A stretch of DNA of 55,228 bases. Origin: Muribaculaceae bacterium (GTDB taxonomy: Bacteria > Bacteroidota > Bacteroidia > Bacteroidales > Muribaculaceae). Shown here one piece after another: positions 1-55,228 of the stretch. Under the pieces are notes generated by a model. It was given only the letters and a program-made list of their open reading frames with translations, was not told the DNA's origin and searched no databases. The stretch is from the NCBI GenBank assembly GCA_017427945.1, contig JAFRRT010000019.1, positions 1 through 55,228 on the forward strand. The letters run 5' to 3'. The position numbers and the translations under genes are program-made. Position 1 is the first letter of the stretch. Each line of letters starts with the position of its first letter.

Positions 1-30
1 CATCCTGAGCCAGGATCAAACTCTTCGTTG
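1..30 (-). rRNA. 16S rRNA gene, 5' end only (partial)
   Basis: The reverse complement of the first bases reads AGAGTTTGATCCTGGCTCAG, the universal start of bacterial 16S rRNA (the 27F primer site). Only the extreme 5' end is in the window; the gene continues off the left edge. The exact mature 5' end, a few bases upstream of AGAGTTTG, is approximate. Confidence 0.95.
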
Positions 31-276
31 TTGTATTCTATTTGTTTATCTTTTGCAAGACTAATGAAAACGCAACACTCGACCGAAGTCTCCAGTTCGA
101 ATCCCTGGCCTCTTATCAGGTGAATCGTATATCTTACTGCCTGTACATCGTCTTAAAATGACGTTGGAATCGACGAGGACAACTGTTACATTGTCCCTTG
201 TTCTCTTGTACTACTCGTTGCTGCAAACATGTCAAAGAGCTATTGTTTAGCGCCACACCAGTGGCGAAAAGCGGTG

Positions 277-307
277 CAAAGGTACTGCCATTTTTGAAAC
301 TGACAAA
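277..307 (-). promoter_or_regulatory. rRNA operon promoter, Bacteroidota type
   Basis: On the minus strand a -33 TTTG (304-307) and a -7 TACCTTTG (277-284) are separated by exactly 19 bp, the Bacteroidota primary-sigma consensus. Transcription would start near 270 and give a leader of about 240 nt before 16S. That leader (31-270) holds no credible gene. Confidence 0.8.
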
Positions 308-387
308 TTTTTTTCGAACTTTTTTTCAAAAAATTTTCAACATTTTTGCAAAAACACGCGTTAATATGTTTATTTATAGACAATTAA

Positions 388-422
388 CTGCCGTCAAAAA
401 TTTTCACTTTTTTTGACGGCAG
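388..422 (-). terminator. Hairpin between the DUF1460 gene and the rRNA promoter
   Basis: Arms CTGCCGTCAAAAA and TTTTTGACGGCAG form a 13-bp stem downstream of the DUF1460 gene and upstream of the rRNA promoter. The A/T-rich inner part makes it plausible as a bidirectional terminator isolating the rRNA operon. Confidence 0.6.
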
Positions 423-482
423 CTAATTAAGGCAAGCCTTTTATTTATTATTTAATAATGTATATGGGCAAAAAGCCGAAAA

Positions 483-1364
483 TCACATCATGCGGAAGAC
501 GCGCACACCAATGTTTGTTTTGGAACGTTCAAGGAACTTGAAAAGCGGTTTGGATTCCAACATCACCTTTCCTCCCGACATTGAGGCATCGAGCAGATAG
601 GGTTCACCGTTTTCATCGACAATGATAATACCGTTATGTGACACATCCAACCCCTCAATCTTGGTGACCAATGAAACGAAATCTCCCGAGCGCAGCGCTG
701 CTTTTACGGCCTTGTCATTAAGCCACGAACGCTTAAGGTAAGGGAAACGGTGGTTGCGCAACTCGTGGCTCCTGATTCTCTCGACCATCGCCGTGTCGTT
801 CTTGAGCTGCCGGTAACTGTCGACATGGTGGGTCATGTAGTCGATGTTCTTGACTAAATAATCAGCATGTGGCAAGTCTGGTGTAACCTCCACGAGATTG
901 CCGCGCATGTGGTTGTCGATAATCCACTCACTCATGTAATGAATCCTGCTGGAATAGTCGCTCATCTCTCCCCCGCGATAACGGACATTCTCGATGTGGG
1001 CGGCATAATCACGCCATGATATACGCTTCGCCAATGTAGTGCGCGTCAAAGCATAGAGCGACTCAATAAAGGTAAGGCAGTCCAGCTCATGGATGTTGAT
1101 GGTGAGCATCTCCTCATCGCCTTCAAGCGTATGGGCGACATAGGGAGTTCCCAGCAACTGGCGCGCATAGAACTCGACAAGGGCATTGGCATCTTTGAGA
1201 CCACTCTCATAGCCTTTCTTCAACAAGTCATTAATGACCGTGGTGTCGCTTTCGCAGTGGAAACGCATCCGCGTTGTGGTAGCGGCATTTGCCGCCTGCT
1301 GTGAGGCCTGCTTCGGGGCACATGCCACCAAGAGGAGGACCATCAAAAGTATCATTTTTTTCAT
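483..1364 (-). CDS. DUF1460 (NlpC/P60-like amidase) lipoprotein
   Basis: A 293-residue envelope protein. The N-terminus is a lipoprotein signal ending in the lipobox LLVAC (Cys15), so the mature protein should be membrane-anchored. The body matches the Bacteroidales DUF1460 family, whose solved members adopt an NlpC/P60-like fold and are annotated as N-acetylmuramoyl-L-alanine amidase-like. The motif HELDCLTFIE puts the likely catalytic Cys at residue 96, and a later DVSHNG supplies a candidate His. A role in peptidoglycan turnover is family-based inference. It is a single gene with a TAATTTTG -7 box at 1394-1401 (minus strand). Confidence 0.85.
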   Translation of the reverse strand: MKKMILLMVLLLVACAPKQASQQAANAATTTRMRFHCESDTTVINDLLKKGYESGLKDANALVEFYARQLLGTPYVAHTLEGDEEMLTINIHELDCLTFIESLYALTRTTLAKRISWRDYAAHIENVRYRGGEMSDYSSRIHYMSEWIIDNHMRGNLVEVTPDLPHADYLVKNIDYMTHHVDSYRQLKNDTAMVERIRSHELRNHRFPYLKRSWLNDKAVKAALRSGDFVSLVTKIEGLDVSHNGIIIVDENGEPYLLDASMSGGKVMLESKPLFKFLERSKTNIGVRVFRMM

Positions 1365-1393
1365 CGTTGAGCTGCTTTAATTGATTACAAGCA

Positions 1394-1401
1394 CAAAATT
1401 A
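1394..1401 (-). promoter_or_regulatory. -7 box of the DUF1460 gene
   Basis: TAATTTTG on the minus strand, about 30 bp upstream of the start codon, fits TAnnTTTG. No clear TTTG is seen at -33. Confidence 0.45.
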
Positions 1402-1472
1402 TATAAAAAAACCGAATCAAGTGGCCACCGAGAACCTTTTTGAGCACATTCTCATTAGAAATAGTTGAGACA

Positions 1473-1506
1473 CAAAAAAGCCAGGCGGCCCGATACGGGT
1501 CGCCCG
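1473..1506 (-). terminator. Terminator of the alpha-amylase gene
   Basis: Read on the minus strand, a GC-rich stem (GGCGACCCG / CGGGCCGCC, loop TAT) is followed by CTTTTTTG. It starts about 30 bp after the amylase stop. Confidence 0.7.
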
Positions 1507-1537
1507 ACTTGTTGTTAAAGGTTATCGCTCCGATTGA

Positions 1538-4500
1538 TTAAATGCCCAGCAAGAGGTCAATCAAGGCGGTCACGTCGCTGATGGTGATTGATTCATTCTG
1601 GTTCACATCAGCATTGAGTATGTTGAACGGTTGCGGATTCACACCCAGCAAGAAATCAATCAGGCATGTCACGTCGGCAATGCTGAGTTTACCATCTTCG
1701 TTCACATCACCCAGGAAGATGTAAGGCTGAACATCGTTCACGCTGATGATGTAGAGCTCCCACTTGTTGCTCACAGGCGAATGTTGAGCATCATCGGGGG
1801 TAAAGCCTAACTGCACATCGCTAATAGCCCTTACAATACCAGTCAGTTCATACTGATAATTCTTGTGAATAGTGTTTCCGGGTTCGTAGGACGACATATC
1901 CTCCCAGAAGCCCTTCTTGACGGTTGCGAAGAATGCACCGGGCAAGTTATCGGGATTGTCATCGCCGTTACTTGTGGGAATTGCCATAACAAAGGTGGTA
2001 TCGTTAACCTGTTCACGGCAAACGGCCCACTTGACGTTCACATACTCCTGCGGCTGCGGCTCAACCATGAAGTATTCGGTCTGCTCAACGAAGTTGGCGG
2101 GCACGAAGGTGTTGGGTGTGTAAGGCACAGCCACCGTGGGAATAGGATTGGCGAACAACTCGATGGTGGGATTGTCACGGTCAACAAGCTTACCCAGGAC
2201 GGTCTGTCCCAGCAGCAATCGTCCTTCCAGAGCCTGCGACTCATTACCGCCGGTGACAGGCTCCTTGAGAATGAGCTGTGCCCAGTTGCTCTGGTCATAC
2301 TCGGCATCACCGATTGACTCGGGAACGGGCAGCGACTGCGTGTTGATTTCGAAATTGACGGCATCGCCATTCTCGTCCTTTACCCACAGCCATGCATCCT
2401 GGCCATTCTGCCATACGCCGGTCAAATCATTGGCAACGACATATTCCTTGCCTACCTCGCCCTTGCTGACGATATCGGCAAGTGTCATCACATTGCTGTT
2501 GACAACACCCACCAGTCCGTTGGCATTGTAGTAACCACCGTTGACGAAGACAAAGTCGGCAGTCTGGCTTGACTGGTTGCCATTGTCATTGAAGATAATG
2601 TTGGCAGGCATTGCGGTGAGGTCACCGGTGTAAACCCATCGATAGATGAGGTTTCCGTTAGGAGCCACGCCTACGGGCGAGCCAAGACATTCGCCGGGCC
2701 AGCTGCTGCCAGTATAGATTGCCGTCTGGTTGGTCACCCAAGTATAGGGATCGGCATAATGTGCACTGTTCTCGAAATAGCAGTAGAACACATCATCGCC
2801 CATGCCCGTTGCACACGACGGAACATCGGTCTGAACACGGGTGTAACCCGAACCGCCGTCATAAGTGAAGTAGTGGTTACCGGGGGTGAGACCTGTGATA
2901 GACTCGGTTTGGCCACCGTTACCGTTATTGATGATGACGTTGAGCGAGGCAGATTCCTGTGAATAGTGGTACCAGCCCTGTTCATTCTTTTCGGTCAGCT
3001 TCGTACCGGGCCAAGCCATAGGTGCTACAATCTGGCCATTGTTCTCCTCCCACACATATACATAAGGATCATTCTCGGCACTGACGTAGATGTTCACATC
3101 GCTGTTGCCGGTTACAAAGTAGGTGCGGGCCACCTGATTGATAACGTTGCCATTGTGGAGCACGCCAGCACGGAGCACATGGTTGCCGTCGGTGTTGAAT
3201 GTCACAGTGGCCTCATAGGTTGAGAGCTGCTTGCCATTCGTTGCCGTGGGCTCGCTGCCGTCGGTGGTATATACAATCACCGCATTGCTGTTGCTGGCCG
3301 TGATACGAGGCGAAATTGCGTGGTCATAGGTACCACTTGCCAGGTCGATGGAAACAATGGGATTGTTGAGGGCCTGCGTGTAGGTTGCCGTCAAGTCATA
3401 AGCCACACCGTCTGCGAAGCTGAGGAAGATATCGTTGGTAACGCCATTGATATCGGCCGTCTTGGAAGCGTCATTGCCATAGCTCAAGATGAGGTTGATT
3501 CTGTCGGCATTAAACGCAGCATGGAGCCACGTCACGCCACCGATGATGACACGGTTCTCATAGCTATATTGCCATCCCGGGAAAGCGCCTGTCAGCGAGT
3601 TGCCGCCGTCATCGAACGCATAAATCCAGGGCAGGTTGCCGCCGTCATACTTCACATAGACCATAATCTTATCATCGTCAAACCCGTCACCAATCACATA
3701 CTCACGGGTCACGATGCTGTTGGAGCGTACCTCGCCGTTGGCCAGGACGCCCACCTTGAGTGTCGTATTCTTATTGAACTCGAAATTCAAGCCATCAACG
3801 TCGGTCACCTGATTGCTATAGGCATTGGGTTCCCTTCCGTCGGTGGTATAAACCAGCACGGTGCCCTCGGTCGAGGGTTTCACGTTCACTGCGAGCGGCG
3901 CATTGTAGTTACCGCTGTTCTTGTCGATGACAGGGTAGCCATAGACGAGGTCCTGCTTGACGTTGCTGTCCACCTGGTCGGCCAGCGACGAGGTGATACT
4001 CAGGCGGCAGGTTCCCTGATCGTTGCACCACACCTGGCTGAAGCCTTCGGGGACACCCATATTGACAGCCTCGTCACCCAACTGCAGATACAACTCGCCC
4101 TTCTCGCCAGTCACGCGCCATGCTATACTGTAAGAGCCGATCTCCTCGGGCGACCAAGCGGTGCTCTCGTTGGTGATACCGGCGGTCCGGCGCGCCTTTA
4201 CAAAGCGTGCAATGAGGTCATGCCACCCGGGGTGCATGAAATGGGGATAGAACAGACACGGTGTGCCCGGCATCGCCAGGATGAAGCAGTTGGCCTCGAC
4301 AATCTGGTTGTTAACACGGTGCTGATAGTTGCTGTTGCTGGCATCGGTCGGCAGGTCTTTGAACGTGTCGTGGTTATCGATAAAGGTCACGGCATAGCGT
4401 TTGAAACGATAGTCCCAAATGAGGCCGTCATTCTTGAGCAAGCGGAAGCTGCGGCCCGTGCCGTCGTTAAACGCCTGCCTGATCATCTCCTGCAAGGGGA

Positions 4501-5548
4501 AGTCGAACGCAGCGCTCTGGAAGCCGCCCTCGTCATACACACCCTTGATCCAAGTCTTGATTTCGTCGGCCGATCCCCAGAACTCACCTACCGAGAAAGT
4601 GGGCCTTACCATGGTGTTATAATAAGCGAAGTGCTTGGGCTCAAAGCCACGCGCATAGTCATAGCGGAAGCCGATGTATCCCAGCTCGTCCTTGAGGTAG
4701 CGCAGATAGGTGAGTATCTTTTGCTGCGTGACATGACTGTGGTGGTCGATGTCACGGGCCCACGGGCCTTTACCCGCATCGCCGCCGCAGTCGGTGTTAC
4801 CGCTGCCCATGCCGCACTCGTCATCCCAGCAGATGTCCTTGCACTTGCCGTTCTCATCCCAGTCCCACTGGATGCTGTAAGTCCTTCCCGTCGTGGGACC
4901 GACGACGTTGATCTCATCCACAAAGTCGTAGGCATACTGTACACCTTCATTCCAGGTGCTCAGGCCACCCTTGTGGTTGGCTACCACATCCTCCATGGCA
5001 CCCGTTCCGTCAGCCTTATAGGCGCTGATGAGGTTGATGAGCTCAGTTTCGGTGCCGAAGTAGCTCATGGGATTCCATGTCACACCGTTGACATTATAGG
5101 TCTGGCCCCGGTTATGGTCAAGGTAAAACACGGGAACAAAGCCCATACAATCAGGGTTGTTGATGGTATCACCATAGTGGGTGCACACCCACGTACCGTT
5201 GTGGCCTGCACGCCAAGCCTCCCACTCGGTGGTGAACACGCTCTTGTCGGTACAAACCGTCGCACCACTCTGCGGAAGCCACAACAAGTCGATGTAGGGG
5301 GCGATATTGTCCTTCTGGTTCAACAACTCGGCCCAGGTGGTGACAGGCAGATACCATTCGTCATTCTCACCCCACCCCGCTCCATACATAGTGGCCATCG
5401 TCTGATTAGACTGGCCGTTTGCAGGTCTGAAACTGTCCCAGAAGAAGCCCTGCAATACCACTCCCCTATAGGCCGCGGGCCAGCCCTGGGAGAGCACACT
5501 CAATGGCGCCAATAACGCCACAATCAGCAAAAGATAAGTCTTTTTCAT
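1538..5548 (-). CDS. Secreted GH13 alpha-amylase with starch-binding modules and C-terminal dockerin-like repeat
   Basis: About 1336 residues from the ATG at 5548; the frame also opens four codons earlier with a GTG, but the ATG precedes a standard signal peptide. All four GH13 regions are present: DVVANH (about residues 187-192), GFRYDYARG with nucleophile Asp297, GEFW with acid/base Glu322, and FIDNHD with Asp394. The protein should hydrolyse alpha-1,4 glucans outside the cytoplasm. After the barrel come CHB_HEX_C-like modules (YTTDGREP and YTTDGSEP) alternating with CBM26-like starch-binding modules, then a long unassigned stretch. The C-terminus has two calcium-loop repeats of dockerin type I (DVNEDGKLSIADV, DVNQNESITISDV). 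No SusC/SusD genes adjoin it. Confidence 0.93.
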   Translation of the reverse strand: MKKTYLLLIVALLAPLSVLSQGWPAAYRGVVLQGFFWDSFRPANGQSNQTMATMYGAGWGENDEWYLPVTTWAELLNQKDNIAPYIDLLWLPQSGATVCTDKSVFTTEWEAWRAGHNGTWVCTHYGDTINNPDCMGFVPVFYLDHNRGQTYNVNGVTWNPMSYFGTETELINLISAYKADGTGAMEDVVANHKGGLSTWNEGVQYAYDFVDEINVVGPTTGRTYSIQWDWDENGKCKDICWDDECGMGSGNTDCGGDAGKGPWARDIDHHSHVTQQKILTYLRYLKDELGYIGFRYDYARGFEPKHFAYYNTMVRPTFSVGEFWGSADEIKTWIKGVYDEGGFQSAAFDFPLQEMIRQAFNDGTGRSFRLLKNDGLIWDYRFKRYAVTFIDNHDTFKDLPTDASNSNYQHRVNNQIVEANCFILAMPGTPCLFYPHFMHPGWHDLIARFVKARRTAGITNESTAWSPEEIGSYSIAWRVTGEKGELYLQLGDEAVNMGVPEGFSQVWCNDQGTCRLSITSSLADQVDSNVKQDLVYGYPVIDKNSGNYNAPLAVNVKPSTEGTVLVYTTDGREPNAYSNQVTDVDGLNFEFNKNTTLKVGVLANGEVRSNSIVTREYVIGDGFDDDKIMVYVKYDGGNLPWIYAFDDGGNSLTGAFPGWQYSYENRVIIGGVTWLHAAFNADRINLILSYGNDASKTADINGVTNDIFLSFADGVAYDLTATYTQALNNPIVSIDLASGTYDHAISPRITASNSNAVIVYTTDGSEPTATNGKQLSTYEATVTFNTDGNHVLRAGVLHNGNVINQVARTYFVTGNSDVNIYVSAENDPYVYVWEENNGQIVAPMAWPGTKLTEKNEQGWYHYSQESASLNVIINNGNGGQTESITGLTPGNHYFTYDGGSGYTRVQTDVPSCATGMGDDVFYCYFENSAHYADPYTWVTNQTAIYTGSSWPGECLGSPVGVAPNGNLIYRWVYTGDLTAMPANIIFNDNGNQSSQTADFVFVNGGYYNANGLVGVVNSNVMTLADIVSKGEVGKEYVVANDLTGVWQNGQDAWLWVKDENGDAVNFEINTQSLPVPESIGDAEYDQSNWAQLILKEPVTGGNESQALEGRLLLGQTVLGKLVDRDNPTIELFANPIPTVAVPYTPNTFVPANFVEQTEYFMVEPQPQEYVNVKWAVCREQVNDTTFVMAIPTSNGDDNPDNLPGAFFATVKKGFWEDMSSYEPGNTIHKNYQYELTGIVRAISDVQLGFTPDDAQHSPVSNKWELYIISVNDVQPYIFLGDVNEDGKLSIADVTCLIDFLLGVNPQPFNILNADVNQNESITISDVTALIDLLLGI

Positions 5549-5636
5549 AAACCTAAACACAATAATCGGTGGTTAATAGATGCTTATAGCCCCAAAAACC
5601 TTATCACGACAACGGTGAAAAGTTTTTAATTGAATG

Positions 5637-5644
5637 CAAAAATA
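5637..5644 (-). promoter_or_regulatory. -7 box of the amylase gene
   Basis: TATTTTTG on the minus strand, about 90 bp upstream of the ATG. It fits TAnnTTTG; the -33 element is not obvious. Confidence 0.4.
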
Positions 5645-5758
5645 AGAAATATTTCATAATATTTCACACTATGAGTAAAAATTATTATAAAAAATAAACC
5701 ATCGATGCCGCAGGATGTCTAAAAAAAGTGTAATTTAGCAGATTGAAAGAAGGTAACT

Positions 5759-6370
5759 ATGAAACGATTAGTCATAGCATTTATCGCGATAGCTTTGGCG
5801 GCCACCAGCCTGTGGGCCAAAGATGAGGAAGTCATCGTCACCCGCCAGCTCACCTTGTCGCAACGCAACTCGTTGCCCGAGAAGACCATCACGGTGGAAA
5901 TGAAGCAGCTGGTTCCCGCCAAGAAGGCCGATGCCGCATTCATCGACGCCATCAACCAGGTCATGGACACCATCGCTGCCGAGGAATACCAGAGCCGCAC
6001 CTTTGTGCTGTTCATCGAGCCCAAAGCCAGTGGTGAGATTGCCATTGCCGCCCATAACGATGACATCGTGACGCGCGGCAGCAAGCAGGATGACATCTAT
6101 TACGGCGACCTGGCGCATGGTCGTTACCACTTTGTGCTGCTCACAGGCAAGAACAACGTGCCGTTGCTGGAGCAGACTTTTAAGCGCCAAGGCAAGGTGA
6201 AGTTTGTGCAGGAATTTGAGTTTGTGGACTTCAAGACGCCCATCTCCCCCACCAGCGTCATAGCCCTGTGGTCGCCCACCAAGGGACTCACCTGGGAGGC
6301 GGTTATCATCAACGAAGACCCGAACAGCGACCGCGACTCCTTTGACCGCCCGGCTCATGCTCAAGAATAA
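5759..6370 (+). CDS. Secreted protein of unknown function
   Basis: A 203-residue protein with a clear signal peptide (residues 1-20, cleavage after LWA). I do not recognise a domain. The mature part is mixed alpha/beta and charged, and ends in a hydrophilic tail. The start follows an AAGG ribosome site at good spacing. The kinase-like gene begins 18 bp after its stop, so the two probably share a transcript, though nothing else links them. Confidence 0.75.
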   Translation: MKRLVIAFIAIALAATSLWAKDEEVIVTRQLTLSQRNSLPEKTITVEMKQLVPAKKADAAFIDAINQVMDTIAAEEYQSRTFVLFIEPKASGEIAIAAHNDDIVTRGSKQDDIYYGDLAHGRYHFVLLTGKNNVPLLEQTFKRQGKVKFVQEFEFVDFKTPISPTSVIALWSPTKGLTWEAVIINEDPNSDRDSFDRPAHAQE

Positions 6371-6388
6371 ACAACAAAATTCCAAATA

Positions 6389-7036
6389 ATGATGAACCAA
6401 GACCTTAAAAACAACAAAAATTATGTGATTGCCATCGGACGCCAGTTCGGTTGCGGCGGGCGCGAGGTGGGACAGCGAGTTGCCCAGCTGCTCGACATCA
6501 ACTATTATGACAAACAACTGCTGCTCGAAGCTTCCAAGGCAAGCGGCATCAACCCCGAGATGTTTGAGGCCGCCGACGAGCGCACACCTAAGTTCTTCCC
6601 CAGCCTATGGCCGTTGAATCTGGCGATGGCAGGCTCGACATTCATCGGCGAAACCCCAATGAGCGACGACAGCATCTACAAGGCGCAATGCCAAGTAATG
6701 AAAGACCTTGTGGACCGTAAGTCATGCGTCATTGTGGGGCGCACCGCCGATTATGTCTTGCGCGACCATTGCCCCGTCATCAGCGTGTTCCTGCATGCTC
6801 CCATCGGCGACCGCGTGAAACGCATCATCGAGCGCGGTGACTGCGACACACGCGAGGCTGCCGAGAAGCAAGCCGACAAGGCTAACAAACTGCGTTCAGA
6901 ATACTACAACTTTTACACCGACAAACTGTGGGGCCACGCCGAGAGCTACGACCTGAGCATCGACTCCAGCCTGCTGGGCATCGAAGGCACAGCACAATTC
7001 ATTGTCGAGTACGTCAAGCGCCGCCTCTTAGAATAA
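6389..7036 (+). CDS. Cytidylate kinase-like protein (Cytidylate_kin2)
   Basis: A 215-residue cytosolic protein of the cytidylate-kinase-like family. The N-terminal strand-loop VIAIGRQFGCGGREVGQ stands in place of a classical P-loop, as expected for this family. Further landmarks are a central CVIVGRTADYVL segment and VFLHAPIGDRVKRI, followed by an Arg/Lys-rich lid region. The family is widespread in gut anaerobes; its phosphate acceptor is not established, so nucleoside monophosphate kinase activity is only likely. The start could also be the second Met codon. It follows the unknown secreted gene after 18 bp. Confidence 0.85.
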   Translation: MMNQDLKNNKNYVIAIGRQFGCGGREVGQRVAQLLDINYYDKQLLLEASKASGINPEMFEAADERTPKFFPSLWPLNLAMAGSTFIGETPMSDDSIYKAQCQVMKDLVDRKSCVIVGRTADYVLRDHCPVISVFLHAPIGDRVKRIIERGDCDTREAAEKQADKANKLRSEYYNFYTDKLWGHAESYDLSIDSSLLGIEGTAQFIVEYVKRRLLE

Positions 7037-7126
7037 GGAAAACCCCTACATTTTTGCAAATGCACATTTTGTTTTTTAAATGGCTATAATTCAGCTATTT
7101 GGAAAACGAGAAATGAACTGGAATTA

Positions 7127-7158
7127 TTTGCGGGTTTCGGCAATTGTCTGTAACTTTG
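7127..7158 (+). promoter_or_regulatory. Promoter of the double TonB-domain gene
   Basis: TTTG (7127-7130) and TAACTTTG (7151-7158) are separated by 20 bp. Its position inside the open frame that begins at 7080 argues for translation starting downstream at 7191. Confidence 0.75.
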
Positions 7159-7190
7159 CAGCAATTCAAAAACCTAAAACAATTGAGCAC

Positions 7191-7916
7191 ATGAAAACAA
7201 CAAAGAGACTGATGACGCTGCTGCTGGTGATGCTGGCATGCCTAAGCATAGGCGCTCAAGAAGCCTATATCGACGAAACCTGTCCGCCACAATTCCCTGG
7301 CGGCGATGCTGCATTGATTAACTTCCTCAATGCAAATATCAATTATCCTCCCAAAGCAGCTCAGGATAGAATTGAAGGCAAGGTCATAGTGCAGTTCATG
7401 GTGAAAAAGACGGGAAAAATCGACAAAGTCAAAGTGCTTCGTTCTGTGCGCAAAGACCTTGATGACGAGGCCGTCAGAGTCATCAAGATGATGCCCGACT
7501 TCATACCTGGCAAGCAAAATGGGGAGGCTGTTGACATGCCGTACACGATACCGGTATCCTTTAAGTTGTTTGAAGACATGGAGCCGCTCACGGTGAGTGA
7601 AGGTTCCGACGTGTCCGATGATTTCCAGCCGCCGATGTTTCCTGGTGGAGAGGAAGCCCTAATGATGTTCCTCAGGGTTAATGTCAAATACCCGCCAAGT
7701 GCTGTGAAAAGAAACGTTCAAGGCACAGTCGTCATGCAATTTGTCGTGGACAAAACGGGCAAAGTGACTGATATCAAAGTCGCCAAATCGGTGGATAAAG
7801 CTTTAGATGCTGAAGCCACTCGCGTCTGCAAGCTACTGCCTGATTTCTATCCCGCCCTGGAGAATGGTGAGCCCGTGAGTGTATGGTTTAACCTACCCAT
7901 CACATTCAAGTTATAA
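7191..7916 (+). CDS. Secreted protein with two tandem TonB C-terminal domains
   Basis: 241 residues from the ATG at 7191, chosen because a promoter lies upstream at 7127-7158 and a signal peptide follows directly (cleavage near SIGA-QE). Two TonB_C domains are arranged head to tail, each with a PPQFPGGD- or PPMFPGGE-like entry, a YPP segment, a VQFMVKKTGK / MQFVVDKTGK strand and a PVSFKL / PITFKL end. TonB_C normally contacts the TonB box of outer-membrane receptors. Here the anchoring helix and proline-rich spacer of a true TonB are missing, so a periplasmic accessory role is more likely than energy transduction. Confidence 0.85.
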   Translation: MKTTKRLMTLLLVMLACLSIGAQEAYIDETCPPQFPGGDAALINFLNANINYPPKAAQDRIEGKVIVQFMVKKTGKIDKVKVLRSVRKDLDDEAVRVIKMMPDFIPGKQNGEAVDMPYTIPVSFKLFEDMEPLTVSEGSDVSDDFQPPMFPGGEEALMMFLRVNVKYPPSAVKRNVQGTVVMQFVVDKTGKVTDIKVAKSVDKALDAEATRVCKLLPDFYPALENGEPVSVWFNLPITFKL

Positions 7917-7967
7917 AAGTAAGATATCAGCAATCTATCATCAGGTTGTGGTGATACCAATAAAAGA

Positions 7968-8009
7968 GTGCACCCCTCAGAGGCCGATTCTTTGGCTTGC
8001 GGGGTGCAC
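7968..8009 (-). terminator. Terminator between convergent genes
   Basis: Perfect 9-bp arms GTGCACCCC / GGGGTGCAC with an additional inner GGCC/GGCT pairing. On the minus strand it is followed by TCTTTTATT, so it best serves the DUF4251 gene; it may also stop the TonB-domain gene. Confidence 0.6.
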
Positions 8010-8071
8010 GTCTTGTCGCTCTAATATGGAGCAATCATCTATTACCGTTTATAAAATCCATCCGTTCTCTT

Positions 8072-8680
8072 TTATCGGTGTGCCCTGTCGCGATAAGGCA
8101 GAATCTCGCCATACATGGTGATGGGCACGCCACCTGTGATGCGCACGACGGCACGCTTGCTGTTATGGAACAAGGTGATGTTTACATCGGCGTTCACATT
8201 ACCGCTGATGAGCTGGTACTGGTAGTACACGTCACCGTTGTCATCAAACTTGATGCGCTTGTTGCGCACGGTGCCCTTGCCGGTCCATCCGCCCAGACCG
8301 TTGACTCCCGGCGAACCCGTTATGAGGGCGTACTGTACGATGCCGTCATCGCCCTGCACCAGGACAAAGTTGGAATTGCTGCTGATGTCGTAGTGGCGGT
8401 AGCCCGAGTTGCCGATCTGGATATTGTCGGCGACAAGGACAAAGTAGCCGCGGCGCATTGAGTTTGCCGCCTTGGCATAGGCCACATCGTCGTTATGCTC
8501 ACGCAATCGTTTCTCGCGTTCTTTGACTTCCTGCTCGGTTTCCACGACAGGTTCGGCGGGAGTGATGATCTCCAGCTTAACGTTATCGTCGGTGATTCCT
8601 TCCACCTCATCAGGCTGCTGCGCCATGGCACATGTCGCAGTCGCAAGTATCACGCTTAATGTCAATAGTAACTTTTTCAT
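8072..8680 (-). CDS. DUF4251-like secreted protein
   Basis: A 202-residue protein with a signal peptide cleaved after CAMA (residue 20). The segment RRGYFVLVADNIQIGNSG, the SSNSNFVLVQGDDGIVQYAL strand pair and the PGVNGLGGWTGKG turn resemble Bacteroidales DUF4251 proteins, small periplasmic or surface beta-rich proteins without an assigned function. A charged helical stretch (about residues 45-65) precedes the domain. It stands alone, convergent with the TonB-domain gene. Confidence 0.7.
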   Translation of the reverse strand: MKKLLLTLSVILATATCAMAQQPDEVEGITDDNVKLEIITPAEPVVETEQEVKEREKRLREHNDDVAYAKAANSMRRGYFVLVADNIQIGNSGYRHYDISSNSNFVLVQGDDGIVQYALITGSPGVNGLGGWTGKGTVRNKRIKFDDNGDVYYQYQLISGNVNADVNITLFHNSKRAVVRITGGVPITMYGEILPYRDRAHR

Positions 8681-8741
8681 TATATCAAGAGGTTTTAATG
8701 ATTATTCTATGTCTATTAGACGCGTTTCACACTTTTTTGTT

Positions 8742-8749
8742 TAATTTTG
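8742..8749 (+). promoter_or_regulatory. -7 box of the CPBP protease gene
   Basis: TAATTTTG, 21 bp upstream of the ATG, fits TAnnTTTG. Confidence 0.5.
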
Positions 8750-8770
8750 CAATAGAAAAAACTTAAAAAC

Positions 8771-9625
8771 ATGGAAAAGCGAACAAATCTCAAGCTGGGC
8801 AGCCGATTGCTGGTGCTGCTGTGCCTGATGGGCGTGGGGCTGATCACGGCATCGGTCCTGTGTATTCTTGTTACCAAGTTGGGCCTGCTCACCATGCTCA
8901 CCGTGCAGGACATCTTTGCATTCATCGTGCCCGCGGTAGTCGCCATGGCCATCTTCTACAAGCGGCAGCTGCACGTCATGTGCCTTGACCGTCCTCCCGC
9001 CTGGAAAATGATTCTCCTCGTGGTGGCATTCTATATCATCTCGCTGCCCGCCATGAACTGGCTGGTCACGCTCAATCAGGACATGGCGCTCCCCTCGTGG
9101 ATGAGCGGCATCGAACAGGCCATGCGCGCCCTTGAGGACAGCGCCGCCGAGACCACTGAGCAACTGCTCGACATCACTACTGTGTGGCAGCTCATCAGTA
9201 CTGTGTTCGTTGTGGGTGTGATGGCAGGCTTGAGCGAGGAAATCCTGTTCCGTGGCGCAATGCAGCGCACGATGCAGGACAGCCGCCTGGGCATCCATGC
9301 CGTAGTGTGGATTACCGCCATCGTCTTCAGCGCATTCCACATGCAGTTCTACGGTTTCGTTCCCCGCATGTTGCTGGGCGTGTGGCTCGGCTATCTGCTG
9401 GTGTGGTCAGGCAGCCTGTGGGTACCCATCATTGCACACGCGCTTAACAACAGCACCGTCGTGGTGATGAGCTACCTCGCCAACAAGGGATTGGTGGCCG
9501 AGGACTTTGGCGACAAACTGGGCCTTCCTGCCGACGGTTCCTTCCCCTGGCTCGCCGTGCTCAGCCTCATCGCCAGCATTGCCCTCGCCGTATGGGCTCA
9601 CCGCCGCTACCTCAGCAAGCGCTAA
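8771..9625 (+). CDS. CPBP-family intramembrane glutamic endopeptidase
   Basis: A 284-residue polytopic membrane protein of the CPBP (Abi/Rce1-like) family. The diagnostic motif EEILFR lies at residues 156-161 (Glu156, Glu157, Arg161). It is followed by the second-motif His190 in FSAFHMQFYGF and the HALNN motif near residue 223. Members cleave within or near membranes or modify prenylated substrates; the bacterial substrate is usually unknown. It is monocistronic, with its own promoter and a long inverted-repeat terminator downstream. Confidence 0.92.
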   Translation: MEKRTNLKLGSRLLVLLCLMGVGLITASVLCILVTKLGLLTMLTVQDIFAFIVPAVVAMAIFYKRQLHVMCLDRPPAWKMILLVVAFYIISLPAMNWLVTLNQDMALPSWMSGIEQAMRALEDSAAETTEQLLDITTVWQLISTVFVVGVMAGLSEEILFRGAMQRTMQDSRLGIHAVVWITAIVFSAFHMQFYGFVPRMLLGVWLGYLLVWSGSLWVPIIAHALNNSTVVVMSYLANKGLVAEDFGDKLGLPADGSFPWLAVLSLIASIALAVWAHRRYLSKR

Positions 9626-9639
9626 GCAACACAGTATTA

Positions 9640-9705
9640 ACTACGAATTACACGAATTTGACTAATTGCCAGTCAAATATTCTGTCGTGTAATTCGTAGT
9701 TTTTT
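9640..9705. repeat. Dispersed inverted-repeat element, copy 1 (terminator-like)
   Basis: Perfect 16-bp arms ACTACGAATTACACGA (9640-9655) and TCGTGTAATTCGTAGT (9685-9700) enclose a second hairpin (TTTGACT / AGTCAAA) and are followed by a T-run. The same arms recur at 47469-47584 with a different interior. Confidence 0.8.
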
Positions 9706-9789
9706 AATGGACAACCCGCGATTACCACTGTTTTAAGTAAAGGCGAAATAATTTTGGAGGGAATTGGTTGTTTGTCGGAGAAAATGAGT

Positions 9790-9797
9790 TATCTTTG
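9790..9797 (+). promoter_or_regulatory. -7 box of the sppA operon
   Basis: TATCTTTG fits TAnnTTTG and lies about 105 bp before sppA. TTGG at 9765-9768 (21 bp away) is a possible weak -33. Confidence 0.5.
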
Positions 9798-9902
9798 TAG
9801 GTTAAAGTGAAGCGCACTGTCGGCAGGGTGCTTGATTGTGCGTGCAACACGTTGATTATAAACCAATTCAGAAAATTACAAACACAATAATACTTAAGAG
9901 CT

Positions 9903-11699
9903 ATGATGAAGAAATTTATCCTTATCGTGTGCGGCTCCTTTGTGGGAGCTTTCCTCGCATTCCTGTTTTTCATGCTGGCAGCCATGATCATGAGTTTTGG
10001 TATCATGGGCGCTATGGGTGGAGTTTCCAGCAAGAAGGCTGTGAGTGTTACTAAGCACTCTATCCTGAAGCTTGACCTGGGCACCACCATCGACGAGCGC
10101 AGTGGCAATGAAGCGATTGACATGATGTCGCTGATGCAAGGCGACGGCCTGCCCTCCAGCGTGGGCCTCAACACCATGCTGTCGGCCATCAAGAATGCAG
10201 CCGAAAACGATAAGATTGAAGGCATCTATATCGAGTGCAACGGCGTCAGCGCCTCTCCCGCCACTCTTGAAGCGGTTCGCCATGCCCTCAAGGAGTTCAA
10301 GAAGAGCGGCAAATGGATTGCCGCCTACGGCTACGAAGGCATCAACCAGCTCGACTACTACCTGGCAAGTGTTGCCGACAGCATCTACCTGAATCCTGTG
10401 GGTGCCGTTGACCTGCACGGATTGGGTGGAGCGACCCCCTATATGAAGAAACTGTTAGATAAGGTGGGTGTTGAGATGCAGATTGTTCGCGTGGGTACTT
10501 TCAAGAGTGCCGTCGAGCCCTATATGCTTGAGAACATGAGCGAAGCAAACCGCCTGCAAACTGAGCAGTACCTCGGTGCCATCTGGAGCGAGATTCGCGA
10601 CAGCATCGCCGTTGACCGCAAGTTGGCCAGCGAAGCGCTGAATACCTTGTGCGACAGTGTGGTGTTCTGCTTCACCCCACAACGCCTCATCCAGGAGAAA
10701 CTGGTTGACAAGTTGGTCTATCGTGACGAGATGGAAAACATCTTGCGCGCCCGCACCGAGGTTGAAAAGGGTGATGACCTCAACTATGTGGGTCCCGATG
10801 ACCTTGCCGACGACCAGGAGACGCCCGCCTTTGGCGACCACATCGCCGTGGTATATGCCGTGGGTGAGATTGACGGCAGCGGCAGCATGCTCTCGAGCGA
10901 AGAAGGCATTGACAGCAAGAAACTCAGCGAGACCATTCACAAGCTGGCCGACGATGATAATGTCAAGGGTATGGTGCTCAGGGTGAACTCACCCGGTGGC
11001 AGCGCCTTTGGCAGTGAGCAAATCTGGAAAGCCGTCGAGGACTTCAAGAAGGCAGGTAAGCCTGTCGCCATTTCGATGGGCGACTATGCAGCATCAGGAG
11101 GTTACTATATCTCGTGCGGTGCCGACCGTATCTTTGCCGAGCGCACGACCATCACCGGCTCCATCGGCATCTTCGGCATGATTCCGTCCTATAAGGAACT
11201 CCTCGAGAACAAACTGGGTGTCAACATGGAATCGGTCAAGACCAATGAGAATTCCGACATGAATGCTCTTGGCCAAAAGCTCACACCTGCCCAACTCGCT
11301 GCATTGCAGAACATGGTGAACGAGGGCTACGATTTGTTCACCAAGCGTTGTGCAACCGGCCGCCACGTCACACAAGACTCCATCAAGCAGATTGCCGAAG
11401 GTCGCGTGTGGGACGCTGTCACCGCCAAGCAGATTGGTCTGGTGGATGAGTTCGGCGGCATTGCCGAGGCCGTGAAGTGGGTTGCCAACAAGGCCAAGCT
11501 GGGCGATGACTACAGCACCCAGAACTATCCCGAAATCAAGGACAAGTTCCAGGCTATGCTCGAGAAATACATGAAGACACGCTATGAGGCACGCATGCGC
11601 GAGGAGATGGGCCCGATTTACGAGTGGCACCAGCAACTGATGCGCATCCTGGGCCGCGACCGTGTGTTGTGCATGATGCCGGAGGAGGTTATTTTTTGA
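9903..11699 (+). CDS. sppA: Signal peptide peptidase SppA, 67K type
   Basis: A 598-residue membrane-anchored serine protease that degrades cleaved signal peptides. One transmembrane segment (about residues 5-33) is followed by two S49 peptidase domains, as in the long E. coli-type enzyme. The catalytic Lys is in GTFKSA (Lys201) and the nucleophile Ser398 is in AASGGYYIS, in the expected domains. It is the first gene of a run sppA-lpxK-PNP-thiL with short gaps, an order I know from other Bacteroidales. Confidence 0.95.
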   Translation: MMKKFILIVCGSFVGAFLAFLFFMLAAMIMSFGIMGAMGGVSSKKAVSVTKHSILKLDLGTTIDERSGNEAIDMMSLMQGDGLPSSVGLNTMLSAIKNAAENDKIEGIYIECNGVSASPATLEAVRHALKEFKKSGKWIAAYGYEGINQLDYYLASVADSIYLNPVGAVDLHGLGGATPYMKKLLDKVGVEMQIVRVGTFKSAVEPYMLENMSEANRLQTEQYLGAIWSEIRDSIAVDRKLASEALNTLCDSVVFCFTPQRLIQEKLVDKLVYRDEMENILRARTEVEKGDDLNYVGPDDLADDQETPAFGDHIAVVYAVGEIDGSGSMLSSEEGIDSKKLSETIHKLADDDNVKGMVLRVNSPGGSAFGSEQIWKAVEDFKKAGKPVAISMGDYAASGGYYISCGADRIFAERTTITGSIGIFGMIPSYKELLENKLGVNMESVKTNENSDMNALGQKLTPAQLAALQNMVNEGYDLFTKRCATGRHVTQDSIKQIAEGRVWDAVTAKQIGLVDEFGGIAEAVKWVANKAKLGDDYSTQNYPEIKDKFQAMLEKYMKTRYEARMREEMGPIYEWHQQLMRILGRDRVLCMMPEEVIF

Positions 11700-11747
11700 T
11701 GATAGACGTTAGAGGTTAGGTTTAAAACTTATAAAGATTATCGCTAA

Positions 11748-12866
11748 ATGGCGAAAATTGACCTGTCCAAAGTACTGAACAAAGACCAGCGCAAATCCAT
11801 CATGGATGCGTTGCTAACACCGTTCTCTTGGGGTTACGGCGCCGGAGTATGGATGCGCAACACGGCATTCAACATGGGCGTGCTGCCACAGGAAGAGTTC
11901 GACGTCCCTGTGGTCTCGGTGGGCAACATCACCGTTGGCGGCACCGGCAAGACACCGCATGTGGAGTACATCATCGAAGCGCTCTACAGGCGGTATCATG
12001 TGGCAGTGCTGAGCCGCGGCTACAAGCGCAAGACCAAGGGGTTTATCTTGGCCAGCAACACCATGACGCCGCGCGACATCGGTGACGAGCCTTACCAGAT
12101 TTACCGCAAATACGGCGGATTAATCACCCTTGCCGTGTGCGAGAATCGCCGCAAAGGCATCCGCGAGTTGCTGCGCATCGACCCCGATATCAACCTCATT
12201 CTGCTTGATGACGGTTTCCAGCATCGCTATGTGAAGCCCCAGGTGAACATTGTCCTGGTGGACTATAACAGGCTGCCCTATGAGGACCACTTGATGCCGC
12301 TTGGCACCCTGCGTGAGCCCTCCGAGCGCCTGTTGCGCTGCGACATCGTGGTGGTTACCAAATGCCCGACCGACCTTACGGCCATGGACATCAGAATGTT
12401 GAAGAAGAACCTTGACCTTTTCCCGTCACAGCAGCTCTTCTTCAGCAACATCCGTTATGCCGACCCTGTGCCGGTATTCCCCGTCCAGTCGCCCCAACTC
12501 ACGTCGCTGCAATGGCTGCGTGATGACGATGCCGTGCTGTGCCTGACGGGTATCGCCACCCCCAAGCCGCTGGTTCGCTACATGCGCCAGTTCTCGACCC
12601 GCATCAAGGTGATGCACTTCGACGACCACCACTTCTTCACCCGCCGCGACTTCAGCGATATTTTCAAGGTGTACAAGAGCATGGAGGGCAAGCGCAAATT
12701 CATCATCACCACCGAGAAAGACGCGGTGCGCATCATGAATAACCCCTACTACCCGCCCACCAAGCGCAACTGCATCTATTACATTCCCATGCGCGTGGGC
12801 TTCCTGGAGATGGAAGGCGCCAACTTTGTCGAGTCGCTCGTCAAGAAAATCGAAGGAGTGGAATAA
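11748..12866 (+). CDS. lpxK: Tetraacyldisaccharide 4'-kinase LpxK
   Basis: A 372-residue inner-membrane kinase adding the 4'-phosphate to the lipid A disaccharide precursor. The P-loop GNITVGGTGKTP is at about residues 59-70, LSRGYKRK follows, and the signature LLDDGFQHR lies mid-protein. Length is usual for Bacteroidota LpxK. It sits 48 bp after sppA in the same direction. Confidence 0.95.
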   Translation: MAKIDLSKVLNKDQRKSIMDALLTPFSWGYGAGVWMRNTAFNMGVLPQEEFDVPVVSVGNITVGGTGKTPHVEYIIEALYRRYHVAVLSRGYKRKTKGFILASNTMTPRDIGDEPYQIYRKYGGLITLAVCENRRKGIRELLRIDPDINLILLDDGFQHRYVKPQVNIVLVDYNRLPYEDHLMPLGTLREPSERLLRCDIVVVTKCPTDLTAMDIRMLKKNLDLFPSQQLFFSNIRYADPVPVFPVQSPQLTSLQWLRDDDAVLCLTGIATPKPLVRYMRQFSTRIKVMHFDDHHFFTRRDFSDIFKVYKSMEGKRKFIITTEKDAVRIMNNPYYPPTKRNCIYYIPMRVGFLEMEGANFVESLVKKIEGVE

Positions 12867-12932
12867 CATCCTGTCTCCTCAACATTTAACCGTATAATAT
12901 CAAACAACATAACTAAGAAGAAAGGAGAAATT

Positions 12933-13781
12933 ATGGCACAAGTTTCAAAAGCCGACTTGCTGGGCATGATTAAAGAAACCAGTGAATTCATTAAAAAGCG
13001 TGTGAACGGTAAACTGCCGAAGACCGCCATCATCCTGGGTACCGGCCTGGGCGCAGTAGTGGACCATATCAACATCGAGGTCGAGATACCTTATGGCGAA
13101 ATACCCAATTTCCCTGTTTCGACCGTTCAAGGTCACAAGGGCCGCCTCATCTTCGGCACCCTGGGCAACAAGTATATCATGGCGATGCAGGGCCGTTTCC
13201 ATTACTATGAGGGCTATACGATGACACAGGTGACTTTCCCCATCCGTGTCATGAAGGCCATCGGCATCAAGACCGTGTTTGTATCGAATGCCTCGGGTGG
13301 TATGAACCCGAAGTTCAAGGTGGGCGACCTGATGGTCATCACCGACCATATCAACGTGTTCCCCGAGCACCCGCTGCACGGCAAGAATATCGACGAGCTG
13401 GGACCGCGCTTCCCTGCCATGGTTGACGCTTACAGCCCTCGCCTTATCGAGATGGCCCGCACTATTGCCAAGGAGAAGAACATCCGCCTGATGGAAGGCG
13501 TTTACGTTGGCACCCAGGGTCCCACTTTCGAGACTCCTGCCGAGTACCGCTACTTCTGGCGCATAGGTGGCGATGCCGTGGGTATGAGCACCGTGCCTGA
13601 GGTCATTGTGGCACGCCACGGCGATATGGAAGTGTTCGGCATTTCGATTATTACCGACCTGGGCGTTGAGGGTGCTGTCGAGAAGGCTTCACACGAGGAG
13701 GTACAGAAGGCCGCTGCCGCTGCACAGCCCATCATGGCGATGCTGGTTCAGGAAATCATCAATCGCTTCGAGGAGTTGTAA
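12933..13781 (+). CDS. punA: Purine-nucleoside phosphorylase
   Basis: A 282-residue trimeric-type (PunA/mammalian-like) purine nucleoside phosphorylase that splits purine nucleosides with phosphate in salvage. Landmarks are ILGTGLG (34-40), the phosphate-binding GHKGRL and MQGRFHYYEG, VSNASGGMN, TDHIN, and the late MSTVPEVIVARH. AAGGAG lies just before the ATG. Third gene of the sppA-lpxK run. Confidence 0.93.
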   Translation: MAQVSKADLLGMIKETSEFIKKRVNGKLPKTAIILGTGLGAVVDHINIEVEIPYGEIPNFPVSTVQGHKGRLIFGTLGNKYIMAMQGRFHYYEGYTMTQVTFPIRVMKAIGIKTVFVSNASGGMNPKFKVGDLMVITDHINVFPEHPLHGKNIDELGPRFPAMVDAYSPRLIEMARTIAKEKNIRLMEGVYVGTQGPTFETPAEYRYFWRIGGDAVGMSTVPEVIVARHGDMEVFGISIITDLGVEGAVEKASHEEVQKAAAAAQPIMAMLVQEIINRFEEL

Positions 13782-13834
13782 TCAGGCGTTAGCCTATCAA
13801 AGGAGAAAAAAGATAATAAGGATTAGGGACAAAA

Positions 13835-14896
13835 ATGAAAGAGACCGAGATTTCCACGCTTGGCGAGTTCGGGCTGATTGACCACCTCACCCGCTCTTTC
13901 CCTGTTCGCAACGAGTCCACCCATCGTGGCGTGGGAGACGACTGTGCCGTCATCAACTACGGCAAGGACCGTGAAACCCTTGTCACGACCGACTTGCTGC
14001 TTGAGGGCATCCACTTCGACCTGACCTATGTGCCGCTTATGCACTTGGGTTACAAGGCCATCGTGGTGAATTTGAGCGACGTGTATGCCATGAACGGCAC
14101 ACCGCGACAGGTGACGGTTTCGTTGGGCATCAGCAAGCGCTTCACCCTGGAACACATCGAGCAGCTCTACGAGGGCATGCGCATTGCTTGTGAGCGATAT
14201 GGTGTGGACCTCGTGGGCGGCGACACCAGCGCTTCGGTCACCGGTCTCATCATCAGCGTGACCTGCCTGGGAGAAGCCGCAAAGGAAGACATCGTCTATC
14301 GCAGTGGAGCCCGCGACACCGACCTCATCTGTGTGAGCGGCAATTTAGGTGCTGCCTATATGGGCCTGCAACTGCTGGAACGCGAGCGGCAAGTGAGTGC
14401 CCAGATGAAAGACAAGGATTTCCAGCCCGACTTTGCCGGCAAAGAATACATCATCGAGCGCCAACTCAAGCCCGAGGCCCGCTGTGACGTCATCGATGAG
14501 CTGCGCGAACTGGGCATCCTTCCCACCGCAATGATGGACGTGAGCGACGGCCTGTCGAGTGAACTGCTGCACATCTGCAAGAACTCGGGCGTGGGCTGCC
14601 GTGTCTATGAGGACCGCATTCCCATCGACTATGAGACGGCACTGATGGCCGAGGAACTGAACATGAACCTCGTTACCGCCGCGATGAACGGCGGCGAGGA
14701 TTATGAGCTGCTGTTTACCGTGCCCCTTGCCGACCACGACAAGGTGACCCGCATGAAGACCGCCAAACTGATCGGGCGTATCACACAGCCCTCATTAGGG
14801 GCTTACCTCGTCACACGCGACGATCAGGAAATGGAAATCCGTGCCCAGGGCTGGAACGCCTTTACCGACAAGAGCGACACTTCAACACAGGAGTGA
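13835..14896 (+). CDS. thiL: Thiamine-monophosphate kinase
   Basis: A 353-residue AIR-synthase-like kinase performing the last step of thiamine pyrophosphate synthesis. The ATP-site motif GDDCAV is at 34-39. The metal and substrate motifs TTDLLLEGIHF, NLSDVYAMNG, LVGGDTS, MDVSDGL and GGEDYELLF follow in order. Complete length. The next gene begins 7 bp after its stop. Confidence 0.95.
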   Translation: MKETEISTLGEFGLIDHLTRSFPVRNESTHRGVGDDCAVINYGKDRETLVTTDLLLEGIHFDLTYVPLMHLGYKAIVVNLSDVYAMNGTPRQVTVSLGISKRFTLEHIEQLYEGMRIACERYGVDLVGGDTSASVTGLIISVTCLGEAAKEDIVYRSGARDTDLICVSGNLGAAYMGLQLLERERQVSAQMKDKDFQPDFAGKEYIIERQLKPEARCDVIDELRELGILPTAMMDVSDGLSSELLHICKNSGVGCRVYEDRIPIDYETALMAEELNMNLVTAAMNGGEDYELLFTVPLADHDKVTRMKTAKLIGRITQPSLGAYLVTRDDQEMEIRAQGWNAFTDKSDTSTQE

Positions 14897-14903
14897 TTGT
14901 CCT

Positions 14904-16157
14904 ATGGCTCCTGCTGAAAATACCGCCTTTGGAAATAAGATAAACGAAGCCACCATCACGTTTGTACGCGAACACCACCATGAGGATGTTCGTACTCTTG
15001 CCCTTAGCGGTTGCAAGGACAGCGACGTTGACCTGCCGTGGGCCCTTGACCAGATTCAAGGATGGCAGGCAGCACGCAAGAAACTGCCGTCATGGGCTGC
15101 CATTGAAGGCATCATTTTTCCTCCGCACTTGTCGATGGAACAATGCTCCAGCGAGACCACAGCACTGTATAAATGCGGCATCATTGAGCGGCTGCCTGTA
15201 GCCGACCGTGGCTTGTTGGTCGATTTGACAGGCGGCTTTGGCGTCGATTTCTCTTTCTTGGCCCCTCACTTCGAGCAAGCGGTATATGTGGAACGCCAGC
15301 CCCATCTTGTCGAGACGGCACAGCACAACTTCGGACTGCTGAACAAGGGGCAGAAGCCAAACCCCGTTTTATTCCTCAACGAAGAGGCCACTAAGGCCAT
15401 CGGCAATTCCTTGCCCGACCATCTCCCCGCCTCTACCCTCTTCTTCCTGGACCCCGCACGGCGTGATGACCAGCAAGCACGGACCTATGCCATCGCTGAC
15501 TGCTCGCCCAACGTGCTGGAACTGCTGCCAAGCCTGTTCCAACATGGGCAACGCGTGCTGCTCAAACTCTCGCCGATGCTCGACTGGCACAAGGCTGTGA
15601 GCGACTTAGGGAGCCATGTCGCCGAGGTGCATATCGTGAGCGTGAAGAACGAGTGCAAAGAACTGCTGGTGCTGCTTGACGCCAAGCATGAGGGAGAACC
15701 GACCATTTATTGCGAGAATGACGGCCAGACGCTCATCTACACGCCATCACAAGACGATGTCGTCCCCACGATTGCATCAAGCAGGGAGGAGGCCGTCTAT
15801 CTATACGAACCTAACGCATCTGTCATGAAAGCGGGGTGCTACGGCCTGCTTACGCAACGCTATCCCATATCGGCGGTGGCCACCGACAGCCACCTGTTTG
15901 TTTCACGCGAAAGGATTGATGCTTTTCCCGGGCGTTGTTTTGCCGTCACTGCGGTGACGACCATGAACAAAAAAGAGCTGGCGACAGCCCTGAAGGGTAT
16001 TACCCAAGCCAATGTAGCCACACGCAATTTCCCGATGTCCGCCCAGCAACTTCGCAAACGCCTTCGCCTTGGCGACGGCGGTGACTGCTATATCTTCGGC
16101 ACCACGACGGTAGCCGGAGAACACCTTTTATACTTCTGCAAGAAAGAAATCATTTAG
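14904..16157 (+). CDS. Class I SAM-dependent methyltransferase with THUMP-like C-terminus
   Basis: 417 residues from the ATG at 14904. I chose this start because AGGAG (14889-14893) is correctly spaced and because the longer frame would run back into thiL. The SAM-binding motif I VDLTGGFGVD is at about 105-115, the acidic VERQP follows, and LFFLDPARRD resembles motif IV. The C-terminal 80 residues resemble the THUMP-like domain found with these enzymes. A nucleic-acid (probably RNA) substrate is inferred from that domain. It is coupled to thiL. Confidence 0.85.
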   Translation: MAPAENTAFGNKINEATITFVREHHHEDVRTLALSGCKDSDVDLPWALDQIQGWQAARKKLPSWAAIEGIIFPPHLSMEQCSSETTALYKCGIIERLPVADRGLLVDLTGGFGVDFSFLAPHFEQAVYVERQPHLVETAQHNFGLLNKGQKPNPVLFLNEEATKAIGNSLPDHLPASTLFFLDPARRDDQQARTYAIADCSPNVLELLPSLFQHGQRVLLKLSPMLDWHKAVSDLGSHVAEVHIVSVKNECKELLVLLDAKHEGEPTIYCENDGQTLIYTPSQDDVVPTIASSREEAVYLYEPNASVMKAGCYGLLTQRYPISAVATDSHLFVSRERIDAFPGRCFAVTAVTTMNKKELATALKGITQANVATRNFPMSAQQLRKRLRLGDGGDCYIFGTTTVAGEHLLYFCKKEII

Positions 16158-16165
16158 CATACGAT

Positions 16166-18439
16166 ATGATGAAAAAGATACTCTTTATATTGACCATTAC
16201 GGCTTGCATGGCTTTTGTAACAGCCACGGCAGCAGAGCCTGTGGATTATGTCAACCCGCTGGTGGGTACACAGTCATCATTTCAGTTATCGGCCGGTAAC
16301 ACCTACCCCGCCATCGCAATGCCCTGGGGCATGAATTGCTGGGTGCCGCAAACGGGGAAGATGGGCGACGGCTGGCAATACACCTACACGGCAAACAAGA
16401 TACGCGGTTTCAAGCAGACGCACCAGCCCAGCCCATGGATAAACGACTACGGTCAGTTCTCCATCATGGCTACCGTGGGTGAGCCTGTGTTTGACGAGAA
16501 TGCACGCGCCAGCTGGTTCTCGCACAAGGCCGAAGTCGCCAAGCCCTACTATTACCAGGTCTATCTCGCCGACTATGACGTGACGGCCGAAATCGCTCCC
16601 ACCGAACGAGCCGCCATACTGAGGTTTACATTCCCTGAGACCGACCAGGCAAACATCGTTATAGATGCCTTTGATAAAGGCACGGAGGTTACCATGCTGC
16701 CCAAGGAGCGCCGCATCGTAGGCTATACGACACGCAACAGTGGCGGCGTGCCCGATAATTTCAAGAACTGGTTTGTCATTGAATTTGACCAACCGTTTAC
16801 CACCTTCTATACCGTGGAGGACAGCATCCTGAACGAGGGCCAGGCGCATGTCGCCTGCAACCATGCAGGAGCCATCTTGACTTTTGAGGGCAATGGTCCT
16901 GTCAACCTGCGCGTGGCATCTTCTTTCATCAGTAAAGAGCAGGCTTTGCGCAACCTTCAGGAATTGGGCGACGATGACCTGGAGACGGTAAAAGAGCGCG
17001 GCCGCAAGCGTTGGAACGAGATTTTAGGCCGCATCCAGGCCGAGGATGACAATATCGACCACCTGCGCACTTTCTACTCCTGCCTGTACAGGTCGGTGCT
17101 GTTTCCCCGCAGTTTCTATGAGATTGATGCCGAAGGGAATCCCGTTCATTACAGCCCCTACAACGGCCAGGTGCTGCCGGGCAGAATGTTTACCGACACC
17201 GGCTTTTGGGACACCTTCCGCAGCCTGTTCCCATTGGTCAACCTGATGTACCCCAAAATGGGCTCATGGATGCAGGAGGGACTGGTGAACACCTGGCTCG
17301 AGAGCGGCTTCCTGCCTGAATGGGCCAGCCCAGGACACCGCAACTGCATGGTGGGCAACAATAGCGCCTCGGTAGTGGCCGACGCTTATCTCAAGGGTCT
17401 GCGAGGTTATGATATCGACGCGTTGTGGGATGCCCTCATGCACGGCATAGGGGCTGTCCACCCTGAGGTAAAATCCACAGGTCGCCTGGGTTATGAGTAT
17501 TACAATGATTTGAACTACATCCCCTGCGATGTGGGCATTAACGAGAGCGTGGCAAGGACGCTGGAATATGCCTATGACGACTGGTGCATCTACCAGTTGG
17601 GCAAGGCCTTGGGCAAACCCGAGGAGGAAATCGAGGTTTTCAAACTGCGGGCAATGAATTACCGCAACGTGTTTGATAGCGAGACCAAGCTGATGCGAGG
17701 CCGATATGAAGACGGATATTTCCAAACACCTTTCAGCCCTTTGAAATGGGGCGACGCCTTTACCGAGGGCAACAGCTGGCATTACACATGGAGCGTTTTC
17801 CATGACCCGCAGGGCCTTATCGACCTGATGGGCGGCAAGGAGACATTCTGCCAGATGCTGGACTCGGTTTTCGCCCTTCCACCCGTGTTTGACGACAGTT
17901 ACTACGGTTTCACCATCCATGAGATACGCGAGATGCAAATCATGAACATGGGCAATTATGCCCATGGCAACCAGCCCATCCAGCACATGATTTACCTGTA
18001 CAACTACGGTGGACAGCCGTGGAAAGCCCAATACTGGGTGCGTCAGGTGATGGACCGCTTGTACAGTGCTATGCCCGACGGCTACTGCGGCGACGAAGAC
18101 AACGGCCAGACCTCGGCATGGTATGTGTTCTCGGCACTTGGTTTCTATCCCGTGTGTCCCGGCAGCAACCAGTATGTCATCGGTTCGCCCTATCTTGACA
18201 AGGTTACGCTCAATTTAGAGAACGGCAACAAGGTGACTATCACCCGCAAAGGCAAAGGCTGCTACATCGAGTCGATGAGCATCGATGGTTTTCCCAACGC
18301 CCGCAACTATTTGGAGCACAGCCAACTGACAAAGGGGTGCAACATCCGTTTCATCATGGATGACGAAGTGAACCACAGTCGAGGCACGGGCAGCCAAAAT
18401 GTTCCTTACTCGTTCTCGACAAGCGAGGGACCATTCTGA
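16166..18439 (+). CDS. GH92 alpha-1,2-mannosidase, exported
   Basis: A 757-residue exported glycosidase starting with a signal peptide (cleavage around TAAAEP). The GH92 hallmark VDYVNPLVGT directly follows, then GNTYPAIAMPWGMN, the GFKQTHQPSPW segment, TGFWDTFRS, the calcium/acid region GNNSASVVADAY, and GDEDNGQTSAWY near the end. GH92 enzymes trim mannose from N-glycans in a calcium-dependent inverting reaction. It has no SusCD or other PUL genes beside it; it follows the methyltransferase after only 8 bp. Confidence 0.94.
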   Translation: MMKKILFILTITACMAFVTATAAEPVDYVNPLVGTQSSFQLSAGNTYPAIAMPWGMNCWVPQTGKMGDGWQYTYTANKIRGFKQTHQPSPWINDYGQFSIMATVGEPVFDENARASWFSHKAEVAKPYYYQVYLADYDVTAEIAPTERAAILRFTFPETDQANIVIDAFDKGTEVTMLPKERRIVGYTTRNSGGVPDNFKNWFVIEFDQPFTTFYTVEDSILNEGQAHVACNHAGAILTFEGNGPVNLRVASSFISKEQALRNLQELGDDDLETVKERGRKRWNEILGRIQAEDDNIDHLRTFYSCLYRSVLFPRSFYEIDAEGNPVHYSPYNGQVLPGRMFTDTGFWDTFRSLFPLVNLMYPKMGSWMQEGLVNTWLESGFLPEWASPGHRNCMVGNNSASVVADAYLKGLRGYDIDALWDALMHGIGAVHPEVKSTGRLGYEYYNDLNYIPCDVGINESVARTLEYAYDDWCIYQLGKALGKPEEEIEVFKLRAMNYRNVFDSETKLMRGRYEDGYFQTPFSPLKWGDAFTEGNSWHYTWSVFHDPQGLIDLMGGKETFCQMLDSVFALPPVFDDSYYGFTIHEIREMQIMNMGNYAHGNQPIQHMIYLYNYGGQPWKAQYWVRQVMDRLYSAMPDGYCGDEDNGQTSAWYVFSALGFYPVCPGSNQYVIGSPYLDKVTLNLENGNKVTITRKGKGCYIESMSIDGFPNARNYLEHSQLTKGCNIRFIMDDEVNHSRGTGSQNVPYSFSTSEGPF

Positions 18440-18462
18440 CACATGACATACTCTCCATAATT

Positions 18463-18489
18463 ATATCCCCATTTATGGGGATATTTTTT
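18463..18489 (+). terminator. Rho-independent terminator after the GH92 gene
   Basis: A 10-bp stem ATATCCCCAT / ATGGGGATAT with a 2-nt TT centre is followed by TTTTT. Confidence 0.85.
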
Positions 18490-18513
18490 ATACCAAAAAC
18501 CTTAAAAAAAGGG

Positions 18514-18545
18514 ATTGCCCATGCCGTAGGGTAGCAGTATTTTTG
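18514..18545 (+). promoter_or_regulatory. Promoter of feoAB
   Basis: A -7 box TATTTTTG (18538-18545) is preceded at 20 bp by the weak -33 element ATTG (18514-18517). Confidence 0.5.
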
Positions 18546-18572
18546 CACATTGGATACAAATGACTTAACGAC

Positions 18573-20954
18573 ATGGCTACAGGACAAGACAAGGGAAACA
18601 ATGCATCGGTAACCCGCCTGCTCGACAACGAGCCGGTGGGCAAGACTGTGCAGGTGGTGCGCGTGATGGGCGACGGCGCATTCCGGCAACGTTTGCTGGA
18701 AATGGGCTTTGTGCGCGGCGCCATGGTAACAGTCTTGAAGAACGCCCCCCTGCATGACCCTGTGGAATATATGATAATGGGATCACACATCTCGCTGCGC
18801 CACAGCGAGGCAGCACAGGTCGAGGTGACCGATCAGGAGGCGGACTTCTGTGACATGGAAGATGCCTTCCACGGCACTGTAGAGACCACTGTCGAAGGTG
18901 TGGACCCTATGGCCGACAACGTGCTGCGCATCGCCTTGGTAGGCAACCCCAACTGCGGAAAGACGTCGCTGTTCAACTTTGTGACGGGAGCCAAGGAGAA
19001 AGTGGGCAATTATGGCGGTGTGACCGTTGACAGCAAGGAAGGCTGGTTCAACATCGATGGCCGCAAGGTGCAACTGGTGGACCTGCCCGGCACCTACTCG
19101 CTCACGGAATATTCGCCCGAGGAGATGTATGTGCGCACCTATATCCGCAACAACCACCCCGACGCCATCCTGAATGTCGTGGATGCCGGCAACCTGGAAC
19201 GCAACCTATACCTTACCACGCAGGTCATGGACATGAACATCCCCATGGTCGTTGCCCTCAACATGTGGGACGAGCTGGAGAAAAGCGGTGACAAACTCGA
19301 CATCGAGATGATGAGCCGTCTGCTGGGAGCCCGTCTGGTGCCTGTCACAGCCTATAACGGCCGCGGTATCAAAGATGTGCTGAAAGCCACAATGGATGCC
19401 ATCGACGAGAGCGAGCAGGAGACACACCACCACAACGTTAACTACGGCACACTCATTGAAGACAGCCTGAAAGAGCTGGGAGAAATGTGTCCCGACCTGG
19501 ACCGTTATACCGTGCTCAAGGTCATTGAGAATGACCAGCACGCGATTAATCTGCTCAAAAGTCAGGAGAACGCCGAGCAGGTGATTGAAAAGGCCTCAGA
19601 CATCAGGCAACGCATCGAGCGCGACTACAACGACGACATCGTGAGCGTCATCACCGACCTGAAATATGGCTTCGTGCGCGGGGCCTTGGCCGAAACCTTA
19701 ACACCCAATCCCAACCGCGCCGCCGGGGAAACAAAGCCCGGCTACTCGTTCGACCGCCTGTTGACTAACCGATGGATGGCATTGCCCATCCTGCTGGTAC
19801 TGATGTGGCTCATGTTCGAGGCCACTTTTACCCTGGGCGCCTACCCGCAGGGATGGATTGAGAGCTTTGTGGGATGGATTGGCCAATGGATAGGAAGCGT
19901 AATGCCTGAAGGCATCCTGCGCGACCTAATTGTTGACGGCATCATCGGCGGCGTGGGAGGCGTGCTCGTCTTCCTGCCACAGATTCTGATTCTGTTCTTC
20001 TTTATATCAATACTTGAAGACAGCGGTTACATGGCGAGAGCGGCCTTTATCGTTGACCGCATCATGCACCGTGTGGGGCTGCACGGCAAGTCGTTCATTC
20101 CCTACCTCATCGGCTTTGGCTGCGGTGTTCCCGCCATCATGGCGACGCGCACCCTGGAGAACCGGCGCGACCGCATTGTCACCATTCTCACGGTGCCCTT
20201 CATGTCATGCTCGGCACGCCTGCCGGCCTATCTGCTGCTTGTTGCTGCTTTCTTCACCGCCAAGCAAGGCCTGATACTGATGAGCATTTATCTGGTAGGC
20301 ATACTGGTGGCCGCCATCACCGCCATTGTATTGAGTAAGACCATCCTAAAACACGATAAGACACAGTTTGTGATGGAGTTGCCGCCCTATCGACGTCCCA
20401 CGGCACGCAATGCCATCATCCACATGTGGAGCAAGGGTAAGCAGTACCTGCAGAAGATGGCAACAGTCATCCTTGCCGCTTCCATCATCGTGTGGGCTTT
20501 GGGCTACTTCCCCCGCCATGAGGGCCAGACGCCACAGGAGCAGATTGAAAATTCATTCATGGGACAGATGGGTAAGGCCATTGAGCCTGTGGTGGAGCCG
20601 CTGGGCTTTAACTGGCAGATGGGCGTGAGCGTGTTGACCGGCGCAGCCGCCAAGGAAATCGTCGTCTCGACGATGGGCGTACTCTACACCGGCGAAGCCG
20701 ATGCTGACGAGGAAAACGCGTCACTCAAGGAGAAACTACAGACAGCCACCAAGCCCAATGGAGAGCACGTTTTCAACCCCATTGTCGCTTACTCGTTCAT
20801 GCTGTTCATTCTGCTCTACTTCCCGTGCATCGCCGCCCTTGCCGCCATCAGGCGTGAGGCGGGGACCAAGTGGATGCTATTCGAGATATTCTATACCACA
20901 GCCGTGGCATGGCTCGTATCATTTATCTTCTATCAAATCGCCATGGCAATTTGA
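18573..20954 (+). CDS. feoB: FeoA-FeoB fusion, ferrous iron transporter
   Basis: A 793-residue inner-membrane Fe(II) transporter. Residues about 10-85 form a FeoA SH3-like domain (GDGAFRQRLLEMGF), fused to FeoB as is usual in Bacteroidota. The G domain follows: G1 GNPNCGKTS (124-132), G3 DLPGTYSL, G4 NMWDE in place of the more usual NMMDE. The rest is a GDI-like spacer and the polytopic Gate regions with GFGCGVPA and PFMSCSARLP. A Cys-rich mini-gene follows 36 bp later. Confidence 0.95.
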   Translation: MATGQDKGNNASVTRLLDNEPVGKTVQVVRVMGDGAFRQRLLEMGFVRGAMVTVLKNAPLHDPVEYMIMGSHISLRHSEAAQVEVTDQEADFCDMEDAFHGTVETTVEGVDPMADNVLRIALVGNPNCGKTSLFNFVTGAKEKVGNYGGVTVDSKEGWFNIDGRKVQLVDLPGTYSLTEYSPEEMYVRTYIRNNHPDAILNVVDAGNLERNLYLTTQVMDMNIPMVVALNMWDELEKSGDKLDIEMMSRLLGARLVPVTAYNGRGIKDVLKATMDAIDESEQETHHHNVNYGTLIEDSLKELGEMCPDLDRYTVLKVIENDQHAINLLKSQENAEQVIEKASDIRQRIERDYNDDIVSVITDLKYGFVRGALAETLTPNPNRAAGETKPGYSFDRLLTNRWMALPILLVLMWLMFEATFTLGAYPQGWIESFVGWIGQWIGSVMPEGILRDLIVDGIIGGVGGVLVFLPQILILFFFISILEDSGYMARAAFIVDRIMHRVGLHGKSFIPYLIGFGCGVPAIMATRTLENRRDRIVTILTVPFMSCSARLPAYLLLVAAFFTAKQGLILMSIYLVGILVAAITAIVLSKTILKHDKTQFVMELPPYRRPTARNAIIHMWSKGKQYLQKMATVILAASIIVWALGYFPRHEGQTPQEQIENSFMGQMGKAIEPVVEPLGFNWQMGVSVLTGAAAKEIVVSTMGVLYTGEADADEENASLKEKLQTATKPNGEHVFNPIVAYSFMLFILLYFPCIAALAAIRREAGTKWMLFEIFYTTAVAWLVSFIFYQIAMAI

Positions 20955-20990
20955 TAGAAGTTTAGAGTATAAAGTTTAGGGTTTAGAGAG

Positions 20991-21155
20991 GTGGAGAAAA
21001 TAACGATTCTAGAAACGATTATTGCGCTCGCCATAGTGGCAGCAGCACTGGTGTTTGTCCTGCGACGTGTCATCAAGACAGGCCGCAGCAAGGGAGACTG
21101 CGGCTGCGGTTGCGGCAAAGACTGCAAATGCGATAAAGCTAAAAAATCGTTTTAG
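20991..21155 (+). CDS. FeoB-associated Cys-rich membrane protein
   Basis: A 54-residue ORF starting at GTG 20991 with AGAGAG upstream. Residues 9-25 form one transmembrane helix, then a basic patch (RRVIKTGRSK) and a cluster of five Cys (GDCGCGCGKDCKC). This matches the FeoB_associated family, small proteins encoded directly after feoB and presumed to assist iron uptake. Its stop overlaps the convergent radA stop by 4 bp. Confidence 0.8.
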   Translation: MEKITILETIIALAIVAAALVFVLRRVIKTGRSKGDCGCGCGKDCKCDKAKKSF

Positions 21156-22537
21156 CCGAACAGATAGCGGAAGGCATCCTCGACTCGTGATACCTCAACT
21201 ACCTTGATGGTCCACGAGTCCCGCTTGACGCCCTTAAGGTTATTCTTGGGGATGATGATGGTGTCAAAACCGAGTTTCTGAGCCTCGGTGACGCGTTGTT
21301 CGCAACGGGTTACTTGACGGATTTCTCCCGAGAGCCCCACCTCACCGGCAAAGCACACCCCTTGATTGATGGCCATATCCACATTGGAGGAGAGGATGGC
21401 ACTGATGACCGCCAGGTCAAGGGCAGGATCATTGACCTTGATGCCGCCCACGATGTTTAGGAAGACATCTTTCTGCGCCAACTTAAAGCCCAGGCGTTTC
21501 TCCAACACTGCCAACAACATGTTCATGCGTCGAGGGTCAAAGCCCGTGACCGAACGTTGCGCCGTGCCATAGGCGGCAGTGCTTGCCAACGCCTGCACCT
21601 CGATGAGGAAAGGCCTCATGCCGTCGATGGTCACGCCAATGGCAGTCCCTGACAATTCACTGTCGCGGTCACTCAACAGTAGTTCGCTGGGATTGGTCAC
21701 CTCTCGCAAGCCGTCCTCTTTCATCTCATATATACCTATTTCATTTGTGTTGCCGAAGCGGTTCTTAATTGGACGCAGAATGCGGTACAGGTAATTGCGG
21801 TCACCCTCGAACTGGATGACGGCATCGACAATGTGCTCCAACACCTTGGGGCCGGCAATGCTTCCCTCCTTGTTGATATGGCCGATGAGAATGACGGGTG
21901 TATAGGTTTCCTTGGCATAGCGCTGGAAGGCGGCGGCACACTCGCGCACCTGAGTCACACTGCCAGGGGCACTCTCCAACTGCTCGCTGGCAATGGTCTG
22001 GATGGAGTCCACGATGATGAGACCTGGCTGGAACGAGCGGATGCTGGCAAAGATGTTGTCGAGCGAAGTCTCGCACAGCAAGTAGCACTCACAGTCCATG
22101 TGTCCGCCAGCAATGCGGTCGGCACGCATGCGCAACTGCTGCGGGCTCTCCTCACCCGAGACATACAGCACTCGGCGTGAGCGGATGCGCAGCACATTCT
22201 GCAAGACCAACGTCGATTTGCCGATACCCGGTTCTCCTCCCAGCAGCACAATGCTACCGGGGACAAGGCCACCACCCAACACACGATTCAACTCACCGCT
22301 GGGCAGGTTGATGCGGGGCTGGTCCTCGGCTCTGATTTCCGAGATTTTGACAGGCTCTGCCACCTTGCGGCTACCCTCCCCTGGCCCGACGTAACGCACG
22401 GAAGCCGACTTGGGCGCTTTGGGTTCCTCGATATAAGTGTTCCACTCGCCACAGGCGGGGCACTTGCCGAGCCACTTGGGCGACTCGTTGCCGCAATTCT
22501 TGCAGAAGAAAGTGGTCTTGACTTGTTGTTTTGCCAT
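21152..22537 (-). CDS. radA: DNA repair protein RadA
   Basis: A 461-residue RecA-like branch-migration ATPase of homologous recombination. The N-terminal zinc finger has Cys12, Cys15, Cys26 and Cys29. Walker A GGEPGIGKST is at about 100-109, the RadA-specific KNRFG motif is present (in PIKNRFGNTNEIG), and the C-terminal third is a Lon-protease-like domain. Complete and of normal length. The methyltransferase gene lies 15 bp downstream of its start on the same strand, so radA is the last gene of that transcript. Confidence 0.95.
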   Translation of the reverse strand: MAKQQVKTTFFCKNCGNESPKWLGKCPACGEWNTYIEEPKAPKSASVRYVGPGEGSRKVAEPVKISEIRAEDQPRINLPSGELNRVLGGGLVPGSIVLLGGEPGIGKSTLVLQNVLRIRSRRVLYVSGEESPQQLRMRADRIAGGHMDCECYLLCETSLDNIFASIRSFQPGLIIVDSIQTIASEQLESAPGSVTQVRECAAAFQRYAKETYTPVILIGHINKEGSIAGPKVLEHIVDAVIQFEGDRNYLYRILRPIKNRFGNTNEIGIYEMKEDGLREVTNPSELLLSDRDSELSGTAIGVTIDGMRPFLIEVQALASTAAYGTAQRSVTGFDPRRMNMLLAVLEKRLGFKLAQKDVFLNIVGGIKVNDPALDLAVISAILSSNVDMAINQGVCFAGEVGLSGEIRQVTRCEQRVTEAQKLGFDTIIIPKNNLKGVKRDSWTIKVVEVSRVEDAFRYLFG

Positions 22538-22552
22538 AATGGAGATAACGGG

Positions 22553-23302
22553 TTAACGGCGGAAGAACTCGCTTATGGTGATAGCTGCGGCAACGCCCAC
22601 GTTGAGCGACTCGCTGCCAGCGGTCTTGGCCTTGGGGATGAGAAGGCGCTGATTCACATGCTTGGCAACCTTGGCAGTAATGCCCTGTCCCTCGTTGCCG
22701 AAGATGACAAAGCCCGTCTTGCCCAAGTCGCTACGGTAGATGTCGTTGCCGTCAAGGAAGGTTCCATAGATAGGCAGGTCGGGATACTGCTCAAACAACT
22801 GTTCGAGGTCCACATAATGCACCTTGACACGCGCGATGGCACCCATGGTTGCCTGCACTACCTTGTGATTATAGACATCGACGGTGGTGCGGCTTGCAAA
22901 GATGTCACGGATGCCGAACCAGTCAGCAAGACGAATGATGGTGCCCAGGTTACCCGGGTCCTGGATGTTATCGAGAACGATATTGAGGCTCTCGCCCACC
23001 CACTCAGTGTCGATGGTATCCTCGGGTTTCTCATACACGGCGATAACATCACTGGGGGTGTCAAACTGCGATATGCGCGCCATCTGCTGCCCGTTGGCAA
23101 ACACGATTTTGTCGTAGTGCTCGGCGGTGCCACACTGGTCATACCACGAGCGCTTAGCGATGAGCCAGCGGCAATTGAAGTGAGGCCACGTATCGCGTAC
23201 ACACTTGGTACCCTCGGCGACAAACAGGCCTTCATCATCTCGGTATTTCTTGGCAGCAAGGCTTTTGACCACCTTGAGGATGCCGTTATTCATGTCCATC
23301 AT
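22553..23302 (-). CDS. TrmH/SpoU-family RNA 2'-O-methyltransferase
   Basis: 249 residues. The N-terminal 85 residues look like the SpoU substrate-binding domain (KSLAAKKYRDDEGLFVAEG). The SPOUT knot follows with NIQDPGNLGTIIRLADWFG, FGNEGQGI and the C-terminal SLNVGVAAAI. These motifs assign 2'-O-ribose methylation of rRNA or tRNA; the target nucleotide cannot be told. Its start overlaps the upstream hydrolase stop (ATGA), so the two are translationally coupled; radA follows. Confidence 0.9.
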   Translation of the reverse strand: MMDMNNGILKVVKSLAAKKYRDDEGLFVAEGTKCVRDTWPHFNCRWLIAKRSWYDQCGTAEHYDKIVFANGQQMARISQFDTPSDVIAVYEKPEDTIDTEWVGESLNIVLDNIQDPGNLGTIIRLADWFGIRDIFASRTTVDVYNHKVVQATMGAIARVKVHYVDLEQLFEQYPDLPIYGTFLDGNDIYRSDLGKTGFVIFGNEGQGITAKVAKHVNQRLLIPKAKTAGSESLNVGVAAAITISEFFRR

Positions 23303-24102
23303 AGGGCTTCACGTTTGGTTACAAGTTCGTTGAATCTTAGCAGTATCGTGCAGAACTCCTGGCTAAGCAGGGCGATGACCGGTTGGGTGATTTCGTTGGG
23401 CACATCATCGACAGCCGCCGAGATGGAACCGGCGATAGCAGCAATGGTGTCGGCATCACCGGCAAGCGACACCGACAACCTGATGACATCCTCATAGTCC
23501 TTTCCCTCCAAGAAGCATGTGATAGACTCTGGAACTGTCGTCTGGCACAACTCATTAAAGGAATAGTCAGGACGGATTTCGTCAAGCGTGCGGGAAAGGT
23601 CATATCCGAATGTCTTCTCTACATAGTTGCGGATTTCGCCCTTGGTCTTGCCTTGACGCGCCAAGAAGATGGCGGCGGCTGTGGCCTGGGCACCCTTGAT
23701 ACCCTCGGGATGGTTATGCGTCACCTCGGCCGAAATCTGGGCCAGTTCCATGGCCTCTTCAAGCGTCTTGGCATAGTAGCCCACAGGGCTCACGCGCATT
23801 GCCGAGCCATTGCCATAGGAATTATAGGGTTGTGGGTCATCATCTTGAATCCAGTGGGCAAAACGGCCACCATAACCCCTGCCCGGATACTTCCAGCACA
23901 TGTCAAGCATGATCTTGACCAGTTTCTCGTGGGTGTGCTGCTCATCTTCCAGCAGCCACAGGGCATTGGCCATCGTGAGCACCGTGTCATCGGTATAAGT
24001 GCTCTTATCGGTGAACAACTTGAAATCATATTCCCGCGTAGGGTTAAACTCATAGGCCGAACCAATGACATCGCCGGCTATTGCTCCTATTATTCCTTTC
24101 AT
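23299..24102 (-). CDS. ADP-ribosylglycohydrolase family protein
   Basis: A 267-residue, cytosolic DraG/ARH-like hydrolase. The dinuclear-metal motifs are visible: GDVIGSAYE near the N-terminus, YTDDT (36-40), and GDADTIAAIAG in the C-terminal half. The family removes ADP-ribose from proteins or nucleic acids; the substrate here is unknown. It is the first gene of a three-gene minus-strand unit with the TrmH-type enzyme and radA. Confidence 0.9.
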   Translation of the reverse strand: MKGIIGAIAGDVIGSAYEFNPTREYDFKLFTDKSTYTDDTVLTMANALWLLEDEQHTHEKLVKIMLDMCWKYPGRGYGGRFAHWIQDDDPQPYNSYGNGSAMRVSPVGYYAKTLEEAMELAQISAEVTHNHPEGIKGAQATAAAIFLARQGKTKGEIRNYVEKTFGYDLSRTLDEIRPDYSFNELCQTTVPESITCFLEGKDYEDVIRLSVSLAGDADTIAAIAGSISAAVDDVPNEITQPVIALLSQEFCTILLRFNELVTKREAL

Positions 24103-24176
24103 AATATTTCTTGTTTTGAGATTACAAATTTACAACTTATTCGCCAATGATGGCGCGGCCTGATGGAAATAAGTTA

Positions 24177-24476
24177 TCAACAAGCCCAAGGGATGAGGTA
24201 CTGCGCACCGACACGGGGAGTGGCGGGTTGAGTCGCGAGAACAGGACGACGCATGGTGGCAAGCGCAGTCACCGAGCGCCAACCTTGGGTGCAGTTGCGC
24301 ACCGTCAGCACCGCCATACCCACATAGCGTCCAGCAAGGTCCAGCAAAGCACGTTTCACGGCATCCTGGCTGTCGAAATTGGAGCCGTTCACACTGGCAA
24401 GACGGCGACCGTTGCAATCGAGCGTGGCACAGATGCGGTCACCCAAATTCACGATGTTAATAAAGTTCTTGTTCAT
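24177..24476 (-). CDS. Small protein of unknown function (99 residues)
   Basis: I place the start at 24476 because GGAGGACAG precedes it and a TACCTTTG promoter box (24508-24515) lies inside the longer frame. The protein contains GDRICATLDCNGRRLASV and RYVGMAVLTVRNCTQGWRS, which suggest a small beta-rich fold, and ends with a Pro/Ala-rich tail. There is no signal peptide. I do not recognise a family. Confidence 0.7.
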   Translation of the reverse strand: MNKNFINIVNLGDRICATLDCNGRRLASVNGSNFDSQDAVKRALLDLAGRYVGMAVLTVRNCTQGWRSVTALATMRRPVLATQPATPRVGAQYLIPWAC

Positions 24477-24507
24477 AATCTGTCCTCCATTTTTAAGTTT
24501 TACACTG

Positions 24508-24515
24508 CAAAGGTA
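24508..24515 (-). promoter_or_regulatory. -7 box of the 99-residue gene
   Basis: TACCTTTG on the minus strand, about 32 bp upstream of the ATG at 24476. Confidence 0.55.
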
Positions 24516-24646
24516 GAGCAATAGAGTGCCATATTTTGGCACAGCAATCCAAAAGAAACATAAAAGCAAAGATTATAGGTTGAAGGGGCCTTTCCTGAAG
24601 ACAAGGAAAAAGGTAATTTTGTAAAACCAACAAACTACTTTATCGC

Positions 24647-24910
24647 ATGAAACGAATCATATTAACCTGCTTCATCATCGGCTGCCTTGCCAGTTGCGCA
24701 AAATACCAGATGCCACCGTTCAACACCAGCGGTGAATGGAGAACTGAAGGCAACTTGCTCGTCAATGACAAGGTCAATCTTAAAATTGACGCCAGTCAAC
24801 AGAGCGAAGAAGTCACCTCAGACAAGAACGATATTGGAATGGAGTTACTGCAAGAATGCGAGAGCTGCAGTGTTGTAATTCAACAGGCAAGAGAAAAATT
24901 CGAAGACTGA
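24647..24910 (+). CDS. Small lipoprotein, unknown
   Basis: 87 residues with a lipoprotein signal (lipobox LASC, Cys about 17). The mature part is short and charged, with a CESC pair near the C-terminus. A -7-like TAATTTTG is at 24614-24621 and a terminator follows at 24935. No family is recognised. Confidence 0.65.
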   Translation: MKRIILTCFIIGCLASCAKYQMPPFNTSGEWRTEGNLLVNDKVNLKIDASQQSEEVTSDKNDIGMELLQECESCSVVIQQAREKFED

Positions 24911-24934
24911 AGACACAAATCTTCATAATACCTG

Positions 24935-24956
24935 AAGGCTGATCAAGCCTTTTATT
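24935..24956 (+). terminator. Terminator of the small lipoprotein gene
   Basis: Stem AAGGCT / AGCCTT with loop GATCA, followed by TTTATT. Confidence 0.55.
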
Positions 24957-25026
24957 GCCGGAGTGTAAAAAAATTTTACACTTTAGCGCAAAAATATCCT
25001 TCACTCTTAAAAATCGTGTTTTATTT

Positions 25027-25059
25027 TTTGGAGGGTTTGAGACATGTCTTGTATTTTTG
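25027..25059 (+). promoter_or_regulatory. Promoter of the first BspA-like gene
   Basis: TTTG (25027-25030) and TATTTTTG (25052-25059) are separated by 21 bp, 31 bp before the ATG. Confidence 0.7.
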
Positions 25060-25089
25060 TATCACAAAAACTACACCAAATAAACAAAA

Positions 25090-28000
25090 ATGAAAAGCCT
25101 CATCACACCTGCACTCTTGCTGCTGGCTCTGTTGTTCCCGGTGACTGCTTCCGCAGCCTTCGAGGTGGGCGGCATCTATTATAACTTTTGCAATGAAGAA
25201 GGTGCTGTCGAAGTTACAAGTTCCCTCAGTTCAAATAGATACTCCGGTGCCGTGAACATACCCGCCACGGTCACCTACAACGGCACCACCTACTCAGTCG
25301 TCGCCATCGGCGATTGGGCGTTCTATGGCTGCAAAGAGTTGACGAGCGTGACCATCCCTAATTCCGTCACCACCATCAAGGAGTGGGCTTTTGATGGATG
25401 CGAAGCCCTGACAAGCGTGAGCATCCCCAACTCGGTCACCATCATCGGCGACGATGCGTTCCGTGGCTGCAAAAACCTGCGGAGCGTGACCATAGGCAAT
25501 TCGGTCACAACAATAGACTTCGGTGCGTTCGACAGCTGCATTAGCCTGACGAGCGTGAATATCCCCAACTCCGTCACCACCATCGGCGGATATGCGTTCC
25601 GTGGCTGCAAAAGCCTGACGAGCATAAACATCCCCAGTTCAGTAACAGACATCGGCTATGTCGCGTTCGGAAGCTGCAACGGCATGACTAGCATCACCGT
25701 GGAAAGCGGGAACCCTACATACGACTCCCGCAACAATTGTAATGCCATTATTGAAAAGGCAACCAATACCTTGATTGCGGGTTGTAAAAGCACAGTCATC
25801 CCCAATTCGGTCACCACAATCGGTGTGAGGGCATTTGATGGTTGCGTAGAGCTGACGGGAATCTCTATTCCCAGTTCCGTCACCACCATCGACAAAGAAG
25901 CGTTTTATAGATGCAGTGGTCTGACAAGCGTGAGCATCCCAAACTCCGTCACTACCATCGACGAAGAAGCGTTTTATGAATGCAGCAGCCTGAGAAGTGT
26001 GACCATCCCCAACTCCATCACTGCCATAGCCAACTATGTGTTCTATAAGTGCAGTGGACTGACGAGCGTGACCATCCCTAACTCGGTCACCACGATCGGT
26101 GGCTGTGCGTTCATGTACTGCAGTAGCCTGACAAGCGTGTCCATCCCAAACTCCGTCACCACAATTGGCGGCGCTGCGTTCATGCATTGCACCGGTCTAA
26201 AGAATTTGACCATCCCAAAGTCCGTCAGCTCCATCGACAGATTTGCGTTCGCTGGTTGCGTTGGCCTGATGAGTATCGTTGTGGAGAACGGGAACCCGAC
26301 ATACGATTCACGCAACAATTGTAATGCCATCATTGAGACTGCAACCAACATTATCATTGCAGGATGCAAGAACACAGTCATTCCCAACTCAGTCACTGCC
26401 ATTGGAGATTATGCGTTCATCTACTGCAACAGTCTGACCAGCATGAATATCCCCAACTCCGTCGTCTCAATCGGCGTATATGCATTTCGCGAATGCAAAG
26501 GCCTGAGCAGCGTGAGCATCCCCAACTCAGTCACTAGTATTGGCGAAGGTGCGTTCTATCAGTGCACCGCCCTGCCCAGCGTGACCATTCCCAACTCCAT
26601 CACTACCATCGCTAACGGTGTATTCTTTGGCTGCACTAGCCTGACAAGTGTGACCATTCCAAATTCCGTCACCACCATCGGCAACACCGCATTCGCTTAC
26701 TGTAGCAGCCTGCCCAGCGTGACCATTCCAAGCTCAGTCACCACCATCGGCTCTGCCGCGTTTGGTTACTGCACTAACCTTTCCAGTGTGAGCATCCCAA
26801 ACTCCGTCACCGACATCGGCTCCAGTGCGTTCGCTTATTGTAGTAACCTGAGAAATGTGATCATCCCCAACTCGGTTACCAGAATCGAAAACGGCGTGTT
26901 CGCTTATTGCAGTAGCCTGCCCGACGTGAGCATCCCCAACTCAGTCACCAACCTTGGCTCCAGCGCATTCGCTTACTGCAGTAGCCTGACGAACGTAAAC
27001 ATTCCTAACTCGGTTACCACAATTGGCAGTAACGCGTTTGCTTACTGCAGTAGCCTGACGAGCGTGAGCATTCCCAACTCAGTCACCAACCTTGGCTCCA
27101 GCGCATTCGCTAACTGCAGTAGCCTGACGAGCGTGAGCATCCCTAACTCAGTCACCAGAATCAGCGGTGGTGTGTTCGCATTCTGCAGTAGTCTGACAAG
27201 CATTACTATCCCCAGCTCGGTTACCGACATCGGCGATGCTGCATTCATGTACTGTAGTAGCCTGACGAATGTAACCATTCCCAACTCGGTCACCAAAATC
27301 GGCAATGGTGCGTTCTCGTACTGTAGTGGTCTGAGGGATGTGTACAGCTATATTGCTGACCCATCGGCAATCACAATGGGCAGTTATGTATTCCTGCTTG
27401 AATCTGCAGCCTATTCTGGTCGCACGCTTCATGTGTTGTACAGGACGGCTGTTGCCTATCGAGCCGACGGGAACTGGTATCCCTATTTCGGACAGATAGT
27501 AGAAGGCTTGCGTGGTGACGTGAACTGCGACGGCGAGGTCAATATTGCTGACATCAATGCCGAAATCGACATCATTATGGGAGATAACGATTTTACCATT
27601 GTGGCCGACGTGAACGGAGATGGGGAGTATAATATCGCCGACGTCAATGAAATTCTTGACATCATCCTGGGCGGAGGTGGCCACGCCCCTGATGGCCACC
27701 AGTATGTGGACCTGGGACTGCCCAGTGGCACACTGTGGGCAACGTGCAACATCGGAGCCAGCAAACCAGAAGACTATGGTGACTACTTTGCTTGGGGCGA
27801 GACCGAACCCAAGAATGACTATACGTGGGGAACTTACAAGTGGTGCAATGGCAGCTACAACACCTTGACCAAATACTGTGTCAACAGTTCCTATGGCACT
27901 GTTGACAACAGAACCGTACTGGAACCCGAGGACGATGCTGCCAGCGTGAACTGGGGCCCCTTATGGTGTATACCCTCCAAGGAACAACAGGATGAACTGA

Positions 28001-28275
28001 GGGAGAAATGTTCCTGGAAGTGGACGACGCAGAATGGCGTGAAAGGCCAATTGGTTACCGGTCCCAACGGAAACACGATGTTCTTGCCCGCTTCGGGCTA
28101 CTACATCGGGAGCTCGCTTGGCCGCGTGGGCATGTATGTTTTCTATTGGTCACGCACGCTATACTCTACCTACTCCAATTTTGCCAACGTCCTGTACTTC
28201 GACTCCGGAAATGTGAACTGGGACTACGGGTACCGCTACTACGGCCACACCGTGCGTGCGGTGCGCGTCCCATAG
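25090..28275 (+). CDS. BspA-like leucine-rich-repeat surface protein with dockerin-like and C-terminal FISUMP-like domains
   Basis: A 1061-residue exported protein (signal peptide to about residue 23). Residues about 60-770 consist of some thirty LRR_5 (BspA-type) repeats of about 23 residues with the core IPNSVTTIG..AF..CSSLTSV. Two longer insertions (SGNPTYDSRNNCNAI, NGNPTYDSRNNCNAI) are typical of this family. Next come two calcium-loop repeats of dockerin type (DVNCDGEVNIADI, DVNGDGEYNIADV). The last 190 residues start with DGHQYVDLGLPSGTLWATCN, a beta-rich FISUMP-like domain. BspA relatives mediate adhesion to host proteins or other bacteria; that role here is inference. The near-identical repeats make the locus prone to recombination. 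Confidence 0.9.
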   Translation: MKSLITPALLLLALLFPVTASAAFEVGGIYYNFCNEEGAVEVTSSLSSNRYSGAVNIPATVTYNGTTYSVVAIGDWAFYGCKELTSVTIPNSVTTIKEWAFDGCEALTSVSIPNSVTIIGDDAFRGCKNLRSVTIGNSVTTIDFGAFDSCISLTSVNIPNSVTTIGGYAFRGCKSLTSINIPSSVTDIGYVAFGSCNGMTSITVESGNPTYDSRNNCNAIIEKATNTLIAGCKSTVIPNSVTTIGVRAFDGCVELTGISIPSSVTTIDKEAFYRCSGLTSVSIPNSVTTIDEEAFYECSSLRSVTIPNSITAIANYVFYKCSGLTSVTIPNSVTTIGGCAFMYCSSLTSVSIPNSVTTIGGAAFMHCTGLKNLTIPKSVSSIDRFAFAGCVGLMSIVVENGNPTYDSRNNCNAIIETATNIIIAGCKNTVIPNSVTAIGDYAFIYCNSLTSMNIPNSVVSIGVYAFRECKGLSSVSIPNSVTSIGEGAFYQCTALPSVTIPNSITTIANGVFFGCTSLTSVTIPNSVTTIGNTAFAYCSSLPSVTIPSSVTTIGSAAFGYCTNLSSVSIPNSVTDIGSSAFAYCSNLRNVIIPNSVTRIENGVFAYCSSLPDVSIPNSVTNLGSSAFAYCSSLTNVNIPNSVTTIGSNAFAYCSSLTSVSIPNSVTNLGSSAFANCSSLTSVSIPNSVTRISGGVFAFCSSLTSITIPSSVTDIGDAAFMYCSSLTNVTIPNSVTKIGNGAFSYCSGLRDVYSYIADPSAITMGSYVFLLESAAYSGRTLHVLYRTAVAYRADGNWYPYFGQIVEGLRGDVNCDGEVNIADINAEIDIIMGDNDFTIVADVNGDGEYNIADVNEILDIILGGGGHAPDGHQYVDLGLPSGTLWATCNIGASKPEDYGDYFAWGETEPKNDYTWGTYKWCNGSYNTLTKYCVNSSYGTVDNRTVLEPEDDAASVNWGPLWCIPSKEQQDELREKCSWKWTTQNGVKGQLVTGPNGNTMFLPASGYYIGSSLGRVGMYVFYWSRTLYSTYSNFANVLYFDSGNVNWDYGYRYYGHTVRAVRVP

Positions 28276-28325
28276 AATTAGCATCCTGTCAACATCCCGA
28301 TTGTCGTCTCACAACTCCAACATCA

Positions 28326-28366
28326 CAAAAAAATCAGCCACCATGGAATTGTCCATAGTGGCTGAT
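28326..28366 (-). terminator. Terminator of tRNA-Gly(CCC)
   Basis: On the minus strand a 15-pair stem (ATCAGCCAC-T-ATGGA / TCCAT-G-GTGGCTGAT, one G-T pair) is followed by seven T. It lies 3 bp after the tRNA. Confidence 0.88.
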
Positions 28367-28368
28367 TG

Positions 28369-28441
28369 AGCGGTAAACGGGACTCGAACCCGCGGCCCTC
28401 AGCTTGGGAAGCTGATGCTCTACCAACTGAGCTACTACCGC
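28369..28441 (-). tRNA. tRNA-Gly (anticodon CCC)
   Basis: Complete cloverleaf on the minus strand: acceptor GCGGTAG pairs with TTACCGC (one G-T pair), D arm AGCTCAGTTGGTAGAGC, anticodon loop TTCCCAA on a 5-bp stem (CCC, reads GGG), T arm GCGGGTTCGAGTCCCGT. U73 is encoded; CCA is not. Confidence 0.95.
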
Positions 28442-28492
28442 AAACTATTTCACACGCGCCCACATGGAGCGCGAGAGTGATGCGCTAATGTG

Positions 28493-28810
28493 TCAAGCGG
28501 TCTCGTTAATGACCTCGGCAACGCTGTCGCCATTCTCGGTCACATAGTAGCGGACCGTCAGGGTGTCGTTGATTTCCCATGACGCACGCTTGTCACTGTC
28601 AAGGTCGGGATAGCTGAACTCGACGGTATCTTCACCCACCTTGAGATAAACGCTGTTCATCGCACCGTCAATGGCCACACCGGTAACTTGGACCGCTGTA
28701 TCCACAGTGATAGTGTCTTCCTCAGGAACAGTACCGGTATCGCTACTACCGGTGCAGGCGAAGAATGACATCGATAACATCACGCCAAAGAGAAAAATCA
28801 AATATCTCAT
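28493..28810 (-). CDS. Small lipoprotein, unknown
   Basis: 105 residues with a lipoprotein signal (lipobox SFFAC, Cys19) and an acidic Thr/Asp-rich linker. A short beta-rich domain follows (VYLKVGEDTVEFSYPDL, DTLTVRYYV), resembling the small lipoproteins with a KVGEDT core common in Bacteroidales. A TATTTTTG box is at 28842-28849 on the same strand. Function unknown. Confidence 0.7.
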   Translation of the reverse strand: MRYLIFLFGVMLSMSFFACTGSSDTGTVPEEDTITVDTAVQVTGVAIDGAMNSVYLKVGEDTVEFSYPDLDSDKRASWEINDTLTVRYYVTENGDSVAEVINETA

Positions 28811-28891
28811 GTCCTAAATAATTTAATGTTTGTTTTACTGCAAAAATACTGATAAAACTGAAGTGGGCAAAAAGTATGCCTATTTAAAGCC

Positions 28892-29455
28892 TTAAAACTT
28901 GTAGTTGTCGTTGTCGAGGCTGTCCATCTCATCAAAGTCGGAGATTTCGTCCTCGTCATATTCCTCGTCACCGTAGAATTCACTCTTGTCGATAGCCTCA
29001 ATGTTGTTGGCATCGGGAATCTTGGGAATGGTGATGAATTCGGTGATGTCCATGCTCTCGGCAGGCGGATTGCCAATCTTGCTTTCACACAACGGGTCGT
29101 GCAAGGTCTTGCCGGGGATGATTTCTTTGAGTTTGACCTTGAAGAAACGCTCGGTCATGTAGTCGAACACAAACTTCAAGCGCTGGCCCTCGTCCTCGAG
29201 GAGTTCGTCGAGCTGTGTATCATCCATGATCCAGATGTCTTCGTCGGTGTCAGTACCCATGTCCATACAAGTCACCTCTTTTTCCTTGTTCCACTCGTCG
29301 TCGCAGACGTAGAAAGAGTCCATCTGCTCCTTGCTGTATCCGGTAGATTCCAGGATGGTGTTACGCAACTGCATGAAGGTTGCCGATGAGTCAATGGCTA
29401 TCTGCAACTTGAAGTTATCGACCTCGTCCGAAACAATGACAAATTTGTAAATCAT
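28892..29455 (-). CDS. Plasmid pRiA4b ORF-3-like family protein
   Basis: 187 residues, no signal peptide. The N-terminal half carries the family pattern: YKFVIVSDEVDNF, SATFMQLRNTILESTGY, DSFYVCDDEW, then LEDEGQRLKFVFDYMTERFFKVKL. The C-terminal 60 residues are very acidic (DEEYDEDEISDFDEMDSL). The family (PF07929) was named from a plasmid ORF, but chromosomal copies are common in Bacteroidales; its biochemistry is not known. It lies downstream of spt but after a terminator. Confidence 0.8.
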   Translation of the reverse strand: MIYKFVIVSDEVDNFKLQIAIDSSATFMQLRNTILESTGYSKEQMDSFYVCDDEWNKEKEVTCMDMGTDTDEDIWIMDDTQLDELLEDEGQRLKFVFDYMTERFFKVKLKEIIPGKTLHDPLCESKIGNPPAESMDITEFITIPKIPDANNIEAIDKSEFYGDEEYDEDEISDFDEMDSLDNDNYKF

Positions 29456-29579
29456 AGTGTTAAAGCAATAATCATCAGTTTTGATGATGCGAAATTACTA
29501 ATACATTTTTATCAAGCAAATGATTTTAAGTATTTTTTTGAGAAATCGTTGAAAAAAAGGCACTTTAGGGCACAAAAAG

Positions 29580-29610
29580 AGAAGCCATGCACCTATTTGG
29601 CATGGCTTCT
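29580..29610 (-). terminator. Terminator of spt
   Basis: An 11-bp stem AGAAGCCATGC / GCATGGCTTCT with a 9-nt loop, followed on the minus strand by CTTTTTG. Confidence 0.8.
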
Positions 29611-29683
29611 TTATCTTGTTACCAGGTTTTTTCTTCTGTCAGCCGTAATTGACTGAAGCCCGAATAACGTTCTCTCTCAAAGG

Positions 29684-30871
29684 TCAGGGAACAAGTCCGT
29701 AGGCACGGAAGACCTTCTGGATCTTCTCGAGTGCAAATGCCACCTGCTCGTGGGTGTGCGTCGCCATGAGGCTGAAGCGGATGAGCGTGTCGTTGGGAGC
29801 AACGGCGGGCGACACAACGGGGTTGACGAAGATGCCCTCGTTCAACAGATCGCGCGTGATGGCAAAGGTCTTGTTGTTGTCGCGGATGAACAGCGGGATG
29901 ATGGGGGTCTCGGTGTGACCGATCTCGCAGCCCATATCGCGGAAGCCCTGCAAAGCCTCGTGGGTGATTTTCCACAGGTGCTCCTGACGCTCAGGCTCGT
30001 TGACAAGAATCTCAATCGCCTTCATTGCAGCGGCAGTCGATGCCGGGGTGATGCTGGCGGTGAAGATGTAGCTGCGGGAATGGTGACGCAGGTAGTTGGT
30101 GATGACCTTGCTCGTGGCGATAAAGCCACCGAGCGAAGCAATCGACTTTGAGAAGGTACCCATGATGAGATCCACCTCGTCACGCAGTCCGAAGTGGTCG
30201 CACACGCCACGGCCGCCCTCACCAAAGACGCCGATGCCATGGGCCTCGTCAACCATGATGCTGGCATTATACTTGTGGGCAAGGTCCACAATGTCGGGCA
30301 GCTTGCACACGTCACCCTCCATCGAGAAGACACCGTCGGTGACGATGAGTTTCACACGGTCGGGCTCGCACTTCTTGAGTTGAGTCTCAAGAGATGCCAT
30401 GTCATTGTGCTTGTATTTGAGCGAATTAGAGAATGAGAGGCGGCGGCCCTCAATAATCGAGGCGTGGTCCTGCTCGTCCCACAGGATATAGTCCTCACGG
30501 CCCGTAAGCGTTGAGATAACACCCAGGTTCACGCCAAAGCCGGTGCTGTAAATCATAGCATCTTCCTTGCCCTCATACTCGGCGAGCTTGCGCTCCAACT
30601 CCTTGTGCAGGTCAAGCGTACCGTTGAGGAAAGGCGAACCGGCACAACCGGTGCCGTATTTCTCGGTGGCCTCGATGGCTGCCTGCTTGATGCGCTCATC
30701 GTTAACCAGACCCGAATAGCAGTTTGAACCGAACATGAGAATCTTCTTGCCGTTCATGATGACCTCGGTGTCCTGTTCGCTCGAGATGGCGCGAAAATAC
30801 GGATAAATGCCAGCGGCTTTCGCCTTCTGGGGCTCTTGATATCGCGCTAACTTATTCTCTAATAGGTTCAT
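29684..30871 (-). CDS. spt: Serine palmitoyltransferase
   Basis: A 395-residue PLP enzyme of the alpha-oxoamine synthase family. It is assigned to Spt rather than glycine C-acetyltransferase because of its Bacteroidales-type N-terminus (YPYFRAISSEQDTEV, LMFGSNCYSGL, TGCAGSPFLNGTLDLH). PLP residues are present: DQDHAS-type His, DEAHG, and the Schiff-base Lys242 in GTFSKS. It condenses serine with acyl-CoA as the first step of sphingolipid synthesis, a trait of Bacteroidales. A hairpin lies in its 5' leader. Confidence 0.9.
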   Translation of the reverse strand: MNLLENKLARYQEPQKAKAAGIYPYFRAISSEQDTEVIMNGKKILMFGSNCYSGLVNDERIKQAAIEATEKYGTGCAGSPFLNGTLDLHKELERKLAEYEGKEDAMIYSTGFGVNLGVISTLTGREDYILWDEQDHASIIEGRRLSFSNSLKYKHNDMASLETQLKKCEPDRVKLIVTDGVFSMEGDVCKLPDIVDLAHKYNASIMVDEAHGIGVFGEGGRGVCDHFGLRDEVDLIMGTFSKSIASLGGFIATSKVITNYLRHHSRSYIFTASITPASTAAAMKAIEILVNEPERQEHLWKITHEALQGFRDMGCEIGHTETPIIPLFIRDNNKTFAITRDLLNEGIFVNPVVSPAVAPNDTLIRFSLMATHTHEQVAFALEKIQKVFRAYGLVP

Positions 30872-30907
30872 ATACTTTTAAAAATATCTTGTTTTTGGCT
30901 CAAATGG

Positions 30908-30929
30908 GTATCGTCACACGGGACGATAC
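30908..30929 (-). promoter_or_regulatory. Hairpin in the spt 5' leader
   Basis: Perfect 8-bp arms GTATCGTC / GACGATAC with a 6-nt loop, about 37-58 nt upstream of the spt start and downstream of its -7 box. It could be an mRNA structure or a repressor site; no U-run follows. Confidence 0.45.
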
Positions 30930-30943
30930 GCTATAATTGGCTG

Positions 30944-30951
30944 CAAATTTA
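30944..30951 (-). promoter_or_regulatory. -7 box of spt
   Basis: TAAATTTG on the minus strand. A TTTG lies 16 bp upstream (30968-30971), shorter than the normal spacing. Confidence 0.45.
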
Positions 30952-31106
30952 TAAAAATATTCTTTAACAAAATGTTAAAAAAATATCAAAAAGTGACATT
31001 CAAAACAATCAGTGCAGAGCTAAATGCCTGTTACACATCATGTATCGCCCTGTTAATATTTTTTAATTTCGTGAAAAGGGCTAAAGGATGAAACGATCAG
31101 CGCCTT

Positions 31107-31292
31107 TTAGCTGCGATCTATGTCGTCCATGTCAAGCTCGGCATTCTGGAGGAGGTCGTAATCTGAGAACTCGATGCCGTCAAAGTCGCCATCCTCAAAC
31201 ATGATCATATCCTGCCTCAAGCAACTTGATGACAGGAACATGTAGAAGGCCAACGCCACACAGACCACAATGTATTTCAAAATCTTTTTCAT
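31107..31292 (-). CDS. Small lipoprotein, unknown
   Basis: 61 residues: a basic start, hydrophobic core and lipobox SSSC (Cys24), then an acidic tail (EDGDFDGIEFSDYDLL). A TAATTTTG box on the same strand at 31319-31326 supports expression. Function unknown. Confidence 0.6.
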   Translation of the reverse strand: MKKILKYIVVCVALAFYMFLSSSCLRQDMIMFEDGDFDGIEFSDYDLLQNAELDMDDIDRS

Positions 31293-31368
31293 ATACCTGA
31301 TTGGTTTTGTTCAAACTGCAAAATTAAGAAAAAAAAGATAGTAGGCATCTTTTTTCAGAAAAAAACAC

Positions 31369-31376
31369 TAATTTTG
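31369..31376 (+). promoter_or_regulatory. -7 box of ligA
   Basis: TAATTTTG, 28 bp before the ATG of ligA. Confidence 0.5.
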
Positions 31377-31404
31377 GAAATTAAATCATGCAAAACGATT
31401 AAAT

Positions 31405-33411
31405 ATGGATTTATTTGAACAGCGAATCAAGGAATTGCGGGAAATCATCAACCGCCACAACCATAACTATTATGTGTTGAACGCCCCCACGGTGAGCGAT
31501 CAGGAGTTTGATGCCCTGTTGCGGGAACTTCAAGACCTTGAGCGTGATTATCCGCAATATCAGGACCCCCTGTCGCCCACTCAGCGCGTGGGAAGCGACA
31601 TCAGCAAGGGATTCACACAGGTGCGCCATGAGCGGCCCATGATGTCGCTGTCCAACAGTTACAGCATCGAGGAGGTTCAAGACTTTCTCAGGCGCGCCCA
31701 GGAAGGTCTGGGTGGCGAGAGCAGCGAGATTGTGGGTGAGATGAAATATGACGGCACCTCCATTTCGGTGACCTATGAGAATGGACGACTCGTGCGGGCT
31801 GTCACGCGCGGCGACGGCGTGCAGGGCGACGATGTCACCGCCAACGTCATCACCATCAAGTCGGTACCACTCGAAATCAAGGGTTTCCTCGACCTTCCAG
31901 AGAAGTTTGAGGTGCGCGGTGAGATTCTGCTGCCGTGGGAGAGCTTCGAGCGACTCAATGCCGAGCGTGAGTTCAACGAGGAACCGCTGTTCGCCAATCC
32001 CCGCAACGCCGCTGCCGGCACCCTCAAGCTACAGAACAGTGCCGAGGTCGCCCGCCGCGGGCTGGACGCCATATTCTACTTCCTGCTGGGCGAGGGCCTG
32101 CCCTTCGAGTCCCATTACGACAGCATCATGGCCCTGAAGCGCTGGGGCTTCAAGACAGGCGAGATGTCCATCCTGCCCAGCATCGACGCCGTGAAGGACT
32201 TCATCGGCCATTGGGACGTTGAGCGCAAGAAACTGCCCGTCGCTACCGACGGCCTTGTGTTCAAAATCAACTCCCTGCGTCAGCAGCTCAACTTGGGAGC
32301 GACGGCAAAGTCGCCCCGCTGGGCCATCGCCTACAAATTCGCCCCCGAGCGCGAATGCACCAAGTTGCAGTATGTGTCATTCGAGGTGGGACGCTCAGGA
32401 GTCATTACCCCGGTCGCCAACCTTGACCCCGTGCTGCTGAGCGGCACCATTGTCAAGCGCGCCTCGCTGCACAATGCCGACATCATCAGCCAGCTCGACA
32501 TCCACGAGGGCGACATGCTCTATGTGGAAAAAGGCGGTGAAATCATTCCCAAGATTGTGGGCGTGGACGAGAAACGGCGTCAGACGGGCAGCAGTCCCAT
32601 CGCCTTTGTCACCCACTGTCCCTCATGCGGCACACCGTTGCAGCGCGTCGAGGGCGAGGCGGCATGGGTATGTCCCAACAAATGGGGCTGTGGACCGCAG
32701 ATTTGCGGACGCATCGAGCACTTCGTGGGGCGTCATGCGATGGACATCGACGGCATAGGCGAGGAAGTCGCTGTCATCCTCAACAAGAGCGGACTGGTTA
32801 ACGATGTATCGGACCTCTATGACCTCACACAGGAAAAGCTCGTTGCACTCGACCGCTTCCAGGAAAAAAGTGCCCAACGCATCCTGCGCGGTATAGCCAA
32901 CAGCCTTAAGGTGCCCTATGCCAGAGTAATCTTTGCCCTGTCTATCCCCTTTGTGGGCGAGACGACAGGCAAGGTCCTTGCCCGCTATACCCACGACATC
33001 GATACCCTGATGGCGATGCCCGCCGAGGAGCTTGCCGCCATCCCTGAAATCGGTCCGAAAATCGCTCAGTCCATCGTCGATTTCTTTGCCGATGAACGCA
33101 ACCGTATGATTGTGGAGCGCTTGCGAGCAGCAGGTGTGCAGTTTGCCTTGACCGAGGAAGACACCGCAGGGCAAACCGACAAACTGATGGGTAAGAAGGT
33201 AGTCATCAGCGGCGTGTTCGCCAAGCACTCGCGCGAAGAGTATAAAGCGATGATAGAGCAAAACGGCGGCAAGAACGTGAGCAGCATCTCAAGCGCCACC
33301 AGTTTCATCCTCGCCGGTGAAAACATGGGCCCCGCAAAACTCGAAAAAGCCCATAAACTGGGCATCGACATCATCGACGAGGACCAGTTCCTAGAGATGA
33401 TTAACAGTTAG
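31405..33411 (+). CDS. ligA: NAD+-dependent DNA ligase LigA
   Basis: A 668-residue replicative ligase. The NAD-binding Ia domain ([18 protein letters not shown]) is followed by the adenylation domain with the AMP-accepting Lys114 in [10 protein letters not shown] and [12 protein letters not shown]. Then come the OB domain, a four-Cys zinc finger (CPSCGTPL, then [10 protein letters not shown]), helix-hairpin-helix repeats with [13 protein letters not shown], and a C-terminal BRCT domain. Normal length. A small secreted gene follows after 9 bp. Confidence 0.97.
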
Positions 33412-33420
33412 GAGTCAGGC

Positions 33421-34026
33421 ATGAGGAAATTGATAAGCATTGTGATTGCGATGATGGGGTTCTTGGCGACAAGCAGCGCTCAAGAGATGACGGTCGAGGA
33501 CTTTGTCAACGGCCTGCTCGACCAGTACCCCAAGGCACGCCTGCTCGACATCTACAAGTCCTGTTTCCAGGACTATATGGGCGCCGAACATCTTGTGGGC
33601 GACACGGCCAGCGTGAGGGCTTATCTGGAAAGGGAACTTGAGCAGATCAGCCTGGAGGATTTGATGCCGTGGTACTGCGAATCGTGCGGTGTGAACGGCA
33701 ACTACGTGCGCGTGAGCCTGCGAGCCGTTATCGAGGGCAAAATCAGCACCCAGCAACTGCTCGAGGCCTTCATTGCCAGTGCCAACAGCAGCGAACGCCC
33801 CTCGGTCGAGAGTTGGACCGAACGGTGGCACGAAATCATTGTCACCATTGACAGGATGGACCTTTCCCTACCGTGCTACGAACAGGACAAACGCTTCATC
33901 GAGGAGGTGCTTGCCAGCGGGCAATATGCCATCAGCCATTCGCCCGAATACCGCGAAGCCTACGCCCCGCATTACAGGATCGTCAAGCGCGACATCCTTG
34001 AGAAACTCGGTGAACTCAATTTTTAG
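33421..34026 (+). CDS. Exported protein of unknown function
   Basis: 201 residues with a signal peptide (cleavage after SSA-QE). The mature protein is largely helical with conserved-looking blocks YKSCFQDYMGAEHLVGD, MPWYCESCGVNGNYVRVSL and HSPEYREAYAPHYRIVKR, including three Cys. I recall no named domain. It starts 9 bp after ligA and so is probably cotranscribed. Confidence 0.75.
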   Translation: MRKLISIVIAMMGFLATSSAQEMTVEDFVNGLLDQYPKARLLDIYKSCFQDYMGAEHLVGDTASVRAYLERELEQISLEDLMPWYCESCGVNGNYVRVSLRAVIEGKISTQQLLEAFIASANSSERPSVESWTERWHEIIVTIDRMDLSLPCYEQDKRFIEEVLASGQYAISHSPEYREAYAPHYRIVKRDILEKLGELNF

Positions 34027-34058
34027 CCCAAAACGTTGCGGATGTCAGGAAAAGTGAG

Positions 34059-34066
34059 TAACTTTG
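34059..34066 (+). promoter_or_regulatory. -7 box of the AAA-CYTH gene
   Basis: TAACTTTG overlaps an upstream alternative ATG (34064). That moves the true start of the next gene to 34106. Confidence 0.5.
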
Positions 34067-34105
34067 GCGTTCTTTTTTGTGAAATCGAAAAACCAAGACA
34101 AGACA

Positions 34106-35203
34106 ATGACTGATAAAATCACCAATAAAATCACTAAGGTCGTGCTCACCGGTGGCCCTTGCGCCGGCAAGACGACGGCCATGGCACGCATCATTGAGCA
34201 CTTCAGCGGCTTGGGATTCCAGGTGTTCGCCATCCCCGAGGTGCCCACCATGTTCAGCAGCGCCGGCATCAACTACCTGACGCAGAACAAGGCGCTGTTC
34301 TTTGAAGCCGAGAAATCGACGCTCAACATCCAGTTGGCTCTCGAGGACCACTTCGCCAAGATGGCAGCCCAGTGCAGCAAGCCCGTGCTCATCGTGTGCG
34401 ACCGCGGCACGATGGACATCAGTGCCTACGTCTCGCCCGAACTGTGGGAGGCGCTCACCGAGGAGATGGGCACCAACACCGTCAAGTTGCGCGACGCCCG
34501 CTACGAGGCCATCCTGCACATGGTGACGGCAGCTGCCGGCGCCGAGCAGTTCTATACCAACGAGAACAACAAGTTCCGCAGCGAGGACGTCGAGTTGGCA
34601 CGTGAGTTGGACCGCAAGGTGCTGAGCGCCTGGACAGGTCATCCCCACCTGAGAGTCATCGGCAACCAGACCGACTTTGACGACAAGCTGCGCCAGGTGC
34701 TCAACGAAATTTCTACCGTGCTGGGTGTGCCTTGCCCCATCGAGGAGGAGCGCAAATATATCGTCAAGGTCACGGGCGATATCCCCGATTATACCGAGAG
34801 CGAAATCACCCAGACCTACCTGCTGAGCGAGCCGGGCACCGAGATGCGCGTGCGCAAACGCGGCTGGCAGGGTAGCTACGTCTATTTCCAGACCATCAAG
34901 AAGACCGTGAGCAGCGACAAGCAGATCGAGACGGAGCGCCGCATCACCGCCCAGCAGTATGTGGACCTGCTGCAGATTGCCGACCCCAACCGTAAACCAA
35001 TCAGCAAGATGCGCAAGTGCTTCGTGTGGAAGAACCACTACTTTGAGCTCGATACCTACATCGAGCCCAAGCTGGGTATGCAGATTCTGGAGCTTGAGGG
35101 CGTCAAGGAAGGCGACGAAGTGGAGTTCCCGCCGTTCATCAAGGTTATCGAGGACATCACCGGCAACGAGAAATACTACAACTACCAGCTGTCGCTAAGA
35201 TAA
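34106..35203 (+). CDS. AAA ATPase fused to a CYTH domain (Ttd14-like)
   Basis: 365 residues from the ATG at 34106 (see the promoter at 34059). The N-terminal half is a P-loop kinase-like NTPase (AAA_28) with Walker A GGPCAGKTT at 16-24 and an Asp/Arg motif VCDRGTMDIS. The C-terminal half, from about residue 210, is a CYTH/triphosphate-tunnel domain: the alternating EITQTYL, EMRVRKR, TIKKT, ETERRI and YFELDTY strands supply the acidic and basic tunnel residues. The same pairing occurs in animal Ttd14 proteins. A triphosphate or phospholipid ligand is likely, but its role in bacteria is unknown. Confidence 0.8.
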   Translation: MTDKITNKITKVVLTGGPCAGKTTAMARIIEHFSGLGFQVFAIPEVPTMFSSAGINYLTQNKALFFEAEKSTLNIQLALEDHFAKMAAQCSKPVLIVCDRGTMDISAYVSPELWEALTEEMGTNTVKLRDARYEAILHMVTAAAGAEQFYTNENNKFRSEDVELARELDRKVLSAWTGHPHLRVIGNQTDFDDKLRQVLNEISTVLGVPCPIEEERKYIVKVTGDIPDYTESEITQTYLLSEPGTEMRVRKRGWQGSYVYFQTIKKTVSSDKQIETERRITAQQYVDLLQIADPNRKPISKMRKCFVWKNHYFELDTYIEPKLGMQILELEGVKEGDEVEFPPFIKVIEDITGNEKYYNYQLSLR

Positions 35204-35215
35204 ACATTAGCCCCC

Positions 35216-35240
35216 ACGCTAAAGCGCTAAGGCGCTAAGC
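35216..35240. repeat. GCTAAG-type short repeat, upstream copy
   Basis: Three overlapping GCTAA(A/G) words (starting ACGCTAAAGCGCTAAGG), related to ACGCTAAGGTGCTAAGC at 37951-37967. The two copies bracket the second BspA-like gene and its promoter. Confidence 0.55.
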
Positions 35241-35245
35241 ATAAA

Positions 35246-35305
35246 CAACAACTGAATTTTCTGAGAGTTCTGAGTTCAGATTCATCAGATTTTTCAGTTG
35301 TTTTG
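35246..35305 (+). terminator. Terminator-like hairpin after the AAA-CYTH gene
   Basis: Outer arms AACAACTGAA / TTCAGTTGTT flank a smaller TCTGA/TCAGA pairing and are followed by TTG. Confidence 0.5.
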
Positions 35306-35407
35306 TTATAGCATCCTCGTTCCTTGTTTTCATTCGGTTTCGAAGACAAGAAGACATTTTTCAAAGTATTTTGGGAGTGATGTGTTGTTTTCTTGGTGAT
35401 TATTAGC

Positions 35408-35415
35408 TATTTTTG
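35408..35415 (+). promoter_or_regulatory. -7 box of the second BspA-like gene
   Basis: TATTTTTG, 30 bp before the ATG at 35446. It overlaps the upstream TTG-initiated frame, which supports the ATG start. Confidence 0.55.
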
Positions 35416-35445
35416 CGGGTGGAAAACCAAACACCATATTTCATC

Positions 35446-37917
35446 ATGAAACAAATACTTAAAGCAACCCTGCTCCTGCTGTTGGGCATACTGTTGCCAT
35501 CTACTGCAGCAGCCTACGACTTCGAGGTCGATGGTATCTACTACAATATTAACGGCAACGAGGCCGAAGTGACTATAGGGCCAAATGGATTCAAATATAC
35601 TGGCGACGTGACTATTCCCGCCACGGTCATATACGGCGGCACATCATACTCTGTCACTTCTATAGGAAACTCTGCTTTCTATCATTGCAGTGGGCTGACA
35701 AGCATTAGCATTCATAATTCCATCACGTCAATCGGTGACGATGCTTTCGGTAATTGCACAATGTTAACCAGCATTGACATCCCCAACTCGGTCACGTCAA
35801 TCGGTGGTTGGGCGTTCTATGGATGCAGCGGGCTGACTAGTATCGACATTCCCAATTCCGTCATTTCAATTGGAGAAGATGCATTTCATGGAACAACATG
35901 GTATAACAACCAACCTGTTGGATTGGTTTATGCCGGTTTAGTCGCCTATAAATACAAAGGCACAATGCCAAACGGCACAAGCATCACTATTAGAGAGGGG
36001 ACTCTTAGCATTTCTGGCGGAGCATTCTCCGGCTGCAGCGGACTGATCAGCATCGACATCCCCAATTCCGTCACTTCAATAGGTGATTGGGCTTTCTATA
36101 ATTGCAATGAGCTGACCGATGTCACAATCGGCAACTCCGTTACCTCAATTGGAAACTGTGCGTTCCTTAATTGCTTTGGGTTATCAAGCATCAGCATCCC
36201 CAACTCTGTCACCACTATCGGTGAGAGAGCTTTCTCTGGAACGGCATGGCTTGACAATCAACCAGATGGACTTATTTATGCCGGTTTAATCGCTTATCAA
36301 TACAAAGGCACCATGCCAAATGGAACAAGCATCACTATTAGAGAGGGGACACTTGGCATAACAGAAAATGCATTTTCTTATTGCAGCGGATTGGCAAGCA
36401 TTACCATACCCAACACTGTTTCATCAATCGGTTCTTTTGCATTCATCGGATGTAACAGCCTAATAAGTATATGCATTCCAAGCTCTGTTACAATCATTAA
36501 TGAGGGAACATTTGAGGAGTGTTCAAGTCTAATCAGTGTAACTATATCAAACTCAGTAACTTACATCGGAGAGAATGCATTCGGGTTCTGCAATGCTCTA
36601 ACCAATGTCAATATCCCCGATGCTTTAATAACCATCGAAGACTTTGCATTTTGGGGCTGCGCTATGACAAACATTCAAATTCCTAGTTCAGTCACCCACA
36701 TTGGCTATGGTGCATTTGGGGAATGTACAAGACTAACTAACATTGTTGTTGCCGATGGCAATCTAAAATACGACTCCCGTCTCAATTGTAATGCCATTAT
36801 TGAGACAGCAACCAACAAACTGATATGCGGATGCAAAAACACCACAATACCCAACACAATCACCTCTATCGGCGAAATGGCGTTCGTTGAATGCATGGGG
36901 TTGTCAAGTATAACAATTCCCAATTCCGTCACTTCAATCGAAAATGGAGCGTTTTCGGGTTGTTCTTGTCTTTCGTCAATCTTCATCATTGGAGAAGGTG
37001 AATGGGTTGCAGGGTATTTGCCCGATAACATCTCAACTCTTTGTATTGATGAGGGAATCACAGGGGTAAACGGGATGAAAGTCAAGCCTCAAGATGTGTT
37101 TTGCTTTGCCACTACCCCGCCCACCTGTGATGAGAATTCATTCACCGATTACAGCGGTACGTTGCATGTGCCGGCAACTTCACTGGCAGCCTATTTCACC
37201 GCACCCTATTGGTGCAACTTTAATCTTGTGGGCGATGCTGTGAAAGCCGACAGCATCAAAGTGAATTGTGACAGCATCAACATGCTGCTTGGTGAGGAAA
37301 CAACGCTCATAGCAAACATATTCCCTGTAAATGCAACATCAAACGTCATAACATGGGCATCAAGCAATCCTGAAGTTGCCAATGTTGTTGACGGCGAGGT
37401 GACAGCCATGGCTGCAGGCGAATGTGAAATCTACGCGATGTGCCTTGACCACAAAGCCACTTGCCATATCACGGTTTACAGTGACCGCATCTCACTTTAT
37501 CCTCAAGAAGCCCAGGTATTGCCAAACCATATCCTGACACTCACCCCTACATCCCTCGCCGCTCAATTACCAGAACTCGCCGTGACATCAAGTGACGCAA
37601 CAGTGGCGGCAGCACGAATGCTGAACGGAAAGGTGCAGGTTGTGGGCATCAAGGAGGGCACGGCAACCATCACCGTAAATGCTGCCGACGGCACAGCTCA
37701 ACCTGCGACGTGCCTAGTGACAGTCTATACCGAGCGCGGGGACATAAACTGTGATGGATACGTCAGCATAGCTGACGTTACGACGTTGATTGACTACCTG
37801 CTGAGCGGCGATGAAGAATCAATCAACAAAAGTAATGCCGACGTGAACCAAGACGGAAGAATTTCCATTGGTGATGTAACCTCATTGATTGACCTGCTGC
37901 TGTCAGGCGGGAGCTGA
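35446..37917 (+). CDS. BspA-like leucine-rich-repeat surface protein with Ig-like and dockerin-like C-terminus
   Basis: 823 residues from the ATG at 35446, with a signal peptide (LLLLLGILLPSTAAA). Residues about 60-530 are LRR_5 repeats of BspA type. Two copies of an inserted block (GTTWYNNQPVGLVYAGL, GTAWLDNQPDGLIYAGL) show internal duplication. Residues about 600-675 form a Big2 Ig-like domain (MLLGEETTLIANIFP, VITWASSNPEVANV), with a second degenerate one after it. Dockerin-type repeats (DINCDGYVSIADV, DVNQDGRISIGDV) end the protein. A surface adhesin role is inferred. It is flanked by short GCTAAG repeats at 35216-35240 and 37951-37967. Confidence 0.9.
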   Translation: MKQILKATLLLLLGILLPSTAAAYDFEVDGIYYNINGNEAEVTIGPNGFKYTGDVTIPATVIYGGTSYSVTSIGNSAFYHCSGLTSISIHNSITSIGDDAFGNCTMLTSIDIPNSVTSIGGWAFYGCSGLTSIDIPNSVISIGEDAFHGTTWYNNQPVGLVYAGLVAYKYKGTMPNGTSITIREGTLSISGGAFSGCSGLISIDIPNSVTSIGDWAFYNCNELTDVTIGNSVTSIGNCAFLNCFGLSSISIPNSVTTIGERAFSGTAWLDNQPDGLIYAGLIAYQYKGTMPNGTSITIREGTLGITENAFSYCSGLASITIPNTVSSIGSFAFIGCNSLISICIPSSVTIINEGTFEECSSLISVTISNSVTYIGENAFGFCNALTNVNIPDALITIEDFAFWGCAMTNIQIPSSVTHIGYGAFGECTRLTNIVVADGNLKYDSRLNCNAIIETATNKLICGCKNTTIPNTITSIGEMAFVECMGLSSITIPNSVTSIENGAFSGCSCLSSIFIIGEGEWVAGYLPDNISTLCIDEGITGVNGMKVKPQDVFCFATTPPTCDENSFTDYSGTLHVPATSLAAYFTAPYWCNFNLVGDAVKADSIKVNCDSINMLLGEETTLIANIFPVNATSNVITWASSNPEVANVVDGEVTAMAAGECEIYAMCLDHKATCHITVYSDRISLYPQEAQVLPNHILTLTPTSLAAQLPELAVTSSDATVAAARMLNGKVQVVGIKEGTATITVNAADGTAQPATCLVTVYTERGDINCDGYVSIADVTTLIDYLLSGDEESINKSNADVNQDGRISIGDVTSLIDLLLSGGS

Positions 37918-37950
37918 ACTGTCGCTGCGGCAGGCCTCCCATTGACCAAC

Positions 37951-37967
37951 ACGCTAAGGTGCTAAGC
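37951..37967. repeat. GCTAAG-type short repeat, downstream copy
   Basis: ACGCTAAGGTGCTAAGC, 34 bp after the stop of the second BspA-like gene; see 35216-35240. Confidence 0.55.
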
Positions 37968-37983
37968 GAATTTATATACATAA

Positions 37984-38019
37984 CAAAAATCCCCTCAGTG
38001 CGTTGGCTTTGAGGGGATT
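37984..38019 (-). terminator. Terminator of the glyS-FKBP transcript
   Basis: Perfect 10-bp arms AATCCCCTCA / TGAGGGGATT, followed on the minus strand by TTTGTTA. It can also act on the convergent BspA-like gene. Confidence 0.8.
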
Positions 38020-38036
38020 GTCGTTTCTGAATCCAA

Positions 38037-38573
38037 TCAGTTGGCTTTGTACTTGTAAATATCCACCAGTTTCATGTCAAAGATGAGGTTGCTAAAAGGC
38101 AGCACAACTTCATCCCTCATGGTTGAGCCATAGCCCTGCTGATAAGGGACGATAACGGTGCAGCTGTCGCCCACATGCATGCGGGTGAGGGCAATCATCC
38201 AGCCCTCGACATTCTGGTTCACCACCGACCGGTAGATGCTGTCGGCAGGCGAGGTCCTAAGATAGGACGAATCGGCAGGCGTTCCGTCATAGACACTCAG
38301 ATGGTACTTCACGTCCACCGTCGAGGTGATGAGCGGCTTGAGGTTGTCCTTGGTGAGCATGGTGTCGTTGTGCCAGCGAATGAGCACCTGTGCCGAGGGG
38401 TCCCAGGGAGCAATCAACTGGGTGTATTGTCCCGAAGATGCCTGACGCTGATACCACTCGTCATTCTTCTCACGCCAATCTTTGTACTTATCATACATAT
38501 TTTCTCCCAGGCATGAGTCGAGCATCGTGAGCGCCACGATAGCCAACAAGATACTATAAATTAATTTCTTCAT
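38037..38573 (-). CDS. FKBP-type peptidyl-prolyl isomerase lipoprotein
   Basis: 178 residues with a lipoprotein signal (lipobox LDSC, Cys21). The C-terminal half is FKBP-like: VKYHLSVYDGTPADSSY, then VEGWMIALTRMHVGDSCTV, the PYQQGYGS loop and PFSNLIFDMKLVDI. Some active-site aromatics of classical FKBPs look replaced, so isomerase activity is likely but unproven. It is 35 bp downstream of glyS on the same strand. Confidence 0.85.
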   Translation of the reverse strand: MKKLIYSILLAIVALTMLDSCLGENMYDKYKDWREKNDEWYQRQASSGQYTQLIAPWDPSAQVLIRWHNDTMLTKDNLKPLITSTVDVKYHLSVYDGTPADSSYLRTSPADSIYRSVVNQNVEGWMIALTRMHVGDSCTVIVPYQQGYGSTMRDEVVLPFSNLIFDMKLVDIYKYKAN

Positions 38574-38607
38574 ATATTAAGCTTTTATCTGTTAGCTATT
38601 AATCGGG

Positions 38608-40152
38608 TTACATGAGTTTGCGGAGGACGTTGTTCAGGCTGCACTCCTGACTGATGATAGCAGGCAGGTCGGCGATGGCAACGCGCTGCTGCTGCATGGT
38701 GTCACGGTCACGCAGGGTGACGGTGTTGTCCTCAAGCGTCTGGCCGTCGACGGTGATGCAATAGGGAGTACCGATGGCATCCTGGCGACGGTAACGCTTG
38801 CCCACGGTGTCCTTGTCCTCGTAGTGGCAGGCAAAGTCAAACTTGAGCATGTTCATGATCTCGTGAGCCTTTTCGGGCATGCCGTCCTTGCGTACGAGCG
38901 GCAAGATGGCGCACTTGATGGGAGCCAGGGGCTTGGGCAAGTGCAGCACCACGCGGGTGTCGCCGCCCTCGAGCTGCTGCTCCTCGTAGCTGGAGCACAT
39001 CACCGAGAGGAACATGCGGTCCACGCCAATCGAGGTCTCGATGACGTAGGGGGTATAGCTCTCGTTGAGCTCGGCGTCGAAGTACTGAATCTTCTTGCCA
39101 GAGTATTTGGCGTGCTGGCTCAGGTCGAAGTCGGTGCGGCTGTGGATACCCTCCACCTCCTTGAAGCCGAACGGCATCTTGAACTCGATGTCGGTGGCGG
39201 CGTTGGCATAGTGAGCCAACTTCTCGTGGTCGTGGAAGCGGTACTTCTCGTCGCCCAGGCCCAATGCCTTGTGCCAGCGCAAACGCGTCTCACGCCAGAA
39301 GTCAAACCACTTCAGCTCCTCACCGGGACGTACAAAGAATTGCATCTCCATCTGCTCAAACTCGCGCATGCGGAAGATGAACTGACGGGCCACAATCTCG
39401 TTGCGGAAGGCCTTACCAATCTGTGCGATACCAAAGGGGATGCGCATGCGGCCAGTCTTCTGCACATTCAGGAAGTTCACAAAAATACCCTGTGCCGTCT
39501 CGGGACGCAGGTACACGTCCATCGTGGAGTCGGCACTGCTGCCCATCTGGGTCTTGAACATGAGGTTGAACTGACGCACGTCGGTCCAATTCTTGGTACC
39601 GCTCACGGGGTCCACAATCTCATAGTCCACGATAATCTGCTTGAGCTCGGCGAGGTCGTTGTCGTTCATCGCCTTCTCGTAGCGGGCATGCAGCTCGTCG
39701 CGCTTCTTCTGGTTCTCGAGTACGCGGGGATTGGTCTGGCGGAACATCGTTTCGTCAAACTTGTCGCCAAAGCGCTTGGCAGCCTTCTCGCACTCCTTGT
39801 TCATCTTCTCCTCGATCTTGGCGATCTCGTCCTCGATGAGCACGTCGGCACGGTAGCGCTTCTTGCTATCGCGGTTGTCAATCAAGGGGTCGTTGAATGC
39901 GTCAACGTGGCCCGAAGCCTTCCAGATGGTGGGGTGCATAAAGATGGCGCTGTCGATGCCCACGATGTTCTCGTGCAGCAAGGTCATCGCTTCCCACCAG
40001 TAGCGCTTGATATTGTTTTTCAATTCTACACCGTTTTGTGCATAGTCATAAACCGCGCCCAGGCCGTCATAAATCTCACTTGAGGGGAACACAAAGCCAT
40101 ATTCCTTGGCATGCGACACGATTTTCTTGAAAACGTCTTCCTGTTTTGCCAT
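38608..40152 (-). CDS. glyS: Glycyl-tRNA synthetase, eukaryote-like alpha2 type
   Basis: A 514-residue class II synthetase charging tRNA-Gly. Visible are the N-terminal KRYWWEAM region, class II motif 2 around FRNEIVARQFIFRMREFEQME, and motif 3 with GVDRMFLSVM. The C-terminal anticodon-binding domain contains PIKCAILPLV. It is the single-chain form, as in other Bacteroidota. Its promoter is TTTG-N18-TACCTTTG (40204-40233), and the FKBP gene follows. Confidence 0.96.
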   Translation of the reverse strand: MAKQEDVFKKIVSHAKEYGFVFPSSEIYDGLGAVYDYAQNGVELKNNIKRYWWEAMTLLHENIVGIDSAIFMHPTIWKASGHVDAFNDPLIDNRDSKKRYRADVLIEDEIAKIEEKMNKECEKAAKRFGDKFDETMFRQTNPRVLENQKKRDELHARYEKAMNDNDLAELKQIIVDYEIVDPVSGTKNWTDVRQFNLMFKTQMGSSADSTMDVYLRPETAQGIFVNFLNVQKTGRMRIPFGIAQIGKAFRNEIVARQFIFRMREFEQMEMQFFVRPGEELKWFDFWRETRLRWHKALGLGDEKYRFHDHEKLAHYANAATDIEFKMPFGFKEVEGIHSRTDFDLSQHAKYSGKKIQYFDAELNESYTPYVIETSIGVDRMFLSVMCSSYEEQQLEGGDTRVVLHLPKPLAPIKCAILPLVRKDGMPEKAHEIMNMLKFDFACHYEDKDTVGKRYRRQDAIGTPYCITVDGQTLEDNTVTLRDRDTMQQQRVAIADLPAIISQECSLNNVLRKLM

Positions 40153-40203
40153 TGTTAGATGTTTTATTATTGTTTTTGTGATATTTCTTTAGATTTCAAA
40201 CGG

Positions 40204-40233
40204 CAAAGGTACAAAAAATCCCTCAAAACCAAA
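40204..40233 (-). promoter_or_regulatory. Promoter of glyS
   Basis: On the minus strand TTTG (40230-40233) and TACCTTTG (40204-40211) are 18 bp apart. Confidence 0.65.
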
Positions 40234-40333
40234 GCGCCTTGAGAGATATTAGGGTTATTTAACGGGATTAGCGATAAAACTGCCGTGTCCACTCATGCCA
40301 CTTTCCCTTATCTTACACTATCCCCAAAACAGT

Positions 40334-41806
40334 TTAGAACTGGGAGTAGAGGAAGGGCTGGACGGTAGCGCTTGCGAACTGGAGCACCAATTGGATAAGG
40401 ACGATGAAGATGAGCAGTTTCACTACCCATGGAGCCGCGATGAAGCGGTCACGCAGCATGTCCCAAATGCGCGTGGGCACGAAGTGCAGGCCGAAGATGA
40501 TGGCGAGCATGATGCACCAGGTGCTGCGGCGGGCAAGGAAGACAGGCAGATAAGCCCACTCAAAGTCAGTGAAGATGCCAGTGATAACCTGTCCCGCGGC
40601 ATGGAACGTGTTGGCGCGGAAGAATATCCACAGGAAGGCCACAAAGCAGAACGTCATCAGCCATGACACAAAGCGGGTGATGCGTGTGCTGGCGATGGTG
40701 TCGAGCCAGGGTTTGCACAGTTTGTGGACACACAGGGCAATGCCATGCCCGGCGCCCCACACCACAAAGGTCCATGCCGCGCCATGCCACAAGCCGCCAA
40801 GGAGCATCGTCACCATGAGGTTGAAATACTGGCGCAGCTTACCCCTGCGGTTGCCGCCCAACGGAATGTAGATGTAATCACGCAACCACGTTGACAGCGT
40901 GATGTGCCAGCGGTGCCAGAACTCGGTGACGTTGAGCGAACGGTATGGATAGTTGAAGTTGATGCCCAAGTCAAAACCCATAATACTGCCCAGACCGATG
41001 GCCATATCACTATAGCCCGAGAAGTCGCAGTATATCTGCATGGTGAAGCCCAGCACCGCCATAAGCAACTCAAAACCGGTATAACCCGAGGGGTTGCCAA
41101 AAGCGATGTTGTTGTATTGAGCAATATAGTCGGCAAAGACGGCCTTCTTGAGGATACCCAGCATGATGAGCCACAGGCCGCCGTAAATCATCTTGCGCGT
41201 GGCGGGCTTGTTCGCCTGCAACTGCGGAATGAAGTCACACGACCGCACAATGGGTCCTGCCACCAGGCACGGGAAGAAGGACAGGAAGAACAGGTGGTCA
41301 AGATAGTCATCGACAGGAGCTATCTTGCCGCGATACACATCGACCACATAACTGATGGTGCGGAACGTATAGAACGAGATGCCCACCGGCATGATGAGGT
41401 CAAGTGGCTGGAAATTGCCGCCAATAAGCGCCTCGAAGTTCGACATCACGAAGTTGCTGTACTTGAAAAACAGCAGGATGCTCAGCGAAAATATCAGCGA
41501 CACCGACAAGGCAATGCGCCGCTCGGTGCGGTTCTTGCTGGAATAGATGAACTGCGCCACCCACCAGTCAAATATGGAGGTCGCCACCAGCAACAGGAAG
41601 AACAGGCCGCTGGACTTGTAGAAAAAGTATAGGCTGAAGGCGATGACAAACAGCATCATCTTCTTGCGGCGAGACTTCAGCAGTGCATACAGCGGCAAGA
41701 AGATAAGGAACAGCACCCAGAACAACCCACTGGTGAACAGCATGGGCTCGTCCTGGTTAAAAGCGAACAGGGACAGCAGCTGCGATATGTCGATGGATGC
41801 TAACAT
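40334..41806 (-). CDS. MBOAT-family O-acyltransferase (AlgI/PatA-like)
   Basis: A 490-residue polytopic membrane protein with about 11 hydrophobic segments. MBOAT signatures are present: MPVGISFYTFRTISYVVDVYRG, FWHRWHITLSTWLRDYIYIPLGG, and the active-site His in GGLWHGAAWTFVVWG. Such proteins pass acyl groups across the membrane to a partner SGNH enzyme. That partner is encoded directly upstream with no intergenic base (41807). It is the last gene of the five-gene cell-wall operon. Confidence 0.93.
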   Translation of the reverse strand: MLASIDISQLLSLFAFNQDEPMLFTSGLFWVLFLIFLPLYALLKSRRKKMMLFVIAFSLYFFYKSSGLFFLLLVATSIFDWWVAQFIYSSKNRTERRIALSVSLIFSLSILLFFKYSNFVMSNFEALIGGNFQPLDLIMPVGISFYTFRTISYVVDVYRGKIAPVDDYLDHLFFLSFFPCLVAGPIVRSCDFIPQLQANKPATRKMIYGGLWLIMLGILKKAVFADYIAQYNNIAFGNPSGYTGFELLMAVLGFTMQIYCDFSGYSDMAIGLGSIMGFDLGINFNYPYRSLNVTEFWHRWHITLSTWLRDYIYIPLGGNRRGKLRQYFNLMVTMLLGGLWHGAAWTFVVWGAGHGIALCVHKLCKPWLDTIASTRITRFVSWLMTFCFVAFLWIFFRANTFHAAGQVITGIFTDFEWAYLPVFLARRSTWCIMLAIIFGLHFVPTRIWDMLRDRFIAAPWVVKLLIFIVLIQLVLQFASATVQPFLYSQF

Positions 41807-42607
41807 TTAGGCAGGCGGCTGATAGATTACAATTTGTGAAGCACGGCTGATGCCATCGGCAGGACGCTCCAAGCGGATAGGATGCGCACACTCGGCCTCC
41901 ATCCACTTGACGACACGGTCCATCCACTTGTGGGCTGACGAACGCTTGGGGTGCGCTCCGTCACGGCTGCGCTCAAACTCGTCGTTGGCACTCAGGTAGA
42001 AGGTGCCCTTGTCGAGTTCCTGAGCGAGCATGTCGTTAATGCCGGTATCCTCATCCCAGTTGGGCGGGCCAATCCACACATAGGGGATATCGCCGATTTC
42101 GGCGAGGATTTTCTTCAGGTAGGGACGACGCGCCCGCTTGATATCGGGGACATACAACTCGTTGGCACCCAGGCACACAAAGATGTAGTCAGGGTGAAAC
42201 TTGTTGATGAGTTCGGTGAGACGTGCCGTCTGGCCCCAGCACAGGGTGGAGCTGCTGTACCAGATGACTTCGACCAGCTTGTGGCCGTTCTTGTCACAGT
42301 AAGCGGCAAGGCGGGGGGCCAGACCTTCAAGCATCGAGTCGCCGATGAAAAGGATGTTCTTGGCTGTCGTGTCCATCGGGGCACGCCACGATTCATCATT
42401 CTCTTCCTCGACGGCATCGTCTTTCTTCTTTTTGGCAGACTTCGTCACCCCGCCATCATCGAACAGTGCCTTAACGTCACGAACAAATGTAGGAGTCTTG
42501 ATGTTAAGTCCGCCCACACTGATGCCGTCCTGCCAACACGACAGGAACGCAAAGAACACGAGAGCGGCAAACAGCAGGGCCCAAAGTCCCCAATAATGCT
42601 TATTCAT
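41807..42607 (-). CDS. SGNH-fold hydrolase/O-acetyltransferase, membrane-anchored
   Basis: 266 residues. One N-terminal transmembrane segment (about residues 7-23) is followed by a charged linker (KKKKDDAVEEEND) and an SGNH domain: block I ILFIGDSMLEG, block III CLGANELY, and block V DGAHPKRSSAHKW with the Asp/His pair. Together with the adjacent MBOAT it resembles PatA/PatB or AlgI/AlgJ pairs that O-acetylate periplasmic polysaccharide. Peptidoglycan is the likeliest target given the operon. Confidence 0.87.
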   Translation of the reverse strand: MNKHYWGLWALLFAALVFFAFLSCWQDGISVGGLNIKTPTFVRDVKALFDDGGVTKSAKKKKDDAVEEENDESWRAPMDTTAKNILFIGDSMLEGLAPRLAAYCDKNGHKLVEVIWYSSSTLCWGQTARLTELINKFHPDYIFVCLGANELYVPDIKRARRPYLKKILAEIGDIPYVWIGPPNWDEDTGINDMLAQELDKGTFYLSANDEFERSRDGAHPKRSSAHKWMDRVVKWMEAECAHPIRLERPADGISRASQIVIYQPPA

Positions 42608-42663
42608 TATGAGCTTTTAGCAGTTGGCTATTAGCTTTTAACGTAATTAATACAGGTTAATCA

Positions 42664-43827
42664 TTAGAGCAATTCAATACCCAAGCCGGGACGATCGTGC
42701 AGGGTAATCTTACCGTTCTCGACCGTCATACCAGTAAAGCGGTCGTTGGCGATAAGCAGGTTACCGTCCAGGTCGGCATAGTCAACGACAGGCGACAGGT
42801 TGGCGGCAGCGGTTACGGCGCATGAGGTCTCGGTCATACAGCCAATCATCACCTTCATGTCGAGGGCACGTGCCAAGGTCACCATCTTGTGAGCCTCATA
42901 AAGACCGGTACTCTTCATCAGCTTGATGTTGATGCCGTCATATACGCCCTTGAAGCGCACGATGTCGGGCAGGCGCTGGAATGCCTCATCGGCGATGATG
43001 GGCAGCGGTGAACGCTCACGCAGCCATGCCGTCTCGTCAATCCAAGTCTTGTCAAAGGGCTGCTCGACAAAGATACAGTTGCGTTCCTTGAGCCAGTGGC
43101 ACATCTCCAGCGCATATTCCTTGTTGTTCCATCCCTGGTTGCAGTCGACGCAGATAGGAACGTCGGGCATCATCTCGTTGATAATGTTGATAGTTGCCTG
43201 GTCCTGATCCAGACCCATCTTGGCCTTGATGAGTTTGTAGGGGCGTGCCTCCTCGACCTTCTGGCGAACAACCTCGGGGGTGTCGATACCGATGGTGAAG
43301 CTGGTAACCGGCGTCTTCTCGGGATTGTAACCCCAAATCTTGTACCAGGGCTGGCCCATGATTTTACCCAATAGGTCGTGCAGGGCGATGTCGATACTGG
43401 CTTTGGCAGCGCGGTTGTTCTCATCAACGTGGTCCACATAGTCCAGGATGTCCTCGATGCAGAAGGGATCCTTGAACTGCTCCAGGTCGAGCTTGTTGAG
43501 GAAGGCGGTCACACTCTCAACGCTCTCGCCCAGGTAAGGCGGCATCGATGCCTCGCCATAGCCCTTGATGCCGTCATATTCGAGCGTCACCTGAACGTCG
43601 GGCGTAGTGGTGCGGCTGTAACGCGCCAGGTTGAAAGCGTGGCGCAGTTTCAACTCGTAGGGGAAAAACGACAGTTTCAACTTGCCGGTCTTGGCCACTT
43701 GGTTCACACGGGGAACAGCCTTTTTGGCTTTCTTTTTTGTCACGCGCTCCACAGCGTCGATTGACACGGGCGATGCGGCGGCAATGGCCGTCAAACCCAT
43801 TCCTGCGATAAATTTTCTTCTGTCCAT
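42664..43827 (-). CDS. Dipeptide (L-Ala-D/L-Glu-type) epimerase, exported
   Basis: A 387-residue enolase-superfamily protein. Residues 3-5 (RRK) and the following hydrophobic segment look like a twin-arginine signal, so export of the folded enzyme is plausible. Motifs include KAKMGLDQDQ with the first base Lys, VDCNQGW, VEQPF and IADEAFQ for Mg2+ binding, and INIKLMKS with the second Lys. The family epimerises L-Ala-D-Glu from murein peptides. Next to an NlpC/P60 endopeptidase this gives the YkfB-YkfC-like pairing for murein peptide salvage. Confidence 0.88.
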   Translation of the reverse strand: MDRRKFIAGMGLTAIAAASPVSIDAVERVTKKKAKKAVPRVNQVAKTGKLKLSFFPYELKLRHAFNLARYSRTTTPDVQVTLEYDGIKGYGEASMPPYLGESVESVTAFLNKLDLEQFKDPFCIEDILDYVDHVDENNRAAKASIDIALHDLLGKIMGQPWYKIWGYNPEKTPVTSFTIGIDTPEVVRQKVEEARPYKLIKAKMGLDQDQATINIINEMMPDVPICVDCNQGWNNKEYALEMCHWLKERNCIFVEQPFDKTWIDETAWLRERSPLPIIADEAFQRLPDIVRFKGVYDGINIKLMKSTGLYEAHKMVTLARALDMKVMIGCMTETSCAVTAAANLSPVVDYADLDGNLLIANDRFTGMTVENGKITLHDRPGLGIELL

Positions 43828-43887
43828 TGTATATATTGTAATTAGTTCTTTGTTAATTTCTAATTCCTATCTTCTCACTTCTAAGTC

Positions 43888-45042
43888 TTAAAAGTACCAC
43901 GGATGGTTCTTCAGGGCGATGATGCCCTTAGTGCCCACCATGCCTTTGATGCGGCTGGCACTCAACGGCGAGTACAGGTAAGGATAATCGCTGGCCGTGG
44001 GAATCAGGCTGTTGATTTTCACCTGACCCGAGCAATGGATATACTTGCCGTCACGCAGGTAGATGCCCACATGCGTCACACGGCCGGTCTTCTCGTTGCC
44101 AAAGAAGAGCAGGTCACCGGTCTCGTACTGGCGCCAGTCGGTACCCTTCTTCATGATTTTGCCGGTAAGTGCCTGCTGCGAGGCGTCACGTTGCAAGATG
44201 ATGCCGTTGCTCAGGTAGCTCACCTTAGACAGGCCCGAACAGTCGGTCACCTTGGTGCTGGTGCCGCCCCACAAGTAGCTGGAACCCATCATGCGGCGTG
44301 CCGTTTTCTCGATTTGGGCGGCGCTGAAGCCCTGCTGACTCCACTGCGACAGTTCGGCGACATCGGCACCATCGACCCACCCCACTCTACCGTCGGGAGT
44401 GACGAGTTTAAGCCAGCCGCCTTGAGCTGTCTTATATTCCAGGATATTGCCCATCACCAGGTCGCTCACGGTCTCGTCACCATGGGGCTCTGTCACCAGG
44501 CGAGAGTCATAAGCAGTGACGATGTAGCGCTTGGCTTTGCGCCACGTCTTCATCTGCGCCTCGGTTTTGAATGACAGCGAACTCTCGGGGACATAGGCGA
44601 TATAGTCATCGGCCATCTGCACCCGGTACCAGTCTTCACACTTCTGCAAGACCTTGACAGGTGCGCCCATGATGCCCTGGGTGGCAATTTCAGCGCTGTG
44701 CTTGGGCTCGGTACGCAGCGTAGCGATACTCAGCTTCACCAAAGCCCACTTGCGGGCAGCGGGAATGCCGTCCTCAAGGACAGTAATCTTATCGGTATAG
44801 GTGCTGAAGCCATTTTTAATCATAGCGGCTTGGATGGCCTTCTTTTGAGCCTGTGTGCCCACTGTGCCTGACAGCACCCACTTGCTGCCCTGCTGGCTGG
44901 CGTTCACGTCCCAAATGGCTGTACGCTTATCAGGAGCGATGCGCTGCTTGAGTTCGTTAAGCGTCTCGACGGGCGTCACGGCCAATGCCACCAGGCTTGA
45001 CACTGACAAAACCAACGTGAGAATCAATGATTTGATATCCAT
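43888..45042 (-). CDS. NlpC/P60 endopeptidase with SH3 domains (YkfC-like)
   Basis: 384 residues with a signal peptide. An N-terminal domain of about 80 residues precedes two SH3b-like domains (about 100-155 and 170-228) and the C40 peptidase domain. The catalytic set is Cys268 in TDCSGL, His324 in THVGIYL and His336 in KYIHCSG. Such proteins cut gamma-D-Glu-diamino-acid bonds in free murein peptides, producing the L-Ala-D-Glu used by the next gene's epimerase. Confidence 0.92.
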   Translation of the reverse strand: MDIKSLILTLVLSVSSLVALAVTPVETLNELKQRIAPDKRTAIWDVNASQQGSKWVLSGTVGTQAQKKAIQAAMIKNGFSTYTDKITVLEDGIPAARKWALVKLSIATLRTEPKHSAEIATQGIMGAPVKVLQKCEDWYRVQMADDYIAYVPESSLSFKTEAQMKTWRKAKRYIVTAYDSRLVTEPHGDETVSDLVMGNILEYKTAQGGWLKLVTPDGRVGWVDGADVAELSQWSQQGFSAAQIEKTARRMMGSSYLWGGTSTKVTDCSGLSKVSYLSNGIILQRDASQQALTGKIMKKGTDWRQYETGDLLFFGNEKTGRVTHVGIYLRDGKYIHCSGQVKINSLIPTASDYPYLYSPLSASRIKGMVGTKGIIALKNHPWYF

Positions 45043-45088
45043 AATAATTCCAGTTTTAAACTAAAACCTATTACCTAATGCATAAAAC

Positions 45089-46513
45089 CTAACGCCTAAC
45101 AGGTGTTATCGAATTAACTTTCAGGTGGCTGTCCCATTTGTCATAGAACAGGTTGCCCTGACGCCACTCGACCTCGCCGGGCTGGAAATCGACCGTCTCA
45201 CTACGGATGTAGGTCTTGGGGGGACTCAGCACGTCACCCACGCCCTCGTTCGAGGCCATACGATAGACGTCAATGCCCGTAGCATAGTAGTCGTTCAACA
45301 CGGTGCCCACAGCGCTACGTCCGAAAGAGGGGTCGGTGGGAACCCAGCCGATGCCCTCAAAATAGGTCTCGCACCAGTCGTGCCAGTTGATTTCGTCGGG
45401 ATGCAGCATCCAGCCGCTCTCCCATCGTGCGGGAATACCCAATGAGCGCACCAGCGTGATGTAAAGCAATCCCACCTGACCACAGTCACCGTGGTTGTTC
45501 TCAAGCACATACTGCGGAATGTTAGCCAGGGTGCTGTAATCACGGGCGCCCGCCCACGGCAGGTTATGGCCAATCCACTCATAAATTTTGGCGGCCTGCA
45601 GTACGGGGTTGGTCTCGTTGCCCACAATCTTGCGAGCCAGCGCGCGCATCTCATCGGTGATGATGACATGGCGCGGCTCATCGCCGGTGAACTTCTGATA
45701 CTCGGCGTTGCTCTTGTCATAGGGCTTGAGCATGGCAATAAGATCCTGCTGGGCATAGTGACGTTCGCCCACATCGTAGGAGAAGGTATATTCAAAGTGA
45801 GTTGGCTCACCCTTGACAGCCACCGCCTCCATATAAACGGTGTGGTGCTTGCTGCCCTGGCTGAAGGTCACAGGGCGGTTGCTGCTCTCCAAGCGGATGT
45901 TCTTTTGACGCAGATTCTCGTAGGGGAACGGCATCCACACACGCAGCGTCTCGCCAGCGGGAACAGCATCGGCATCCACGTCAAGGACGAAGGTGATGTT
46001 CATGTGACGCCAGTCGCGCACATTATGCTCATCGGCAGGTGTTGCCATTGCATCCAAGTAATATTTGTGGCGCGTGAGGAAGGTCTCATGGCTGTCCTCG
46101 GCATTCTGGGCAGCAAATTCCTTACCCAGGAGCCACAGGTTGCCGACACTCTTGCGGAACCACATTTCCTTGCCGTCGATGTTCATGACCTCGAGGGCAC
46201 GGGTGTCCTTCCAGTGCTGGATCTGGGCATCGGTTGCCTCGGGCATCTTCTCGCGTATCTTCTTCACGCCCTCCTCAGGGGTGATGCGGAAGTCGGTGCG
46301 GATGCGTTGCATAATGGTGCGCAGCGAGTCGATGCGGACGGCATCAGCCTTGCGCACGCTCTTGGGCAACGACTTCATCAATTTCTCAGCACGGGCAAAT
46401 TCACCCTGTGCGATATACTGGTCAACCTGTCCTTGCCAATCGGGTTCCACGGCAAGTCCTGCCAACGACAAAGCGCTGATTACCAGCGTTAACATGAATC
46501 TTTTTACCTTCAT
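45089..46513 (-). CDS. Secreted transglutaminase-like (papain-fold) protein
   Basis: 474 residues with a signal peptide (LSLAGLAVEP). A helical N-terminal part of about 150 residues and a beta-rich middle part lead to a transglutaminase-core domain. Its catalytic triad is Cys in NHGDCGQVG, His in NWHDWCETYF and Asp in PTDPSFG. Such domains in Bacteroidales are cysteine peptidases or amidases. As first gene of the wall operon it probably acts on murein peptides. A TATTTTTG box lies at 46540-46547. Confidence 0.87.
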   Translation of the reverse strand: MKVKRFMLTLVISALSLAGLAVEPDWQGQVDQYIAQGEFARAEKLMKSLPKSVRKADAVRIDSLRTIMQRIRTDFRITPEEGVKKIREKMPEATDAQIQHWKDTRALEVMNIDGKEMWFRKSVGNLWLLGKEFAAQNAEDSHETFLTRHKYYLDAMATPADEHNVRDWRHMNITFVLDVDADAVPAGETLRVWMPFPYENLRQKNIRLESSNRPVTFSQGSKHHTVYMEAVAVKGEPTHFEYTFSYDVGERHYAQQDLIAMLKPYDKSNAEYQKFTGDEPRHVIITDEMRALARKIVGNETNPVLQAAKIYEWIGHNLPWAGARDYSTLANIPQYVLENNHGDCGQVGLLYITLVRSLGIPARWESGWMLHPDEINWHDWCETYFEGIGWVPTDPSFGRSAVGTVLNDYYATGIDVYRMASNEGVGDVLSPPKTYIRSETVDFQPGEVEWRQGNLFYDKWDSHLKVNSITPVRR

Positions 46514-46539
46514 TTTCCCTATAGGTTATAATTAACGAG

Positions 46540-46547
46540 CAAAAATA
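46540..46547 (-). promoter_or_regulatory. -7 box of the five-gene wall operon
   Basis: TATTTTTG on the minus strand, 27 bp before the transglutaminase-like gene. The intergenic gaps in the operon are 46, 60, 56 and 0 bp. Confidence 0.5.
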
Positions 46548-46643
46548 CATCTTTTTTTAATACTTCATCTCCTTTGGGCGAAATAGTTATTAACAACAGG
46601 CTATTTTCATCTTTGTTATAACAGCAATCTCAATTATTGGTTG

Positions 46644-46651
46644 TATCTTTG
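46644..46651 (+). promoter_or_regulatory. -7 box of tpiA
   Basis: TATCTTTG, 45 bp before the ATG at 46697. It lies inside the longer frame and supports the shorter protein. Confidence 0.55.
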
Positions 46652-46696
46652 CACCCTCAAATCACATTATTATTTATTGTAAATTTCAGCAAGAAT

Positions 46697-47455
46697 ATGA
46701 GAAAAAACATTGTTGCAGGTAACTGGAAAATGAATACCACAGTTCCCGAGGGCGTACAACTCGCCAAGGACGTTTGCGAGGCAGTAGCAGCAGCCGGTGA
46801 GCTGAAGTGTGACGTTATCATGGGCGTGCCTTTCACCCACCTTACCGCCGTGTGTGAGACCATCGGCACTGCCAACGTAGGTCTGGCAGCCCAGAACTGC
46901 GCCGACCACACCAGCGGTGCTTATACCGGTGAGGTTTCGGCTCCCATGGTGGCTTCGACCGGAGCAGGATACGTTATCCTGGGTCACAGCGAGCGCCGTG
47001 GCTACTACAACGAGACAGCCGAGATGCTCAAGGAGAAGGTTGACCTGGCTTTGGCCAACGGACTGAAAGTTATCTTCTGCTGCGGCGAGAGCCTTGAGGA
47101 GCGCGAGAACGGCACCTTCAAGGATGTCATCGCTGCCGAAATTCGCGACTCGCTCTTCCACCTGAGCGCCGAGCAGTTCAAGGAAATCGTCATCGCCTAT
47201 GAGCCCATTTGGGCCATCGGTACCGGTAAGACCGCCACAAGCGACCAGGCACAGGAAATCCACGCCTTCATCCGCGGTCTGCTCACCGAGCAATTCGGTG
47301 CACAAGTAGCTGATGACACCACCATCCTGTACGGTGGCAGCTGCAAGCCCAGCAACGCACCCGAGCTGTTCGCCAAGCCCGACATCGACGGCGGACTCAT
47401 CGGCGGTGCTTCGCTCAAGGCAGCCGACTTCATGGGCATCGTAACTGCCTTCTGA
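46697..47455 (+). CDS. tpiA: Triosephosphate isomerase
   Basis: 252 residues from ATG 46697, the usual size; the upstream extension is untranslated leader after a promoter at 46644. It interconverts dihydroxyacetone phosphate and glyceraldehyde 3-phosphate in glycolysis. Catalytic residues are in GNWKMN (Asn8, Lys10), ILGHSERR (His) and [11 protein letters not shown] (Glu). The phosphate loop ends with LYGGSCKP and GGLIGGASL. Confidence 0.97.
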
Positions 47456-47468
47456 TTTCCGGTTCATC

Positions 47469-47584
47469 ACTACGAATTACACGGATATTAACGAATGGCA
47501 TCAACATTCGTGTCTTTATAATGAAACCCTCATTTTCTGACAGTTTGTTGACAGTCAATTTGTTGAATTCGCGTAATTCGTAGT
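47469..47584. repeat. Dispersed inverted-repeat element, copy 2
   Basis: Left arm ACTACGAATTACACG (47469-47483) pairs with right arm CGCGTAATTCGTAGT (47570-47584) with one mismatch. The interior holds another hairpin (ACGAATG / CATTCGT). The arms match those at 9640-9700; a T-run follows. Confidence 0.75.
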
Positions 47585-47645
47585 TTTTATTATACCCTGT
47601 CACTATAAAATCCTGAAAAAACTTACCATCTTCGGAAAATTGCAC

Positions 47646-47653
47646 TATCTTTG
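47646..47653 (+). promoter_or_regulatory. -7 box of the SPOR-folE unit
   Basis: TATCTTTG, 33 bp before the ATG of the SPOR-domain gene. Confidence 0.55.
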
Positions 47654-47685
47654 CCGAAAATTTTGACACTAACACATCAATAGAT

Positions 47686-48342
47686 ATGTTAAAACATTTA
47701 CACATCAGGGTTTTGAGCCTCGGCATGACATTACTCATCGTGCTTTCGGCTTATGCCCAGCAGCCTCAAATCACCGACCGCCTGAACAATAGCGGCCAGG
47801 TCAACGTTGACGCGCCCAAGGAACTGGTAAAACGCAACAATGCCGACCTGAACAAACAGCAGCAGACTTCGACCAAGGACAAGAAGGTCAATAAGAAAGC
47901 CGAGCCTGCCAACGAGGAAAAGCTCAACGAACTTGACGACGACACCGACGCCAAGAAAGACGCCAAGAAAGAAGAGGAAAAGAAAAAAGAAGAAGAGAAG
48001 AAGAAAGACGAAGTAACCGTCAAGAAGCCCAAACGCCAGCATACCTCACAGCAGACTATCGAGAACCGCGGCGTGGGCTATCGCATCCAAGCCTACAGCG
48101 ACAACAACTATAAGACCGCAAAAGCCGCTGCACAGCAGCGCGCCAGGGACATCGCGATGAAATTCCCGCAGTATCGTTCCTACATCTCCTATAAGGCTCC
48201 GTCGTGGCGTCTGCGCATCGGCGACTTCAAGACCCAAAAGGAGGCACAGGCTGCACTGCAGCGCATCAAGAGCGTCTATCCCAAGTTTGCACGAGAAATG
48301 GTCATTGTGCGTGACCGCATTAACATCTGGAGCAATGATTAA
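47686..48342 (+). CDS. SPOR-domain exported protein
   Basis: 218 residues: signal peptide (cleavage after SAYA), a low-complexity Lys/Glu/Asp linker (about 60-118), and a C-terminal SPOR domain (about 128-210) with GYRIQAYSDNN and WRLRIGDFKTQKEAQAAL. SPOR domains bind denuded glycan strands at the division septum, so a role in septal wall processing is inferred. Its last codons overlap the folE start. Confidence 0.88.
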   Translation: MLKHLHIRVLSLGMTLLIVLSAYAQQPQITDRLNNSGQVNVDAPKELVKRNNADLNKQQQTSTKDKKVNKKAEPANEEKLNELDDDTDAKKDAKKEEEKKKEEEKKKDEVTVKKPKRQHTSQQTIENRGVGYRIQAYSDNNYKTAKAAAQQRARDIAMKFPQYRSYISYKAPSWRLRIGDFKTQKEAQAALQRIKSVYPKFAREMVIVRDRINIWSND

Positions 48343-48928
48343 AATGAAATTCAGCGACGAGGATCTGAAACTCGCCGAAAAAATAGCTGAACACTACCGC
48401 GCCATCATCGAACTCACCGGTGAAGACCCCGATCGTGAGGGACTGGCCAAGACGCCCATGCGCGCTGCCAAGGCGCTCATCGAGAACACCCGTGGCTATC
48501 ATGAGGATGCTGATGCCATCGTTCACAGCGCCATCTTTGAGCACGAGGGCAGCGAGATTGTCATCGTCAAGGACATCGAGTTCTACTCTCTGTGCGAGCA
48601 CCATATTCTGCCCTTCTTCGGCAAAGTTTCCATCGGCTACATTCCCGCCGGAGGCATTGTCGGCCTGAGCAAGCTCGCGCGCATCGTGGACACCTTCTCG
48701 CGTCGCCTACAGGTACAGGAGAGGATGACACACGACATCTGCGAACTCTTGTCACGCGTCCTTCCCAACCGCGGCGTCATCGTCTATGCCGAGGCACAGC
48801 ACATGTGCATGAAAATGCGCGGTGTCGAGAAACAGGATTCCACCACCATCACCTTTGAGTACAGCGGTGAGTTTGAGGACATTCACCGTCAAAACGAATT
48901 CTTCACGCTGCTCGGTGTGAAAAAATAA
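48335..48928 (+). CDS. folE: GTP cyclohydrolase I
   Basis: 197 residues from ATG 48335 (an ATG three codons later is also possible). The upstream TTG-initiated frame lies inside the SPOR gene and is unlikely to be used. FolE converts GTP to dihydroneopterin triphosphate. Zinc and active-site residues are in FYSLCEHHILPFFG and the later MCMKMRG, with GLSKLARIVD and RRLQVQERMT as signatures. It overlaps the SPOR gene by 8 bp. Confidence 0.95.
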   Translation: MIKMKFSDEDLKLAEKIAEHYRAIIELTGEDPDREGLAKTPMRAAKALIENTRGYHEDADAIVHSAIFEHEGSEIVIVKDIEFYSLCEHHILPFFGKVSIGYIPAGGIVGLSKLARIVDTFSRRLQVQERMTHDICELLSRVLPNRGVIVYAEAQHMCMKMRGVEKQDSTTITFEYSGEFEDIHRQNEFFTLLGVKK

Positions 48929-48950
48929 ATCGATTTTTTTGGCAAAAAAT

Positions 48951-48981
48951 TTTGCCAGTTCAAAAAGTCGCTATATCTTTG
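48951..48981 (+). promoter_or_regulatory. Promoter of the tRNA Gly-Gly-Leu operon
   Basis: TTTG (48951-48954) and TATCTTTG (48974-48981) are separated by exactly 19 bp. The TTTG also forms part of a small GGCAAAA/TTTTGCC hairpin that may end folE. Confidence 0.8.
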
Positions 48982-49026
48982 CACCGCAATTCTCGAAAGC
49001 ACCTTTTTTGAGCGTTGCAAAACTCT

Positions 49027-49099
<73 letters not shown>

Positions 49100-49147
49100 C
49101 AAGTTCTTTGAAACACAAGAAGTTGGCACTGGAAACAGTGCTTGATT

Positions 49148-49220
<73 letters not shown>

Positions 49221-49228
49221 CTCTCTTT

Positions 49229-49312
49229 GTCCAGGTGGCGGAATTGGTAGACGCGCTACTTTGAGGGGGTAGTGCCCAATTGGGCGTGTGAGTTCGACTC
49301 TCATCTTGGACA
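49229..49312 (+). tRNA. tRNA-Leu (anticodon GAG)
   Basis: An 84-nt class II tRNA: acceptor GTCCAGG / CTTGGAC, anticodon loop TTGAGGG on stem CTACT/GGTAG (GAG), long variable arm TGCCCAATTGGGCG, T arm GTGAGTTCGACTCTCAT, discriminator A73. CCA is not fully encoded. tRNA-Leu 3' ends are common integration targets. Confidence 0.95.
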
Positions 49313-49321
49313 CCTTTTTCG

Positions 49322-49358
49322 AGCGGAAGCCGTTGATTTTCAACGACTTCCGCTTTTT
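49322..49358 (+). terminator. Terminator after tRNA-Leu
   Basis: Stem GCGGAAG-CCGTTG / CAACG-A-CTTCCGC followed by TTTTT, 10 bp after the tRNA. Confidence 0.8.
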
Positions 49359-49370
49359 CGTGGTCAAAAT

Positions 49371-49450
49371 TGCACACAAATTGCACACTTATTCTCTGAA
49401 AACTGCACACTTTTTTGGCCTCTGCACACCAATTTCTGCAAATTGCACAC
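49371..49450. repeat. Five TGCACAC direct repeats, helically phased
   Basis: TGCACAC starts at 49371, 49382, 49404, 49423 and 49444, at distances of 11, 22, 19 and 21 bp, close to multiples of one DNA turn. Several copies have AAT or AAC before them. The array lies between the tRNA-Leu terminator and the first AT-rich gene. It resembles arm-type or iteron binding sites. Confidence 0.7.
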
Positions 49451-49504
49451 CACATCTCCCACAATCTCTTTTTCTAAAAAAATTATAAGCCTCCCACCCC
49501 ATCA

Positions 49505-49536
49505 TATCTCACTTTAGAGATAATTTTGTAACTTTG
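49505..49536 (+). promoter_or_regulatory. Promoter with palindromic operator before the 327-residue gene
   Basis: The inverted repeat TATCTC-N6-GAGATA (49505-49522) overlaps TAATTTTG (49521-49528), immediately followed by the -7 box TAACTTTG (49529-49536). A repressor could bind the palindrome. Confidence 0.5.
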
Positions 49537-49574
49537 CGTTGTAGAACCATTACAACACATAAAACAATATTTCC

Positions 49575-50558
49575 ATGGCGTATTTAGCAATTAAAGAATA
49601 TGGCAAACGTATTAATGAAATGGCCATCCGTTTTTCAAAGTATGATAACATATTCGATGGAGCAAGTTCATTAATGGAATATAATGAAATTCATTATATT
49701 TTCTCTCGATTGGCTTGTCGAGAGCTCTACGCTAATGATATCTACCCTGGCAACCAAAGAGTTGTTACTACCCTATATAATAAATTTGTTTTTTCAGAAC
49801 TGCTGAAGAAGGCGTTTCTATCTAAACCTTTTAAGAACCAAGACACAGAAATTGAATTTATTGAAAAAGGGATTGAAGATGGATATTACCTACTCTGTCA
49901 TGCACAAGAACTTTTGATGGCAATAACAGTTACAGCATATCCTGATCGCTTTAAAGAATCACGCATTAAAGAAGCCATTGCGACCCTCAAGGAGGTGACA
50001 GCATTGACAGAAGCAAATATAAGTAGATTCAATATTGCTTACTCAAATCTTGCAGCTAAAGACGCCAAGAGAATTGAAATGATGCAAGCAGAGGCCGAAG
50101 AACAAGAAAAGAAACAAGACAATAGCCCAGACAATCAGAAAAAAGACACTGTTGCAGAATGCTCTGAAATGAATCAGAATCAAGATGGCAAACAAGTGCA
50201 GCCAGCCCATCAAGTGGCAAGAAAGTACATCATCGAGAATAATGATCTTCTTCTTCAGATACATAAATTTCTTGTTGAAACAAAAGTGCTTTTATCAGAT
50301 GTGCTTTTTCCTGTTTTTCTTGACATGGCCATTAACGCAGATGCTAGCAACATCGCCCCTCAGAAGAAGTGGAAGTTTATTACCAGTCTTTGGTATGTAG
50401 CAACTTGTATAAAAGGTGATCAAAAGGCCTGGGCAAGGGATATTTGCAAATCAATGGGGAAAAAACCTAGTGATCTAACAAAGTGCGCTGAAAAAGATCC
50501 AGGATGGCTTGATGATTTAAAAAAACTAGTGGAAAACAACAGAAAAAATCAATTTTGA
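49575..50558 (+). CDS. Unknown 327-residue AT-rich gene
   Basis: I do not recognise this protein. It has no signal peptide or membrane segment and is predicted mostly helical. An N-terminal helical part (about 1-160, with YNEIHYIFSRLACRELYAND) is joined by a charged, Gln/Lys/Glu-rich linker (about 168-205) to a second helical part (about 210-327, with KWKFITSLWYVATCIKGDQKAWARDIC). Codon use is much more AT-rich than in the chromosomal genes to the left, suggesting transfer. It has its own promoter with an inverted repeat and ends inside a tandem 10-bp array. Confidence 0.7.
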   Translation: MAYLAIKEYGKRINEMAIRFSKYDNIFDGASSLMEYNEIHYIFSRLACRELYANDIYPGNQRVVTTLYNKFVFSELLKKAFLSKPFKNQDTEIEFIEKGIEDGYYLLCHAQELLMAITVTAYPDRFKESRIKEAIATLKEVTALTEANISRFNIAYSNLAAKDAKRIEMMQAEAEEQEKKQDNSPDNQKKDTVAECSEMNQNQDGKQVQPAHQVARKYIIENNDLLLQIHKFLVETKVLLSDVLFPVFLDMAINADASNIAPQKKWKFITSLWYVATCIKGDQKAWARDICKSMGKKPSDLTKCAEKDPGWLDDLKKLVENNRKNQF

Positions 50559-50605
50559 CCAGAAAAGCCAGAAAAGACCAGAAAAGACCAGAAAAGACCA
50601 GAAAA
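50557..50605. repeat. Tandem array of five GACCAGAAAA units
   Basis: GACCAGAAAA at 50557, GCCAGAAAA (one base short) at 50567, then exact copies at 50576, 50586 and 50596. The array begins on the stop codon of the upstream gene. Single related copies occur near 50698 and 52771. Confidence 0.85.
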
Positions 50606-50832
50606 ATAATCAAGTCAAAATACATTTAATTCGTTGAAATACAACGAATAAACATGTGTTAGCTTTTGTGATTTTTTCTTCAAATACCAGAGAATTACCA
50701 GACAAAACTGGCAGTAACTTTGCAATGTCCGAACGATGATGGACTGGCGCAAAGGTTCTGCGACCGAGAGCTGGATTCGGGAGGGCGTATAACACACATG
50801 AGCGAGAACCTGCTCTCTAATACTTTTTTAAT
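50606..50832 (+). promoter_or_regulatory. Promoter and about 100-nt leader of the HTH gene
   Basis: The palindrome CCAG-ACAAAA-CTGG (50698-50711) sits directly upstream of the -7 box TAACTTTG (50715-50722). Transcription from about 50729 gives a GC-rich leader of about 100 nt, unusual in this AT-rich segment. Within it CTGGCGCAAAGG (50744-50755) also occurs in the hairpin region at 53108-53119. The leader may be structured. Confidence 0.5.
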
Positions 50833-51150
50833 ATGTCTAATCCATATTCTTCAATTAGTGACATCTTGGCATCAGATGCCAATGTCATCCTTCAAGTTTC
50901 AGCAAAGGACTTGAAAGAGTTCGCGCAGAACATTCTTATCGGCGCAAAGTCAGTCGCTATGATCGAAGCAGAAGCCGCTGCGACGAGCGACCAGTTATTA
51001 ACCATTGACGAGGCATCAGAGTTGCTGTCCGTTTCCAAGATGACGCTCTACCGTTGGGACCAGAACGGCATCCTCAAGAAGGTAGAGATTGGCGGCAAGC
51101 GTCGCTACCGCAAGAGCGACATCGAACGTCTCGTCGGATGTAAAATCTAA
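50833..51150 (+). CDS. Excisionase-type helix-turn-helix protein
   Basis: 105 residues. The C-terminal half (about 55-105) is a MerR-like HTH_17 DNA-binding domain: LTIDEASELLSVSKMTLYRW followed by the wing GGKRRYRKSDIERLV. Proteins of this size and kind in Bacteroidales elements act as excisionases or transcription regulators. The N-terminal half is a helical region without known motifs. It is first in a tight operon with the 28-codon ORF, the initiator and the ATPase. The 10-bp and palindromic repeats upstream could be its binding sites (inference). Confidence 0.85.
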   Translation: MSNPYSSISDILASDANVILQVSAKDLKEFAQNILIGAKSVAMIEAEAAATSDQLLTIDEASELLSVSKMTLYRWDQNGILKKVEIGGKRRYRKSDIERLVGCKI

Positions 51151-51156
51151 TCTATC

Positions 51157-51243
51157 ATGGAAAACACATCGTATTCGAAAGGCAAGTTCAGCCTCCTTGT
51201 GGAGGCTGAGTTGCCGGTCGACGAATTTCTAAAGAGATTGTAA
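51157..51243 (+). CDS. Short ORF of 28 codons between HTH and initiator genes
   Basis: An ATG-initiated frame (MENTSYSKGKFSLL...) that fills the gap: it begins 6 bp after the HTH stop and ends 2 bp before the initiator ATG. That packing suggests translation, either as a microprotein or for coupling. There is no known family, and coding is not proven. Confidence 0.45.
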   Translation: MENTSYSKGKFSLLVEAELPVDEFLKRL

Positions 51244-51245
51244 CT

Positions 51246-51986
51246 ATGCACGACAAGGGGTTTACAATGGTTCCAAACGCCATCATCCGTTCGTCAGTAC
51301 TTAGCATTGCTGAGAAAGCGGTGTGGAACTACATTGCTTCCATGCCTGACGGGTATAGGTATTCGATTCGTTCAGCGTGTAAGACGCTGCACATCGGCGA
51401 TAAGATTTGGCGCCGTGCCATAATCAAACTTGAGAAATTAGGTTTGATATCCGTAAGGCATGTACTTGGGAGGGCGACAGTTTATGAAGCCTCAAAAGAT
51501 GCCCTCGGATGGAATGCACCCCCTAGTCAAATGACCAGCGGTTTAAATGACACCCCTAGTCAATTAACCAGCGGTTCAAACGACACCCCTAGTCAATTAA
51601 CCACACCACCCCTGGTCAATGAGCAGCAGGTTACACATTATAATAAGAAAAAACTATTAAATAACAACGTCGACGACGATACATGTGCACACATGAGAGA
51701 AAAACTTGAACATGAAGTGATGATTGACGGCAACATTGAGCTTGCATGTAAGAGTTGCGGCATTACGCAGGCACAATACATGGAACTCGCTACAGCAATT
51801 ATCGCAGAATGGAAATTCAAAGATCTTCCAGATAGTGAGTGGACAAAGAACCACTTCATATCTGTGCTTCGATACAAAGTTAACGGCCTAAAAAATTACA
51901 ATCATGAAAAAGATACTTCAAAAAACTCTGCAACAACAAGTAACCCGCTTTCAAATGCAACCGTCCACACCGCCAACATCGGTTGA
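51246..51986 (+). CDS. Winged-helix replication initiator-like protein (lambda O-like arrangement)
   Basis: 246 residues. The N-terminal 90 residues are a winged-helix (HTH_36-like) domain: FTMVPNAIIRSSVLSIAEKA, YSIRSACKTLHIGDKIWRRA and LEKLGLISVRH. A Ser/Thr/Pro-rich linker with three repeats (PSQMTSG, PSQLTSG, PSQLTTP) leads to a C-terminal helical domain (YMELATAIIAEWKF, WTKNHFISVLRYK). This layout matches phage and plasmid initiators whose C-terminus recruits a helicase loader. The linker DNA contains four iteron-like repeats plus an AT-rich stretch. The next gene overlaps its end by 83 bp and encodes a DnaC-like ATPase. Initiator function is inference. Confidence 0.7.
   Translation: MHDKGFTMVPNAIIRSSVLSIAEKAVWNYIASMPDGYRYSIRSACKTLHIGDKIWRRAIIKLEKLGLISVRHVLGRATVYEASKDALGWNAPPSQMTSGLNDTPSQLTSGSNDTPSQLTTPPLVNEQQVTHYNKKKLLNNNVDDDTCAHMREKLEHEVMIDGNIELACKSCGITQAQYMELATAIIAEWKFKDLPDSEWTKNHFISVLRYKVNGLKNYNHEKDTSKNSATTSNPLSNATVHTANIG
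51520..51670. repeat. Four iteron-like repeats plus AT-rich stretch (candidate replication origin)
   Basis: CCCCTAGTCAAATGACCA (51520-51537), CCCCTAGTCAATTAACCA (51553-51570 and 51586-51603) and the degenerate CCCCTGGTCAATGAGCA (51609-51625). The first three are 33 bp apart; the fourth is 23 bp further, in a different codon phase. An AT-rich tract (about 51633-51668) follows. Iterons then an AT-rich DUE inside an initiator gene is the design of the lambda origin. Confidence 0.55.
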
Positions 51987-52599
51987 TTGGGCCAAAGAAA
52001 TGGCCTACTTCCGAGCAGCTTTTCTTAAGGTCGAACCACGTTTTGACCCGAAACTGGCTGATAGGAACATCTTAAACTCACTCTTTGCCTGGGTATGGAA
52101 GCTCGATGAGTACAACAAGCTCAAGTTGGATTACAACAAGGGGTTTTGCTTCTATGGAGATCTCGGCTTAGGCAAGAGTATGACCCTGCAAGCTCTACGC
52201 CAATACCGGAATGGCCTAGTTTCTCGACACGAGAGTAAGAGAGAAGATTTCCGTATGAAGGGAACTTGGCTGAAGGCTGCAAGTGAATTGGCGAACATCT
52301 TTTCAGTTGATGGGCAGCCAGCTCTTATAAAGTACACAACCGACGAAATCAACCTTATCATCGATGAGTTGGGAAGAGAGCCCAGACCTGCGAAATATTT
52401 CGGTACAGAACTGAATGTCATCCAGTTTGTACTTCAGTTGCGCTATGATCACAGGCGTGATAGTGTTACCCATATCACCACCAATCTTAAACTCGAAGAC
52501 ATTGCGCAGAAATACGGTGCATATATTGCTGACCGTTGCTTGGAGATGTTCAACTTTATCGAGTTCAAGGGCGCTAGTCTCCGATCAAAAATACACTGA
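51904..52599 (+). CDS. DnaC-like AAA+ ATPase (helicase loader-like)
   Basis: 231 residues from ATG 51904 (an ATG at 51955 is also possible). Walker A GDLGLGKS is at 85-92, Walker B LIIDE at 151-155, sensor-1 ITTN near 196 and the Arg-finger-like IADR near 215, the order of DnaC/IstB-type AAA+ proteins. There is no IS21 transposase beside it, so a replicative helicase loader fits better than IstB. The overlap with the initiator gene suggests translational coupling. Confidence 0.8.
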   Translation: MKKILQKTLQQQVTRFQMQPSTPPTSVDWAKEMAYFRAAFLKVEPRFDPKLADRNILNSLFAWVWKLDEYNKLKLDYNKGFCFYGDLGLGKSMTLQALRQYRNGLVSRHESKREDFRMKGTWLKAASELANIFSVDGQPALIKYTTDEINLIIDELGREPRPAKYFGTELNVIQFVLQLRYDHRRDSVTHITTNLKLEDIAQKYGAYIADRCLEMFNFIEFKGASLRSKIH

Positions 52600-52769
52600 T
52601 ATGTCTAACCAACTGACATCGGCACGTTTTTCTACTACTGTCAGCGATTTGGTGTGGTATGAGATGGTTTATATTGAAGCTGTTATGGAACCTTCCGCTG
52701 GCGTTTTCGGACGGCAGCGGAAGGTCGTTTTTGGTTGCGACTTTTTGTGAGTACGTGACAAAAAATAGC

Positions 52770-53290
52770 CAGAAAATTAACATTTGAGGGTGGTCTCAAA
52801 AGTGGCCGTAAAACCTGTATTCATCGGGGTTCTTTCAGAAAATAAATTGTTAAAATGCACGTTTTTTTACGATTTGTAAAGGATTGAAAAACTCAAATAC
52901 TTGATTATCAAGCATTAAAGGGTTGAAAAGGGAATTTTTTCCCTTTGTCTCTCTCTAAGGAGCCCCCTACCGCCCTGCGGGGCGCTTCTGAAAATGGCCG
53001 TCAAAAAAGCGCTATATGCAGGGCGAATGTGCGGTAATGTCGCTTAGGTGCATAGATGAAATCGGGCGACAGTGCGGTTTCATCCATGCCCTGGGGACAA
53101 ATTCGGCCTGGCGCAAAGGCCGAAGCATAGCGGAATGCCCTTTGCCCTGGCATTTTCGGCATTTATGTTGTTCGGTGAGACGGTTTCAACGAATGCTGTT
53201 ACCGCTTTTCTCCGTGGTGATAACAGCCACTCTCAAATGGTTACGTCTTGCTGATGCATTGTGTTGCCTGCTGGGACTTCATGAATGATT
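52770..53290 (+). ncRNA. Candidate structured RNA, copy A
   Basis: There is no credible protein gene here. Conserved with copy B are: a hairpin CTTG-ATTAT-CAAG (52900-52912); a hairpin AAAGGGAA / TTCCCTTT with loop TTTT (52927-52946); and CGCCCTGC (52971-52978) complementary to GCAGGGCG (53018-53025), closing over an inner GCGCTT/AAGCGC pair. Further stems are 53051-53088 (GATGAAA/TTTCATC), 53103-53123 (TCGGCCT/AGGCCGA) and 53195-53227 (GCTGTTA/TAACAGC). The strand is assumed from the operon direction; exact ends are unknown. Confidence 0.5.
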
Positions 53291-53294
53291 AAGC

Positions 53295-54900
53295 GGAAAA
53301 TTTTAACATTTTGGTTTCCTTCTTTAGAATGCCGTAAAAATTCCTATATCAGCAAGTTAGACTATAGTCTTACGGACGAGAATTTGTTAAAATCACATTT
53401 TTTCCGCACTTCAAAATAAATTTCCGCTGATAATCAGCGGATTAAAGGTTGAAAAGGAAATTTTTTCCTTTTGTCTCTGCCACAGGACCCCCCAACCGCC
53501 CTGCGGAGCGTGTTACAAACTCGCTTTCATTAAAAGCGCTATATGCAGGGCGATTATGGCATTGTGCGGTGATGATGCTGACGTGCGTGAGCGCATCCGA
53601 TACGCAGTATCGGTTGCGCTTATGCTCGTCAATACCGCTGATTTCTGTGCGACAACATCGTGCCTTGAACTTGTTCCAGGCTGGATGTTGTGTTCTGGCG
53701 ATGGCGACGGGCGGTGAAGCGCAGGCAAGGGAGTGCAGAATGGCGACAGAGGCAGGAGGGTGGCTGCGCCCGACACTTGCTCATAAGGCATAGCTCAAGC
53801 AAGCTTGGCTCTGCCCTTATTTCACTGCGTGTGTGCCCAAGGCTCACAGCACCGATACCCCTGAGCGCAGCGAAAACAGCGGGGCGCGGAGGGAATGAAG
53901 TGGAGGCACAAGATGAGTGGAGTCATCGTGAGTGCCAGGCGGAATGCAGGCGTTGCGGGGCAATCTCCGATTGAGCATCGGGCTTGCGTAACGTCAGGAT
54001 CGGGTTGAGGACGGAGGACGAGCCCGATACCAGTGCAGCGAGCCGGGTGCGCACCCGCACCCGCCGTCAGCAGACCGCCTTGAACTGAAGGTGTTGCACT
54101 GTCGATGACGCAGCGAAACGCAGTGCGGAACGGGAATGACCGCAGCAGCCGGCTGTATGGGGTGTCGGCGCGGTCAGTGAGCTTGACCAGGCACTCTCCA
54201 GCCGATAAGTCAGTCATTCGGAGCGGACGCAGACGGAGCGGAACGGCCCATCGCCATCGGGGCCTGGGGTGGGCCAATCGCTGCAGGCGATGAAAAGATT
54301 CACTTAATTGCCGAAGGCTTGACCTTGGGATCGATGACCATGCCGCAGGCTGCACCGACGGCGACCGAGCAAAGTGAGGTTTGCCGACGGTATGGGGCTT
54401 GCCTCCTGGAGCCTTAGCCGACGTGCCAGGATGGACGTAGTGGACGAGTGTGCCATGGGGCTGGCAGCATCGATACCTCCGAGCGTAGCGAGAACGCTGG
54501 GCTTGATTGAGGAGCGTGCATCAAATCGAGCGTAGCGAGACCTGATGCGTCAGCGACGAAACGAGCCGTGCGTGTGAGGTCTCGATGCGGACAGACAGCC
54601 CGATAAGGCACTCTTGGTAACGGAGTGATCCCGACACGGCGGTATCAGCGGCATCGCCATCGATGAGCGGTGGGAAGAGGGCGATCTCCGCCTGGCGAAG
54701 TCGCCCAGCGGCATGAGGCTGTAACGGAGCAGCTCAATCCAGCCAGCGCAGCCGGCTGGTTGAAGTGCGGAGCGTGAAGCAGCCGAATACAACCCAGTGA
54801 CCACAGCGAATGTAATCCCCAGGTCAATAACGTCAAGAAAAGGGCATTTAATCAAGGCGCATCGCCAGCCGTGGCTGAGGTTGCGCCTTGTGGAAAAACG
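53295..54900 (+). ncRNA. Candidate large structured RNA, copy B with 1.3-kb hairpin-rich extension
   Basis: The first 260 bases are homologous to copy A: hairpin CCGCTG-ATAAT-CAGCGG (53424-53440), a 9-bp hairpin AAAAGGAAA / TTTCCTTTT (53452-53472), and CGCCCTGC (53497-53504) against GCAGGGCG (53545-53552). The rest is GC-rich and dense with stems: 53579-53631 (25 positions, 23 paired, loop GCA), 53652-53691, 53783-53820, 53999-54028, 54044-54057 and 54853-54890. Open frames here are short, occur on both strands and lack protein-like composition. Strand and ends are inferred. Confidence 0.5.
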
Positions 54901-54986
54901 CACTTCCTTTAGTCTCAGGGTGAATAATCCTATCATGAAAAGCAAATTATTTTTTCCTCTTTTAGTGACTTACGATGAAAGCGTTG

Positions 54987-54994
54987 TATCTTTG
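54987..54994 (+). promoter_or_regulatory. -7 box of the gene at the right edge
   Basis: TATCTTTG, 29 bp before the ATG at 55023. AAGAGGACATG provides a purine-rich ribosome site. Confidence 0.55.
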
Positions 54995-55022
54995 CCATTG
55001 TAATCATCAATCAAAAGAGGAC

Positions 55023-55228
55023 ATGAATATGGTAGTCTTAATGTGGAACCCCGCGATATCGTCTTATACCATGAATGATTATTTGGACGGTATGGAACAT
55101 TTCGGTCAATATGGGCTGAATTGGAGCGTGTGGGAGTATGAGAAAGTCCAAAAGTACGATCGTTTCGTCATGGTTAAGGTTGGCGAAGGGCGAACCGGAA
55201 TTGTGATGAGTGGCATGATAATGTCTGA
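55023..55228 (+). CDS. Hypothetical protein, N-terminal part only (truncated by window end)
   Basis: The frame is open from ATG 55023 to the window end (68 codons). It begins MNMVVLMWNPAISSYTMNDY and continues with NWSVWEYE, YDRFVMVKVGEG and TGIVMSGMI. I recall similar uncharacterised Bacteroidales proteins. The D-R-F-V-M-V-KVG...GIV-SG pattern is reminiscent of PUA-like EVE domains, which bind modified bases, but this is a weak resemblance. It has a normal Bacteroidota promoter. Confidence 0.65.
   Translation, partial: MNMVVLMWNPAISSYTMNDYLDGMEHFGQYGLNWSVWEYEKVQKYDRFVMVKVGEGRTGIVMSGMIMS

What the first reader, a model, noticed from the sequence alone, without database searches (positions are those of the whole stretch)
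53380..54900. A 1.5-kb hairpin-dense, gene-free region: possible giant ornate RNA
After copy B the sequence has no believable ORF but many strong nested stems. 53579-53631 is a hairpin of 25 positions with 23 paired (two G-T) and loop GCA. 53652-53691 is a three-segment stem. 53783-53820 is about 16 pairs with bulges. 53999-54028, 54044-54057 and 54853-54890 (9-bp outer stem plus an inner AGCC/GGCT stem) follow. Known giant phage/element RNAs such as GOLLD and ROOL are of comparable size and occur in elements near tRNA genes; this one lies in a tRNA-adjacent element. Identity with those families is not claimed.
Basis: partly seen in the sequence, partly recalled or inferred. Interest (0 to 1): 0.85.

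Follow-up and report, generated by a model that had tools for sequence, protein, structure and literature searches.

The report
Giant phage-linked structured RNA family
The gene-free stretch carries the signature of a very large folded RNA, about 0.9 to 1.5 thousand bases long, whose relatives sit beside tRNA genes and beside tail genes of gut-bacterial viruses; it matched no catalogued RNA family here, and it is not yet shown that it is made or what it does.

Summary
Window 53360-54892 (+ strand) looks like the gene of a large structured RNA. On 14 aligned relatives, 61 of 202 consensus pairs keep pairing through changes on both sides, against 30.7 in shuffles and 9-20 when partners are slid. 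The fold is a 5' domain (53423-53691), a rod whose strands lie up to about 530 nt apart (53699-54259), and a second, more weakly supported rod (54339-54784). G-U outnumbers A-C (259 to 71 cells), pointing to the + strand.

The core of the 5' unit occurs in 59 of 101 genomes of the genus, in two recurrent settings: downstream of tRNA genes, in arrays of up to four, often after replication genes; and in phages or prophages, divergent from the tape-measure gene. The ORFs are not conserved. Rfam finds nothing relevant.

Corrections: the RNA begins inside 'copy B'; the 53783-53820 stem is an insert missing from most relatives; single-sequence folding energy is weak evidence.

It works most like GOLLD/ROOL but is not a member by Rfam. 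Transcription and function are untested.

The parts
49229..49314 (+). tRNA-Leu(gag), the tRNA gene upstream of the element
   Evidence: ARAGORN, Rfam; same tRNA upstream of relatives L035, L046, L047, L049, L095
49575..50558 (+). 327-aa protein of unknown family, first gene after the tRNA
   Evidence: no Pfam, NCBIfam, PHROG or PADLOC match; homologues, some only 24-39% identical, after tRNA-Leu/Arg/Lys in relatives
50833..51150 (+). helix-turn-helix protein, excisionase-like
   Evidence: HTH_17 1.3e-13; excisionase PHROGs
51246..51986 (+). replication-initiator-like protein
   Evidence: weak PHROG matches (best 1.4e-5) to DnaD-like loader and replication initiation proteins
51904..52599 (+). 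DnaC-like helicase loader
   Evidence: phrog_3277 5.8e-15
52822..53128 (+). copy A: first 300-nt structured unit of the array
   Evidence: nhmmer 245.5 bits; folding z -8.1 for 52901-53100; R1 111 bits
53360..53660 (+). copy B: second unit, 5' domain of the large RNA
   Evidence: nhmmer 264.4 bits; R1 139.5 bits
53579..53631 (+). 22-25 bp hairpin of the 5' domain
   Evidence: 11 of 22 pairs with both-side change
53652..53691 (+). second hairpin of the 5' domain
   Evidence: 9 of 16 pairs with both-side change
53699..54259 (+). rod 1: nested helices whose two strands lie up to about 530 nt apart, outermost 53699-53715/54243-54259, tip 53992-54035
   Evidence: outermost helix 2 of 15 pairs both-changed, inner helix 13 7 of 9
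53763..53831 (+). 69-bp hairpin insert inside a strand of rod 1, not part of the conserved fold
54276..54784 (+). rod 2 region (54417-54432/54628-54643, tip 54514-54554, with flanking hairpins)
   Evidence: alifold z -7.5, 27 of 166 pairs both-changed against 15 +- 3.8
54853..54890 (+). 3'-end hairpin; homology to several relatives stops at 54891/54892
   Evidence: I3; boundaries
54975..55228 (+). start of a 352-aa protein gene of unknown family, next after the RNA, cut by the contig end
   Evidence: tblastn to L040:1745-2803, 97.6%; no Pfam, NCBIfam, PHROG or PADLOC match of that protein

Best explanation
The stretch is a gene for a large, phage-linked structured RNA, read on the + strand. 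SHOWN: (1) a 300-nt 5' unit, present twice here, is a repeated family with covarying helices. (2) The last unit is followed by a rod closed by helices whose strands lie about 500 nt apart, then by a second, more weakly supported rod. (3) The + strand is the better structured one, by the G-U against A-C excess. (4) Relatives sit downstream of tRNA genes, often after small replication modules, and in prophages or phages divergent from the tape-measure gene. (5) The ORFs tested are not conserved. INFERRED: (6) it is transcribed, from its own promoter in phages and perhaps by read-through from the tRNA in the islands. (7) The tRNA-adjacent copies belong to small satellite-like or decayed elements that share the RNA with temperate phages. 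(8) It acts as RNA, as a self-folding scaffold or assembly made during phage or satellite growth, the way GOLLD and ROOL may. I put about 0.9 on a structured RNA, 0.6 on phage/satellite origin and 0.3 on a GOLLD/ROOL-like assembly.
For: (14 rows): 93.6% of cells paired against 87.5 +- 0.3 shuffled and 31-40% slid; 61 both-changed pairs against 30.7 +- 3.3 (0 of 500 shuffles) and 9-20 slid; covariation score 0.206 against 0.108. (15 sequences under 95% identical): alifold z -22.4 against 40 column shuffles; 81 of 245 pairs both-changed against 32 +- 4.8 shuffled and 21-34 slid; G-U 259, A-C 71. (7 of 10 aligned rows of a second subtype): z -25.2 against 24 column shuffles, 46 of 442 pairs against 18 +- 4.8, G-U 212, A-C 43. 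(tail, 13 sequences): z -7.5; core in 59 of 101 genus genomes; unit in 43 of 44 pattern hits; 21 of those 44 loci have a tRNA upstream on the same strand, and 10 have a tape-measure gene; unit in 6 of 6 viral contigs; unit on the minus strand upstream of the tape-measure gene in 21 of 34 loci. ORFs broken.
Against: No transcript evidence. Single-sequence folding energy is not decisive. The best uninterrupted long-range stem beats all of its 12 shuffles in only 6 of 30 sequences, and not in the window. In the L084 subtype the pairs spanning more than 150 nt are not more covarying than in refolded shuffles: 3 of 129 both-changed against 5.0 +- 2.7. In one search one of five measures is weaker (further pair types 117 against 109.3 +- 3.9; 16 of 500 shuffles as high), and the two helices nearest the rod tip (12 and 14 pairs) have no both-side change. 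Two relatives with a unit (L068, L077) do not align over rod 1. In the distant phages only the 5' unit is shown. In the L053 group an ORF (g158) in the RNA region has 41-48% identical relatives, so a gene there is not excluded. No promoter or terminator was demonstrated (the scan tool was not run). No integrase was recognised among the window's island genes, and no att-like repeat of 13 bp or more in 20 tRNA loci. 42 of 101 genus genomes lack the core at the threshold, and 13 of 34 tape-measure loci lack the unit.
Confidence: 0.75

Rival explanations
1. A DNA element: the repeated, hairpin-rich unit is a replication origin or single-strand initiation site of the phages and islands, folding as single-stranded DNA.
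For: In many islands the unit lies directly after DnaC-like loader or primase/helicase genes and is repeated 1-4 times. G-T pairs are also tolerated in folded DNA, so the G-U excess does not strictly exclude it.
Against: Covarying helices with strands about 500 nt apart are unusual for an origin (inference); the tRNA-Ala arrays have no room for a replication gene between tRNA and units; the phage copy sits by the tape-measure gene.
Confidence: 0.13
2. An antisense or regulatory RNA controlling the phage tail operon; the island copies are captured decoys.
For: The unit is divergent from the tape-measure gene, 22-190 nt from its start in 16 of the 21 loci with a hit.
Against: It points away from the tape-measure gene, so it does not overlap its message; 5 of the 21 loci have it 1.1-2.2 kb away; arrays are kept beside tRNA genes in loci with no tape-measure hit. 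Regulation would not need some 200 conserved pairs (inference).
Confidence: 0.1
3. A divergent member of GOLLD or ROOL that Rfam's models miss.
For: Similar size, phage and tRNA setting (passages read).
Against: No match at gathering in the window or in 15 loci, nor at E<=5 in the window stretch, L084 or L058.
Confidence: 0.07
4. GC-rich junk or a decayed protein gene with chance hairpins.
For: Most 200-nt windows over 53601-54900 have ordinary folding z; the tail is a mosaic of modules.
Against: Covariation against shuffled, refolded and slid controls; ORFs not conserved.
Confidence: 0.03

Closest known systems
ROOL RNA (rumen-originating, ornate, large)
   Different: No Rfam match; the unit recurs in tandem arrays; divergent from a tape-measure gene in Bacteroidales phages; long rods. 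Oligomerisation unknown here.
[quoted passage not shown]
   Same: Many members exceed 800 nt; phage or prophage; one conserved and one less conserved region; env-38 lies downstream of a tRNA (passages of PMC12286853).
   Different: No Rfam match; here the 5' unit is the widely shared part, whereas GOLLD's 3' region is conserved.
Abundant non-coding RNAs of phage ICP1 and its PLE satellites
   Same: An ORF-less stretch giving an about 800-nt RNA in a phage; phage and satellite both make abundant non-coding RNA (passages of PMC7567579).
   Different: Different host group (Vibrio); no sequence comparison was made.
OLE and HEARO RNAs
   Same: Large structured bacterial RNAs (OLE; HEARO: recalled).
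   Different: No Rfam match at gathering or at E<=5.

Membership tests
GOLLD | match to its Rfam covariance model | tested here: not met
GOLLD | conserved 3' region with less conserved 5' region | tested here: not met
   here the 5' unit is the widely shared part
GOLLD | phage or prophage setting, often near tRNA genes | tested here: met
GOLLD | 14-mer RNA cage | not testable with these tools
   needs cryo-EM or native gels
ROOL | match to its Rfam covariance model | tested here: not met
ROOL | phage or prophage setting, often near tRNA islands | tested here: met
   an 18-tRNA cluster lies 1.3 kb after the RNA in L033, the only such cluster seen
ROOL | octameric RNA cage | not testable with these tools
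   needs experiment
OLE / HEARO | Rfam model match | tested here: not met
large structured non-coding RNA (the kind) | many helices supported by covariation over more than 600 nt | tested here: met
   for a second subtype, where the long-range pairs alone are not above shuffles
large structured non-coding RNA (the kind) | transcription as a long stable RNA | not testable with these tools
   no RNA-seq at hand
tRNA-integrated phage satellite | integrase and att repeats at the tRNA | tested here: not met
   no integrase recognised among the window's island genes; no repeat of 13 bp or more in 20 loci, whose right ends may be cut by contig or locus ends
tRNA-integrated phage satellite | own replication module and excisionase-like regulator | tested here: met
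   the tRNA-Ala arrays lack it

The most novel reading that the evidence does not exclude
A new family of giant phage RNA, unrelated to GOLLD and ROOL, that temperate Bacteroidales siphophages carry next to the tape-measure gene and that tRNA-linked satellites carry in tandem arrays. It self-assembles into a large RNA particle used in phage growth or in satellite-helper conflict.
Probability: 0.28. Interest if true: 0.92.

Novelty: new variant of a known kind. Interest (0 to 1): 0.8.

Why it matters
Giant ornate RNAs are few, and GOLLD and ROOL have no known function although both form RNA-only cages (PMC12286853, passages). A further family without a detectable relationship to them, in the same kind of genetic setting and now tied to one phage operon position and to tRNA-linked elements, would suggest that phages arrived at large RNAs more than once. 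It also gives two concrete handles on function: a fixed gene neighbour, and natural copies outside phages.

Tried and rejected
Protein-coding origin: rejected. Rfam families: at gathering only tRNAs; at E<=5 only weak eukaryotic, archaeal or viral look-alikes below their cut-offs. Known phages and plasmids: no DNA match. The L053 tape-measure protein has only distant relatives in INPHARED, all 128 records below 60% identity. Single-sequence long-range stems looked striking, but with shuffles only 6 of 30 sequences (L016, L030, L084, L090, L104, L197) beat every one of 12 shuffles, two more tie, and the window does not; I do not use them as evidence. MFE z-scores: one of three control stretches (50558-51500) reached -8.0, and reverse strands score similarly, so not specific. 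The column shuffles do not keep neighbouring-base content, so their z-scores are probably too large. R1 kept only 3 base pairs, so it is mainly a sequence profile and its hits show homology, not structure. att repeats: none. Promoter motif: looked at by eye only, nothing claimed; the promoter/terminator scan was not run. The consensus pairs 53489-53493/54268-54273 have no both-side change, so they are unsupported either way. Structure prediction and fold search were not used.

Papers: listings (9 papers; 4; 0; 2; 20 listed of 573; 0); passages of PMC12286853, PMC7567579 and PMC8143477; section 3.3 of PMC8143477. No listed title or abstract start, and none of the passages read, mentions such an RNA in Bacteroidales; this covers only the held open-licence library and those searches.

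Rows dropped before counts: one search started from the 23 rows; 4 were dropped first (L068 and L077, which do not align over rod 1; L015 and L008, with deletions in it) and 4 more at 95% identity or above, leaving 15. One search left out L016 (a shorter row) as well: 14 rows. One search used 7 of the 10 aligned rows (3 near-duplicates left out) and only columns with at most 3 gaps. One search used 13 of 14 rows and was not filtered for redundancy (several rows are 93-96% identical). One search used 34 of the 44 loci, those with a usable tape-measure start; two of the 34 (L182, L183) hold 245 bases or less upstream, L181 and L195 are one contig, some others are near-identical pairs, and 5 of the 34 are contigs already found. 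Alignment A2 used 41 of the 47 cores kept.

Full report
WHAT IS IN THE WINDOW. The window is a whole contig (G000:C13, 55228 bases). Its last 6 kb run: tRNA-Leu(gag) 49229-49314; a 327-aa protein of no known family; an excisionase-like HTH protein; a replication-initiator-like protein; a DnaC-like helicase loader; then about 2.4 kb without a believable gene. That stretch holds two copies of a repeat (copies A and B) and a GC-rich part (54-63% GC in 500-base windows from 53500 on, against 42-46% from 51500 to 53749). A new gene, 352 aa in relative L040, begins near 54975 and is cut by the contig end.

CHECK OF THE OBSERVATION. The listed hairpins are in the sequence. Local folding energy against dinucleotide shuffles is extreme in copy A (z -8.1) and copy B (z -5.5, -4.1) but ordinary over most of 53601-54900 (60 control windows, mean -0.34, sd 1.09). 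Over long stretches z is -5.25 for 53360-54300, -1.1 for 53664-54300 (-2.1 with the insert left out) and -3.8 for 54301-54900; three control stretches of the window gave -0.5, -3.3 and -8.0, and reverse strands scored similarly. Energy of the single sequence therefore cannot settle the matter. The five ORFs of at least 80 aa that overlap the region are not conserved as ORFs: frame-breaking indels in 20 of 24, 8 of 17, 20 of 25, 1 of 2 and 14 of 19 aligned relatives, with no marked excess of third-position changes.

RELATIVES. A DNA search of 101 genomes found matches in 43, all of the same genus, some of them only to fragments or to the insert's hairpin. Profile searches of the fetched loci gave 47 and later 93 distinct copies of a 300-nt unit. 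The core model R1 hits 59 of 101 genomes of the genus (35 of 48 good ones), 4 of 393 of the order sample (own genome included) and 1 of 198 of the phylum sample (own genome only) (all three with stricter filters). A pattern scan of named genomes gave 44 stretches; 43 hold the unit by profile, all 43 from MAGs titled as Bacteroidales, Prevotellaceae, Muribaculaceae or Porphyromonadaceae, several titles naming rumen or other ruminant gut sites. The same pattern hit 6 IMG/VR contigs, all with the unit.

TWO SETTINGS. Setting one: downstream of tRNA genes on the same strand, in 21 of the 44 loci (Leu, Ala, Lys, Arg, Pro). Units come singly or in arrays of up to four. Between tRNA and unit there is either only a few hundred bases (the tRNA-Ala arrays) or a small replication module: HTH, initiator-like protein and DnaC loader, or HTH, DUF3987 helicase and primase. 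Setting two: prophages or phages, where the unit is divergent from a tape-measure gene (phrog_25337/28, PF10145). This holds in 10 of the 44 loci and in 5 of the 6 viral contigs; the sixth locus shows no tape-measure match in the 2.6 kb held. The remaining 13 of the 44 show neither within the DNA held (one of them has no unit). Searching IMG/VR from two tape-measure proteins, 21 of 34 usable loci have the unit at E<1e-3, always on the opposite strand, 22-190 nt from the start in 16 and 1.1-2.2 kb away in 5. Five of those 34 are contigs already known. In L053, L193 and L194 the space between the preceding larger ORFs and the tape-measure gene is about 1.0-1.2 kb. It holds small ORFs (72-158 aa); one of them in L053, g158, has 41-48% identical relatives in L054, L055, L057 and L102, and whether it is a gene or the back strand of the RNA is open. 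In L053 a diversity-generating retroelement (reverse transcriptase phrog_1423, 7.4e-44; an Avd-like protein below Pfam's cut-off) lies before it.

THE FOLD. I aligned the last unit plus what follows in 15 relatives under 95% identical. RNAalifold gives -505.7 against -298.2 +- 9.3 for 40 column shuffles (z -22.4). 81 of 245 pairs have changes on both sides, against 32 +- 4.8 in refolded shuffles and 21-34 when partners are slid. A count with another tool on a newly made alignment of 14 of them, for window 53560-54262, gives 61 of 202 pairs both-changed against 30.7 +- 3.3 (0 of 500 shuffles) and 9-20 slid, with 93.6% of cells paired against 31-40% slid; one of the five measures (further pair types, 117 against 109.3 +- 3.9) is less clear. 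The structure was derived from the same sequences, which favours 'cells paired' in the slid control; the both-side counts are the safer measure. The 5' domain has hairpins at 53423-53441, 53454-53471, 53579-53631 and 53652-53691. Rod 1 runs from 53699-53715/54243-54259 inward to a tip at 53992-54035. Support is uneven along it: 2 of 15 pairs both-changed in the outermost helix, 7 of 9 in helix 13, none in the two helices nearest the tip. Compensation in the outermost helix is visible by eye: CGATGGCG/CGCCATCG in the window, CGATGTCG/CGACATCG in L027 and L030, CGCTGTCG/CGGCAGCG in L096; in L012 and L020 it is partly broken. A second subtype (L084 and relatives, 7 rows, 1414 columns) gives z -25.2 against 24 column shuffles and 46 of 442 both-changed pairs against 18 +- 4.8; for its pairs spanning more than 150 nt alone it is 3 of 129, not above refolded shuffles (5.0 +- 2.7) though above slid partners (0-1), because those rows are close. 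The 54276-54895 part in 13 sequences gives z -7.5 and 27 of 166 against 15 +- 3.8, a weaker case. In all three sets G-U cells outnumber A-C cells (259:71, 212:43, 183:50), while slid controls range from about 0.9 to 2.2 to 1, so the window's + strand is the better folded one.

EXTENT. Several phage-type relatives match the window to about 54274 (one, L116, also carries 54307-54669); tRNA-type relatives reach about 54821 or 54892. The RNA is therefore about 0.9 kb in the shorter form and up to 1.5 kb here; 5' and 3' ends are not mapped. Pieces of the tail recur alone downstream of other tRNA genes (L043, L044, L047, L048). The window carries a 69-bp hairpin insert in one strand of rod 1, shared with two other tRNA-Leu loci.

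MECHANISM. Covariation, strand bias, lack of coding conservation, recurrent phage and tRNA settings, and tandem copies fit a phage-derived large RNA that acts as folded RNA. By analogy with GOLLD and ROOL (PMC12286853, passages read: prophage and phage, often near tRNA islands, forming RNA cages, function unknown) I think an RNA scaffold or assembly made during phage or satellite growth is the most likely function; this step is inference. The DNA-origin rival is the one to take seriously, because of the replication genes next to many island copies.

RESULTS AGAINST. The best uninterrupted long-range stem fails to beat all its shuffles in 24 of 30 sequences, the window included. In the distant phages nothing beyond the 5' unit is shown. 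Two relatives with a unit (L068, L077) do not align over rod 1. R1 is nearly a sequence model (3 pairs). No att repeats were found in 20 tRNA loci and no integrase among the window's island genes. A four-unit array in L041 has no tRNA within the 6.5 kb held upstream. No expression data exist here.

NOVELTY. No relevant Rfam family matches, and the listings of the paper searches (20 of 573 listed) show no title or abstract start about such an RNA in Bacteroidales or beside tape-measure genes. I take it as a new family of a known kind.

Noticed in passing
window 53763-53831; G000:C7:84450-84480 (L002:1501-1531); L044:14921-14951: 69-bp hairpin insert in the RNA gene; its core (CAAGCAAGCTTGGCTCTGC) recurs alone elsewhere in the genome and in the genus, like a dispersed palindromic repeat.
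   Followed up: partly
L033:4453-5968: A cluster of 18 tRNA genes, with an unusual tRNA-Ile(tat), lies 1.3 kb after the RNA in G025, next to a gene with a Phage_30_3 domain.
   Followed up: no
L033, L036, L039, L041, L023/L063, L065, L069, L079: Four-unit arrays with similar spacing in eight loci; seven lie directly after tRNA-Ala(ggc), while L041 has no tRNA within the 6.5 kb held upstream. This suggests inheritance as a set.
   Followed up: no
L043, L044, L047, L048: Fragments of the RNA's 3' part, in the tRNA's orientation, are scattered over several kb downstream of tRNA-Leu; three of the four loci show no unit in the DNA held.
   Followed up: no
L053:533-2840: A diversity-generating retroelement (Avd-like protein and reverse transcriptase) sits before the RNA region in a viral contig that also has an integrase.
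   Followed up: no
window 50558-51500: A stretch taken as a control folds far better than its shuffles (z -8.0).
   Followed up: no
L009 (G002:C288), alignment A4 columns 612-685: A different insert of 74 columns in rod 1 of one relative, perhaps another expansion.
   Followed up: no
window 50833-51150: The HTH protein also matches a PADLOC model (mads_1, E 8.3e-13), probably through the shared HTH domain.
   Followed up: no
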